Positions 1 through 49,521 of a DNA stretch of 49,521 nucleotides are shown piece by piece (position 1 is the stretch's first letter; every line of letters begins with the position of its first letter). The notes under the pieces are model-generated. The model saw nothing but the letters and a program-made list of their open reading frames with translations. It was not told the DNA's origin and did no database searches. Location: the NCBI GenBank assembly GCA_035696245.1, contig DASRQW010000369.1, positions 1 to 49,521 of the forward strand, read 5' to 3'. The translations under genes were made by a program, and so were the position numbers. The DNA is from Longimicrobiaceae bacterium. Lineage in GTDB: Bacteria > Gemmatimonadota > Gemmatimonadetes > Longimicrobiales > Longimicrobiaceae.

Positions 1-15
1 ATGCGCGGCGGGAGG

Positions 16-1011
16 CTACGCGCCGGCTTCGACGACGGAGTGGTCGCCGAGATCGACCTGGCCCTTCACGCCCTTCACCCGCGCCTCGCTGCCGATGAGC
101 GAGTCGTGCAGGTCCGCGCCCTCGATGGTGGACCTGGCGCCCACGATGGTGTCGCGCAGCCTGCTCCCCCGCACCGTCACGCCGGCCGAGAGCGTCACGT
201 TGGGCCCGATCTCGCAGTCCTCCAGCGTCACGCCGTCTGCCACGTGCACCGGCTCGTGCACCGTCACGCCGTCCTTGGCGGCCGGGCTCCTGCCGCGCGA
301 GGTGGAGAGGACGTGCAGGTTGGTCTCCAGCAGCGTCTCGGGCTTGCCTGCGTCGTACCAGCCCTCCACGGCCACCGTCTTGATCTTGGCGCCGTGGTCC
401 ACCATGTACTGGAACGCGTCGGTCAGGTAGTACTCGCCCGAGGCCCCGGGCTTGGAGCTCATCACGTGGTGGATGCCCTCGAAGAGCAGCTTGTGGTCGC
501 GGATGTAGTAGAGCCCGATGTTGGCGAACTTGCTGACGGGCTCGCTGGGCTTCTCGATGATCTCGCGCATATTGCCTTCGTCGTCGGTCACGATGACGCC
601 GAAGCGCTGGTAGTCCTCCACCTCCTTGGCCCAGATCACGCCCGCCACGTCGTCCGGCAGCGTCTTCACGATGGAGAGGTCGGCGTCGAACAGCGTGTCC
701 ACGAAGATGATGAGCAGCTCGTCGTCGGCATACGGCTCCGCCAGCTCCACGGCGCCGGCGGTGCCGTTCTGCACCGGCTGCTCCACGTACACGGCCTTGA
801 AGTCCGGGTACTCCGTCTCCATGTACTGCTGCACCTTCTCCTTGAGGTGCCCCGTGATCACCACCGCCTCGTGCACGCCCAGCTCGCGCAGGTCGTCCAG
901 GATGTAGCTCATCACCGGCTTGTCGGCCACCTTCAGCAGCGGCTTGGGCGTGACGTGCGTGTGCGGGCGAAGACGCGTGCCCTTGCCGGCCAGCGGGATG
1001 ACGACTTTCAC
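16..1011 (-). CDS. Sugar-nucleotide transferase (NDP-sugar pyrophosphorylase type)
   Basis: 331 aa. It is predicted to join a sugar 1-phosphate to an NTP to give an NDP-sugar and pyrophosphate, feeding cell-envelope polysaccharide synthesis. The N-terminus has the family signature (GKGTRLRPHT, residues 9-18, followed by TPKPLL). It continues with a Rossmann-like nucleotidyltransferase domain to about residue 240 (EKP, then YYLTDAFQYM, and EGWYDAGKPETLL as the sugar-site segment). The C-terminal ~80 residues look like left-handed beta-helix hexapeptide turns (GVTLEDCEIGPNVTLSAGVTV). I chose the GTG start because GGAGAG lies 7 nt upstream and the protein then begins directly at the MKVVIPLAG strand; the longer open frame upstream is low-complexity. 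RmlA-like thymidylyltransferase and GlmU/GalU-like activities cannot be separated by eye. The gene is divergent from the Lon-like gene across a long non-coding gap. Confidence 0.88.
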   Translation of the reverse strand: MKVVIPLAGKGTRLRPHTHVTPKPLLKVADKPVMSYILDDLRELGVHEAVVITGHLKEKVQQYMETEYPDFKAVYVEQPVQNGTAGAVELAEPYADDELLIIFVDTLFDADLSIVKTLPDDVAGVIWAKEVEDYQRFGVIVTDDEGNMREIIEKPSEPVSKFANIGLYYIRDHKLLFEGIHHVMSSKPGASGEYYLTDAFQYMVDHGAKIKTVAVEGWYDAGKPETLLETNLHVLSTSRGRSPAAKDGVTVHEPVHVADGVTLEDCEIGPNVTLSAGVTVRGSRLRDTIVGARSTIEGADLHDSLIGSEARVKGVKGQVDLGDHSVVEAGA

Positions 1012-1366
1012 TCTGGGCTCTCCGTTGGATTCTGTTTGGGTCGGGATGGCGCGGCGTCCGCCCCGGCACGCCGCCGCCCGCCGCCGAGCACGTTCCGTAC
1101 CGGCTCCGCGTGCAAGCCGGACGGTGGCCGACCTGCGAGATGCGAGATGCGTGGCCGCCTCGCCCGGCGCGCCGCCTGGCCACCGGCGGCGCCAACATAC
1201 CCGCCCCTCCGCGACACCGTCAAACCTCCCCGGATGCCCGGCGGATGTAGCCTCGCTCACCAACCGCAGGGCTCGCATCTCCCGATCGCTCGCACACCCG
1301 GCGCCGCAGGGCTGCGAGCGCCCACAAGCTTCGGAAGATGCCAATCCGGCCGACACGCCGCCAGGC

Positions 1367-1402
1367 GCGTAAACGCGCGGGCTACGACGGCGCGAAGACC
1401 GC
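1367..1402 (+). repeat. Dispersed GGGCTACGACGG repeat, copy 1
   Basis: The core GCGCGGGCTACGACGGCGCG followed by AAGACCGC recurs nearly identically at 29685-29718. A diverged reverse-strand version lies at 39109-39135. All three copies are intergenic. Function is unknown. Confidence 0.6.
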
Positions 1403-1530
1403 TCCGCGGCTGCGACGGAGAGGACCTACCGCTCCGGACCGTGCCACCCGACCCGAAGGATTCCCCCGCGCTACACGCTCCCCTCACCACACCACCGACA
1501 CCGAGCTAAACCACGCCCCTGCAAGCAGTT

Positions 1531-1575
1531 CTCCCCTCTCCCGCTTGCGGGGGAGGGGCCGGGGGAGGGGGCACC
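1531..1575 (+). repeat. G-rich REP-like hairpin repeat, copy A (solo)
   Basis: A hairpin (CCCCTCTCCC, loop, GGGGGAGGGG) is followed by a GGCCGGGGGAGGGGGCACC tail. The same module occurs at 20608-20652, with related modules at 20482-20530, 37465-37510 and 37718-37772. Here it stands alone, without an inverted partner. Confidence 0.75.
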
Positions 1576-1774
1576 GCTTCCGCCCGCCACACATCCACGG
1601 CATCCGCTCCATCCCCTTGCAGGCCAGGAATTTGCCGCACCCGGAGGGTATCTCCACAAGCAGGGCGCGCCGGGCCGGATTGCCCGCTTCTTGCACGCGC
1701 CCGAGCACGACGCCCCGAGCGGCGTTACGTTGTCCGCGACCCACCAGACCGACCGGACGCCGAACTTGAGATCC

Positions 1775-4231
1775 ATGCCCACCAAGCCCGCCGCCACGCC
1801 CGAGCAGCCCGCGCCACCCGCGCTCCCGGAGCGCATCCCGGTGCTGCCCATCCGGAGCACCATCGTGTTCCCCATGGGCGCCACCGCGCTCCAGATCGGG
1901 TTCGCGCCCAACGTGGAGGCGCTGCTGGCCAACCCCGGCCGCGACCAGGTGGTGGCGATCGTGGCCACCAGCGACGACGACTTCCCGCTCGACCCCGCCA
2001 CCATGCAGAAGGTGGGCGTGGCCGTGCGCGTGCTGGACCGGCTGAACCTGCCCGGCGGCACCATCCAGGCCACGCTCCAGGGCCTGCGCCGCCTGCACCT
2101 GGACGACGTGCGCCTGGAGGACGCCGGCTACTACACGGCCGCCCCCCGCCACGTGGAAGAGACCGTCCCGCCCGCCGAGGTGACGGACGAGCTGGTGGAG
2201 AAGATCCTGAACACGCTGGGCGGCGTGGCGGCCAAGGTCGAGCGCATCCCCGACGAGGTGCCGCGGGTGCTACGCATGAACCTGAGCGACCCCGGCCGCT
2301 TCGCAGACCTGGCCGCCACGCTCTGCAACCTGAAGCTGCCCGACCGCGACGACGTGCTCCAGGCGCTGGACGTGGCCGACCGGCTCCGCGTGGTGCTCGC
2401 CGCCCTGGAGGAGACGTGGGACCGCGTGCGCGCCATCGAGGACGGCACCGCCGGCCCCGAGCAGCCGTCCGAGGGCCAGCCGCGCGACCGCCCGGCCGAG
2501 ATCCGCCGCCGCATCCAGGCGCTGCAGGCTGCGCTGGGCGAGGTGGACCCCAACGAGCGCGACGCCAACGAGGCGCTGCGCCGCATTGAGCGCGCGCAGC
2601 TTCCGCAGCGCATCGCGGCCATCGCCCGTCGCGAGGCCGAGCGGCTGCGCTCTTCGGGCACCACGGCGACCGAGGCGACCGAGCTGCGCACGTACCTCGA
2701 CGCGCTGGTCTCCATCCCCTGGAACCGCTGCGCGGCCAAGGGCGGCATCGACCTGGCCGAGGTCGAGAAGGCGATCGACGAGGAGCACCTGGGCGTGGAC
2801 GAGGCCAAGCAGCGGCTCATGGAGGTCATCGCCGTGGCCGAGCTGCGCGGCGACCTGCGCGGGCCGATCCCGTGCATCGTGGGCCCGCCGGGCGTGGGCA
2901 AGCGCACGCTCGCCACCGCCATCGCCCGCGGGCTGGGGCGCCCGTTCGTGCGCCTGGAGCTGGGCGGCCGCGGCGAGGGGCAGCTGGTGGGCACCCGCCG
3001 CAACCGCAGCGGCGCCGCGCTGGGGAAGATCATGGCCGCCATCCGCGACGCGGGCGCCAGGGACGCGGTGTTCCTGCTGGAGGAGCTGGACGAGGTGGGC
3101 CTCGGCTCGGTGGAGGGCGACCCCGTGGAGGCGCTGGAGGAGGCGCTGGACCCGGACAACCGCGACGAGTTCGTCGACCAGTACCTCGACGCGCAGTTCG
3201 ACCTCTCCGACGTCTTCTTCATCGGCACCGCGGCGGACTTCTACCGCATCCCCCGCGACCTGCGGAACCTCTTCATCGAGATCCGCATCGCCGGCTACAC
3301 GCCCGAGGAGAAGATCGCCATCGCGCGCGAGTGGCTGCTGCCCCGCATCGTGGCCGAGAACGGGCTGGCGGTAGAGGACGTGCAGGTCAGCGACGAGACG
3401 CTGCTCTTCCTCACCCGCGGCTACGCGCGCGACGCGGGCGTGGGCAACCTGCGCCGCTCGCTGGCCGCCGTCATGCGCCACCTGGCCCGCCGCAAGGCCG
3501 GGGGCGAGACCGCGCCGTGGACCATCGGCACGGCGATGCTCGAGGAGATATTGGGCTACCCGCGCTACAGCATCACCCCGGCCGAGAGCGCGCCCGAGGT
3601 GGGCGTGGTCACCGGCCTGGCGTGGACCGCCTCCGGCGGCGAGCTGATGTTCATCGAGGCGCTGAAGATGCCGGGCACCGGGCGCCTCATCATCACCGGC
3701 CTGCTGGGCGACGTGATGCGCGAGTCGGTGAACGCCGCGTTCAGCTACGTGCGCTCACGGGCCGAGGCGCTGGGCATCCCCAACGAGGCGTTCGGCGACA
3801 ACGACATCCACGTGCACTTCCCGGTGGGCGCCACGCCCAAGGACGGCCCCTCGGCCGGCGCGGCGGTCACGCTCGCCATCGCCTCGTCGCTCAGCGAGCG
3901 CCCGGTGCGGCACGACGTGTCGCTCACCGGCGAGGTCACGCTGCGCGGCAAGATCCTGGAGATCGGCGGGCTCAAGGAGAAGGTGCTGGCCGCGTACCGC
4001 GCCGGCCTGCGCCGCGTGATCCTGCCCACGGCCAACCGCCGCGACCTGCGCGACGTGCCGGCCGACGTGCGCGAGAAGATGGAGTTCCACTTCGTGGACC
4101 GCATGGACGAGGTGCTGGACATGGCGCTGCTGGAGCACCCGGTGGGCACGCAGTACCTCAAGGACGACTCCGCCCGCCCCTCCGCCCGCCCGGAGAAGCA
4201 GGCGGCCGACGCCCCGCGCGCCATGGGCTGA
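1775..4231 (+). CDS. Lon-family protease with a degenerate ATPase domain
   Basis: 818 aa, close to LonA length, with LonA order: N-terminal LAN domain (about 20-210), coiled linker, AAA+ module (about 300-590) and C-terminal protease domain (about 600-790). The protease dyad is intact: S693 in PKDGPSAGAA and K736 in GGLKEK, 43 residues apart as in E. coli Lon. The ATPase motifs are eroded. Walker A reads GPPGVGKRT (370-378, R377 where T/S belongs). Walker B reads FLLEELDE (433-440, first Asp replaced by Glu). The sensor-1 Asn aligns with Ala (GTAADF), the arginine-finger segment LLDR aligns with DLRN, and sensor-2 GVR is GVG. The pore loop also lacks its usual aromatic residue (SGAALGKI). It is probably a cytoplasmic serine-lysine protease with weak or no ATP-driven unfolding. 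LonC-type enzymes, known to be ATP-independent, are a functional precedent. The start is the last in-frame ATG before the LAN domain, with a weak GAG upstream. Confidence 0.9.
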   Translation: MPTKPAATPEQPAPPALPERIPVLPIRSTIVFPMGATALQIGFAPNVEALLANPGRDQVVAIVATSDDDFPLDPATMQKVGVAVRVLDRLNLPGGTIQATLQGLRRLHLDDVRLEDAGYYTAAPRHVEETVPPAEVTDELVEKILNTLGGVAAKVERIPDEVPRVLRMNLSDPGRFADLAATLCNLKLPDRDDVLQALDVADRLRVVLAALEETWDRVRAIEDGTAGPEQPSEGQPRDRPAEIRRRIQALQAALGEVDPNERDANEALRRIERAQLPQRIAAIARREAERLRSSGTTATEATELRTYLDALVSIPWNRCAAKGGIDLAEVEKAIDEEHLGVDEAKQRLMEVIAVAELRGDLRGPIPCIVGPPGVGKRTLATAIARGLGRPFVRLELGGRGEGQLVGTRRNRSGAALGKIMAAIRDAGARDAVFLLEELDEVGLGSVEGDPVEALEEALDPDNRDEFVDQYLDAQFDLSDVFFIGTAADFYRIPRDLRNLFIEIRIAGYTPEEKIAIAREWLLPRIVAENGLAVEDVQVSDETLLFLTRGYARDAGVGNLRRSLAAVMRHLARRKAGGETAPWTIGTAMLEEILGYPRYSITPAESAPEVGVVTGLAWTASGGELMFIEALKMPGTGRLIITGLLGDVMRESVNAAFSYVRSRAEALGIPNEAFGDNDIHVHFPVGATPKDGPSAGAAVTLAIASSLSERPVRHDVSLTGEVTLRGKILEIGGLKEKVLAAYRAGLRRVILPTANRRDLRDVPADVREKMEFHFVDRMDEVLDMALLEHPVGTQYLKDDSARPSARPEKQAADAPRAMG

Positions 4232-4290
4232 CGCCTCCCCCCTCCCTCGTCCGGCAGACGGAGGGGCGATGCTGGAGCGATGAAACCCGG

Positions 4291-4318
4291 GATCGGGCGC
4301 GGCATGCCGCGCCCGATC
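4291..4318. terminator. Perfect palindrome between convergent genes
   Basis: GATCGGGCGCGG is followed by CATG and its exact complement. It lies between the stop of the Lon-like gene (+) and the end of the lipoprotein gene (-). A stable hairpin is expected from both strands; the T-tract is weak (TTCATT), so bidirectional termination is plausible rather than certain. Confidence 0.55.
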
Positions 4319-4385
4319 TTCATTCGCCGCTTGTCACGAGTGCCGCTCACGCCAATATTTCAGGCCACGGCACGCGCGCCTCGCC

Positions 4386-4610
4386 TCACGGCAGCGGCGG
4401 GGGCGGCGTGGTGTTCGACGGCGGCGGCGTCACGATCGTCCCGCTGCCCAGGATGCCGTTGTCGTGCACGGCCGGCGCCCCGCGCTCCGGCACGGCCGGC
4501 GCGGTGGGCGAGGAGCCGCACGCCGCGAGCACCGCCGCGGCGGCGAGCACGGCCAGGCCGCGGAAGTGGACGGAGAGGACGGCGCGCGCGGAGCTGTGGT
4601 GGTTCGTCAT
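4386..4610 (-). CDS. Small lipoprotein, proline-rich
   Basis: 74 aa. A type II signal peptide is visible: basic N-terminus (to about residue 18), hydrophobic stretch GLAVLAAAAVLAA, then a lipobox LAAC with Cys31 as the lipidated residue. The mature part (GSSPTAPAVPERG..., ending in a TPPPSNTTPPPPLP-type tail) is short, disordered and rich in Pro/Ser/Thr. The start is well supported by AGGAGG 6 nt before the ATG. It is divergent from the BTAD regulator gene, with which it may share an intergenic control region. The protein family is not recognised; an envelope-anchored role is inferred only from the lipobox. Confidence 0.75.
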   Translation of the reverse strand: MTNHHSSARAVLSVHFRGLAVLAAAAVLAACGSSPTAPAVPERGAPAVHDNGILGSGTIVTPPPSNTTPPPPLP

Positions 4611-4755
4611 GGTGGTCCTCCTGAAAAGATGGTTTGGTGGGTGGATTGTCGTGGATGGATCTGGGCCGCGGCGGAGCCGCCGGGGCCGGCGGAGTGCAGG
4701 CGCGCTAGGTCATCCGTCCTCCTCTTCGAAGTTTCCCTTCCCGCGGCCGGGCACC

Positions 4756-6684
4756 ATGCCCGGGCCGCGTCTCACAAGCTCCGGCGCGGCCCGCACGAAA
4801 TCCGCACGGCCGCCGCACGGTCCCTCCGCACCGCCCCCTTCCCATGGTTTTGACGGCTTGACCGACGGATTTTCCCTCCGCATCCTGGGCGCGCCCGCGC
4901 TGGTGTGCCGCGGCGTGCCTTGCGCCGCCGGGCTGCGGCGCAAGGACCTGGCGCTGCTGGTCTACCTGCGCGTGGAGCACGGCCGGGCGCATCCGCGCGC
5001 GCGCCTGGCGGCCTTGCTGTGGGGAGAGACCGACGAGGACCGCGCGCGGCACTCGCTCACTCAGGCGCTGGGCCGCGTGCAGAAGGTGCTGGGGAGCGCC
5101 GCGATGGGCTTCGAGCACGATGCCGTGCGCTGGACGGCGCCGCTGCCGTGCGACCTGGACTGGATGGAGGGAGATGCGCACCCGGCCTGCTCCGCCGGGT
5201 GGACGGCCGCGTTCCTCGACGGGTTCGGGGCAGGCGCGGGGGCGCGCGACTTCGAGGAGTGGGCCGACGGCGCGCGCGAGCGGGTGCGGCGGGCGCAGGG
5301 CGCGCTGCTGGAGGGGTGGGGCGCGGCTGCGGAGGCCGCAGGCGAGTGGGAAGCGGCGTGGCGGCTGGCGGACCGGGCCGTGGCGGTGGACCGGCTGCGC
5401 GAGCAGGCCCACCGCCGCCTCATGCGCGCGCTGGCCGCACGCGGCGAGGCGAACCTGGCGCTGCGCCACTACCAGGACTTCGCCGCCTGGCTGGACGAGG
5501 AGATCGGCGGCGCCCCCGACGCGGAGACCACCGCCCTCGCCCGCGAGCTCCGCACCTCCGTTGCCAGGCCCGCCGTCCTCGAGAGAATCCCGGAGCCGCG
5601 CATCCCGCCTGTGGCGCTGGCGGACGTCGCTCCGCTTCTCGACACGGTAGATGCACCGCTGCCGGAAGATGCGGCGCTTTCTCACACGTCGTCTCTACCC
5701 AGGACGCCTGCCATCACGCCTCAAAGGTCAGCGGCCGAAGGGTTCGCCGCTGTGGAGGAAGATGCGGAGCACTCCGGAGATGAGCATACCCGAGATGCGG
5801 ATGATGTAGACGCGGCGCGAGCGGCCGAAGATCGAAGGGATGCAGCGGATACGCACTTCACCACGCTCTCCGGGCGCGCAGCCGGGACGGAAGGCACGGA
5901 CGATCTGCAGCCACGTGCCGATCCGGTGCGGCGATTCCGCACCGTCCACGCCGTTGCGACGGCTCTGCTGATGCTGGCGGTGGTCGCCCTGCCGCTCGCC
6001 TTGCATCGGGGGAGCGGTGCGGCGGAGATGCGGGATGCGCCGGCGGTGGCGCCGCCCGGCTACGGCGAGGTGATCCGGGTCGCGGGGCACGCCGCGGCGT
6101 ACCTGTTCATGGGCGACACCGTGTACGAGTACCCGGACTCGGCCACGCTGCGGGCGTGCACGGGCGGCTGGCCCGACGTGGCGCGCGAGGTGCCCACTCT
6201 GCCGCGGCTGCCGCGCCGCGTCCTTCCGTCGGTGAACGACCGGCCGTGGATGGGCAGCGCCACGCCCATCGTCTCCGACCACCCCAGCGACAAGACCGCG
6301 TACGTGGCGGTGGGGTGCGTGCGTGTGGGCATCCCGAACCCGCCCACGTTCGAGAGCATCTTCGGGCATGGCGGGTGGGACCGGATGATCGAGGTGCCGG
6401 ACTCCGTGGTGCACAGCCTGCCGCGCCTGTTCGTCGCGCGCGGGCACCCGGTGCGCCCCGCGGGCACGCTCCTGCGCAGCCGCGACGGCCGCGTGCGCTG
6501 GATCCTCTTCCACGGTGGCGCTGCGGACGCATCGCCGCGCGCCCTCGCCGCCCACTGCCGCGCCCCGTCCGACGCCCTCGCGGCCACCGACGCCGAGTTC
6601 AACTACTACCGTCCCCACCGCCGCATCCTCACCTCATCCGGCCCCTGCGCCCCCACCCGCACCGCATCCACCAACCAAGACTGA
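4756..6684 (+). CDS. Membrane-anchored BTAD/SARP-type transcriptional regulator
   Basis: About 642 aa. The N-terminus after residue 37 (FSLRILGAPAL... LVYLRVEHG ... LLWGETDEDRARHSLTQALGRVQ) matches the OmpR-like winged helix of SARP regulators. It is followed by an alpha-helical bacterial transcriptional activation domain (about 130-270, TPR-like, ALAARGEANLALRHYQDF). A disordered acidic linker (about 275-390) is built from short motif repeats (EDAE, GDE, DAD, EDRRDAAD). One transmembrane helix follows (about 396-417), then a ~225-aa extracytoplasmic domain of unknown fold. The architecture resembles one-component ToxR/CadC-type regulators, in which an outside sensor controls an inside DNA-binding head. 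The start is uncertain: ATG 4756 has no good ribosome site and TTG 4858 is possible. Confidence 0.72.
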   Translation: MPGPRLTSSGAARTKSARPPHGPSAPPPSHGFDGLTDGFSLRILGAPALVCRGVPCAAGLRRKDLALLVYLRVEHGRAHPRARLAALLWGETDEDRARHSLTQALGRVQKVLGSAAMGFEHDAVRWTAPLPCDLDWMEGDAHPACSAGWTAAFLDGFGAGAGARDFEEWADGARERVRRAQGALLEGWGAAAEAAGEWEAAWRLADRAVAVDRLREQAHRRLMRALAARGEANLALRHYQDFAAWLDEEIGGAPDAETTALARELRTSVARPAVLERIPEPRIPPVALADVAPLLDTVDAPLPEDAALSHTSSLPRTPAITPQRSAAEGFAAVEEDAEHSGDEHTRDADDVDAARAAEDRRDAADTHFTTLSGRAAGTEGTDDLQPRADPVRRFRTVHAVATALLMLAVVALPLALHRGSGAAEMRDAPAVAPPGYGEVIRVAGHAAAYLFMGDTVYEYPDSATLRACTGGWPDVAREVPTLPRLPRRVLPSVNDRPWMGSATPIVSDHPSDKTAYVAVGCVRVGIPNPPTFESIFGHGGWDRMIEVPDSVVHSLPRLFVARGHPVRPAGTLLRSRDGRVRWILFHGGAADASPRALAAHCRAPSDALAATDAEFNYYRPHRRILTSSGPCAPTRTASTNQD

Positions 6685-6855
6685 CGCACCTCCTGCTTGG
6701 ATCGACGTCCCATCCCGCATCTCCCGACTACGCAACGCTTTCAGCCAGCCCCACACGTTGTCCGCAGGACGAACGCAGTCTGAACCCGGTGTGTGGATAC
6801 CATAGGAGAGGTTGCGGTGCATTGAACGCAACCGATAAAGACGACCACCCGAACG

Positions 6856-6886
6856 CAAAAAGGGGCAGCCTTCTCAGGCCGCCCCT
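6856..6886 (-). terminator. Rho-independent terminator of the crotonase operon
   Basis: On the minus strand AGGGGCGGCC, a 6-nt loop and GGCTGCCCCT are followed by TTTT. The stem has one mismatch. It overlaps the stop codon of the last gene of the trio. Confidence 0.8.
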
Positions 6887-7137
6887 CCGTGCTCGTCTTC
6901 CGCCTCGTGCGCGTCTTCCAGCTCATCGGGCCGTTCGCGGGGCCGCGCATCTTCCGGCATGTTCTTGTCCGGGATGAAGCGCAGCACCATCGCGGCGATC
7001 CCGATGGCGGCAGCGACCAGCGCAAGCTCGCGGCGGTCCAGCGCCATGGCGGCCATCAGCACGGCGCCCGCCGCGAAGAAGAGCCCCAGCCGCAGCTGCA
7101 GGTGCCGCGCGGAGCCGGTGCGCGCGCCGCGGCTCAC
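6874..7137 (-). CDS. Small two-helix membrane protein
   Basis: 87 aa. Two hydrophobic segments (LGLFFAAGAVLMAAMAL, about 17-33, and ELALVAAAIGIAAMVLRF, about 37-54) are joined by a tight DRR turn. A charged cytoplasmic-type tail follows (PDKNMPEDARPRERPDELE..., rich in Asp/Glu). The GTG start overlaps the stop of the enoyl-CoA hydratase gene (GTGA, 4 nt), so it is the translationally coupled last gene of the trio. No family is recognised. The tail contains one copy of the dispersed GCATCTTCCGG motif (6948-6959), read here as PEDA. Confidence 0.7.
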   Translation of the reverse strand: MSRGARTGSARHLQLRLGLFFAAGAVLMAAMALDRRELALVAAAIGIAAMVLRFIPDKNMPEDARPRERPDELEDAHEAEDEHGGAA

Positions 7138-7922
7138 TTGGCGGGCGCGGCGCGGTCGCCGTCCAGGAAGCGCCGCACGCCCGCCTGCATGTCGTCCGTC
7201 ATCCGGGCGACGACGTTCACGTCGGCCCCGGCGCGGATGCCCGCCTCGAAGCCCATGCCGTCGGAGTGGTACAGCAGCCGCTTGGAGAGCTGCACGGCGC
7301 TGGGGCTGCGGTCCGCCATCTCCGCCAGGAACGCGCCCACGCCGTCGTGGAACGCATCGTCCGGGAAGACGTGGTTGATGAGGCCCACCCGCTCCGCCTC
7401 GGCCGCGGGGATGGGGTTGCCGCGCACGATCAGCTCGAACGCGCGCTTCTCGGACACGTTGCGCCGCAGGATCGCCATCACCATCGCGGGCACGAAGCCG
7501 ATCCGCACCTCAGGGTAGCCGAACTGCGCCGACTCTGCCGCCAGCACCACGTCGCACGCGGTCGCTAGGCCGCAGCCGCCCGCCAGCGCCCGCCCGCGCA
7601 CCGCCGCGACCACCGGCTTGCGCATCTGCCGCGGCAGCAGGAACAGCTCCGCCAGCTCGTCCACGTCCTCCAGGTTCTCCATCACCGACGCATCGGCGAT
7701 GCGGCGCAGCGCGGAGAGGTCGGCCCCGGAGCAGAAGTCCTTCCCCGCCCCCTCGATGCACACCACGCGCACCTCCGCGTCGGCATCCATCGCCCGCAGC
7801 GCCGCTTTGAGGTCCGCCACCAGCTCCGCGTTCAGCGCGTTGCGCTTGTCCGGCCGGTTCAGAGTGATGCGCCCCACGCCCGCCGAGCGGCTGGTGAGCA
7901 GCCGCTCGCCGCCTTCGCTCAC
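7134..7922 (-). CDS. Enoyl-CoA hydratase/isomerase family protein (crotonase fold)
   Basis: 262 aa, the usual crotonase length. It is predicted to hydrate or isomerise an acyl-CoA double bond in the cytoplasm. Signature elements are NRPDKRNALN near residue 18, the oxyanion-hole segment GKDFCSGADL, and the second oxyanion/active-site block RGRALAGGCGLATACDVVLA, followed by EVRIGFVPA. The Glu of PEVRIG lies where the second catalytic Glu of hydratases usually sits. The GTG start overlaps the stop of the AtuA-like gene (4 nt) and its own stop overlaps the next gene, so all three are expected to be co-translated. Pairing with an AtuA-like domain suggests a role in branched or terpenoid acyl-CoA breakdown, but the exact substrate is not readable. 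Confidence 0.88.
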   Translation of the reverse strand: MSEGGERLLTSRSAGVGRITLNRPDKRNALNAELVADLKAALRAMDADAEVRVVCIEGAGKDFCSGADLSALRRIADASVMENLEDVDELAELFLLPRQMRKPVVAAVRGRALAGGCGLATACDVVLAAESAQFGYPEVRIGFVPAMVMAILRRNVSEKRAFELIVRGNPIPAAEAERVGLINHVFPDDAFHDGVGAFLAEMADRSPSAVQLSKRLLYHSDGMGFEAGIRAGADVNVVARMTDDMQAGVRRFLDGDRAAPAK

Positions 7923-8275
7923 GCCGCGCCTCCGGAAGCCGCCAGCGCCGCGATCTCGTCCGGCACGTCGATCTCCATCCGCAGCATGGCGGTGGAGAGC
8001 ACCTTGCCCTGCGCGTCGGTCTTGAGCGACACGGTGCCGCCGCCGCCCAACGAGTTGTGCAGCAGGAAGTTGAGCGCCTCCAGGTTGGGCAGCTCGAACC
8101 GTTCCACGCCGCCCAGGCAGATGCCCTCGAAGTGCTTCTTCACGCGCTCGGTGGTCACCTGCTCCACCAGGTGCGGGTAGAACTCGGGCCGGAGCGCGAT
8201 GACGCCCACGTTCGCGGTGTCGCCCTTGTCGCCCGAGCGGGCGTGGGCCAGGTGCAGCAAGCGGATGCGTGCCAT
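7919..8275 (-). CDS. Stand-alone AtuA-like C-terminal domain protein
   Basis: 118 aa. The sequence (LLHLAHARSGDKGDTANVGVIALRPEFYPHL ... GGVERFELPNLEALNFLLHNSLGGGGTVSL) matches the small domain that normally ends AtuA/DUF1446 proteins of acyclic-terpene utilisation, or occurs as a separate subunit. The SGDKGD and N-x-L-x-x-L-G-G-G-G motifs are present. ATG at 8275 is chosen because the family begins with this R-x-x-L-L-H-L-A-H-A-R-S strand; the longer frame upstream is unconserved-looking. It is the first gene of the coupled trio. The large DUF1446 partner is not next to it in this window, so the pathway assignment is inference. Confidence 0.75.
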   Translation of the reverse strand: MARIRLLHLAHARSGDKGDTANVGVIALRPEFYPHLVEQVTTERVKKHFEGICLGGVERFELPNLEALNFLLHNSLGGGGTVSLKTDAQGKVLSTAMLRMEIDVPDEIAALAASGGAA

Positions 8276-8670
8276 CGTTCTCGGAAGATGTGGTTCGGAA
8301 GATGAAGCTCGGCAGATCGCAAGAGGTTCGTACGCAAGCCCGCAGCGCCCTCGGCCGATGCGCGGCCCTCGATCCGCGAGTCCTCCGTGGAAGCGCAGCC
8401 GCCGATCCCGGTCCGACGCGGATGCGAAACCCGCGACCGCGCCGATGCCGCGGAAGCAGCCCGCGCAGGCGGGCTTCGTGCCGTTGTTTCCCCCGGGTTC
8501 ACCCGCCAGGCGTTCGGCCGACGACATTCATTCCATGCAGGGCGACGTCGACGGAATACAAGAAAGCACTCCCCCACGCGGGCTGCAAGCCGTGCGCCCA
8601 CGCCGGGTCTCATCCACAGTCCTCCGCGCATCTACCGATCCCGCGCCCCGTCCTTCGGCGCGGGCCAGGC
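8276..8670. other. Non-coding gap
   Basis: No supportable gene is seen. Two tandem TCGGAAGATG copies (8281-8290 and 8295-8304) sit just upstream of the AtuA-like gene, in the space where its leader would be. Confidence 0.6.
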
Positions 8671-8835
8671 TCAGTCGCCGCCGATCATCGACATCAGCGC
8701 GCCGCCGCCTACCGAGACGAGCACGAACACGAACGCCAGGCCGATGATGCCGTAGCCCAGCGTGAGGAACACGCTAGCCACGATGGCGGCGAGGACGAAG
8801 ACGGGAGTCCACGGGGAGACGCGAACGGTATGCAT
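8671..8835 (-). CDS. Small two-helix membrane protein, 54 aa
   Basis: After a short N-terminus (MHTVRVSPWT) there are two hydrophobic helices, PVFVLAAIVASVFLTLGYGI and IGLAFVFVLVSVGGGALM, and the protein ends in SMIGGD. The start is set by a strong ribosome site (GGAGGG, 5 nt before the ATG); the longer frame upstream would add a basic non-conserved-looking stretch. It lies 132 nt downstream of guaB on the same strand, so it may be read through from guaB or have its own promoter. The family is not recognised; by size and composition it resembles small inner-membrane stress or assembly proteins, but no function is claimed. Confidence 0.68.
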   Translation of the reverse strand: MHTVRVSPWTPVFVLAAIVASVFLTLGYGIIGLAFVFVLVSVGGGALMSMIGGD

Positions 8836-8967
8836 GGGGACCCTCCGGGAGAAGGAGAGAGGTGCTGCGGGTCCGGACCCGCGCCGCAAGAAGCACACCC
8901 CTCCCCGTATCTCCCGAATGCCCGCAAACGTCTGTGGTCCGCGGTTTTCCGCGCTGTCGCGCCGCCG

Positions 8968-10518
<1,551 letters not shown>

Positions 10519-10550
10519 TCAAAAGCGTCGTGCCATGGGTTCCATGGGGA

Positions 10551-10580
10551 AAGATAAGGGCCCGGCGCGACGGGTGTCAA
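10551..10580 (-). promoter_or_regulatory. guaB sigma70-like promoter
   Basis: On the minus strand a perfect -35 TTGACA (10580-10575) is separated by 18 nt from -10 TATCTT (10556-10551). A transcript would start near 10544, giving a leader of about 100 nt. Confidence 0.7.
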
Positions 10581-10590
10581 CGCCGGGCCC
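10558..10590 (-). terminator. Terminator of the YkvA-like operon, embedded in the guaB promoter
   Basis: GGGCCCGGCG and CGCCGGGCCC form a 10-bp perfect stem with a 13-nt loop. On the minus strand it follows the stop of the YkvA-like gene by 30 nt and is followed by TTATCTTTCC, whose TATCTT is also the guaB -10 element. Confidence 0.7.
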
Positions 10591-10619
10591 ATGCCCGCTT
10601 TACGCGCTACGGCCGGCGG

Positions 10620-11126
10620 TCAGCCGAAGCGCTTGCCCAGGACCCGGCGGATCGGCTCGGGCAGGAACGACGAGGCCTTGTCGAGCCCGGCAAGCGCCCG
10701 CTCCAGGCTGCTCATCTCCCCCTGCCAGTGGTCCAGCAGCACCTCCATCCCGGCGTTGTTCACCAGGCGGCTCAGCGCCAGCATGATGACGTACACGTCG
10801 TCGATCTCGCCGATGAGCGGGATGGTGTCGGGCAGGAAGTCGAACGGCAGCGCCACGTAGGCCAGCGCGGCCACCACGATGCCCTTGTCGGCGCGCGAGA
10901 CGCGCGGGTCGCGGGCCAGGCCCCACAGCAGGCGCCCGAAGTTGGGGATGTCGCGCACCAGCGCCATCACCGAGTCGCGGCCGCTCTCGGCCGCGGGCTC
11001 GGCGCGCGGCCCCCGCCGCAGCCGCGGCGCCTGGATGCGGCGCCCGCTGGGGAGGATCTCCTCGTCGTCGCGGTCGTCGTCTTCCTCGTCGCGGAGGCGG
11101 AACCCTCGCTGCCTGTGCTCAGCCAT
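10620..11126 (-). CDS. YkvA-like (DUF1232) protein
   Basis: 168 aa. An acidic, arginine-rich disordered N-terminus (about 1-50, RDEEDDDRDDEE) precedes a DUF1232 domain (about 65-115). That domain has the family hallmark VSRADKGIVVAALAYVALPFDFLPDTIPLIGEIDD, where the PFDxxPDxIP motif connects two short membrane-inserting or amphipathic helices. A helical tail follows. DUF1232 proteins are membrane-associated with no settled activity. It lies 6 nt downstream of the next upstream gene, so the two are co-transcribed. No strong ribosome site is visible, fitting translational coupling. Confidence 0.82.
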   Translation of the reverse strand: MAEHRQRGFRLRDEEDDDRDDEEILPSGRRIQAPRLRRGPRAEPAAESGRDSVMALVRDIPNFGRLLWGLARDPRVSRADKGIVVAALAYVALPFDFLPDTIPLIGEIDDVYVIMLALSRLVNNAGMEVLLDHWQGEMSSLERALAGLDKASSFLPEPIRRVLGKRFG

Positions 11127-11132
11127 GTGTCA

Positions 11133-11528
11133 TCACGGTTGTGGTGGACCTGCGCTGCTGCCCGGGAGCTGCTTCGTGTCGCCCTCCGCGGGCGGGCGGC
11201 TGCCGCCCGTGACCGTGTCGGTCGCGGTGGTGACGCCGTTCTCCACGGTGCGGATGATCGTCTTGCCCGCCTCGCTGATGCCGCTGAAGAAACGGTCGGC
11301 GGTGCCCAGCACGCCCAGCGTGCCGCGGATGGTGCCCATCGCCAGGCCCTGGCCGCGCATCTTGTCCTCGAGCAGCTCGCCGAACTTCTGCACGGTGCCG
11401 GGCTGGCGCAGGCTGTCGCGGGCGTACTTGGAGGCGAGGAACTCGACGTAGTCGAGCGCCTGGTACAGCTGCGCCTCCGGGAGCGCTTCGATGTGCCGCA
11501 ACAGGCGGCTGCGGAGGACGTCGTGCAT
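11133..11528 (-). CDS. Conserved-looking hypothetical protein, first gene of the YkvA pair
   Basis: 131 aa. The N-terminal half is helical (RLLRHIEALPEAQLYQALDYVEFLASKYARDSL, like the short helix-turn of DUF2281-type proteins). The middle (FGELLEDKMRGQGLAMGTIRGTLGVLGTADRFFSGISEAGKTIIRTVENG) could form an amphipathic, membrane-lying helix. The C-terminus is Gly/Pro-rich. ATG 11528 is preceded by AAGGG at about 7 nt; the open frame extends upstream without a plausible start. It is the first gene of a two-gene operon with the YkvA-like protein, suggesting a shared membrane-associated role, but the function is unknown. Confidence 0.68.
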   Translation of the reverse strand: MHDVLRSRLLRHIEALPEAQLYQALDYVEFLASKYARDSLRQPGTVQKFGELLEDKMRGQGLAMGTIRGTLGVLGTADRFFSGISEAGKTIIRTVENGVTTATDTVTGGSRPPAEGDTKQLPGSSAGPPQP

Positions 11529-11976
11529 GGGAAACCCTTCCGTCGCGGTGGGGGCGCGGGGGCAGGGCGCGAAAAGCGTGCCCGCCCCGGCGCGGATCGG
11601 TGCTGCCCGTTGTACGCCGCCGCCCTCGCGGGGGTTTCGCCCCGCCGCCAATCTACCGCGCCCCGCATCCCCCGGAAACCGCACGGTTGTTCGGGAGATG
11701 CACATCCACCGAACTCGTCGCCCCATCTCAAAACGACGGCCTCACGCGGAGGCGCGGAGTCGCGGAGAACAACCCTCGTTCTCATGCTGTTCTCCGCGTC
11801 CTCCGCGTCTCCGCGTGAGCCATCGTCGGTTCGGACGGGGTGATGGCGGTTCCATCGAGGCGAAGAGGTGTACGGAGGATGTGGGGAAAACGCCGATTGA
11901 CGCGGAGTCCTCGCGGCGTCAGGTTTGGGTCTTCGCTCGGAGTTCGCGGCTTCGCACCTTTCGGGACGTTCATCCC
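11529..11976. other. Non-coding gap with a large inverted repeat
   Basis: This is the divergent gap between the hypothetical/YkvA operon and the acyltransferase. Apart from the large hairpin repeat at 11741-11819, no gene or clear promoter is seen. Confidence 0.6.
11741..11819. repeat. Large hairpin built from CGCGGAG units
   Basis: The left arm (11741-11771) begins CTCACGCGGAGGCGCGGAG. The right arm (11788-11819) is nearly its reverse complement (TGTTCTCCGCGTCCTCCG onward). The loop is 16 nt. Each arm is itself a tandem of an ACGCGGAG-like octamer. Similar ACGCAGAG-type repeats are known to be scattered in many bacterial genomes. Confidence 0.8.
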
Positions 11977-12816
11977 ATGCCCATGTACCCACTGCGCCCG
12001 GTCGACGTCTCGGCGGGCGCCACTGCGCTGTACGACCGCTGGCTGGACGAGATCCGCGAGGCGCTGGAGCGCGGCGACGACCGGTGGGAGCTGTGCCGCC
12101 GCACGCTCACGGGAATCTTCCACCCCGGCCTGGCCGACGCGGATCCCGCGACCCTGCCGCTCTCCGCGCAGGTCGCGCTCGCGCAGATGGACGCGCGCAA
12201 CGTGACGCTGGAGCCGGAATACTACTTCGAGGTGGACCTGGAGCGCTTCTACGCGGTGAAGCCGCTGCTGTGGATGTGGCAGATGTTCGACCGCTCGCCG
12301 CTGGGAGGCGACGTGCACCTGGGCGTGCGGTTCCGGCGCACGCTGGCGCCGTTCATCTTCAAGCGGGTGGGGCGCAACTTCAAGTGCTTCCACTTCGTGG
12401 AGTTCAGCTACGGCTACAACATGGAGGTGGGCGACGACGTGGTCATCCACCGCAACGTGCTGCTGGACGACCGCGGCGGCATCGAGCTGGGCGACCGCGT
12501 CTCCATCTCGGACTACGCGAACGTCTACTCGCACACCCATTCCATCGTGGACCCGGTGGACGTGAGCAACCTGAAGACGGTGATCGGCGCGGGCGTCCGC
12601 ATCACCTACCACGCCACGGTGCTGGCCGGCACGCACGTGGGCGACAACGCCATGGTGGGCGCCATGGCGGTCGCCACCCGCGACGTGCGCGCCTGGCACG
12701 TGAACGTGGGCATCCCCGCCAAGTCGGTGCGCGTGAAGCCCAACGCGCCGCCAGAGGCGTACAAGACCGTCCTCCGCCAGCCGGCCGAAGGCGAACTGGC
12801 CCAGCCGGGCGAGTGA
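11977..12816 (+). CDS. Hexapeptide-repeat acyltransferase
   Basis: 279 aa. The N-terminal ~120 residues are helical (YDRWLDEIREALERGDDRWELCRRTL). The C-terminal half (about 145-255) is a left-handed beta-helix of hexapeptide turns (VVIHRNVLLDDRGGIELGDRVSISDYANVYSHTHS ... VGDNAMVGAMAVATRDV) with the trimeric acetyltransferase hallmark VGIPAKSVRVK. His residues in SHTHS sit where the catalytic His of maltose/galactoside O-acetyltransferases lies. The acceptor is probably a sugar or cell-wall glycan; substrate is not readable. ATG 11983 is an equally possible start. The next gene begins 32 nt downstream, so the two probably form an operon. Confidence 0.8.
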   Translation: MPMYPLRPVDVSAGATALYDRWLDEIREALERGDDRWELCRRTLTGIFHPGLADADPATLPLSAQVALAQMDARNVTLEPEYYFEVDLERFYAVKPLLWMWQMFDRSPLGGDVHLGVRFRRTLAPFIFKRVGRNFKCFHFVEFSYGYNMEVGDDVVIHRNVLLDDRGGIELGDRVSISDYANVYSHTHSIVDPVDVSNLKTVIGAGVRITYHATVLAGTHVGDNAMVGAMAVATRDVRAWHVNVGIPAKSVRVKPNAPPEAYKTVLRQPAEGELAQPGE

Positions 12817-12848
12817 CCGCGCGGACACCACGGAAAGCGAGACGTAGC

Positions 12849-14006
12849 ATGCAGGATAGCAGCGTGCAGGACGCGGGCGCCGCCACGGTGCCGGTGGAGA
12901 TCACGGACCCGGTGAACGCGCAGATCCTGGCCGTCTCCGAAGACCGCATCCAAGGTTTCCAGCCCGACCCGTTCGCGGAGATCGCGCGGCAGTCCGGGGT
13001 GGACGTGGACACGGTGCTGGAGCGCATCCGCGCCATGCTGGCCGCGGGCACCATCCGCCGCGTGCGGCAGACGATGATGGCGACCAACCTGGCGCCCGGC
13101 GCGCTGGTCGCCTGGAGCGTGCCGGCCGAGAAGCTGGACGCGGCGTTCAACTACATGTTCCAGGAGGACCCCTTCTCCGGCCACGTCGTCCTGCGGTCGA
13201 CGGACGGCGCGACGACGGGGTCGCAGTACAAGCTGTGGACCACGCTGAAGGTGCCGCAGGGCTACTCGCTGCCGAAGCATGCGGAGCTCCTGCGCGAGAA
13301 GGTGGGCGCCGAGTCCTACCGGGTGATGCCGGCCAAGCGCCTCTTCACGCTGGGCGTGGGCCATGTGCGCCGGCGCGGGATGGAGCCCGGCAGCCGCAGC
13401 GAGGAGCCGGGCCAGGTGCTGGACACCAACGTGGTGGAGCTGACGGACCTGGAGTGGCGCGTGCTGGTGGCGGTGAAGCGCGAACTCGCGGTGGACGAGG
13501 TGCGGCGCGACCCTTGGCGCGCGCGGGCGGAGGAGGCCGGCATCCCGCTGGACGAGTTCCTGTCCGTCGCCCGCGGGCTGAACGAGCGCGGCGTGGTGGG
13601 GCGCTTCTCCACCTTCCTGGAGCACGTGAAGCCGTCCGCCGGGGGCACACGGGTCACGCGCTACAACGCGCTCTTCCACTGGCAGGTGCCGCCGGGGCGC
13701 GAGATCGACGCGGGACGCGAGGTGGGGCGCCACCACATCATGACGCACGCCTACTGGCGCGAGGGCGGGCCGGAGTTCGGCAACGTCAACGTGATGGGCG
13801 TGGCGCACGGCACCGACAAGGCGCTGGTGCTGGAGCACAAGGCCGCCATCGACAAGCACCTGGAAGAGGCGGGCATCCCCATCGGCTACACCAACGTCTT
13901 CTGGGGCGGGCGGAGCGAGATCAAGCCGTCGGAGATCTCGCCCCAGGCGTACCGCGAGTGGTGCGAACGGATCGGCATCGACCCCGAGACCATGCGCGAG
14001 AGCTGA
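12849..14006 (+). CDS. Fused siroheme-decarboxylase-like / Lrp-AsnC-type protein
   Basis: 385 aa with two homologous halves. Each has a winged helix-turn-helix followed by an AsnC-like alpha/beta ligand domain. Half 1 (about 15-180) has FAEIARQSGVDVDTVLERIRAMLAAGTIRRVRQTM. Half 2 (about 195-365) has DEFLSVARGLNERGVVGRFSTFLEHV and then HHIMTHAYWREGG. The IRR- and H-x-Y-x-R-like motifs and the tandem arrangement resemble AhbA and AhbB (siroheme decarboxylase subunits) fused in one chain. A plain Lrp/AsnC transcriptional regulator is the alternative. The start at ATG 12849 lies 32 nt after the acyltransferase stop. If it is a haem-pathway enzyme, no other haem or siroheme gene is nearby to support it. 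Confidence 0.65.
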   Translation: MQDSSVQDAGAATVPVEITDPVNAQILAVSEDRIQGFQPDPFAEIARQSGVDVDTVLERIRAMLAAGTIRRVRQTMMATNLAPGALVAWSVPAEKLDAAFNYMFQEDPFSGHVVLRSTDGATTGSQYKLWTTLKVPQGYSLPKHAELLREKVGAESYRVMPAKRLFTLGVGHVRRRGMEPGSRSEEPGQVLDTNVVELTDLEWRVLVAVKRELAVDEVRRDPWRARAEEAGIPLDEFLSVARGLNERGVVGRFSTFLEHVKPSAGGTRVTRYNALFHWQVPPGREIDAGREVGRHHIMTHAYWREGGPEFGNVNVMGVAHGTDKALVLEHKAAIDKHLEEAGIPIGYTNVFWGGRSEIKPSEISPQAYREWCERIGIDPETMRES

Positions 14007-14317
14007 CCCCTGCGGCACGCGGACACCACGTCCGCGGGCCGCTTCGCTACGGGGCGGCCATCCGGCCGTGGCCGATTCGGATTCGAAGCGGGTTACGATG
14101 ATGCAATGCCGGCATTACGGAAGTGGCTGCAATAGCGCGGACGGACGCCGGGCGAGAAGTGGCCCTTCGATGCCGGTTTTCAGGAGATGATACTTCTCCC
14201 GCCAACTGCTGCGACCGCGAGAGGTATCAGCTTGGGGACGCGAGGGATGCCTTGTACGTGACGGAGGCGGGCTTTGCAACGGGGGACTTGTTTTTTGGTG
14301 AAGCGGCAGTAATATCA
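14007..14317. other. Non-coding gap
   Basis: No gene is seen. The second half (about 14180-14320) is clearly less GC-rich than its surroundings and carries no recognisable repeat. Confidence 0.5.
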
Positions 14318-14728
14318 ATGTCCATGAACACAATTCTAAGTGACAAGCAATCCGACCTGCTCAGGTATCTTTACCGGCAGACCGGGCCCGTTCCGGTAGA
14401 CCACCTGGACGGGCGCTCGCTGCGTGCCCTGCGCTCGCGCGAGTTCGTGGACGAGCGCAAGGGCTGGGTGACGCTGAGCGACGCCGGGCGCACGCACTTC
14501 GAGTCGTCGGGACGCCGCGAGCCCAAGCGCAGGCGCAAGGACTCGGCACCGCGCAACCCGCGGGCGGAGGCGATCGCGCGGGCCATCGAGGCCCTGGACG
14601 CCGCCCTTCCCCCGGACGCGGAGGTGGCGGTGGGCCCCATGTTCGCCTATGCGGACGACGTGGTGCAGGGCCTGCGCGACTATGCGCGCGGCCTGGCGAA
14701 GAGGCCTCCCGCCTCCGCCGCCGCCTGA
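14318..14728 (+). CDS. Small winged-helix-like hypothetical protein
   Basis: 136 aa. Residues about 5-60 (LSDKQSDLLRYLYRQTGPVPVDHLDGRSLRALRSREFVDERKGWVTLSDAGRTHFES) read like a MarR/PadR-type winged helix: helix, recognition-helix-like LRALRSREF, then a beta-hairpin WVTLSDAG. A basic linker follows (RREPKRRRKDSAPR), then an alanine-rich helical tail (about 85-130). ATG 14318 or 14324 may be used; neither has a good ribosome site. A strong terminator follows the stop by 6 nt, supporting a real transcription unit. DNA binding is inferred only from the predicted fold. Confidence 0.6.
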   Translation: MSMNTILSDKQSDLLRYLYRQTGPVPVDHLDGRSLRALRSREFVDERKGWVTLSDAGRTHFESSGRREPKRRRKDSAPRNPRAEAIARAIEALDAALPPDAEVAVGPMFAYADDVVQGLRDYARGLAKRPPASAAA

Positions 14729-14734
14729 CACGCT

Positions 14735-14770
14735 GAAGGGCCGGGCACCGCAACGGTTGCCCGGCCCTTC
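14735..14770 (+). terminator. Strong hairpin terminator
   Basis: A 13-bp perfect stem (GAAGGGCCGGGCA and TGCCCGGCCCTTC) with a 10-nt loop lies 6 nt after the stop of the winged-helix-like gene. There is no long T-tract. Confidence 0.75.
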
Positions 14771-14950
14771 ATGCGTCGCTATCTCCCGTCCCGGTCGCGA
14801 CTTCGCAACCTTTGTTCGGCCGCTCCGCTCCCGCGGGTGCGGCCGAATTCGCTTTACCGTCAATTTCAATCCGCACATTGCGTTGCGTCTGCCGTTCACC
14901 TAGCACGGGTCAAGTCCGTTCCGGGACGCGGAGCCGGTCCGTCGAAACGG

Positions 14951-15211
14951 CTAGGCAGCGCCCGTCCAGTCCGTGAGCCGGTGCACCAGCGGGTCGATGC
15001 GCGTGCGCAGGTCCAGGTCGCTCACGTGCGCGGCAGCCTCGCGCAGGTAGGCGATGAGCAGGCCGATCTCGCCCTGCGCCAGCTCCTCGGCCAGGGCGCG
15101 CGGGTCCAAGCCCAGGTCTGCGGCCGCGAGCGAGACGGCCTGAACGCAAAGCTCCTCCAGCGTCTCGTCGCCCCGGTCGTCCGCGCGCCCCCCGTGAACG
15201 GCCTCTGCCAT
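14951..15211 (-). CDS. Hypothetical protein, 86 aa
   Basis: It is helical and acidic (ETLEELCVQAVSLAAADLGLDPRALAEELAQGEIGLLIAYLREAAAHVSDLDLRTRIDPLVHRL), with no signal peptide or membrane segment. The start is chosen at ATG 15211 because GGAG lies 6 nt upstream; the longer upstream frame is not protein-like. The upstream leader contains a TCCGGAAGATG copy of the dispersed motif (about 15219-15230). It is divergent from the SnoaL-like gene. No family is recognised; a small soluble helical-bundle protein is all that can be said. Confidence 0.58.
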   Translation of the reverse strand: MAEAVHGGRADDRGDETLEELCVQAVSLAAADLGLDPRALAEELAQGEIGLLIAYLREAAAHVSDLDLRTRIDPLVHRLTDWTGAA

Positions 15212-15338
15212 CGCATGCTCCGGAAGATGTGTTTCGGTCGGGTGGGGCAGCGCGCAATGGCGCTGCGTGTCGTTCATCACCCGACACCGGGCCGGGGACG
15301 ATGAGGGCTCCGGCGCCCGCGCCAGCGCACCCCTAACC

Positions 15339-15366
15339 TTGACAGGCGCCACTCCGAACCTAGATG
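15339..15366 (+). promoter_or_regulatory. Possible promoter of the SnoaL-like gene
   Basis: A perfect -35 TTGACA (15339-15344), 16 nt, then TAGATG (15361-15366), a weak -10. It lies about 120 nt upstream of the start codon. Confidence 0.4.
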
Positions 15367-15484
15367 CTGTCGGCGCGGCGGGCGAATCCAAGGGCTGACG
15401 CGCCCGGGGGACGCATCCAAGCCGATGGCCCGCCCGGCGCCTGCGACCGCGCCAACGATGTCACGTGAACCAGGAGAGTCGATC

Positions 15485-15889
15485 ATGAGCGAAGCGGGCG
15501 ACGGGCAGCGCGACAGCCGTATCCAGGATCTCGTCCACGGCTACTTCATCGCGTTCCAGAACGCGGACCGCGCCGCGATGGAGGCGCTGCTGCCGGACGA
15601 CTTCACGTTCACCAGCCCGTACGACGACCACATCAGCCGGGCGGCGTACTTCGAGCGTTGCTGGCCCCACTCGGGCTCGTTCCGCTTCCGCGAGCCGATG
15701 AAGTTCTTCGTGGCGGGCGACGAGTGCGTCGTGCTCTACGAAACGGAAGGCAAGCCCGGCGGCACCTTCCGCAACGCCGAGCTGTTCACCTTTCGCGGCG
15801 ACCTGGCGCACTCGGTGGAAGTCTTCTTCGGCTTCGTGCCCGGCGCCAATGATCCGAAACTGCCCGAGCCCGGCACCCCGTCGGCATAG
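15485..15889 (+). CDS. SnoaL-like / NTF2-fold protein
   Basis: 134 aa, typical of the NTF2-like cone fold. The pattern is an N-terminal helix (RIQDLVHGYFIAFQNADRAAMEALLPDDFTFTSPYDDHISRAAYFERCW) and then a curved beta-sheet (FRFREPMKFFVAGDECVVLYETE ... FRNAELFTFRGDLAHSVEVFFGF). Proteins of this type are small hydrolase-, isomerase- or ligand-binding-like domains; catalytic identity is not readable. The start has AGGAGAG 6 nt upstream. It is convergent with the SRPBCC gene, with a strong terminator between them. Confidence 0.8.
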   Translation: MSEAGDGQRDSRIQDLVHGYFIAFQNADRAAMEALLPDDFTFTSPYDDHISRAAYFERCWPHSGSFRFREPMKFFVAGDECVVLYETEGKPGGTFRNAELFTFRGDLAHSVEVFFGFVPGANDPKLPEPGTPSA

Positions 15890-15923
15890 GGAGGATACAT
15901 CTCTCGCTGGCTCCGTGGGACGC

Positions 15924-15963
15924 GAAAACGGCACGCCGGCGAGTCTGTCGGCGTGCCGTTTTC
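15924..15963. terminator. Bidirectional terminator
   Basis: A 15-bp perfect stem (GAAAACGGCACGCCG and its complement) with a 10-nt loop sits between convergent stops. It ends in TTTTC on the plus strand and also in TTTTC on the minus strand, so it can terminate both ways. Confidence 0.85.
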
Positions 15964-15982
15964 CGTGCCGGGGCTCGCGGGC

Positions 15983-16597
15983 TTACGGCTTCGGCGAAGG
16001 GGCTGCGGCTGCGGGCTGCGCGGAAGACGCAGGTGCCGCGGAGGCAGGTGCGGCGGCGCGGCGGGCGGCGTCGGCTTCGGAGACGGTCTTGAGGCTGGTG
16101 AGGCCTTCTTCAAATGACTTTCCGACCATCTTGTCCATGCTGGCCACGAGCGAGATCGCCTTGCCCAGCGTCGTGTTCGGGCCGGACATCGCCCACGTCA
16201 CCTTCGTACCCTGCGGCGTGGGCTGGAAGGTGAACTCGGTGAGGGCGTGCGACTCCATCGGCTTCAGGAAGTGCAGGTCCAGCGCGATGCGCTGCCCGGG
16301 GGTGCTCTCCTTGATGGACATGCTTCCCTGCCCCGCCTGCGAGTTGCCGGACCAGCTGTACATCGCGCCGACTCCCGCCTCCGTGCCGCCGTAGGTGCGC
16401 GTCATGGCGGGGTCCAGCTTCTCGAACGGCGACCAGCGGTTCCACTGGTGGAAGTCGTTCACGTAGCCGTACACCACCTCCGGCGGCGCGTCGATCACGG
16501 CGCTGCGCTCCACGCGGAAGGTGTCCGGGCGCGTCGCGATGGCCACAGCGAGCCCCAGAAGCAACACCACCAGGCCGATCCCGATCTTCTTCGCCAT
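15983..16597 (-). CDS. SRPBCC-family protein with N-terminal membrane anchor
   Basis: 204 aa. An N-terminal transmembrane helix (IGIGLVVLLLGLAVAIAT, about 4-21) is followed by a polyketide-cyclase/dehydrase-like START-fold domain (about 30-165: RVERSAVIDAPPEVVYGYVNDFHQWNRWSPFEKLDP ... TEFTFQPTPQGTKVTWAMSG). The tail is Ala/Pro-rich. The domain forms a hydrophobic ligand pocket; ligand unknown. The start is fixed by AAGGAGG 8 nt upstream, which also places the hydrophobic helix at the N-terminus. It is divergent from the HxlR regulator gene, which probably controls it through the inverted repeat between them. Confidence 0.83.
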   Translation of the reverse strand: MAKKIGIGLVVLLLGLAVAIATRPDTFRVERSAVIDAPPEVVYGYVNDFHQWNRWSPFEKLDPAMTRTYGGTEAGVGAMYSWSGNSQAGQGSMSIKESTPGQRIALDLHFLKPMESHALTEFTFQPTPQGTKVTWAMSGPNTTLGKAISLVASMDKMVGKSFEEGLTSLKTVSEADAARRAAAPASAAPASSAQPAAAAPSPKP

Positions 16598-16651
16598 CGC
16601 ACCATCCTCCTTCTCGGGTGAGCATTCCTGTCCGGTGAGCACAACTTGCAT

Positions 16652-16672
16652 TTGACAAGCTTGCATTGTCAA
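16652..16672. promoter_or_regulatory. Inverted-repeat operator candidate between SRPBCC and HxlR genes
   Basis: TTGACAA, 7 nt, TTGTCAA: perfect 7-bp arms. A second TTGCATT block just upstream makes an overlapping direct repeat. TTGACA inside each arm is also a -35-like hexamer pointing each way, though no good -10 is seen for either gene. Confidence 0.5.
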
Positions 16673-16695
16673 GAGAAGCGTTTTAGCATGGTGGC

Positions 16696-17337
16696 ATGCC
16701 GAAGCGAGCGTACGGACAGTTCTGCGGCCTGGCGCGGGCGCTGGAGATGGTGGGCGAGCGGTGGGCGCTGCTCATCGTGCGCGACCTGCTGGTGGGGCCG
16801 CGCCGCTACACGGACCTGCGGCAGGGGCTGCCCCGCATTCCCACCAACATCCTCTCCGCGCGGCTCAAGGAGCTGGAGGCGGCGGGGATCGTGGGGCGGC
16901 GCGTGCTGCCGCGCCCGTCCGGCGCGGTCGTGTACGAGCTCACCGAATACGGGCAGGAGCTGGACGACGTGGTCCTGCGCCTGGGCCGCTGGGGCGCACG
17001 GACGCTGGGCGAGCCCGCGGCCGGCGAGGTGGTCACGGCGGACTCGATGGTGATGGCGATGCGCTCCACCTTCCGCCCGGAAGCCGCGAACGGCCTCCGC
17101 GCCACGTTCGAGCTGCGGCTGGGACCCACGACGATCCACGTCCGCATAGACCGCGGGCGGCTGCAGGCGGAGGAGGGCCCGCTACCGGGCGCCGACCTGG
17201 TGATCGAGACCGGGCCGATGCTCAAGGCGCTCATGGCGGGCGAGATCACCCCGGCGGACGCGGTCGCCGCCGGAACCGTGCGCCTCACCGGCCGCGAGGA
17301 GCTGCTGGAGCGGTTCGTGGAGGTCTTCCGCATCTGA
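16696..17337 (+). CDS. HxlR-type regulator fused to an SCP2-like domain
   Basis: 213 aa. Residues 1-105 are an HxlR winged helix (CGLARALEMVGERWALLIVRDLLVGPRRYTDLRQGLPRIPTNILSARLKELEAAGIVGRRVL, including the typical ERW-LLI-RDL-G-RR-D-L core). Residues about 110-213 resemble a sterol-carrier/SCP2-like ligand domain (ADLVIETGPMLKALMAGEITPADAVAAGTVRLTGREELLERFVEVF). The fusion suggests ligand-controlled repression. It is divergent from the SRPBCC gene, with a 7-7-7 inverted repeat between them as the likely target. The ribosome site is weak (GGTGG). It sits upstream of the ECF42 operon. Confidence 0.85.
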   Translation: MPKRAYGQFCGLARALEMVGERWALLIVRDLLVGPRRYTDLRQGLPRIPTNILSARLKELEAAGIVGRRVLPRPSGAVVYELTEYGQELDDVVLRLGRWGARTLGEPAAGEVVTADSMVMAMRSTFRPEAANGLRATFELRLGPTTIHVRIDRGRLQAEEGPLPGADLVIETGPMLKALMAGEITPADAVAAGTVRLTGREELLERFVEVFRI

Positions 17338-17448
17338 AGGGACGTGTCGGCACAGCAGGGAGATGCGGATCTACCGACGTCTTCAAAACGGCATGGATGC
17401 TGGAAGTTCTTCCATCTATCGAGCCGTATGAAAGATGTTGGCGGGGCG

Positions 17449-17475
17449 TGTCGATTTCGCGGTGCCTCGTTCGAC
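17449..17475 (+). promoter_or_regulatory. ECF42-type promoter 1
   Basis: TGTCGA (17449-17454), 17 nt, CGA(C) (17472-17475). It sits about 80 nt upstream of the first DGPF gene. The same block (TGTCGAT, CGCG, CTCGTTCGACGTGT) recurs with identical spacing at 18651-18677. Confidence 0.65.
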
Positions 17476-17554
17476 GTGTTGATAGAGCCGCGATGGAGCC
17501 GGGCGAAAGCCGCCCGGCGCGGGCTCCGAACCCCAATTGTACAGGAGAGGTCCC

Positions 17555-17983
17555 ATGCGCTTCATGGTCATGGTCAAGGCGACCCCGGATTCCGAGGCGG
17601 GCGTGATGCCCAGCCAGGAGCTGCTCACCGAGATGGGCCAGTTCAACGAGGAGCTGGTGAAGGCCGGCGTCATGCTGGCCGGCGAGGGGCTGCACCCCAG
17701 CAGCAAGGGCGCGCGCGTCCGCTTCAGCGGCGACAAGCGCACGGTGATCGACGGGCCGTTCGCGGAGACGAAGGAGCTGGTCGCGGGCTTCTGGCTGCTG
17801 CAGGTGAAGAGCAAGGAAGAGGCGATCGAGTGGATCAAGCGCTGCCCGAACCCCATGCCCGGCGAGAGCGAGATCGAGATCCGCCAGGTGTTCGAGGCCG
17901 AGGACTTCGGCGACGCGCTCACGCCGGAGCTGCGCGAGGCCGAGGAGCGCCTCCGCGCCCAGTCCGCCGCACAGCAGCGGTAG
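17555..17983 (+). CDS. YciI-family (DGPF) protein 1
   Basis: 142 aa; YCII-related alpha/beta fold. The domain runs MRFMVMVKATPDSEAG ... GLHPSSKGARVRF ... VIDGPFAETKELVAGFWLLQVKS, with the DGPF motif at residues 66-69. A charged tail follows. DGPF proteins are the conserved partners of ECF42 sigma factors; their biochemical role is not established. The start is chosen at ATG 17555, preceded by AGGAGAGG at 4 nt. It is the first gene of the operon that ends with the sigma factor and has its own TGTCGA-type promoter. Confidence 0.88.
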   Translation: MRFMVMVKATPDSEAGVMPSQELLTEMGQFNEELVKAGVMLAGEGLHPSSKGARVRFSGDKRTVIDGPFAETKELVAGFWLLQVKSKEEAIEWIKRCPNPMPGESEIEIRQVFEAEDFGDALTPELREAEERLRAQSAAQQR

Positions 17984-18121
17984 CGCTCCAAACCGCGGAC
18001 GCCACGCACTCCGCCGCCGCGCGCCCCGCGGCGGCGGGTGCCGTCGACCCCTCATGCATCCGCCGCGACGCCCGGCACCGCATCACCGCAGGTCACTTCC
18101 ACCTCATCCCGAGAGAACCCC

Positions 18122-18541
18122 ATGAAGCTCAACCCGTACCTCTTCTTCGGCGGCCGCTGCGACGAGGCGATCGATTTCTACCGCGGCGCGATCGGCGCGG
18201 AGCTGGAGATGGCCATGCGCTACAAGGACGGCCCGCAGAACTCCGATCACCCGCTGCCCGAGAACTGGGGCGAGAAGGTGATGCACGCCAGCCTGCGCAT
18301 CCCCGGTGGCGACGCGCTGCTCTGCTCGGATGGTGACCAAGCCGGCGAGCCCACCTTCACCGGCTTCCAGCTCTCGCTGGAGACTGCGACGGACGAGGAG
18401 GCGGAGCGCGTCTTCGCGGCGCTGTCCGACGGCGGCAAGGTGACGCAGCCGCTCATCCACACCTTCTTCTCCTCGCGCTTCGGCATGGTGGAGGACCGCT
18501 TCGGCGTAGGTTGGATGATCACCGTCGCACAGGCGGCGTGA
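18122..18541 (+). CDS. VOC-family protein (PhnB-like)
   Basis: 139 aa. Vicinal-oxygen-chelate fold: MKLNPYLFFGGRCDEAIDFYRGAIGAELEMAMRYKD ... VMHASLRIPGGDALLCSD ... ETATDEEAERVFAALSDGGKVTQPL ... FFSSRFGMVEDRFGVGWMI. This is the PhnB/glyoxalase-like pattern that ends in a D-x-F-G-V-x-W-M block. Metal-binding and catalytic details are not evident; such proteins are often of unknown function. The start at ATG 18122 has GAGAG upstream. It lies inside the DGPF-ECF42 operon between the two YciI genes. Confidence 0.87.
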   Translation: MKLNPYLFFGGRCDEAIDFYRGAIGAELEMAMRYKDGPQNSDHPLPENWGEKVMHASLRIPGGDALLCSDGDQAGEPTFTGFQLSLETATDEEAERVFAALSDGGKVTQPLIHTFFSSRFGMVEDRFGVGWMITVAQAA

Positions 18542-18650
18542 TCCCGCGCCGCCCTGCATCTCCCGCGTGTTCGCAGACAAAGGCGCGGACGGGAGATGCG
18601 GGCGCGTCGGCGACCGTCTCGCAGGCGTGGGGACGCGGGCCGTCCGATGA

Positions 18651-18677
18651 TGTCGATCTCGCGCCCGCTCGTTCGAC
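18651..18677 (+). promoter_or_regulatory. ECF42-type promoter 2
   Basis: TGTCGA (18651-18656), 17 nt, CGAC (18674-18677), about 75 nt upstream of the second DGPF gene. Sequence and spacing match promoter 1. Confidence 0.65.
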
Positions 18678-18751
18678 GTGTGGGTAGGGACCGCTCCGGC
18701 CGGACGGCCGGGCATGCGGCCTCGAACCCTAAATGCAAGGGAAACAAGACG

Positions 18752-19147
18752 ATGCGCTTCATGATGCTCTACAAGCCGGGCAGCGACCAGGAGAACGCCG
18801 GCCCGCCGTCGCCCGAGTGCATGGCCGCGCTGGGGCAGCTCGTCGAGGAGATGACCGCTCGCGGCGCCATGATCGCAAACGACGGGCTCCAGGCCAGCTC
18901 CAAGGGCGCCCGCGTGCGGATCGACGACGGGAAGGTGGTGGTGACCGACGGCCCGTTCACCGAGACGAAGGAGCTGATCGCCGGCTATGCGATCATGGAG
19001 GCGGCCGACAAGGCCGAGGCCATCGAGTTCGCCAGACGGTTCATCACGGTGATGGGCGAGGGCGAGACGGAGGTGCGGCAGATGCACGACGCGGCGGGCG
19101 GCGCGGACGACTGCGCGGCGGCGCATCTGGCGTCCGCCACGGCGTAG
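18752..19147 (+). CDS. YciI-family (DGPF) protein 2
   Basis: 131 aa. A close paralogue of the first DGPF protein: MRFMMLYKPGSDQE ... GLQASSKGARVRIDDGKVVVTDGPFTETKELIAGYAIMEAADKAEAIEFA, again with DGPF at residues 66-69. The shared GL-x-x-SSKGARVR block points to a duplication. ATG 18752 has AAGGGA upstream. It has its own TGTCGA-type promoter, and the sigma-factor gene starts only 13 nt after its stop, so the two are co-transcribed and the sigma factor probably autoregulates. Confidence 0.88.
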   Translation: MRFMMLYKPGSDQENAGPPSPECMAALGQLVEEMTARGAMIANDGLQASSKGARVRIDDGKVVVTDGPFTETKELIAGYAIMEAADKAEAIEFARRFITVMGEGETEVRQMHDAAGGADDCAAAHLASATA

Positions 19148-19160
19148 CGGCGGCCGCGCG

Positions 19161-20444
19161 GTGACGGCACACGACACGCACCGCGCGATCGACGCGGTTT
19201 GGAGGATCGAATCGGCCAGGCTCATCGCCGCCCTCGCGCGCCGCGTGGGCGACGTGGGCCTGGCCGAGGACCTGGCGCAGGACGCGCTGGTGGCTGCGCT
19301 GGAGCGCTGGCCGGTGACGGGCGTGCCGGACAAACCGGGCGCCTGGCTGATGGCCGCCGCCAAGCGCCGCGCGGTGGACGTGTTCCGCCGCGGCAAGATG
19401 CTGGACCGCAAGCACGAGGAGCTGGGCCGCGAGCTGGAGACGGCGCGCGAGCATGCCGTGGAGGAGCTGGACGAGGCGCTGGACGACCCGGTGGGCGACG
19501 ACCTGCTGCGGCTGGTGTTCATCGCCTGCCACCCCGTGCTCTCGCGCGAGGCGCGGGTGGCGCTCACGCTGCGCCTGCTGGGCGGCCTGACCACGGACGA
19601 GATCGCCCGGGCCTTCCTGGTGCCCGAGGCCACGGTCGCGCAGCGGATCGTGCGCGCCAAGCGTACGCTCACGGCGGCGCGCGTGCCGTTCGAGGTGCCG
19701 CGCGGGCCGGAGATGGCGGCGCGGCTCGCGTCGGTGCTGGAGGTGGTATACCTCGTGTTCAACGAGGGCTACGCCGCCACGGCTGGCGACGACTGGATGC
19801 GGCCAGCCCTCTGCGAGGAGGCGCTCCGACTCGGGCGGATCCTGGCCGAGCTTGTGCCGCAGGACTCGGAGGTCCACGGGCTGGTGGCGTTGATGGAGAT
19901 CCAGGCGTCGCGCTCCGGCGCTCGGGTGGGGCCGCGGGGGCAGCCGGTGCTGCTGCTGGAGCAGGACCGCGGGCGGTGGGACCAGCTGCTCATCCGCCGC
20001 GGGCTGGCGGCGCTGGCGCAGGCGGAGGCCCTGGGCGGCGCGCTGGGGCCGTACGCGCTCCAGGCCGCCATCGCCGCCTGCCACGCCCGCGCTCGCACTG
20101 GCAGCGAGACGGACTGGGAGCGCATCGCCGCGCTGTACGACGCGCTAGCGGAGGTGGCGCCATCACCCGTCGTCGAGCTGAACCGCGCCGTCGCGCTCGC
20201 GATGGCGTTCGGGCCCGCGGCGGGGCTGGCGCTGGTGGACGAGCTCGCGGACGAGCCGTCGCTCAAAGGCTACCATCTGCTGCCCAGCGTGCGCGGCGAC
20301 TTCCTCTTCAAGCTGGGCCGCCTGTCCGAAGCTCGCGCGGAGTTCGAGCGCGCCGCCTCGCTCACGCGCAACGCTCGCGAGCGGGAGCTGCTGATGAGCC
20401 GCGCGGCCGCGTGCAATCCGCTGCCGGTGGTGCCGTTGGGGTGA
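19161..20444 (+). CDS. ECF-type RNA polymerase sigma factor, ECF42-like with long C-terminal extension
   Basis: 427 aa. Sigma region 2 (about 10-85: ESARLIAALARRVGDVGLAEDLAQDALVAALERWP ... PGAWLMAAAKRRAVDVFRR) and region 4 (about 125-180: LRLLGGLTTDEIARAFLVPEATVAQRIVRAKRTL) are followed by the ~240-aa DUF6596/TPR-like extension typical of ECF42 (VYLVFNEGYAAT ... ALCEEALRLGRILAELVPQ ... EVHGLVALMEIQASR). No anti-sigma gene is adjacent, which fits this group, where the C-terminal extension is thought to control activity. The GTG start is 13 nt after the DGPF-2 stop. The likely targets are the two TGTCGA promoters in the same operon. Confidence 0.92.
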   Translation: MTAHDTHRAIDAVWRIESARLIAALARRVGDVGLAEDLAQDALVAALERWPVTGVPDKPGAWLMAAAKRRAVDVFRRGKMLDRKHEELGRELETAREHAVEELDEALDDPVGDDLLRLVFIACHPVLSREARVALTLRLLGGLTTDEIARAFLVPEATVAQRIVRAKRTLTAARVPFEVPRGPEMAARLASVLEVVYLVFNEGYAATAGDDWMRPALCEEALRLGRILAELVPQDSEVHGLVALMEIQASRSGARVGPRGQPVLLLEQDRGRWDQLLIRRGLAALAQAEALGGALGPYALQAAIAACHARARTGSETDWERIAALYDALAEVAPSPVVELNRAVALAMAFGPAAGLALVDELADEPSLKGYHLLPSVRGDFLFKLGRLSEARAEFERAASLTRNARERELLMSRAAACNPLPVVPLG

Positions 20445-20481
20445 GGGATGGATGCAGAGAGGGTGTCGCGTGCTGAAGGAC

Positions 20482-20530
20482 GCCCCCTCCCCCGGCCCCT
20501 CCCCCAAAACTGCCTGAGGGAGGGGAGACC
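20482..20530 (-). repeat. G-rich REP-like repeat, copy B (left half of an inverted pair)
   Basis: CCCCCTCCCCCGGCCCCTCC, then a hairpin CCCCTCCCCC, loop AAAACTGCCT, GAGGGAGGGG. It is inverted relative to copy C at 20608-20652, 77 bp away. Confidence 0.75.
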
Positions 20531-20607
20531 AAAAGTGCGGCCCGCGGCTGAGGCACGTGGTTGACGAACTTCTCGAAGGGCGCAACCGCTTACGCCGCCG
20601 TGAATTG

Positions 20608-20652
20608 CTCCCCTCTCCCGCTTGCGGGGGAGGGGCCGGGGGAGGGGGCACC
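20608..20652 (+). repeat. G-rich REP-like repeat, copy C (right half of an inverted pair)
   Basis: Identical in core to copy A at 1531-1575 (CTCCCCTCTCCCGCTTGCGG onward). It forms an inverted pair with copy B. Confidence 0.75.
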
Positions 20653-20707
20653 TTTCCCCAGCCTCCACCTTCCTCGACCCGCCAATCATCCGCGGTCACC
20701 ACGAAAT

Positions 20708-20743
20708 CAGCGGGGATGCGCCGTTTTCGACGCATCCCCGCTG
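20708..20743. terminator. Hairpin terminator between convergent genes
   Basis: CAGCGGGGATGCG and CGCATCCCCGCTG form a 13-bp perfect stem with a 10-nt loop, followed by TTCGTTC on the plus strand. It can serve both the sigma-factor operon (+) and the M28 peptidase gene (-). Confidence 0.7.
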
Positions 20744-20792
20744 TTCGTTCTGCATCTACCGTCACGCCCCGCCGTTCATCTCCCGAAAAGCC

Positions 20793-22433
20793 TCACCGGG
20801 TCGAAGACGGGCGGTGGAACTCGGCGTTGGCGTTCCAGGCGGGGACGATGGCGGAGTTCGCGAGCGAGGTGCCGAAGTCCAGCACGATCTGCGCGAGCTG
20901 CGCGGCGCCCGCCATGTCGAAGTCGGAGCGGTACTCGTCCGACGGCTGATGGTAGTGCTTGGAGGTGTACTCCTCCTCCTGCGCGGAGCCCCAGCCCGCG
21001 GGGCGGCCGAAGAAGTCCGTGCCCGCGCCGATGGAGACGGACGGCACGCCTGCCTTGGCGAACGAGAAGTGGTCGCTGCGGTAGAAGCCACCGCGCTCCG
21101 GGTGCTCCTCGGGGCTGATGCGCATGCCCATGGGGCGGATGAAGGCGGCGAGGCGCGGCCCCAGCGTGCTCTTGGTGTCGCCCAGCACGCGCAGGTCGCG
21201 CACGCGCCCCAGCAGGTTGCCGCCGTCCACGTTCACGTTGGCGACGATGCTGCCGATGGGCACCGGCGGATGGTCCGCGAAGTAGCCGCTGCCCAGCAGC
21301 CCGGACTCCTCGGCCGTGACGAAGCCGAAGATGAGCGAGCGCTTGGGGTGCGGCCCCTGCGCGGCGGCACGCGCGACGGCCAGGATGTCCGCAACGCCCG
21401 ACGCGTTGTCGCTGGCGCCGTTGTAGATCGAGTCGCCGTTCTCCTTGGGCCCGATGCCCAGGTGGTCCCAATGCGCCGTGAACGCCACGTACTCGCTCCG
21501 CAGCCGCGGGTCGGAGCCGCGGACGAGGCCGACGACGTTCTCGGACTGCATGTGCGCCACGGTGTTGCGGAACGAGGCGTTCAGCGTGATGCCCGTAGGC
21601 ACCGGGCGGAAGTCGCGCGACTCGGCCTGGCGGCGGAGCTGCGCCAGGTTCAGCCCGGCCTGCGACAGCAGCGACGCGGCCGCGCTGTCCGTGATCCACC
21701 CGCGGAAGGCGAGCGGCGCGGGCGAGCCGGCGGGGCGCGGCAGCATGCGCTGCTCCTTGGCCCACGAGCCGACCACGGTGTGCCACGGGTAGCCCGCCGC
21801 ATCGGTGGTGTGCACGATGAGCATGCCCGCGGCGCCGTGCCGCTCCGCCTCCTCGAACTTGTACGGCCAGCGTCCGTACCACGTCATCGCCCGGCCGCCG
21901 AACAGCGCCGGATCATTGGCCGGGGCGGGCGGGTCGTTCACGAGCACCATCAGCACCTTGCCGCGCACGTCCACGTCCTTGTAGTCGTCCCACCGGTACT
22001 CCGGCGCGACCGAGCCGTAGCCGACGAAGACGATCTCCGCATTGGCGGCGCTGGTTTCGTTGGCGGAGCCGCCCCACACGACAACGTCTTCCGGGTAGCG
22101 GAAGCTGGCCGTCGCCCGGCCGCTGGCGGAGACGCGGATGGTGGACGGGTCGGCGCCCACCACGTCGATGGGCACCTGCTGGAAGTACGAGCCGTTCGCG
22201 CCCGGCTCCACGCCGAACGCGCGGAGCTGGCTGGCGATGTACTCCGCCGCCAGGCGGCCGCCGCGGGTGGCGGGGGCGCGACCTTCCAGCAGGTCGCTGG
22301 AGAGGAAGCGCAGGTGCCCGTCGATCTCGGCGGCCGTGATCTTCGCGGTCGCGGCGGCGCGCGGGGCCGCCTGCGCCGCGAGCGTTCCGGCGGAGGCGCA
22401 GAGGAGCGCCAGGGTGTGCAGTGCTCGCTTCAT
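20793..22433 (-). CDS. Exported M28-family zinc aminopeptidase with PA-type insert
   Basis: 546 aa. A Sec signal peptide (MKRALHTLALLCASAGTLAAQA) is followed by an N-terminal segment with DLLEGRAPATRGGRLAAEYIASQL, a PA-like domain (about 115-250) and the M28 catalytic domain (about 305-530). Co-catalytic zinc residues are readable: H321 and D323 in AHWDHLG, D342 in GASDNASG, E375/E376 in TAEESG, D403 in NVNVDGGN, and the last His in HYHQPSDEY. It should release N-terminal amino acids from peptides in the periplasm or outside. The start at ATG 22433 gives the signal peptide; the ribosome site is weak (GGA). A terminator lies downstream at 20708-20743. Confidence 0.92.
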   Translation of the reverse strand: MKRALHTLALLCASAGTLAAQAAPRAAATAKITAAEIDGHLRFLSSDLLEGRAPATRGGRLAAEYIASQLRAFGVEPGANGSYFQQVPIDVVGADPSTIRVSASGRATASFRYPEDVVVWGGSANETSAANAEIVFVGYGSVAPEYRWDDYKDVDVRGKVLMVLVNDPPAPANDPALFGGRAMTWYGRWPYKFEEAERHGAAGMLIVHTTDAAGYPWHTVVGSWAKEQRMLPRPAGSPAPLAFRGWITDSAAASLLSQAGLNLAQLRRQAESRDFRPVPTGITLNASFRNTVAHMQSENVVGLVRGSDPRLRSEYVAFTAHWDHLGIGPKENGDSIYNGASDNASGVADILAVARAAAQGPHPKRSLIFGFVTAEESGLLGSGYFADHPPVPIGSIVANVNVDGGNLLGRVRDLRVLGDTKSTLGPRLAAFIRPMGMRISPEEHPERGGFYRSDHFSFAKAGVPSVSIGAGTDFFGRPAGWGSAQEEEYTSKHYHQPSDEYRSDFDMAGAAQLAQIVLDFGTSLANSAIVPAWNANAEFHRPSSTR

Positions 22434-22575
22434 CGTGTCCGATGGTGGGAGGGTGGACCGCACCGCGCATCTCGTCCGTCCGCATCTGCCGATCGGGACG
22501 GACAACGCGTGCACGGGAGATGATGTCGATCCCGCAACGTAGGAAGCACGCGGGACGGAGGAAAGGGCGCGGATG

Positions 22576-22611
22576 CGCATCGTCCGCATCGTCCGCATCG
22601 TCCGCATCGTC
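22576..22611 (+). repeat. Tandem repeat, 4 x CGCATCGTC
   Basis: Four perfect copies of a 9-nt unit in the upstream region of the M28 gene. The unit is related to the GCATC part of the dispersed motif. Confidence 0.85.
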
Positions 22612-22673
22612 CGGGGATGGGAGGCGGGGGATGGGCATCGGGCGATCAGCCGTTCCCATCCGACGAACACGAA

Positions 22674-22707
22674 GACGGCCGCACCTCGAGGGAGAGATGC
22701 GGCCGTC
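22674..22707 (-). terminator. Hairpin terminator downstream of the TonB-C-like gene
   Basis: A 10-bp perfect stem (GACGGCCGCA and TGCGGCCGTC) with a 14-nt loop, 22 nt past the stop. Only a weak T-rich stretch follows on the minus strand. Confidence 0.55.
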
Positions 22708-22728
22708 GTTCATCTGCCGGCCGGCGGA

Positions 22729-23517
22729 TCAGTGGTTCGAGCGGACCGAGACGGACTGCTCGTACCCCATGGTCGATGCGATGCCATCGATCAGCCCGGC
22801 GGCGTAACGGGCGGCCTGCGTCGCACGCAGCACGTAGTCGTCCCACTCGCGGTTCCCGGAGGTGGACACGAGGTGGCTCTCCATCAGCTCTCCCTGCGGG
22901 CCGACCACCACGTGGATGCGGATCCCGCTGGGCGGCGTCATGTTCTCGAACGCGGGCAGGATCACGTGGATGCGCTCCAGGCCCAGCGGTTTGCAGACCT
23001 CCGAGCTGCCCATCCGCACCACCGGGCCGGCCGCCGGGAACTGCACCAGCATGCGGAAGCTGCGCTCCTCCGTGCCCGGCTTGAGCGACGCCCGGACCAG
23101 CGAGGCGAGGCGGTCGGAGGTTCCCTCGGGCAGGAAGTAGTCGATGGGCACCACCCGGGTCACGCTGCCGCGGTTGTCGTAGACGATGGAGAGGAGGATG
23201 CGAGCGCTGTCGCCCTGCACGCGCATCTGCGCCGCGGCGCCGGTGAGGTCCGCCATGAGCGCGGCCGAGTCGGCCACCGAGCTCAAGGTAGGGATGCGGC
23301 CGGCGACGGTGCAGCCCGAGCGCGGCGGGGGACGGTTGCTGAGCAGCGCCTCGGCGCGCTTCTGCGCACGTGCGGCGGACGGGACGGCGGCGCAGGCGGC
23401 CACGAGCGCGAAACCCGATAGGGCGCGTCGGATGCGAAGGTGTGTCGGATGCAAGGTGTGGATCTCGGGGAAGGGGGAGCTACTCCCAGCAGTGAATTGG
23501 ACATGCAATCGCTTCAT
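22729..23517 (-). CDS. Exported TonB C-terminal-like protein
   Basis: Up to 262 aa. A signal peptide is visible (LRIRRALSGFALVAACAAVPSAARA-Q). Two alpha/beta units follow: about 90-165 (ARILLSIVYDNRGSVTRVVPIDYFLPEGTSDRLASLVRASLKPG) and about 185-255 (IRIHVVVGPQGELMESHLVSTSGNREWDDYVLRATQAARYAAGLIDG). The second matches the energy-transducer TonB C-terminal pattern (V-G-x-x-G-x-V, then S-S-G-N-x-x-L-D). The TonB N-terminal membrane anchor and Pro-rich stretch are absent, so it may be a periplasmic relative. The start is doubtful: ATG 23517 overlaps the upstream zinc-ribbon stop by 4 nt, but the TTG at 23454 gives a normal-length signal peptide and lies outside the low-GC island. Confidence 0.7.
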   Translation of the reverse strand: MKRLHVQFTAGSSSPFPEIHTLHPTHLRIRRALSGFALVAACAAVPSAARAQKRAEALLSNRPPPRSGCTVAGRIPTLSSVADSAALMADLTGAAAQMRVQGDSARILLSIVYDNRGSVTRVVPIDYFLPEGTSDRLASLVRASLKPGTEERSFRMLVQFPAAGPVVRMGSSEVCKPLGLERIHVILPAFENMTPPSGIRIHVVVGPQGELMESHLVSTSGNREWDDYVLRATQAARYAAGLIDGIASTMGYEQSVSVRSNH

Positions 23518-24107
23518 GTAAAGAGAGCGGCAATTGCAGGAGCGTACTGCGCATGGAGGGCTGCAAGACTGGCGAAGCCACTGGTAAGTGTCGCTAACTC
23601 GGTGAGGAGAGCACGCATCGCAGCGCCGCGGCGATTCGGCTTGGGAGCGGCACCTTCGGAAGCCAATACGCTGAGGAGTTCGAGAACCTGATTTTTGCGG
23701 CCCGTGTCAACGTCCTCCAACTCGGCAAGTTTTTCAGTGAACGCGCGGAAGGCAGCGGCTCCTGGTTCATCTCCACCTGAGTGCATAGCACCAACGGCAC
23801 TATCGACAGCACCGATGTATCCGGTGTTGAGAAGACCGACAGTGCTGTTGTTGATGTGAATGTTGTGCATGGTCACATCTCCGCTTTGAATGATAGTCCG
23901 CGGGTAGCGAGGAGGAAACCGTGGAGTGAGACCAGGCATCCCAGTCATCAAATCCATTTGCGCGCCGATGTGGTTGAGCATTCGTTCGCTGCGCTCTATT
24001 TCGCGATCCGTCATCTCTGAAATTTTGGATCGGCAATCGAGACAGACTGGAATTTGCTCACGTCCCATGAGCCACAAAGCAGGTTTAGAGCACTGGGAGC
24101 ATCGCAT
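23514..24107 (-). CDS. Zinc-ribbon orphan protein in a low-GC island
   Basis: 197 aa. The N-terminal zinc ribbon has two CxxC pairs (MRCSQC at 3-6 and CLDC about 20 residues later). A helical segment follows (MTDREIERSERMLNHIGAQMDLM). Then comes a short beta-type block, SGDVTMHNIHINNSTVGLLNTGYIGAVDSAVGAM, whose N-N-S-x-V-G-x-x-N-T-G-x-I pattern resembles one seen in poorly characterised accessory-genome proteins. A helical C-terminus follows. No catalytic motif is seen. AAGGTG lies 4 nt before the chosen ATG. The gene and its flanks (about 23490-24230) are much lower in GC than anything around them, suggesting recent acquisition. Function unknown. Confidence 0.68.
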   Translation of the reverse strand: MRCSQCSKPALWLMGREQIPVCLDCRSKISEMTDREIERSERMLNHIGAQMDLMTGMPGLTPRFPPRYPRTIIQSGDVTMHNIHINNSTVGLLNTGYIGAVDSAVGAMHSGGDEPGAAAFRAFTEKLAELEDVDTGRKNQVLELLSVLASEGAAPKPNRRGAAMRALLTELATLTSGFASLAALHAQYAPAIAALFT

Positions 24108-24260
24108 AAAACACCTTGAACGAATTAGGCTGTAGATGTTTCGTCTAACCGCGTCTCCAAACTTAGGCGCGCCGGCAGTATTCACAAGTTCGCCGCACCC
24201 TTCCAGAATTGCAACCGGGAGTAGCGGGGCATGAGTCCGGATGCACGCGCGCGGAGGTCC

Positions 24261-24269
24261 TGCTATATT
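24261..24269 (+). promoter_or_regulatory. Extended -10 element before the peptidase operon
   Basis: TGC-TATATT, an extended -10 hexamer, about 85 nt upstream of the M20 start. No good -35 is visible, as is common with extended -10 promoters. Confidence 0.4.
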
Positions 24270-24353
24270 GCCGCCAGCGCGGCTCGGACGTTCGACCGAA
24301 CGCGCGCACCGACACACATCCACCGAACCCAGACGACCGGAGCAGGGACGGCA

Positions 24354-25715
24354 ATGGCCCTCGACGCATACCTCAAGGCGAACCGCCAGCGCAACCTGGA
24401 CGAGCTGAACGAGTTCCTCCGCATCCCGAGCGTGAGCGCGAAGAGCGAGCACAATGCGGACACGGCCCGCGCGGCGGACTGGCTGGCCGGCCGCATGCGC
24501 GAGGCGGGGATGACGGCGGTGGAGGTGATCCCCACCGAGGGCCACCCCATCGTCCTCGGCGAGTGGCGCGGCGCCCCGGCGGGCGCGCCCACGGTGCTGC
24601 TGTACGGCCACTACGACGTGCAGCCGCCGGAGCCGCTGGACGAGTGGACCAGCGAGCCCTTCGAGCCCGAGGTGCGCGGCGACAAGCTTTTCGCCCGCGG
24701 CTCGGTGGACGACAAGGGCCAGGTGTACCTGCACCTCAAGGCCGTGCAGGCGCACATCGCCACCAGCGGCTCGCTGCCGGTGAACGTCGTCTTCGTCGTC
24801 GAAGGCGAGGAGGAGGTGGGCTCGCCCAACCTGGAGAAGTTCCTGGCCGCCAACTCCGAGCGCCTCCAGTGCGACGTGGTGATGATCTCCGACACCACCA
24901 TGTTCGCGCCGGGCCTGCCGTCCATCACCATCGGCCTGCGCGGCCTGGCGTACATGGAGGTCCGCGTGCAGGGGCCGGCGGTGGACCTGCACTCCGGCGC
25001 GTACGGCGGCGCCGTGGTCAACCCCGCCAACGCCCTGGCGAAGATCATCGCCGGGCTGCACGACGACCAGGGCCGCGTGACGGTGCCCGGCTTCTACGAC
25101 CGCGTGGTCTCGCTCACGGCCGAGCAGCGGGCGGGCATCGGCGAGCTGCCGTTCGAGGAGGAGGGGCTGCGGGAAGAGGTGGGCGCGGTGAAGCTGGGCG
25201 GCGAGGCGGGCTACGGCTCGCTGGAGCGCATCTGGGCGCGGCCCACGCTGGACGTGAACGGCCTGCTGAGCGGCTACACGGGCGAGGGCGCCAAGACGGT
25301 GCTGCCCGCGAAGGCCATGGCGAAGATCTCCATGCGGCTGGTGCCGGACCAGGACTACAAGGAGATCGAGAAGCTGTTCACCGCGCACGTCCGCTCCCTC
25401 GCGCCCGAAGGCGTGACAGTGGAGGTGGAGGCGCTGCACGGCGGGCAGCCGTGGTACTCCGAGCCGCAGGGCCCCATCTTCGGCGCGGCGGAGCGGGCGC
25501 TGGAGAAGGCCTTCGGCCGCAAGCCCGTCTTCATCCGCGAGGGCGGCTCCATCCCCATCGTGCAGGCGTTCCAGAAGCGCTTCGGCGTGCCGGCCGTGCT
25601 CATCGGCTTCGGGCTGCCGGGCGAGAACGCGCATGCGCCGAACGAGTGGATGAGCATCGACAACTTCCACCGCGGCTCCGAAGCCATCGCCTCCATGTAC
25701 GACGAGCTGCGATGA
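24354..25715 (+). CDS. M20-family di/tripeptidase (carnosinase-type)
   Basis: 453 aa, typical of M20 dipeptidases; cytoplasmic, with no signal peptide. Di-zinc site elements: H86 in YGHYDVQPPEP, the bridging Asp in GSVDDKGQ, the catalytic/ligand glutamates in VEGEEEVGS, and the Asp in ISDTTMF. A dimerisation (lid) domain lies at about 195-355 (GLAYMEVRVQGPAVDLHSG). The last ligand His is in LPGENAHAPNEWM. It cleaves short peptides. The start at ATG 24354 has GGAG upstream. Its stop overlaps the start of the M2-like peptidase gene by 4 nt (ATGA), so the two are translationally coupled. Confidence 0.93.
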   Translation: MALDAYLKANRQRNLDELNEFLRIPSVSAKSEHNADTARAADWLAGRMREAGMTAVEVIPTEGHPIVLGEWRGAPAGAPTVLLYGHYDVQPPEPLDEWTSEPFEPEVRGDKLFARGSVDDKGQVYLHLKAVQAHIATSGSLPVNVVFVVEGEEEVGSPNLEKFLAANSERLQCDVVMISDTTMFAPGLPSITIGLRGLAYMEVRVQGPAVDLHSGAYGGAVVNPANALAKIIAGLHDDQGRVTVPGFYDRVVSLTAEQRAGIGELPFEEEGLREEVGAVKLGGEAGYGSLERIWARPTLDVNGLLSGYTGEGAKTVLPAKAMAKISMRLVPDQDYKEIEKLFTAHVRSLAPEGVTVEVEALHGGQPWYSEPQGPIFGAAERALEKAFGRKPVFIREGGSIPIVQAFQKRFGVPAVLIGFGLPGENAHAPNEWMSIDNFHRGSEAIASMYDELR

Positions 25716-27346
25716 GCTTCGACCCGGCGGCGGAGCGCGCCCCGGCGGCCGAGGCCGAGGCGCGCGCCTTCGTGGACGAGCACGTGGCGCGCCTGGCGCC
25801 CGTGCTGCGCGAGGCCAACGCGGCGGCGTGGGACGCGGCCGTGGGCACGGACGGCGACGCGCACGCCCGCTCCGCCCGCGCCCGTGCGGAGGTCAAGCGC
25901 CTGTACTCGCACGCGGGAGATGCGGGGCGTGTCCGCGCATGGCTCGCTTCCTCCCACGTGGCGGACGCGCTGCTCCGGCGGCAGCTGGTGCTGCTCGACC
26001 ACGAGTACACGGCCAACCAGCTTCCGGAAGAGACCATCGAAGACCTGGTGCAACGCGCCTCCACGCTGGAGCGCGCCTTCCACACCTTCCGCAGCACGCT
26101 CGACGGCGAACGGGTGACGAACAACCAAGTCAACGACGTGCTGGCGGCGGAGATGGACGAGGGGCGCCGCCGCCGCGCGTGGGAGGCCAGCAAGCAGATC
26201 GGGCGCGAGGTGGCCGAGCCGCTGCGCGAGCTGGTGCGGCGGCGGAACGCGGCCGCACGGTCGCTGGGCTTCCGCGACCACTACGCCATGGAGCTGTCTC
26301 TCCAGGAGCTGGACGAGGACCGGCTGTTCGCGGTGATGGACGAGTACCGCGACCGCAGCGACGAGCCGTTCCGCGCCTTCCGCGCGGAGATGGACGCCGG
26401 GCTGGCGCGCCGCTTCGGGGTGGACACGGCGGACCTGCGGCCGTGGCACTGGGCCGACCCGTTCGCGCAGGAGGCGCCGTCCACCGGCGGGCTGGACCTG
26501 GACGTCCACTTCGCCGGCCGCGACCTGCTGCCCGTGGCGGCGGAGTTCTTCCGCGGCCTGGGGATGCCGGTGGACGGCGTGCTGGCGCGCAGCGACCTGT
26601 TCGAGCGCGAGGGCAAGGACCAGCACGCCTTCTGCATCGACGTGGACCGCGAGGGCGACGTGCGCATCCTGTGCAACCTGCGCAGCAGCGAGAAGTGGAT
26701 GGGCACCCTGCTCCACGAGCTGGGCCACGCCGCGTACGACCGCGGCATCCCGCGCTCACTGCCGTACCTGCTCCGCACCCCGGCGCACACGCTCAGCACC
26801 GAATCCATCGCCATGTACATGGGCCGCCTCACGCGCGACCCCGCGTGGCTACGCGAGGTGATGGGCGCGACCCTGAGCGAGGAGGACGCGGCGGACATTC
26901 GCGCGCAGCTCCGCGCCAGCATGCTCGTGGCGACGCGGTGGATGCTGGTGATGGTGTACTTCGAGCGCGAGCTGTACCGGAACCCCGACCGGCCGGACCT
27001 GAACGCGCTCTGGTGGGACCTGGTGGAGCGCATCCAGCTCGTCCGCCGGCCGGACGGGCGCGACGAGCCGGACTGGGCGGCGAAGATCCACCTGTCGCTC
27101 TCGCCCGTGTACTACCACAACTACCTGCTGGGCGAGCTGATGGCCTCGCAGATCTACGCCGCGTCGCGCCGCGGGGTGCCGGAGGGGCGCAGCGTGGCGG
27201 GGCAGGAGTCGGTGGGCCGGTTCCTCCGGGAGCGCATCTTCTCGCCCGGCGCGTCGCTGGACTGGAGCGGCCTGCTCGTCCACGCCACCGGCGAGGAGCT
27301 GGCCCCGCGCTACTTCGTGGACCAGTTCGTCCACGCCCGATCCTGA
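25712..27346 (+). CDS. M2 (ACE-like) / M3-type zinc metallopeptidase
   Basis: 544 aa, almost entirely helical. The gluzincin motif HELGH (H335, E336, H339) and E364 in STESIAMYMG supply the zinc ligands and base. The N-terminal half (RAFVDEHVARLAPVLREANAAAWDAAV ... RRRAWEASKQIGREVAEPLRELVRRRNAAARSLGF) follows the M2/angiotensin-converting-enzyme pattern more closely than M3. There is no signal peptide, so it is probably cytoplasmic, acting with the coupled M20 dipeptidase in peptide turnover. The reading frame at residues about 67-74 (HAGDAGRVRA) contains a CGGGAGATGCGG copy of the dispersed motif (about 25915). A terminator follows the gene. Confidence 0.87.
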   Translation: MSFDPAAERAPAAEAEARAFVDEHVARLAPVLREANAAAWDAAVGTDGDAHARSARARAEVKRLYSHAGDAGRVRAWLASSHVADALLRRQLVLLDHEYTANQLPEETIEDLVQRASTLERAFHTFRSTLDGERVTNNQVNDVLAAEMDEGRRRRAWEASKQIGREVAEPLRELVRRRNAAARSLGFRDHYAMELSLQELDEDRLFAVMDEYRDRSDEPFRAFRAEMDAGLARRFGVDTADLRPWHWADPFAQEAPSTGGLDLDVHFAGRDLLPVAAEFFRGLGMPVDGVLARSDLFEREGKDQHAFCIDVDREGDVRILCNLRSSEKWMGTLLHELGHAAYDRGIPRSLPYLLRTPAHTLSTESIAMYMGRLTRDPAWLREVMGATLSEEDAADIRAQLRASMLVATRWMLVMVYFERELYRNPDRPDLNALWWDLVERIQLVRRPDGRDEPDWAAKIHLSLSPVYYHNYLLGELMASQIYAASRRGVPEGRSVAGQESVGRFLRERIFSPGASLDWSGLLVHATGEELAPRYFVDQFVHARS

Positions 27347-27996
27347 GCAGAACCCGCTTCCTTCGGAGACGAGCGGATCGATGGCGGGAAACGTGCAACA
27401 CGGCGGGGCCGAGGATCATCATCCTCAGCCCCGCCGATTTTGCGTTCACGTTCAGCGGACCGGGCTGATCGTGGTCGATGGTGAGACGAGGTCCGAGGTG
27501 TGTCGGCTCTGAACGACTGCCGCGGATCTTGTGAGAGCCGGAGGGTTCGGAGCGCGCGGAGACGGTGCCGCCTCCGCCATACCCTCCACCGCAGGGCCCG
27601 AGAGGGAGCTACTTTGTTGCACGAGCCGGGTTTGGGTGTTATCTAACGTCAATGCGGCGCGTTCGGCAGACCGCAAAGGCAGCGAAAATCCTCCAGCTCG
27701 AATCCGAATCCTCCTTCCGAAGTCAGTTCCGCGAGAGCGGTCCGGGAGGGGTCCTTCCCGCCGCGACGGCGATTCGGGCGACTGGAGAGCACGAGCGGCG
27801 CCCGATTGCGATCTCCCGCGCGCCGGGTGTTCCGCACGGGCGGGGGGATGCTCCGGCGCCCGAGGCGTTCTCGGCCAGGCGGCGCGGGGCTGCGCGACCA
27901 AGGTTCGCGGCGTCACCATGAACCTGGCCGGCAGTATGCAGGCGTGATCTGTTTCGCGTGTTCCTACGCAGGCGCACGGACCGAGGGAGAGGTGAG
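27347..27996. other. Non-coding gap
   Basis: It holds the terminator of the peptidase operon and otherwise no convincing gene. A TTGCAC, 17 nt, TATCTA arrangement (27617-27645) could be a weak rightward promoter for the PAS kinase. A minus-strand frame at 27452-27919 is open but compositionally unlike a protein. Confidence 0.5.
27401..27436 (+). terminator. Terminator of the M20-M2 operon
   Basis: CGGCGGGGCCGAGGAT and ATCCTCAGCCCCGCCG, 16-bp stem with one mismatch and a 4-nt loop, followed by ATTTT. Confidence 0.85.
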
Positions 27997-29571
27997 ATGA
28001 GCTTGTGGGACGACAACGCCCCGCCCCCGCCCGGCGGCGCGGAGCAGGCCGGGGGCGAACCTGGCGGGAGCCTGGCCACCGACGGCTCCGGGCTCTACCG
28101 TCTGCTGGTGGAGAGCGTGCAGGACTACGCCATCTTCGCGCTCGACACCGACGGCCGCATCCTGAGCTGGAACGCCGGCGCCGAGCGCCTCAAGGGCTAT
28201 CGCCCCGCCGAGATCATCGGGCAGCACTTCTCCGTCTTCTACCCGCCCGAGGACCTGGCCGCCGGCAAGCCCGAGCGCGAGCTGCGCGACGCCGCACGCG
28301 ACGGCCGCGTCGAGGACGAGGGCTGGCGGGTACGCAAGGACGGCTCGTGGTTCTGGAGCAACGTGGTCATCACCGCGCTGCGCGACGAGGCCGGCGCGCT
28401 GGTGGGCTACGCCAAGGTCACGCGCGACCTCACCGAGCGCCGCCGCGCCACCGAGATGCTGCGCCAGAGCGAGGAGCGCTTCCGGCTTTTGGTGCAGAAC
28501 GTGAAGGACTACGCCATCTTCATGCTCGACCCGCAGGGCTACGTGGCGAGCTGGAACGAGGGCGCACAGCGCATCAAGGGCTACACCAGGGACGAGATCG
28601 TGGGGCGGCACTTCTCCACCTTCTACCCCGCCGTGGACCTGGCGGCCGGCAAGCCCGCCTGGGAGCTGGAGATCGCCAAGGCCGAGGGGAAGTACGAGGA
28701 GGAGGGATGGCGCATCCGCAAGGACGGTTCGCGCTTCTGGGCAAGCGTGCTCATCACCGCCGTGTACGGCGACCGTGGCGACCTGCTGGGCTTCGCCAAG
28801 GTGACGCGCGACCTCACCGAGCGCCGCGCGACCGAACTGCGCATGGTGGCGGACGCCCGCCGCCTCGCCGAGGCCGAGGCTTCCAGCCGCACCAAGAGCG
28901 AGTTCCTTACCTCGCTGTCGCACGAGCTGCGCACGCCCATCAACGCCACGCTGGGCTACGCCGAGCTGATCGAGATGGGCGTGGGCGGGCCCGTGACCGT
29001 GCAGCAGGGCGAGTACCTGGCGCGGATCCGGGCCACGCAGCAGCACCTGCTGGGCATCATCAACGACCTGCTCAACTACAGCCGCATCGAGGCGGGGCAG
29101 GTGGAGTACGAGCTGGGGCCGGTAGCGGTGCATCAGGTCGTGGAGACGGTGGCGCCCATGCTGGAGCCGCAGGCGAAGGCCAAGGGGGTCACCATCGGCC
29201 ACGGCCCGTGCCCGGACGGGCTGGTGGGCCGTGCGGACCGGGCCAAAACCGAGCAGATCGTGCTGAACCTGATGGGCAACGCGGTGAAGTTCACGCCCGC
29301 GGGCGGCCACGTTCGCGTGAGCTGCGGCGCGCGGGGAGACCTGGTCTACATCGAGGTGGCGGACACGGGCGGCGGCATTCCGGCAGACCAGCACACCGCC
29401 ATCTTCGAGCCCTTCGTTCAGCTCGGCCGCTCGCTCACGAGCGGGCACGAGGGCACCGGCCTGGGCCTGGCCATCAGCCGCGACCTAGCGCGCGCCATGG
29501 ACGGCGACCTCATCGTGGAAAGCACCCCCGGGAAAGGCGCGACGTTCACGCTGACGCTTCGGGGGATGTAG
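27997..29571 (+). CDS. PAS-PAS histidine kinase (soluble)
   Basis: 524 aa with no membrane segment. Two tandem, very similar PAS domains (about 34-149 and 159-280), both with DYAIF-x-LD ... SWN-G-A-R-KGY, suggest an internal duplication. HisKA follows, with H309 in SHELRTPIN, then HATPase (N-box NLMGNAVKFTPAGG, G1 DTGGGIP, G2 GTGLGLAISRDLA). It senses a cytoplasmic signal and phosphorylates an unknown response regulator; none lies beside it in the same direction. The start at ATG 27997 has GGAGAGG upstream. Confidence 0.92.
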   Translation: MSLWDDNAPPPPGGAEQAGGEPGGSLATDGSGLYRLLVESVQDYAIFALDTDGRILSWNAGAERLKGYRPAEIIGQHFSVFYPPEDLAAGKPERELRDAARDGRVEDEGWRVRKDGSWFWSNVVITALRDEAGALVGYAKVTRDLTERRRATEMLRQSEERFRLLVQNVKDYAIFMLDPQGYVASWNEGAQRIKGYTRDEIVGRHFSTFYPAVDLAAGKPAWELEIAKAEGKYEEEGWRIRKDGSRFWASVLITAVYGDRGDLLGFAKVTRDLTERRATELRMVADARRLAEAEASSRTKSEFLTSLSHELRTPINATLGYAELIEMGVGGPVTVQQGEYLARIRATQQHLLGIINDLLNYSRIEAGQVEYELGPVAVHQVVETVAPMLEPQAKAKGVTIGHGPCPDGLVGRADRAKTEQIVLNLMGNAVKFTPAGGHVRVSCGARGDLVYIEVADTGGGIPADQHTAIFEPFVQLGRSLTSGHEGTGLGLAISRDLARAMDGDLIVESTPGKGATFTLTLRGM

Positions 29572-29600
29572 AGCAGCCCTGCCCGGCCGAGAAGCAAAGT

Positions 29601-29631
29601 GACCCTCCTCCAGAGCAGCCGGGAGAGGGTC
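29601..29631. terminator. Possible hairpin terminator between convergent kinases
   Basis: GACCCTCCTCC and GGGAGAGGGTC pair with a small bulge. There is no clear T-tract. Confidence 0.35.
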
Positions 29632-29684
29632 GATTCGTGTGTGGTAGCCGCCCGCCTGGGGATCCGGCGCGGCCGTCATTGCAC

Positions 29685-29718
29685 CTGAAGGCGCGGGCTA
29701 CGACGGTGCGAAGACCGC
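29685..29718 (+). repeat. Dispersed GGGCTACGACGG repeat, copy 2
   Basis: GGCGCGGGCTACGACGGTGC then GAAGACCGC. It matches copy 1 at 1367-1402 over about 28 nt with few differences. Confidence 0.6.
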
Positions 29719-29820
29719 GTTCGCGGGCTGCTCCGGGAGCGCGCCTCGCATCGGGAGACGTAGCGCGTGGAGGATCGATCGATTCGCTTGGGATCGTTGG
29801 ATGCGAGCCGTGGCTGGCGG

Positions 29821-31863
29821 CTAGGCCGTCTCGGCGTCCTCGGGCACCTCTTCGGGGACGGGGAGGGTGAAGCGGATGGTGGTGCCGTGGCCGACCTCGC
29901 TGGTGGCCTCCACGGTGCCGCCGTGGCGCTCGATGAGGTGGCGGACGATGGAGAGCCCCAGCCCGGTCCCGCCCTCGGCCCGCGACCGCGCCGTGTCCGC
30001 GCGGTAGAAGCGCTCGAAGATGCGCGGCAGGTGCGCCGCCGGGATCCCGGAGCCCGTGTCGCTCACCTCGATGGCGACCCACGACTGCTCCGCATCTCCC
30101 GAAGCCACCGACCGCTCCGCATCTTCCGCGATGCCGTTCCGCCCCGCATCCCCCGAAAATCCGGCATCCGCCGGGCGCGCCGCGTCTGCCGAACGCGCCG
30201 TCTCGCCCAGTCGGCCCGCATCGTCAGACCCTGCCGCATCCCCCGTCCGTCCTGCATCTCCCAACCGTTTCGCCGGCGTCGGAAGGGCGACGGTGGATGC
30301 GGCCTTCCCTGCACTGCCGTTGCCACCGTTCGCGACAGACGGACCCGCTCCGTTGGCCGGGAAGGCACCGGGGCCTTGGGCCGGGACGGCGCGGACGCGG
30401 ATGGTGCCGCCGGGGGGAAGGTAGCGCAGGCTGTTGCTGAAGAGATTGGACAGCACCTGCCGCAGCGCGGACGGATCGGCGGAGACGTACTCGGCCTCCG
30501 GGGCGCCTTCGATGGCGAAGCGCGCGTCCTTGCGGGCCGCGTCGGCCGCGAAGGGGGCCCAGGCCTCGGCGGCGACCTCGGGGACGGAGAGGATCTCCGG
30601 GTGCACGCGCCAGCCGCCGGACTCCAGGCGCGACAGGTCCAGCAGGTCGTCCACGATGCGCTGCAGCCGGTCGGCGTTGTCCTTGACGGTGCCCGCGAAC
30701 TGGCGGCGAAGGTCGGGCGGCAGCGAGTCGTCCAGCAGCGTCTCGCTGTAGCCGCGGATCACGGTGAGCGGCGTCTTCAGCTCGTGCGAGGCGTTGGCCA
30801 CGAAGTCGCGCCGCACCCCCTCCAGCCGCCGCAGCTCCGACACGTCCAGGAACACCATCACCGCGCCCCCGCCGGGCAGCGGCTGCGCGGTGGCCAGCAG
30901 CTGCCGGTCCGCGTCGGCCATCTCGGTGGGCGCGCCGGCGCGGCCTTCCATGGCGTGGCCCAGCAGCTCGCGGAAAGCGGGCTGCCGCGTGACCGTCTCG
31001 GGGTCGATGCCGCGCGGGTTCCCGGCGATCGAGAAGATGCGGCGCGCCGCGGGATTGGCGCGGCGCACCCGCCCGTCGCGGCCCACAGCGATCACGCCCT
31101 CGGACATGGCGTCGATCAGCGCCTGCACGTCGGCCCGCTCGCCCTCCAGCTGGCCCAGCCGGCGCTGTAGCTCGGCCGCCAGCGTGTCGAGCGCGTCGGC
31201 CAGCTCGCCCAGCTCGTCGTGGTCGTGCAGCGGCGAGCGGCGGTCCAGGTCGCCCGCCGCCATGGCCCGCGCCACGCCCGCAAGCTGCCGCAGCGGCCGC
31301 GTGACCGCGATGCTGAAGCCGAACGAGAGCAGCCCGGTGAGCACCAGCGCCACCAGCCCCACGCCGAAGATGCCGTTCTGCACCCTGCGAACCGCGGCGT
31401 GCATCTCGTCGAGCGTCACCGCCACGCGGATCGCCTCGCCGTGCGGGCCGGGCGCGGCCACGTACATCTGCTCGCTGCCCAGGGAGTGGCTGCGCCGCAC
31501 GTCCTGCCCGATGCGGCCGGCCAGCGCGGCGGCCACCTCGGGCCGGTGCGCGTGGTTCTCCAGCGCGCGCAGGTCCGCGCCGTCCACCCGCGAGTCGCCC
31601 AGCACGCGCCCTGTGCGGTCGATGATGGTGACGCGGCGGCCGCTCAGGTTGCCCAGCCAGTCGGCGAGCGAGTCCGGCGGGAGGCCGGCGTTCTGCGCGA
31701 CCATGGCGCGCGCAAGCACCACCTCGCGGCGCATGTCGGCCGCCACCATCTCCATCAGGTGGCTGCGCAGCGTGCTGCCCACGCCGAAGGTGAGCGCGCC
31801 CACCACGGCGGCGGTGATGGCGAGGTAGCTGAGGAAGAGCTTCTGGTCTGCCCTGAGACGCAC
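29821..31863 (-). CDS. PhoR-like sensor histidine kinase with a repeat-derived insert in its ATPase domain
   Basis: 680 aa. TM1 (8-29), a ~130-aa extracytoplasmic loop, TM2 (about 163-187), HAMP (188-240), PAS (about 250-345) and HisKA with H360 in NASHELKTPL. The HATPase N-box is NLFSNSLRYLPPGG (about 470). G1 is DTGSGIP with D602, followed by F-box FERFYR and G2 [15 protein letters not shown]. An insert of about 105 aa (about 491-596) splits the ATPase domain between the N-box strand and the G1 strand. It is low-complexity with 8-aa-like units (GDAGRTGDA, DDAGRLGETA, GDAGRNGIA). GTG 31863 has AAGGAG 8 nt upstream. The response-regulator gene lies 118 nt upstream on the same strand, so the pair is an operon like phoB-phoR. 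Confidence 0.9.
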   Translation of the reverse strand: MRLRADQKLFLSYLAITAAVVGALTFGVGSTLRSHLMEMVAADMRREVVLARAMVAQNAGLPPDSLADWLGNLSGRRVTIIDRTGRVLGDSRVDGADLRALENHAHRPEVAAALAGRIGQDVRRSHSLGSEQMYVAAPGPHGEAIRVAVTLDEMHAAVRRVQNGIFGVGLVALVLTGLLSFGFSIAVTRPLRQLAGVARAMAAGDLDRRSPLHDHDELGELADALDTLAAELQRRLGQLEGERADVQALIDAMSEGVIAVGRDGRVRRANPAARRIFSIAGNPRGIDPETVTRQPAFRELLGHAMEGRAGAPTEMADADRQLLATAQPLPGGGAVMVFLDVSELRRLEGVRRDFVANASHELKTPLTVIRGYSETLLDDSLPPDLRRQFAGTVKDNADRLQRIVDDLLDLSRLESGGWRVHPEILSVPEVAAEAWAPFAADAARKDARFAIEGAPEAEYVSADPSALRQVLSNLFSNSLRYLPPGGTIRVRAVPAQGPGAFPANGAGPSVANGGNGSAGKAASTVALPTPAKRLGDAGRTGDAAGSDDAGRLGETARSADAARPADAGFSGDAGRNGIAEDAERSVASGDAEQSWVAIEVSDTGSGIPAAHLPRIFERFYRADTARSRAEGGTGLGLSIVRHLIERHGGTVEATSEVGHGTTIRFTLPVPEEVPEDAETA

Positions 31864-31981
31864 CGCACCTGCTCCTTGCGAGGGCGCGCGGGTGAGGCGC
31901 GAGGGGAACTTCGGGAGGGGGACGACGTGAGATGCGCGGCCGGCGGAGATCGTCCACCGCCCACGCATCCGCGGTGGTGCG

Positions 31982-32692
31982 TCAGGCGCGGGCCAGGCCG
32001 CCGTCCGCGCGGAAGCGGTAGCCGAAGCCGCGCACCGTCTCGATCCAGTCGGCCTCGCCCTCCAGCTTGTTGCGCAGCCGCTGGACGTGCATGTCCACCG
32101 TGCGCGTGGCGATGTTGGCCGTGACCTCCCACACCGCCTCCAGCAGCTGGCGGCGGCTCTGCACGCGGCCGCGGCGCTCCATGAGGGTGAGGAGCAGCTT
32201 GTACTCGGTGGGCGTCAGGTCCAGCTCGCGGCCGTCCACCTCGGCGCGGGTGGCGCCGGTGTCCACCGTGAAGGGGCCCACGCGCACCACCTTGCCGCCC
32301 TTGTTGGCGGGCGGCGCCTGCTGCACGCGCCGCAGCACCGCGCCCACGCGCAGGATCAGCTCCTGCGGCGAGAACGGCTTGGCCACGTAGTCGTCGGCCC
32401 CCAGCCGCAGCCCGGCGATGCGGTCCTGCTCCTCGCGGCGGGCGGTGAGCAGGATCACGGGGATCTCCTGCGTCTCCGGCCGGCGGCGAAGCTCCTCCAG
32501 CACCTGCAGGCCGCTCATGCCCGGCAGCATCAGGTCGAGGACGATGAGGTCCGGGCGCTCCAGCTCGGCGGCGCGGATGGCCTCCGGGCCGCTGGCGGCG
32601 GTGCGCACGCGGTAGCTCTCGCGGGCCAGGTGATAGGCCACGAGCGCGGAGATGTCGGGCTCGTCGTCCACTACCAGGATGTGGGCGGTCAT
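31982..32692 (-). CDS. PhoB/OmpR-type response regulator
   Basis: 236 aa. Receiver domain (1-120: acidic pocket VVDDEPD, phospho-acceptor D53 in VLDLMLPGMSG, T in LLTARREE, K in YVAKPFSP). A DNA-binding winged helix follows (about 135-230: LDLTPTEYKLLLTLMERRGRVQSRRQLLEAVW ... RTVDMHVQRLRNKLEG-x-x-x-IETVRGFGYRF). It is phosphorylated by the downstream PhoR-like kinase and controls transcription. By sequence pattern it is closest to PhoB. ATG 32692 is chosen because the receiver begins there; the ribosome site is weak. A Pho-box-like direct repeat lies about 150 nt upstream. Confidence 0.92.
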   Translation of the reverse strand: MTAHILVVDDEPDISALVAYHLARESYRVRTAASGPEAIRAAELERPDLIVLDLMLPGMSGLQVLEELRRRPETQEIPVILLTARREEQDRIAGLRLGADDYVAKPFSPQELILRVGAVLRRVQQAPPANKGGKVVRVGPFTVDTGATRAEVDGRELDLTPTEYKLLLTLMERRGRVQSRRQLLEAVWEVTANIATRTVDMHVQRLRNKLEGEADWIETVRGFGYRFRADGGLARA

Positions 32693-33494
32693 CGCTTTGC
32701 GCGCTTCGGCGGGCTGGGCGGGGCCGGCCCCGATGAGGCCGGGGAACGGCTGTGCGGCAATGTGCGGCTGCGTCAAAGTCCCTCGCAAGGTTCACCTCCG
32801 GCGGCGTGAGCGCGGCTCCAGACCCGCGGATTGTATCGGCCCCGTGTCACGTATCGGTCACGAACCTGGAATCGCGCCGTTACGATTGCCGTCCGCACCG
32901 CATCCGAAGCGGATTCCGTTACATCGACCGACACCCATCTGCCTATTCGTGCACGACGAGGCGCATCTCAGGTTGTCGACGATCCTCGTCAAGCGTGGTC
33001 GATAAACAGCTTACACGAGCTCCGCACTCGAATGTAACGGAAAAGAAGGAGGATGGTGTGCAGCCGATCGGACGATGCTCGTCCTTCATCTCCAGAATGC
33101 ACGTCAGGAGATGTGCTTCTGGCGATGAGTTCGTGCGGACGCGACCGGATTTCCTCTTCCTGACGACGGGCGATGTCGTGCTGCCGGCCTATCGCACGCC
33201 ATCATGCGCTGACCCGGATGCGCGCCAGTGGGAGGCGTCTCCGCGCGACGGACGGCTTGCCGCGCTGATGAGGACGTGGTGCGGGGGTGATGGAGAATGG
33301 TGCGGAAACTTGCACGGGACATGCATGGCGGGCCGATGTGCGAGGCGCCGCGGCTCCCCCATTTTTCCGCCGCGCTGCTGGGCTTCCCGGCGCTGCGCGG
33401 ACCCAACGTTCGTCGCCTGCGGGGTGTCTTCCCGGGCAGACCCGGCTTCCCCGGCGGGGGAAGCGACAACGCCATACGAGAGACCCGAATACCC
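32693..33494. other. Long non-coding divergent gap
   Basis: About 800 nt between the response regulator (-) and the TonB receptor (+). It is lower in GC around 32820-33100. It holds a Pho-box-like direct repeat (32844-32861). Open frames here have no protein-like composition. Confidence 0.5.
32844..32861 (+). promoter_or_regulatory. Pho-box-like direct repeat
   Basis: GTGTCAC, GTAT, CGGTCAC: two 7-mers separated by 4 nt, each one base from CTGTCAC. This is the 11-nt period of PhoB boxes. It lies upstream of the PhoB-like gene but reads in the direction of the TonB receptor gene. Confidence 0.35.
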
Positions 33495-36400
33495 ATGGCC
33501 GTGCCGATGCGTTACCTGCGGTTCCTCGCCCTGCTGCTCCTGCTCGCCCCCGGCGCGCTGGCCGCGCAGGTTGGCGTGACCACCGACATCATCAGCGGGC
33601 GCGTGCTGGGGCCCGACGGCAAGCCCGTTCCCGGCGCCCGCGTGCAGGCGCTATCCGCCGAGTCCGGCGTGACCCGCGGCGCCACCACCAGCGCCGAGGG
33701 CCGCTACACCATCACCTTCCCGGACGGCGGCGGGCGCTACCGCGTGACGGTGAACGCGCCCGGCGTGGGCGTGGCCGTGAGCACCGTCGCCCGCTCGGCC
33801 GACGAGGACGTGCTGCTCGCGAACTTCCGCCTCACCACGCAGACCTTCGCCCTCCAGGCCGTGGAGGCCCGCGCCCAGCGCGCACCGGCGCCGGGCCGCA
33901 ACGAGTCCGCCGGGGGCACCGAGCGCGGCGTCTCGGGCGAGCTGGCGAACCGGCTGCCGCTGGAGAACGTGGACGCGGCCACCATCGCCAGCCTGGTCCC
34001 CGGCGTGGTCACCACCCCGTCGGCCGACTCGTCGGAGAGCCGCAACAGCTTCTCGGTGGCCGGCCAGCGCGCGTCGCAGAACCAGATCACGCTGGACGGC
34101 ACGTCGTTCTCGTCGCGCCTCACGGGCGGGCAGGCGGGCGGCGGGTCGCCCATCGGCGTGCCCCAGGAAGGCATCCGCGGCACCAACGTGGTCACCAACA
34201 CCTTCGACGTGGCCCGCGGCGAGTTCTCCGGCGGCCTGGTGGCCATGACCACGCGCAGCGGCACCAACAACGTGCAGGGCTCGTTCAGCTACGCGCTGCG
34301 CGACCCGGCGCTCCAGACCACGGCCGGCAGCGCCTTCACCGGCGGCGGCTACACGCAGAACCGGCTGAGCGGGGGCGTGGGCGGGCCGCTCATCAAGGAC
34401 AAGCTCTTCTACTACACGTCGTTCACCCTCCAGCGCCGCAGCGACGACCTGTTCTCGCTCACGCCGGGGCAAGACGCGCCCATCGAGGCGCTGGGCGTGG
34501 CGCCGGACTCCGTCTCCCGCTTCCTGGGCATCCTGGGCTCGCGCTACGCGCTGCCGGCCACCGGCCAGACGGGCGACTTCACCCGCGTGGGCGACGCGCT
34601 GAGCACGCTGGGGCGGGTGGACTATACCATCAACGACCGGCAGACGCTCACAGTGCGCGGGCTGTACAACCGGTCCACGCAGGACAACGCCCGCATCGGC
34701 TTCCTGGACACGCGCCAGAACGGCGGCCAGGCGGGCTCCACCAGCTACGGCGGCATCGCCACGCTCACCTCGCGGTTCGGGGAGAGCTGGATCAACGAGC
34801 TGCGCGCCTCGTACAACTCCGACGTGCGCGAGCAGGACCCGTACGCCGTGCTGCCGGAGGGCCGCGTGCGCGTCGCGTCCGAGCTGGACGACGGCACGGT
34901 GGGCGTGAACACGCTGGTCTTCGGCGGCGACCGGTCCATGCCCACCAGCACGGCCGAGCGCACGGTGGAGGTGAGCGACGAGCTGTCGCGCCTGCTGCGC
35001 GACACGCACCGGGTGAAGCTGGGCGCCTTCTTCAACCACGCCGGCTTCACCCAGCAGACCACGGCCAACCGCCTCGGCTCCTTCTCCTTCAACTCGCTGG
35101 CGGACCTGGAGGCGGGGCGCGCGGTGTCGTTCACGCGGTCACTCTCCCCCGGCGACGTGAGCGGCGGCGGCATCAGCTCCTCCCTGTACCTGGGCGACAC
35201 GTGGCGGCCCACGACGCAGCTGCAGCTCACGTTCGGCCTGCGCGGCGAGATGTCGCGCTTCGACAACACTCCGGCGGCGAACCCGCTCATCCCGCAGCTC
35301 TTCCCCGGCTACGCGACCGACCGCGTGCCCAACGAGCTGCACGTGAGCCCGCGGGCGGGCTTCAGCTACCGCCTGAGCGAGCAGGGCGCGCCGCTCCGCC
35401 TCGTCCGCGGCGGCGTGGGCGAGTTCCGCGGGCGTGCGCCGTACTCGCTGTACGCGGGCGCGCTCCAGCAGACGGGCCTGGGCGGCGGCGAGCTGCAGCT
35501 CAACTGCATCGGGCCGCAGACGCCGGTGCCCGACTGGGCCGCGTACGCCGGCGACCCGGCCACCATCCCCACCCAGTGCGTGGGCGGCGGATCGGGCACG
35601 GTGGATCCGCTACGGCGGCCCAACGTGACGCTGTTCGAGAACGGCTTCGGGGCGCCGCGGACCTGGCGCGCGTCGTTCGGCTACCAGACGCAGCTGCTGC
35701 GCACCCTGGGCGCCACCATCGACGCCAACTACACGCTGGGCGTCAACCAGTTCGACGTGCGCGACCTGAACCTGAACACCACGCCCGCCTTCGCCCTCCA
35801 GGACGAGGGCAGCCGCCCGGTGTTCGTGCCCGCGTCCAGTATCGTGCCCACCACGGGCGAGGTGTCGCTCTTCGAGTCGCGCCTGCACCCGGAGCTGGCG
35901 CACGTGTTCGCGCTGGACTCGGACCTGCGCTCGCACACGGCGCAGGTCACGCTGGGGCTGAACGGCTCGCTGCCGCGCCGCATCTTCTTCCAGACGTCGT
36001 ATACCTTCTCGCGCAGTACCGACCAGTCGTCATTCTCGGGCGGCAGCGGCCTACAGGGCTTCGGTGCGGTGCCGGTGGCGGGTAACCCCAACGTGCGCGA
36101 GTGGGCCACCAGCGACCTGGAGCGGCGGCACTCGTTCAACACCATCCTGGGCTGGCCGGTCAACTCTGCGCTGGACCTCACGCTCATCGGCCGCGCCTCG
36201 TCCGGCGGCCCGTTCACGCCGCTGGTGGGCGGCGACATCAACGGTGACGGGCTGCGCAACGACCGCGCGTTCATCTTCGACCCGGCCAGCGCGCCCGACC
36301 CTGTGCTCGCGCAGGGGATGCAGAACCTGCTGGCCGGCACGTCCGGCCGCGTGCGCGAGTGCCTGGAGAGCCAGCTCGGCCGCGTGGCGAGCCGCAACAG

Positions 36401-37331
36401 CTGCCGCGGGCCGTGGACGGCCTCGCTCGACGCGCGCGCCGCCATCCACCCGGACCTGGGCGGGCAGCTCGGCCGCCGGCTCACCCTGTCGGTCGATGCG
36501 AGCAACCTGCCCGCGGGCGTCGACCGGCTGCTGCACGGCAGCGACAACCTGCACGGCTGGGGCAGCAACGGCTTCGGGCAGGACCCCACGCTGCTGTACC
36601 CGCGCGGGTTCGACGCCTCCACCGGCCGCTTCCTCTACCAGGTCAACGAGCGCTTCGGCGAGACGCGCAGCTCGCGCTTCGGTCCCGGCTCGTCGTTCCA
36701 GGTGGCGCTCACCGGGCGGCTCACCGTGGGCCGTCAGGCTCCCGCGGGCGGGTTCGGCGGCGGGCTGGCGGGCATCGCGTTCGGCGGCTTCGGCGGCGGG
36801 GGTGGAGGCGGTGGAGGCGGTGGAGGCGGTCGCGGCGGCGGCGGGGGTGGTGATGGCGGCGGCCCCGGCGGTGGCGGGGGTGGCGGGGGCGGGTTCGATG
36901 TGGGTAACATCCTCACGCGCGTGATCCCGGACCCCATCACGCCGCTGATCGCGCTCAAGGACACGCTGCACCTGACCGACGAGCAGGTCGCGCGCCTGCG
37001 GGCTATCGGCGACTCGCTGAAGGTGAAGAACGACTCCGTGGCGGCCGAGATCCGCGCCGCGCTCGCCCCGCCGGCCGACACCACCGCCGCAGGCCGCGCG
37101 GGCGGACGCCGGGCGGGCGGTGCCGGCGGCGGCGGGAACTTCGGCGAGATCTTCCAGCGCTTCGGCCCGCGCATCACGCAGGCGCGCACCAACGTGCAGA
37201 AGGCGCTCGACGAGGCCAAGGCGGTGCTCACGGCGGACCAGTGGCGGAAGGTGCCCGCCGCCATCCGCAACGTCCTCGGCCCCTTCGGCCCCGGCATCCC
37301 CGGCGGCGGCGGCGGACGGCCCCGCGGGTGA
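33495..37331 (+). CDS. TonB-dependent outer-membrane receptor with C-terminal Spy/CpxP-like LTxxQ extension
   Basis: 1278 aa. Signal peptide (1-25, YLRFLALLLLLAPGALAAQ). A carboxypeptidase-regulatory-like beta domain (about 28-110: ISGRVLGPDGKPVPGARVQALS) and a plug domain (about 145-260: NVDAATIASLVPGVVTTPS ... NQITLDGTSF) follow. The long 22-strand-type barrel runs to about residue 1080, ending in the aromatic beta-strand SSFQVALTGRLTVG. A glycine-rich linker (about 1088-1135) comes next. The final helical domain has two LTxxQ motifs (LHLTDEQVARL about 1158; VLTADQWRKV about 1245), as in Spy/CpxP periplasmic chaperones. It resembles the large OAR/SusC-like receptors. The substrate is not readable. 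ATG 33507 is an alternative start. A UUCG-capped terminator follows. Confidence 0.88.
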   Translation: MAVPMRYLRFLALLLLLAPGALAAQVGVTTDIISGRVLGPDGKPVPGARVQALSAESGVTRGATTSAEGRYTITFPDGGGRYRVTVNAPGVGVAVSTVARSADEDVLLANFRLTTQTFALQAVEARAQRAPAPGRNESAGGTERGVSGELANRLPLENVDAATIASLVPGVVTTPSADSSESRNSFSVAGQRASQNQITLDGTSFSSRLTGGQAGGGSPIGVPQEGIRGTNVVTNTFDVARGEFSGGLVAMTTRSGTNNVQGSFSYALRDPALQTTAGSAFTGGGYTQNRLSGGVGGPLIKDKLFYYTSFTLQRRSDDLFSLTPGQDAPIEALGVAPDSVSRFLGILGSRYALPATGQTGDFTRVGDALSTLGRVDYTINDRQTLTVRGLYNRSTQDNARIGFLDTRQNGGQAGSTSYGGIATLTSRFGESWINELRASYNSDVREQDPYAVLPEGRVRVASELDDGTVGVNTLVFGGDRSMPTSTAERTVEVSDELSRLLRDTHRVKLGAFFNHAGFTQQTTANRLGSFSFNSLADLEAGRAVSFTRSLSPGDVSGGGISSSLYLGDTWRPTTQLQLTFGLRGEMSRFDNTPAANPLIPQLFPGYATDRVPNELHVSPRAGFSYRLSEQGAPLRLVRGGVGEFRGRAPYSLYAGALQQTGLGGGELQLNCIGPQTPVPDWAAYAGDPATIPTQCVGGGSGTVDPLRRPNVTLFENGFGAPRTWRASFGYQTQLLRTLGATIDANYTLGVNQFDVRDLNLNTTPAFALQDEGSRPVFVPASSIVPTTGEVSLFESRLHPELAHVFALDSDLRSHTAQVTLGLNGSLPRRIFFQTSYTFSRSTDQSSFSGGSGLQGFGAVPVAGNPNVREWATSDLERRHSFNTILGWPVNSALDLTLIGRASSGGPFTPLVGGDINGDGLRNDRAFIFDPASAPDPVLAQGMQNLLAGTSGRVRECLESQLGRVASRNSCRGPWTASLDARAAIHPDLGGQLGRRLTLSVDASNLPAGVDRLLHGSDNLHGWGSNGFGQDPTLLYPRGFDASTGRFLYQVNERFGETRSSRFGPGSSFQVALTGRLTVGRQAPAGGFGGGLAGIAFGGFGGGGGGGGGGGGGRGGGGGGDGGGPGGGGGGGGGFDVGNILTRVIPDPITPLIALKDTLHLTDEQVARLRAIGDSLKVKNDSVAAEIRAALAPPADTTAAGRAGGRRAGGAGGGGNFGEIFQRFGPRITQARTNVQKALDEAKAVLTADQWRKVPAAIRNVLGPFGPGIPGGGGGRPRG

Positions 37332-37378
37332 TGCATCCCCGCCCGCCCGTGCGACGAACGGCGGGTAATCGGTAGATG

Positions 37379-37422
37379 AACGAGAAACCCCGGTCCTCTT
37401 CGGAGGATCGGGGCTTCTCGTT
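37379..37422 (+). terminator. UUCG-capped terminator of the TonB receptor gene
   Basis: AACGAGAAACCCCGGTCCTC and GAGGATCGGGGCTTCTCGTT pair over nearly 20 bp, capped by a TTCG tetraloop. It lies 48 nt past the stop. Confidence 0.85.
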
Positions 37423-37464
37423 TGGGTCGATGGTGTGGCGGTGAGATCGTCGCGGGCGGAAAGG

Positions 37465-37510
37465 GCCCCCTCCCCCGGCCCCTCCCCCAAAACTGCCTGG
37501 GGGAGGGGAG
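37465..37510 (-). repeat. G-rich REP-like repeat, copy D (left half of an inverted pair)
   Basis: Same module as copy B: CCCCCTCCCCCGGCCCCTCC, hairpin loop AAAACTGCCT, GGGGGAGGGG. It is almost the exact reverse complement of copy E. Confidence 0.8.
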
Positions 37511-37717
37511 ACCAGAAGTGCGTGGCGTGGGGTGGGAGGCGGCCGTAAGGCTAAGCAAGCCTTGAAGATACCCGGATCGTTCGGTGTGGTTGTCGGCCCG
37601 TTTGCCGACGCCGCAAACAGATCGGACGGGCGACGTCCGTCGATCGCCGTATACCGCCTCGTCGCGCCGGCTCCGAATGCCAGGCTGGACGCAAACCTCA
37701 CCCTCGCGACGATTTAG

Positions 37718-37772
37718 CTCCCCTCCCCCAGGCAGTTTTGGGGGAGGGGCTGGGGGAGGGGGCGCCCTTCAT
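37718..37772 (+). repeat. G-rich REP-like repeat, copy E (right half of an inverted pair)
   Basis: CTCCCCTCCCCCAGGCAGTT then TTGGGGGAGGGG and a G-rich tail. It is the reverse complement of copy D with about one mismatch and ends 8 nt from the stop of the peptidoglycan-binding gene. Confidence 0.8.
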
Positions 37773-37779
37773 CCCGCGC

Positions 37780-38739
37780 TCACCCGAACGGCACCAGCCG
37801 GATGCCGTACGTCGCCAGGTCGATGCTCATCCCGTGCACCTTACCCTTCCCGTCGGCGATGGCGAGCTTCCGGGAGCGCACGTCCTCCACGAACTTCGGG
37901 TTGGCGGCCTCGGCGCGGCGGTTGGCGACGATGCGCAGGCGGGCGACCTCGGCGTCCTCGCGGCTGAGCGTGGCTGGCAGCGCGGCGAAGTCGGCCTGGA
38001 TCTGCGCCTTCGTCGCGTCCTTGATGCTGCCGTTCTGCACCACGATGTCGAACATCAGCGCGGCGGCGCGCTCGGACCACACGCCGTACGCGGCGCACAT
38101 CTTCAGGCCCTGCTGAAAGCGGTCGTTCGCGCCGTCCACCTGCATCTGCTGGAACGAGTCCACGCGGCCCAGCGCCTTGAAGCGGCTGCGCCACGGCTCC
38201 ACCACGTGGTGCTTGTCGTCCTGGATGCCCGCGGCCCAGGCGAGCTGCGCCGCCTTGTCCTGTGCGAGCATCGCGTGCACCGCCGCGTAGCCGTCGCCGA
38301 ACGCCGCCTTCATGTCGGCCGTGTGCTCCGTGTCCATGCGCTTGAGCAGCGGCTGGAGGGTGCCCTGGCCCAGGTTCCACTGCAGCACGCCCAGGCTGAT
38401 GCCCTGCCCGTCGAAGCTGCCCGCCAGCCCGCAGAAGCAGTCCGGCACGCCCGCCTCCGTCTCGAACGCGGCGGTGAGCGCCAGGCAGCGGTACGCGAGC
38501 GGCTTCTCCGCCAGCGACGGGGCTTTCGGCGCGGCGGGCTGGAAGAGCGACGCCCAGGTGACCGGGTCCACGATTCCGGTGGTGGAGAGTCCGGCCTTCG
38601 CCTGGAACTGCTGCACCCCGCGCTCCACCCCGCCGCCGAACGCGTCGTCGATGGGGCCGGGGTAGAAGCCCAGCTCCTGCAAGCGCACCTCGATGCGGGT
38701 CACGTCGGGACCCCTGGACCCACGCTGGTAGACGGTCAT
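37780..38739 (-). CDS. Peptidoglycan-binding-domain enzyme-like protein
   Basis: 319 aa with no signal peptide. Residues about 4-70 are a PG_binding_1 repeat (GPDVTRIEVRLQELGFYPGPIDDAFGGGVERGVQQFQAKAGLSTTGIVDPVTW). The rest (about 90-315) is a helical, lysozyme/chitosanase-like domain: an acidic residue in LTAAFETEAG is followed by SFDGQGISLGVLQWNLGQGTL, the E ... D-G-x-G-I-S-x-G pattern of such glycan hydrolases. Its activity is inference. Without a signal peptide it may be exported by another route or released on lysis. GAGG lies 5 nt before ATG 38739. Confidence 0.78.
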   Translation of the reverse strand: MTVYQRGSRGPDVTRIEVRLQELGFYPGPIDDAFGGGVERGVQQFQAKAGLSTTGIVDPVTWASLFQPAAPKAPSLAEKPLAYRCLALTAAFETEAGVPDCFCGLAGSFDGQGISLGVLQWNLGQGTLQPLLKRMDTEHTADMKAAFGDGYAAVHAMLAQDKAAQLAWAAGIQDDKHHVVEPWRSRFKALGRVDSFQQMQVDGANDRFQQGLKMCAAYGVWSERAAALMFDIVVQNGSIKDATKAQIQADFAALPATLSREDAEVARLRIVANRRAEAANPKFVEDVRSRKLAIADGKGKVHGMSIDLATYGIRLVPFG

Positions 38740-38927
38740 TGCGGCCTCGTGAAACGGGAGGTTCGATGGATGGCGCGCAGTCGGGCGATGCCGCGCGGAC
38801 GCACGGATGCGCCGCGGGAACCTTCGAGTCGTGCGCCTGGGAAGATGCGGGGTGAGGATGCGGCGGACGGGGAGGAGATGTCCGCTCGCGACACAATTTG
38901 GCGGGGGATCGGCGGGTTGGGAAGAGG

Positions 38928-38985
38928 CCCTCACCCGGCGGCCCGAGAGCCGCCACCCTCTCCCACAACCGCGTGGGAGAGGGAA
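38928..38985. repeat. Double-hairpin repeat
   Basis: GGCGGC...GCCGCC is followed by an 11-bp stem CCCTCTCCCAC ... GTGGGAGAGGG with a 6-nt loop. The style is similar to the G-rich repeats but the sequence differs. Confidence 0.6.
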
Positions 38986-39108
38986 CGTACTGCGTGGTGT
39001 CGCGAGGGAAGGTTGGGTGTGCTTCAGCAGGATGGGCGAATTGCGTCGGCCGATGCGATGGGCACCGTCGCGTGCCGCGATCCACCGGCCGTAGCCGCGG
39101 AGGTGGGG

Positions 39109-39135
39109 TCCCGCCGTTGTAGCGCGCGGGTTTAT
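39109..39135 (-). repeat. Dispersed GGGCTACGACGG repeat, copy 3 (diverged)
   Basis: On the minus strand, ATAAACCCGCGCGCTACAAC then GGCGGGA, aligning with copy 1 (GTAAACGCGCGGGCTACGAC). Confidence 0.45.
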
Positions 39136-39344
39136 CCTCCAGGGCGAGGCGGTCGGCGACTTCCGTTCGGCGCTGCCTATCCCCTCCACGGCGATTGCGG
39201 CGGCGACTGCCCATCCGGCGCTGTCTATCGCTAGGGCGGTGCGGCCGTGCTGCCAACTTCCGCTCAGGATCTCCAGCCGCGAGACCTCTCCCGACCGCCA
39301 TCTACTGCCGGATACGATGGCTGAAGTGCGGCAGCAGGGCCGCG

Positions 39345-41042
39345 CTACTTCGCCGCGGCGGCGATCATGGGCTCGGGGTGGAGCTCCACCAGGCCCTCGT
39401 CCTTGAGGGCGGTGGGCAGGGTAAGGCGGAAGTTGCTGCCCACGCCGGGGGTGGACGTGACCTCGAGCGAGCCGTCCAGCAGGCGCGCCAGGCGGCGCGA
39501 GATGGGCAGACCCAGCCCGGTGCCCTGGTGCTGGTTGGGTTGCGAGAGCTGCACGAACTCGTCGAAGATCTTCTCGTGGTCTTCCGCGGCGATGCCCTCG
39601 CCGTGGTCCTGCACCGATACCTCCACCCCGCCCTCCTCGCGCGGCCGGCACGTCACCTCGATGGGCTTGCCCGCGCCGAACTTGATGGCGTTGGAGAGCA
39701 GGTTCAGCAGGATCTGCCGCACGCGCCGCGGGTCGGTGACCACCGTCACGGGGTCGCCCTCGGGGATCAGCGTCAGCTCCGACCCGTGCTCGTCCGCCAG
39801 GGGCCGTACGGTGACGAAGAGCTCCTGCACCAGCGCCGGGAAGGCGACCGTCTGCACCTCCAGCTCGATCTTGCCCGCCTCGATCTTGGACAGGTCCAGG
39901 ATGTCGTTCACCAGTTCCAGCAGGTGCTTCGCGGCCTTGTTCGCCCGCTCGATGCCGTTGGTCTGCTCGGGGTTCAGCGGGCCGTAGATGTTGTCCAGGA
40001 GCAGCGAGCTGTAGCCCAGGATGGCGTTGATGGGGGTGCGCAGCTCGTGGCTCATGCTGGCGTAGAAGCGGCTGCGGGCGCTCATGGCCGTCTCCAGCTC
40101 CAGCTGCCGCACCTGCAATTGCTCGTTCGCCAGCTTCAGCTCGGCCGTGGTGTTCGCCAGGCTCACCGCCTGCTGCCGCAGCGCCTCCTCGGCCGCGTGG
40201 CGCTCGGAGACGTCGCGCGCAATGACGGTGAACACCTTCTCCGTCTTCAGGTCCAGGCACGAGACCGACGCCTCGATGGGGAACGACTGGCCGTCGCGCC
40301 GCACGCCCTGCATCTCCAGGCTGGGCGGTGCCGCCGGCGCGGGCTCGTCGGCTCCGCGGCCGCCGGCGCCCTGGCAGATGGCGGCCAGGTGGTCGCCGCC
40401 CAGCGAGGGGTTGAAGAAGCGGTCCACCGGCGAGCCCACCGCCTCCTCGGCCGGGTAGCCGAACATGCGCTCGGCCGCGGCGTTGAAGATGGTGACCTTC
40501 TGGCCCTCGTCGAAGGTGATGATGGCCTCCATGGCCGAGCCCACGATCTCGGCCATGCGCGCCTCGCTCTCCAGCAGGCGCGCCATGTGGCGCATCTCCA
40601 GCTCGCGGCGCTCGCCCTCGCGCAGCAGCTTCTCCTGCTCCTTCAGCTGCTCCGTCTTCAGGTACAGGTCCACGAAGACGCCCACCTTGCTGCGCAGCAC
40701 GTCCGGGTGGAAGGGCTTGAACATGTAGTCCACCGCGCCCACCGAGTAGCCCTCGAAGACGAAGGCGTCCTCCTTGTTGATGGCGGTGAGGAAGATGATG
40801 GGCGTGTGGCGGCTCTTCTCGCGGCTCTTGATCAGCTTGGCCGTCTCGAAGCCGTTGAGCCCCGGCATCTGCACGTCGAGGAGGATGACCGCGAAGTCGT
40901 GGACCAGCACCTGGCGCAGCGCCTCCTCGCCGCTGGCCGCGCGCACCAGCTCGTGGCCCAGCGGCTCCAGGATGGCCTCCAGCGCCAGCAGGTTCTCGGG
41001 GCGGTCGTCTACCGTGAGGATCTTGGCCGCAGCGGGGCTCAC
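39345..41042 (-). CDS. REC-PAS-histidine kinase (hybrid with N-terminal receiver)
   Basis: 565 aa, cytoplasmic. Receiver at 1-125 ([14 protein letters not shown], phospho-acceptor D56 in [13 protein letters not shown] in FKPFHP). A coiled linker follows ([22 protein letters not shown]), then PAS (about 160-290: [30 protein letters not shown]), a second short coil, HisKA with H332 in SHELRTPIN, and HATPase (N-box [33 protein letters not shown]). The receiver-first order suggests it is itself switched by phosphorylation from another kinase, perhaps the poly-HAMP kinase upstream. GTG 41042 overlaps the cheB stop by 4 nt (GTGA). It is the last gene of the operon. Confidence 0.92.
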
Positions 41043-41644
41043 GCCGCACCGTCCGTGCAGGGGGGAAGCCGGCGCCCGCGGATGGCCGCCAGGTACGGGG
41101 CTATGCGGCCCAGCGGCAGCACGCACGCCTCGGGCACCAGGCGCAGGGCGGCCTGCGGCATCACGCGGACGTCGGCGGTGGCGGGGTCCTGCACCACGCC
41201 GCGGCCGCCGCGGTCCACGATGCGGCGCAGGCCCCGCGAGCCGTCGCCGTTGGCGCCGGTGAGCACCACGCCGATGGCGTCGGGGCCGTACTCGTCGGCC
41301 ACGGCCTCGAAGGTCACGTCGATCGAAGGGCGGCTGAAGCGCACCGGCTCGTCCACGGTCAGGGCGAAGGATCCGCCGTCCACCAGCATGTGGTAGTCGG
41401 GAGGGGCGATGTACACTCGGCCGGGCAAGATCTCTTCCTTGTCGGCGGCCTCGCACACCGGCAGCGCCGTGCACTCCTGCAGCAGCTCGCACAGCAGCTG
41501 CGAGTCCTTGCTGCGGTGCTGCACCACGGCCACCGGGATGTCGAAGTTGCCCGGCAGCCCGCCCACCAGCGCCCGCAGCGCCGTGAGCCCGCCCGCCGAG
41601 GCGCCCACCACCACCATCCGGTACCCGGGCGCGACCCCGTCCAC
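41039..41644 (-). CDS. cheB: CheB-type protein-glutamate methylesterase without receiver domain
   Basis: 201 aa, only the catalytic domain. The triad is readable: S16 in VGASAGG, H43 in VVQHRS, D134 in TGANGDGSRGL. It removes methyl groups from (or deamidates) signalling-protein glutamates. The usual N-terminal receiver is absent, so control must come from elsewhere, e.g. the receiver of the next protein. GTG 41644 shares its G with the cheR stop (TAGTG), giving tight translational coupling on both sides. Confidence 0.93.
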   Translation of the reverse strand: MDGVAPGYRMVVVGASAGGLTALRALVGGLPGNFDIPVAVVQHRSKDSQLLCELLQECTALPVCEAADKEEILPGRVYIAPPDYHMLVDGGSFALTVDEPVRFSRPSIDVTFEAVADEYGPDAIGVVLTGANGDGSRGLRRIVDRGGRGVVQDPATADVRVMPQAALRLVPEACVLPLGRIAPYLAAIRGRRLPPCTDGAA

Positions 41645-42510
41645 TACCTGACCCTCCGGTAGATCTTCTCGCGCGGGTCCAGCGCGTCGTAGCACGGCTC
41701 GAACCGCGAGAACCGCAGCGACTCCTTGTTGCCCAGCGCCAGCACCCCGAACATCGCCAGGCTGTTGTAGAAGAGCTCGTGCACCCGGTTCTGGAGGTCG
41801 CGGTCGAAGTAGATCATCACGTTCCGGCACAGGATCACGTTGAACTCCGAGAAGGAGCCGTCGGTCACCAGGTTGTGCTGCGAGAAGACCACGTTGCGCG
41901 TGAGCGACGAGTTGAACAGCGCCCCGTCGTACATCGCCGTGTAGTACTCCGAGAACGACCGCTTGCCCCCCGCGCGCATGTAGTTCTGCGTGTACTCCTG
42001 CATCTTCTCCAGCGGGAAGATGCCGGCCTTGGCCCGGTGCAGCACCACCTCGTTGATGTCGGTGGCATAGATGCGGGCGCGGTCGTACAGCCCCTCCTCC
42101 TCCAGCAGGATCGCCATGGAGTACACCTCCTCGCCCGTGGAGCACCCCGCGTGCCACAGGCGGATGAAGGGGTACGTGCGCAGCAGGGGCACCACCGTCT
42201 CCCGGAACGCCAGGTAGAAGCTGGGGTCGCGGTACATGGCCGTGACGTTGATGGAGAGATCCAGCAGCAGCTTCTCCATCATCCCCGAGTCGTGCAGCAC
42301 GCGCTCCTGCAGCGCGCTCACCGTGCGCAGCCCCTCGGCCTGGATGCGCTTCCAGAGCCGGCGCTTCAGCGAGGTGTAGGCGTACGAGCGGAAGTCGAAG
42401 CCGTAGTGCCGGAACACCCCCTCCAGGAGCAGCTCGATCTCCAGCTTCTCCAGGTCCTTCGCGTAGCTGTCGGGCGTGTCGGGCAGTGTGACCGCGTTGT
42501 CCGCCGGCAT
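41644..42510 (-). CDS. cheR: CheR-type protein-glutamate methyltransferase
   Basis: 288 aa. An N-terminal helical domain (about 15-85: LLLEGVFRHYGFDFRSYAYTSLKRRLWKRI) and a SAM-binding methyltransferase domain (about 95-285: RLWHAGCSTGEEVYSMAILL, ARIYATDINEVVL, FNVILCRNVMIYFDRDLQ) are both CheR signatures. It methylates glutamates on a signalling partner. No methyl-accepting chemotaxis receptor gene is in the window; the upstream poly-HAMP kinase is the nearest candidate substrate. The start at ATG 42510 has CGGAG 4-5 nt upstream. It follows the kinase gene by 127 nt. Confidence 0.94.
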   Translation of the reverse strand: MPADNAVTLPDTPDSYAKDLEKLEIELLLEGVFRHYGFDFRSYAYTSLKRRLWKRIQAEGLRTVSALQERVLHDSGMMEKLLLDLSINVTAMYRDPSFYLAFRETVVPLLRTYPFIRLWHAGCSTGEEVYSMAILLEEEGLYDRARIYATDINEVVLHRAKAGIFPLEKMQEYTQNYMRAGGKRSFSEYYTAMYDGALFNSSLTRNVVFSQHNLVTDGSFSEFNVILCRNVMIYFDRDLQNRVHELFYNSLAMFGVLALGNKESLRFSRFEPCYDALDPREKIYRRVR

Positions 42511-42637
42511 GTCGCTCCGTTGCAAGTCGCTGCGGCGCCGCATCATGCGGACGCCCCTGGCCGGAGCACAGGCAAAGCCGGTGCCGCGCCCCCGGCCGCG
42601 CACGCGCGCCGCCGAGGGAACGGCCCCCTCACCCTCC

Positions 42638-45600
42638 CTACCGGTACAGCCACACCCGCATCAGCGACAGCAGCTGGTCGGTGTCCACCGGCTTGGTGAT
42701 GTAGTCCGAGGCGCCCGACGCGATCGACTTCTCGCGGTCGCCCTTCATCGCCTTGGCCGTGAGCGAGATGATGGGCAGGTTCGCGAACGACTCCATCTCG
42801 CGTATGGCCTTGGTCGTCTCGTAGCCGTCCATCTCCGGCATCATCACGTCCATCAGCACCAGGTCCACGTCGGGGTTCGCCTTCAGTGTCTCGATGGCGT
42901 CCCGGCCGTTCTCGGCGAAGACCACGTTCATCCCCTGGCTCTCCAGCACGCTGGTGAGCGAGAAGATGTTCCGCACGTCGTCGTCGACCACCATGATCTT
43001 CTTGCCGGCGAAGGTGCTGTCGGCATTGTGCAGCTGCTCCAGCATGCGGCGCTTCTGCTCGGGCAGGCGCGCCTCGATGCGGTGCAGGAAGAGCGCGGTC
43101 TCGTCGAGCAGCCGCTCCGGGCTCTTCACGTCCTTGATGATGATGGTCTCCGCGTACCGCCGGAGCTGCGTCTCCTCCTGCGGGCTCAGGTCCTTGCCCG
43201 TGTAGATGATGATGGGCGTGTTCTGGAGCTCCGGGTTGCTCTTCACCGTCTCCAGCAGCTTGAAGCCGTCCATGTCGTGCAGGCCCAGGTCCAGAACCAT
43301 GCAGTCGAAGTGGCTGCCGCCCAGCTGCTCCAGCGCCTCCTGCGCGCTGCCCACCGCCACGATCTCCACGTCGTCCTCGCCCACCAGCTCGATGATGCTC
43401 TTGCGCTGGGTCTCGTCGTCCTCCACCACCAGCAGGCGCTTGACCGCGGTGGAGATGAAGGTGGAGATCTGCTCGAACGCGCCCTCCAGCGCCTCCTGCG
43501 TGACCGGCTTCTCCAGGTAGCTGATGGCACCCGAGCGCAGCCCCTGCTGCCGCTTGTCGGCCGCCGAGACGATGTGCACGGGGATGTGGCGCGTCTCTGC
43601 GTGGTGCTTCAGCCGGTCCAGCACCGTCCACCCGTCGATGCCCGGGAGGTCGATGTCGAGCGTGACCGCGTCGGGCCCGTACTGCGCCACCAGGTCCAGC
43701 CCGGTTTCGCCGTCGAGCGCCACGATACCCTTGAAGCCCTTCTCGCGGGCCATGTCCAGCAGGATGCGCGCGAACGGCACGTCGTTCTCCACGATGAGCA
43801 CCGTGCGGTCGCCCGGCTCGATGGCCGCCCGGTCGTCGTGGATGGCGCCCTGCCCGCCCTCGCGCGGCACCCGCCGCCGCTCGGGCGCCGGGGCCGGGAT
43901 CGACCGCGTGGCCGTGCCCGCCGGCAGCGCCCCGGCGTTGGCCATCGCCCGCCGCTCCTCGGCGGCCTCCACGTCCTCGTCCATCCCGTCGTCGCCGCTC
44001 CAGTGCTCCGGCAGGAAGAGGGTGAACGTGCTGCCCTCGCCCTCGGCGCTCTCCACGCGGATCTCGCCGCCCAGCAGGCGCGCGATCTCGCGCGAGATGG
44101 ACAGGCCCAGGCCGGTGCCGCCGTACTTGCGGCTCGTGGTCCCGTCCGCCTGCTGGAACGCCTCGAAGATCAGCCGCTGCTTGTCCCTCGCGATCCCGAT
44201 GCCGGTGTCGCTGACCGCGAAGGCGATCACCGTCTCCGCCTCGTCGAGCGTGGGGTTGGCGAAGCGCCGCCCCTTGTCGGCCCGCCGCACGGTCAGCTTC
44301 ACCCCGCCCTCGGCCGTGAACTTGACCGCGTTGGCGATCAGGTTCTTCAGCACCTGCTGGAGGCGCTGGCCGTCGGTGTAGATGCTCTCCGGCAGCTCGC
44401 CGGCCAGGTCCACCTCGAACTGGAGGCCCTTCTGCTCGGCCACCGGCTGGAAGCTGCGCTGCACGTAGTCGCGCACGTCGGCCAGCAGCACGTCGCTGGG
44501 GTTCACCTCCATCTTGCCCGCCTCGACCTTGGAGAGGTCGAGCACGTCGTTGATCAGGTTCAGCAGGTCGGTGCCCGACGCCAGGATGGTCTGCGCGAAC
44601 TCCACCTGCTTCTCGCTCAGGTTCCCGTCCTTGTTGTCGGCCAGCAGCTTGGCCAGGATCAGCAGCGAGTTGAGCGGCGTCCGCAGCTCGTGGCTCATGT
44701 TGGCCAGGAACTCGGACTTGTACTTGGACGACAGGGCGAGCTGCGCCGCCTTCTCCTCCAGCGCCAGGCGCGCCGCCTCCACCTCGCTGTTCTTCTGCTC
44801 GACCTTGCGGTTCTGCTCGGCCAGCAGCGAGGCCTTCTCCTCCAGCTCCTCGTTGACCTGCTGGAGCTCCTCCTGCTGGTCCTTCAGCGCCTCTTCCGAA
44901 GCCTTCAGCGTCTTCGCCTGCGACTCCAGCTCGGCGTTCGTGCGCCGCAGCTCGTCCTGCTGCGCCTGCAGCTCCTGCGACTGGCTCTGCAGCTCCTGCG
45001 TGAGCTTCTGCGACTGCTCCAGCAGCTCCTCGGTGCGCATGTTGGCGGTGATCATGTTGAGCACCACGCCCACGCTCTCGGCCAGCTGGTCCAGGAAGAC
45101 CTGGTGAATGTCGGAGAACGGAAGGAACGAGGCGAGCTCGATGACCGCCTTCACGTCGCCCTCGAACAGGATGGGCAGCACCATGATGTTCCGCGGCGGG
45201 GCCTGGCCCAGCCCGGAGTTGATCATGATGTAGTCGTCCGGGACGCCGGTGAGCAGGATCGACTTCTTCTCCAGCGCCGCCTGCCCCACCAGCCCCTCGC
45301 CCAGGTGGAAGCGGTTCGCGACGTGCTTGCGCTGCTTGTACGCGTAGCTGGCGATCAGCTTCAGCACGGGCGTCTGCCCGTCCTGGTCCATGATGAAGAA
45401 CGCGCCGTGGTGGGCCGAGACCAGCGGCGTCAGCTCGCTCATGATGAGGCGCGACACCGACTCCAGGTCCTTCTGGCCCTGCATCATGCGGCTGAACTTG
45501 GCCAGGTTGGTCTTCAGCCAGTCCTGCTGCTTGTTCGTCTCCGTGGTCTCGCGAAGGTTCGCGATCATCTGGTTGACGTTGCGCTTCAGCTCGTCGAGCT

Positions 45601-48600
45601 CGCCCTTGGCCTCCACCGTGATGGTGCGGGTCAGGTCGCCCTCGGTCACCGCCGTCGCCACGTCCTTGATGGCGCGCACCTGGTTGGTGAGCGAGTTGGC
45701 CATGGCGTTCACGTTGTCGGTCAGCGCGCGCCAGGTGCCCGCCGCGCCCGGCACCTCGGCCTGGCCGCCCAGCTTGCCTTCCGTGCCCACCTCGCGGGCC
45801 ACGCGCGTCACCTCGTCCGCGAACACGGAGAGGCGGTCGACCATGGAGTTGATGACGTCCTTGATCTGGAGGATCTCGCCCGCCGCCTCGACCGTGATCT
45901 TCCGCGTCAGGTCGCCGTCCGCGATCGCCGTCGCCACGGCGGACACGTCGCGGAGCTGAACCGTCAGGTTGCCTGCGAGCTGGTTCACGTTGTCGGTGAG
46001 GTCGCGCCACACGCCCGCGACGCCTTCCACCCGCGCCTGCCCGCCCAGCTTCCCTTCCGTGCCCACCTCCTTGGCCACGCGCGTCACTTCCGACGCGAAT
46101 GCGCTCAGCTGGTCCACCATCGTGTTGACGGTGTCCTTCAGCTGGAGCATCTCGCCCTTCACGTCCACCGTGATCTTGCGGCTCAGGTCGCCGCGCGCCA
46201 CGGCCGTGGTCACGTCGGCGATGTTGCGCACCTGGCCGGTCAGGTTACTCGCCATGAAGTTCACGGAGTCGGTCAGGTCGCGCCAAACGCCCGCGACGCC
46301 TTCCACCCGCGCCTGCCCGCCGAGGCGGCCTTCCGTGCCCACCTCGCGGGCCACGCGCGTCACCTCCGATGCGAACGAAGAGAGCTGGTCCACCATGATG
46401 TTCACGGTGTTCTTCAGCTCCAGCATCTCGCCCTTCACGTCGGCCGTGATCTTCCGGCTCAGGTCGCCGCGCGCCACCGCCGTGGTCACGTCGGCGATGT
46501 TGCGCACCTGGCCGGTGAGGTTGCTCGCCATGAAGTTCACGCTGTCCGTCAGGTCCTTCCACGTGCCGCCCACACCGGGCACGTTGGCCTGCCCGCCCAG
46601 CCGCCCCTCCGTGCCCACCTCTCGCGCCACGCGCGTCACCTCGTCCGCGAACACGGAGAGGCGGTCGACCATTCGGTTGATCACGTCCTTGATCTGCAGG
46701 ATCTCGCCCTGCGCCTCGACCGTGATCTTCCGCGTCAGGTCTCCGTCGGCGATGGCCGTCGCCACGGCGGACACGTCGCGGAGCTGCACCGTCAGGTTGC
46801 CGGCCAGCTGATTCACGTTGTCCGTCAGGTCTCGCCAGACACCGGCGACGCCCTCGACTCGGGCCTGGCCGCCGAGCTTCCCTTCCGTGCCCACCTCCTT
46901 CGCGACGCGCGTAACCTCGGACGCGAAGGCGGAGAGCTGGTCCACCATGGTGTTTATGGTGTTCTTGAGCTGGAGCATCTCGCCCTTCAGCTCCACCGTG
47001 ATCTTCTGGCTGAGGTCGCCGTTCGCCACCGCGGTGGTGACGAGGGCGATGTCGCGCACCTGGCCCGTCAGGTTGCTCGCCATGAAGTTCACGCTGTCCG
47101 TCAGGTCCTTCCACGTCCCCGCGACTCCAGGCACCTCCGCCTGGCCGCCGAGTACGCCTTCCGTGCCCACCTCCCGGGCCACGCGCGTCACCTCGTCCGC
47201 GAAGACCGAGAGACGGTCGACCATTCGGTTGATGACGTCCTTGATCTGAAGGATCTCGCCCTGGGCCTCGACCGTGATCTTCCGGGTGAGGTCGCCGCTC
47301 GCGATGGCGGTTGCCACGGCGGACACGTCGCGCAGCTGAACCGTCAGGTTGCCTGCGAGCTGATTCACGTTGTCGGTGAGGTCGCGCCAGACACCTGCGA
47401 CGCCTTCGACTCGGGCCTGGCCCCCCAGCTTCCCTTCCGTGCCTACTTCCTTCGCGACGCGCGTCACCTCCGATGCGAATGCGGAGAGCTGGTCCACCAT
47501 CGTGTTGATGGTGTTCTTCAGCTCCAGCATCTCGCCCTTCAGCTCCACCGTGATCTTCTGCGACAGGTCACCGTTGGCGACCGCCGTCGTCACCAAGGCG
47601 ATGTTGCGCACCTGGCCGGTCAGGTTGCCGGCCATGAAGTTCACGCTGTCCGTCAGGTCCTTCCACGTGCCCGCCACGCCCGGCACCTGCGCCTGCCCGC
47701 CGAGCACGCCTTCGGTGCCCACCTCTCGCGCCACGCGCGTCACCTCGTCCGCGAAGACGGAGAGGCGGTCCACCATGGAGTTGATGACGTCCTTGATCTG
47801 AAGGATCTCGCCCTGCGCCTCGACGGTGATCTTCCTCGTCAGGTCGCCGTCCGCGATGGCGGTCGCCACGGCGGACACGTCCCGCAGCTGCACCGTCAGG
47901 TTGCCGGCGAGCTGGTTCACGTTGTCGGTGAGGTCGCGCCACACGCCCGCGACTCCCTCCACCCGAGCCTGGCCGCCGAGCACGCCCTCCGTGCCCACCT
48001 CTCGCGCGACGCGCGTCACTTCCGATGCGAAGGCGGAGAGCTGGTCCACCATCGTGTTGACGGTGTTCTTCAGGTCCAGCATCTCGCCCTTCACATCTAC
48101 CGTGATCTTCTGCGACAGGTCGCCGTTCGCCACCGCGGTGGTCACGAGGGCGATGTTGCGCACCTGGCCGGTCAGGTTGCCGGCCATGAAGTTCACGCTG
48201 TCCGTCAGGTCCTTCCACGTCCCCGCCACGCCCGGCACCTGTGCCTGGCCGCCGAGCACGCCTTCCGTGCCCACCTCTCGTGCGACTCGCGTCACCTCGT
48301 CCGCGAAGACCGAGAGCCGGTCCACCATGGAGTTGATGACGTCCTTGATCTGAAGGATCTCGCCCTGGGCCTCGACCGTGATCTTCCTCGTCAGGTCGCC
48401 GTCGGCGATGGCCGTCGCCACGGCGGACACGTCGCGCAGCTGCACCGTCAGGTTGCCGGCCATCGCGTTCACGCTGTCGGTCAGGTCCTTCCACGTGCCG
48501 CCCACGCCGGGCACCTCCGCCTGGCCGCCGAGCACGCCTTCCGTCCCCACCTCGCGCGCGACTCGGGTCACCTCCGATGCGAAGGAGCTGAGCTTGTCCA

Positions 48601-49521
48601 CCATCGTGTTGATGGTGTTCTTCAGCTCCAGCATCTCGCCCTTCAGCTCCACCGTGATCTTCTGGCTGAGGTCGCCGTTCGCCACCGCGGTGGTGACGAG
48701 GGCGATGTCGCGCACCTGGCCCGTCAGGTTGCCGGCCATGAAGTTCACGCTGTCCGTCAGGTCCTTCCACGTGCCGCCCACGTTGGGCACCTCCGCCTGC
48801 CCGCCGAGCACGCCTTCCGTGCCCACCTCGCGTGCCACGCGCGTAACCTCGTCCGCGAAGACGGAGAGGCGGTCGACCATGGAGTTGATGACCTCCTTGA
48901 TCTGAAGGATCTCGCCCTGCGCCTGCACGGTGATCTTCCGGGTCAGGTCGCCGTCGGCGATGGCGGTCGCCACGGCGGAGACGTCGCGGAGCTGTACCGT
49001 CAGGTTGCCGGCCATCGCGTTCACGCTGTCCGTCAGGTCCTTCCACGTGCCGGCGACCCCGGGCACCTCCGCCTGCCCTCCCAGCACGCCCTCCGTCCCC
49101 ACCTCCCGCGCGACTCGCGTCACCTCGGAGGCGAATGCGGAGAGCTGGTCCACCATCGTGTTGACGGTGTTCTTCAGGTCCAGCATCTCGCCCTTCACGT
49201 CCACCGTGATCTTGCGGCTCAGGTCGCCGCGCGCCACGGCCGTGGTCACGTCCGCGATGTTGCGGACCTGGCCGGTGAGGTTGGACGCCATGAAGTTCAC
49301 GCTGTCGGTCAGGTCCTTCCACGTGCCGGCGACGCCCGGCACCTCCGCCTGGCCGCCCAGCACGCCCTCCGTGCCCACCTCGCGGGCGACTCGCGTCACC
49401 TCGCTGGCGAACGAGGAGAGCTGGTCCACCATCGTGTTGACGGTGTTCTTCAGGTCCAGCATCTCGCCCTTCACGTCCACCGTGATCTTGCGGCTCAGGT
49501 CGCCGCGCGCCACGGCCGTGG
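42638..49521 (-). CDS. Giant poly-HAMP hybrid histidine kinase with three receivers (5' end outside window)
   Basis: At least 2293 aa; the reading frame is still open at the window edge, so the true N-terminus is unseen. Order: 13 complete 92-aa HAMP-pair units plus a partial first one (49521-45695), a last HAMP (to about 45480), GAF (about 45480-45080: [16 protein letters not shown] ... [15 protein letters not shown]) and a long coiled coil (about 45050-44730). HisKA has its His at 44690-44692 ([11 protein letters not shown]) and is followed by HATPase ([35 protein letters not shown]). REC1 (about 43810-43460, [10 protein letters not shown]), REC2 (about 43450-43090, [10 protein letters not shown], conserved Pro replaced) and REC3 (about 43010-42650, [11 protein letters not shown]) end the protein. 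No transmembrane segment is seen in the window. It resembles group III (Nik1-type) kinases. It is the first visible gene of the cheR-cheB-kinase operon. Confidence 0.93.
45695..49521 (-). repeat. 276-bp tandem repeats encoding HAMP pairs
   Basis: Units begin with N-L-T and sit exactly 276 nt apart: 45695-45970, 45971-46246, 46247-46522 and so on to 49007-49282, with a partial unit to the edge. Two unit types alternate. Type A has NLTGQVR ... TTAVA-x-GDLS; type B has [20 protein letters not shown]. This gives a 552-bp A-B period, broken where A follows A (46247-46522 beside 45971-46246, and at the edge). Identity between same-type units is very high at DNA level. Confidence 0.95.

Follow-up and report, generated by a model that had tools for sequence, protein, structure and literature searches.

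A LonA-type protease that has probably lost its ATP-driven motor in two families of Gemmatimonadota

The window examined here, which is the whole analysed stretch of 49,521 nucleotides, contains a gene for an 818-residue protein that carries an intact Lon protease site together with a AAA+ domain from which most ATPase residues have disappeared. We judge it fairly probable that this protein is a paralogue of LonA whose ability to hydrolyse ATP and to pull substrates was lost once, in the ancestor of two families, and that it was thereafter kept as a peptidase. Judging from its sequence, the protein probably degrades already-unfolded proteins without ATP, and its most fitting classification would be a motor-degenerate variant derived from LonA. 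Coordinates are collected in Table 1.

Table 1. Features of the degenerate Lon gene and its product (aa, amino-acid residues; positions are those of the window)
Feature	Position	Strand	Basis
Motor-degenerate LonA protease gene, 818 aa	1775..4231	+	ORF (ATG at 1775, stop ending 4231) and translation
N-terminal LON substrate-binding domain, aa 21-211	1835..2407	+	PF02190 (LON_substr_bdg), 82.7 bits
Linker interrupting neck (coiled-coil) helix, aa 225-236	2447..2482	+	anchored-segment comparison; model pLDDT <50
Degenerate AAA+ large subdomain, aa 356-505	2840..3289	+	PF00004, 47.3 bits; Pfam AAA span 367-500
Walker A GPPGVGKRT: Lys376 retained, Thr to Arg377	2882..2908	+	family alignment
Pore loop 1: Tyr to Arg411 (codon 3005-3007), one residue shorter	2963..3028	+	family alignment
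Walker B VFLLEE: first Asp to Glu436, Glu437 retained	3068..3085	+	family alignment
Sensor-1 position: Asn to Ala487	3233..3235	+	family alignment
Arginine-finger position: Arg to Leu499	3269..3271	+	family alignment; EcLonA Arg484 (PMC9569914)
AAA lid, aa 506-583	3290..3523	+	PF22667; Pfam Lon_lid span 528-578
Sensor-2 position: Arg to Gly557	3443-3445	+	family alignment
Lon S16 protease domain, aa 584-786	3524..4132	+	PF05362 (Lon_C), 280.7 bits
Catalytic Ser693 in PKDGPSAG	3851..3853	+	family alignment
Catalytic Lys736 in GGLKEK	3980..3982	+	family alignment

The ATPase elements of E. coli LonA comprise Walker A (residues 356-363), Walker B (419-424), the sensor-1 Asn473, the arginine finger Arg484 and the sensor-2 Arg542 (PMC6722904, PMC9569914). 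Of the AAA+ site, the 818-residue protein keeps only the Gly and Lys of Walker A together with the Glu of Walker B, and therefore lacks the makings of a functional site, and the aromatic-hydrophobic pair of pore loop 1 has changed from Tyr-Val to Arg-Ser. A preliminary description of this DNA had listed as replaced the Walker A Thr/Ser (by Arg), the first Walker B Asp (by Glu), the sensor-1 Asn, the arginine finger, the sensor-2 Arg and the pore aromatic. An alignment with 54 intact LonAs bears out every one of these substitutions: R377 stands where the comparators have Thr, E436 replaces the Asp, A487, L499 and G557 occupy the sensor-1, arginine-finger and sensor-2 positions, and R411 is found where all 54 have Tyr. 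The comparators, which were taken from related genomes and consist of canonical LonAs plus the second LonAs of two further families (f3 and f7), are all intact at every scored motor site. Two features had escaped the preliminary description: Walker A still has its Lys and Walker B its catalytic Glu, and a linker interrupts the long neck helix. One paper on yeast Lon names R672 as the arginine finger instead (PMC8913295); counted from the Walker A Lys, the corresponding residue is R409, a second pore-loop Arg that does not vary within the aligned clade.

Sixty-one related genomes were searched, and orthologues sharing 55-76% identity turned up in two families of a single Gemmatimonadota order, f1 (17 of 21 genomes, fragments counted) and f2 (9 of 12). 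No orthologue in this identity range was found in f3, and the gene is missing from some members of both f1 and f2, with genomes G003, G023, G025 and G035 giving no match. When the search was extended with a profile to 295 genomes of the class, a clean gap separated the clade (356-386 bits, and one fragment at 241) from all other sequences (at most 245 bits). Within the clade, the pore Tyr, the Walker B Asp, the arginine finger and the sensor-2 Arg are each lost in all 22 aligned members, with Arg at the pore position in 21 of them. The sensor-1 Asn is lost in 20 and kept in two, and the Walker A Thr/Ser is lost in 15 and kept in seven; the Walker A Lys persists throughout (22/22), as does the Walker B Glu in all but two members (20/22). 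The recurrence of the four core losses in all 22 members is not chance. One member (L078) lies on a contig of the MAG ZC4RG40 titled ‘Proteobacteria bacterium’ and is nested among Gemmatimonadota sequences; the contig is probably mislabelled or a contaminant.

The protease half of the protein presents a different picture. A total of 42 residues lie between Ser693 and Lys736, and Pro692 precedes the Ser, which is an arrangement of the LonA type (PMC9569914). The dyad is kept in 21 of the 21 clade members whose sequence extends that far, and the earlier impression that its spacing and context match those of active Lon is upheld. Columns that are near-invariant among intact LonAs were compared by domain. 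In the AAA domain, 30 of 61 have been affected (13 lost, 17 eroded) and in the lid 5 of 14 (three lost, two eroded), whereas all 46 in the protease domain are kept, with none lost or eroded (AAA plus lid versus protease domain, Fisher p = 1e-9). Divergence was compared as mean distances over 12 matched genomes that carry both degenerate Lon and canonical LonA. The protease domain of degenerate Lon has diverged less than that of canonical LonA (0.222 versus 0.284), while its AAA domain (0.316 versus 0.243) and lid (0.433 versus 0.300) have diverged more. In the close pairs examined, dN/dS is below 1 for each domain, and of this NG86 estimate, which is rough on high-GC genes, the sign alone was used. 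The proposal in the preliminary description that the protease has been retained under selection is supported, and this selection is strong and extends over the whole clade.

The AAA domain has not only lost residues. Fifteen of the 29 clade-specific fixed residues fall within it, which corresponds to 4.8-fold odds relative to the rest of the protein (p = 8e-5), and no such enrichment was seen in two control groups. Many of the new residues are charged, including R411, E452, E455, R463, R494 and E502. Because these new residues have become fixed there, the domain looks repurposed, a reading that fits better than mere decay.

All parts of the LonA domain order are present in one chain (N-domain, AAA, lid and S16 protease by Pfam), and the nearest solved chain by sequence is that of E. 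coli LonA, which aligns across residues 20-794. A fold comparison returned LonA structures for all 50 top matches, albeit with low global TM-scores. The AlphaFold model reached a pTM of only 0.47 and was consulted solely on the order of the domains and on the linker in the neck; its low confidence in the protease domain is due to the near-invariance of the 13 input sequences in that region. The Pfam AAA profile PF00004 scores 47.3 bits versus 93.5 bits in the canonical paralogue. The assertion that the protein keeps full LonA architecture holds for the domain order, but not for the neck, where a coiled-coil segment has been swapped for a variable linker rich in Pro, Gly and acidic residues. 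When measured between fixed anchors, this segment is always 51 residues long with a QRE-type helix in canonical and f7 LonAs, and ranges from 51 to 62 residues in the degenerate clade. Many members of the second LonA of f3 (L031-L051) have an eroded or substituted neck helix segment, and the motor motifs are all kept; the loss of the neck can thus be separated from that of the motor.

A tree was built from the protease domain alone to avoid the eroded region. The degenerate clade groups together with moderate support (SH-aLRT 86), falls inside the LonA-type sequences of the phylum but away from the canonical LonA encoded by the genomes of its members, and has the intact second LonA of f7 as its sister (SH-aLRT 98). 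This sister (L107-L117) is approximately 50% identical over its full length and has no indels in the protease domain relative to the clade, but its ATPase and pore motifs and its neck helix are all intact. One change each suffices on the tree for the pore Tyr, the Walker B Asp, the arginine finger and sensor-2, and hence on this tree the four core motor losses have a single origin, probably in the ancestor of the two families. The Walker A Thr/Ser and sensor-1 require three and two changes, respectively, and therefore erosion apparently went on after the founding loss. The second LonA of f3 was rejected as an orthologue, given that it forms a separate deep branch with intact motifs. A further LonA with intact motifs (L028), from an f1 genome without degenerate Lon (G004), forms a long branch that belongs to none of the other groups.

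Several known Lon types bear comparison with the degenerate protein. LonA (MEROPS S16; E. coli Lon, MtaLonA and LONP1) has the same order of N-domain, neck, AAA, lid and protease and the same type of active site, in which Pro precedes the catalytic Ser, but differs in possessing the Walker A Thr, the Walker B Asp, sensor-1, the arginine finger, sensor-2, the pore Tyr and an intact neck helix. LonC (MtaLonC, TTC1975) likewise combines an intact Lon protease domain with an AAA-like domain that has no functional ATPase motifs, and it cuts unfolded substrates independently of ATP, as would be expected of degenerate Lon. However, membership of LonC is excluded by three features. The LonA N-domain (PF02190) is present here but absent from LonC; the LonC site is LonB-like with no Pro at the position of Pro692 (PMC9569914, PMC3391209); and the LonC-specific insertion CX3GLX(G/E), which lies after the helix of the catalytic Lys and ahead of the strand that follows it (PMC3391209), is missing from the degenerate protein, with alignments to the E. 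coli chain 6u5z and to the f7 LonA being ungapped there. Similarity to TTC1975 is limited to the protease domain. The absence of canonical AAA+ motifs is a shared property that was reached independently, and the LonA-like assignment made in the preliminary description stands on this evidence and on the placement among LonAs on the tree. A weak match to BrxL (BREX Lon-like protein) involves only its distant Lon-type C-terminal domain; BrxL has other N-terminal parts and a defence context.

The genomic neighbourhood pointed to no specific pathway and was set aside as a functional clue. A sugar-nucleotide NTP_transferase gene (16-1356, minus strand) lies divergently upstream. At as many as 16 of the 20 clade loci, many of them truncated, a match accompanies degenerate Lon, and none was found in the vicinity of the f7 sister. 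Just downstream is a gene for a SARP-like bacterial transcriptional activator domain protein (4705-6684, plus strand), which is not conserved in most clade loci. Farther along, genes for an enoyl-CoA hydratase, an AtuA ferredoxin-like protein and an IMP dehydrogenase follow in a row (7134-10443, minus strand), in an order also seen in L076 and L086, and near the end of the window lies a gene for a 2291-residue hybrid histidine kinase in which at least 14 HAMP domains in tandem accompany one GAF and three receiver domains (42638-49513, minus strand).

How might such a protein operate? The peptidase activity of E. coli Lon is supported by non-hydrolysable AMPPNP-Mg almost as well as by ATP-Mg (PMC5509003), and MtaLonC degrades unfolded proteins without ATPase activity, yet binds nucleotide (PMC3391209). 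Taken together, these precedents lead us to expect a passive homohexameric chamber for unfolded polypeptides. The degenerate protein would form a LonA-like homohexamer in which a AAA ring without its trans-acting arginine, sensors and Walker B Asp should not fire, so that no ATP would be hydrolysed, and in which a pore lined with Arg, and devoid of Tyr, should be unable to pull substrate. The ring would then serve as a static gate. Unfolded or short polypeptides would bind the N-domain, diffuse passively into the chamber and be cut by Ser693/Lys736, with folded proteins being left to canonical LonA. ATP independence is what we infer from the primary structure, and nucleotide could still bind, perhaps persisting as a structural ligand, given the retention of the Walker A Lys and Walker B Glu. 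A counterpoint to the peptidase reading is that E. coli Lon without the entire HI(CC) domain fails to degrade casein (PMC5509003), and the neck that is altered here is part of that domain. We put forward only tentatively the fuller model of a passive, Arg-lined AAA gate on a constitutively active chamber, constituting a distinct subfamily unrelated to LonC that arose by one-step motor loss and exists beside a normal LonA in two families.

Two accounts seem very remote to us. The protein scores barely above the NCBI equivalog threshold for endopeptidase La (TIGR00763, 614.0 bits against 608.05), as might be expected if it were an ordinary ATP-dependent LonA and the apparent losses came from misalignment. 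However, a check for motifs displaced by local insertions, made with the 54 intact LonAs and 22 clade members, rescued none of them. The alignment is consistent over all 22 members and ungapped around each motif except for one residue missing from pore loop 1, which is the sole nearby length change; 59 residues separate the Walker A Lys from the Walker B Asp position, compared with 60 in LonA (PMC9569914). Equally remote is a decaying duplicate heading for pseudogene status with no specific function. The gene is absent from the four genomes named above and hence dispensable in places, but its ORF is intact in most of about 25 genomes, dN/dS is below 1, and the protease domain is conserved beyond that of canonical LonA; a pseudogene was rejected on the strength of this conservation.

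Other accounts concern what the remaining AAA fold does. Inactive AAA subunits occur in some hetero-hexamers, and a non-hydrolysing subunit might co-assemble with canonical LonA into mixed hexamers and tune them. The preliminary description had suspected a canonical Lon elsewhere in the genome, and one was located at G000:C121 (L065) with its motifs intact (GPPGVGKTS, LLDEVDK, TAN, DRME and EAGVR). Every genome bearing degenerate Lon also gives canonical LonA matches, the AAA fold is still constrained, and the new fixed charged residues could make interfaces. Nevertheless, we think mixed hexamers unlikely: canonical LonA occurs in nearly all relatives regardless, rendering the co-occurrence uninformative, positions differing between the two proteins make up 76% of the N-domain and 55% of the AAA domain, and the altered neck is not expected to pack with canonical neck helices. 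ATP might instead still be bound, and perhaps slowly hydrolysed via substitute residues, such that the nucleotide state gates the protease without substrate pulling. The retained Walker A Lys, Walker B Glu and, in seven members, Thr/Ser make nucleotide binding and some regulation possible, MtaLonC offers a precedent for binding, and the invariant R409 could be counted in favour if the yeast assignment is adopted. Given the complete loss of the four core residues and the near-complete loss of the sensor-1 Asn, this gating is also improbable.

Searches of the open literature yielded no description of a motor-degenerate LonA, including under Gemmatimonadota, Longimicrobium or pseudo-ATPase Lon. 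To our knowledge, no ATP-independent Lon other than LonC has been established, and LonC is far from LonA in sequence; motor loss in the present lineage would be a second, independent origin of motor-less Lon. One practical consequence is that automated naming can label proteins without ATPase residues as ATP-dependent ‘endopeptidase La’. Here, a LonA lost its motor within one lineage, a sister clade at approximately 50% identity still keeps its motor, and clade members stand at differing stages, as the Walker A Thr/Ser and sensor-1 Asn illustrate. This combination makes it testable which residues an active LonA chamber needs, and likewise what role a AAA ring plays once it is no longer a motor.
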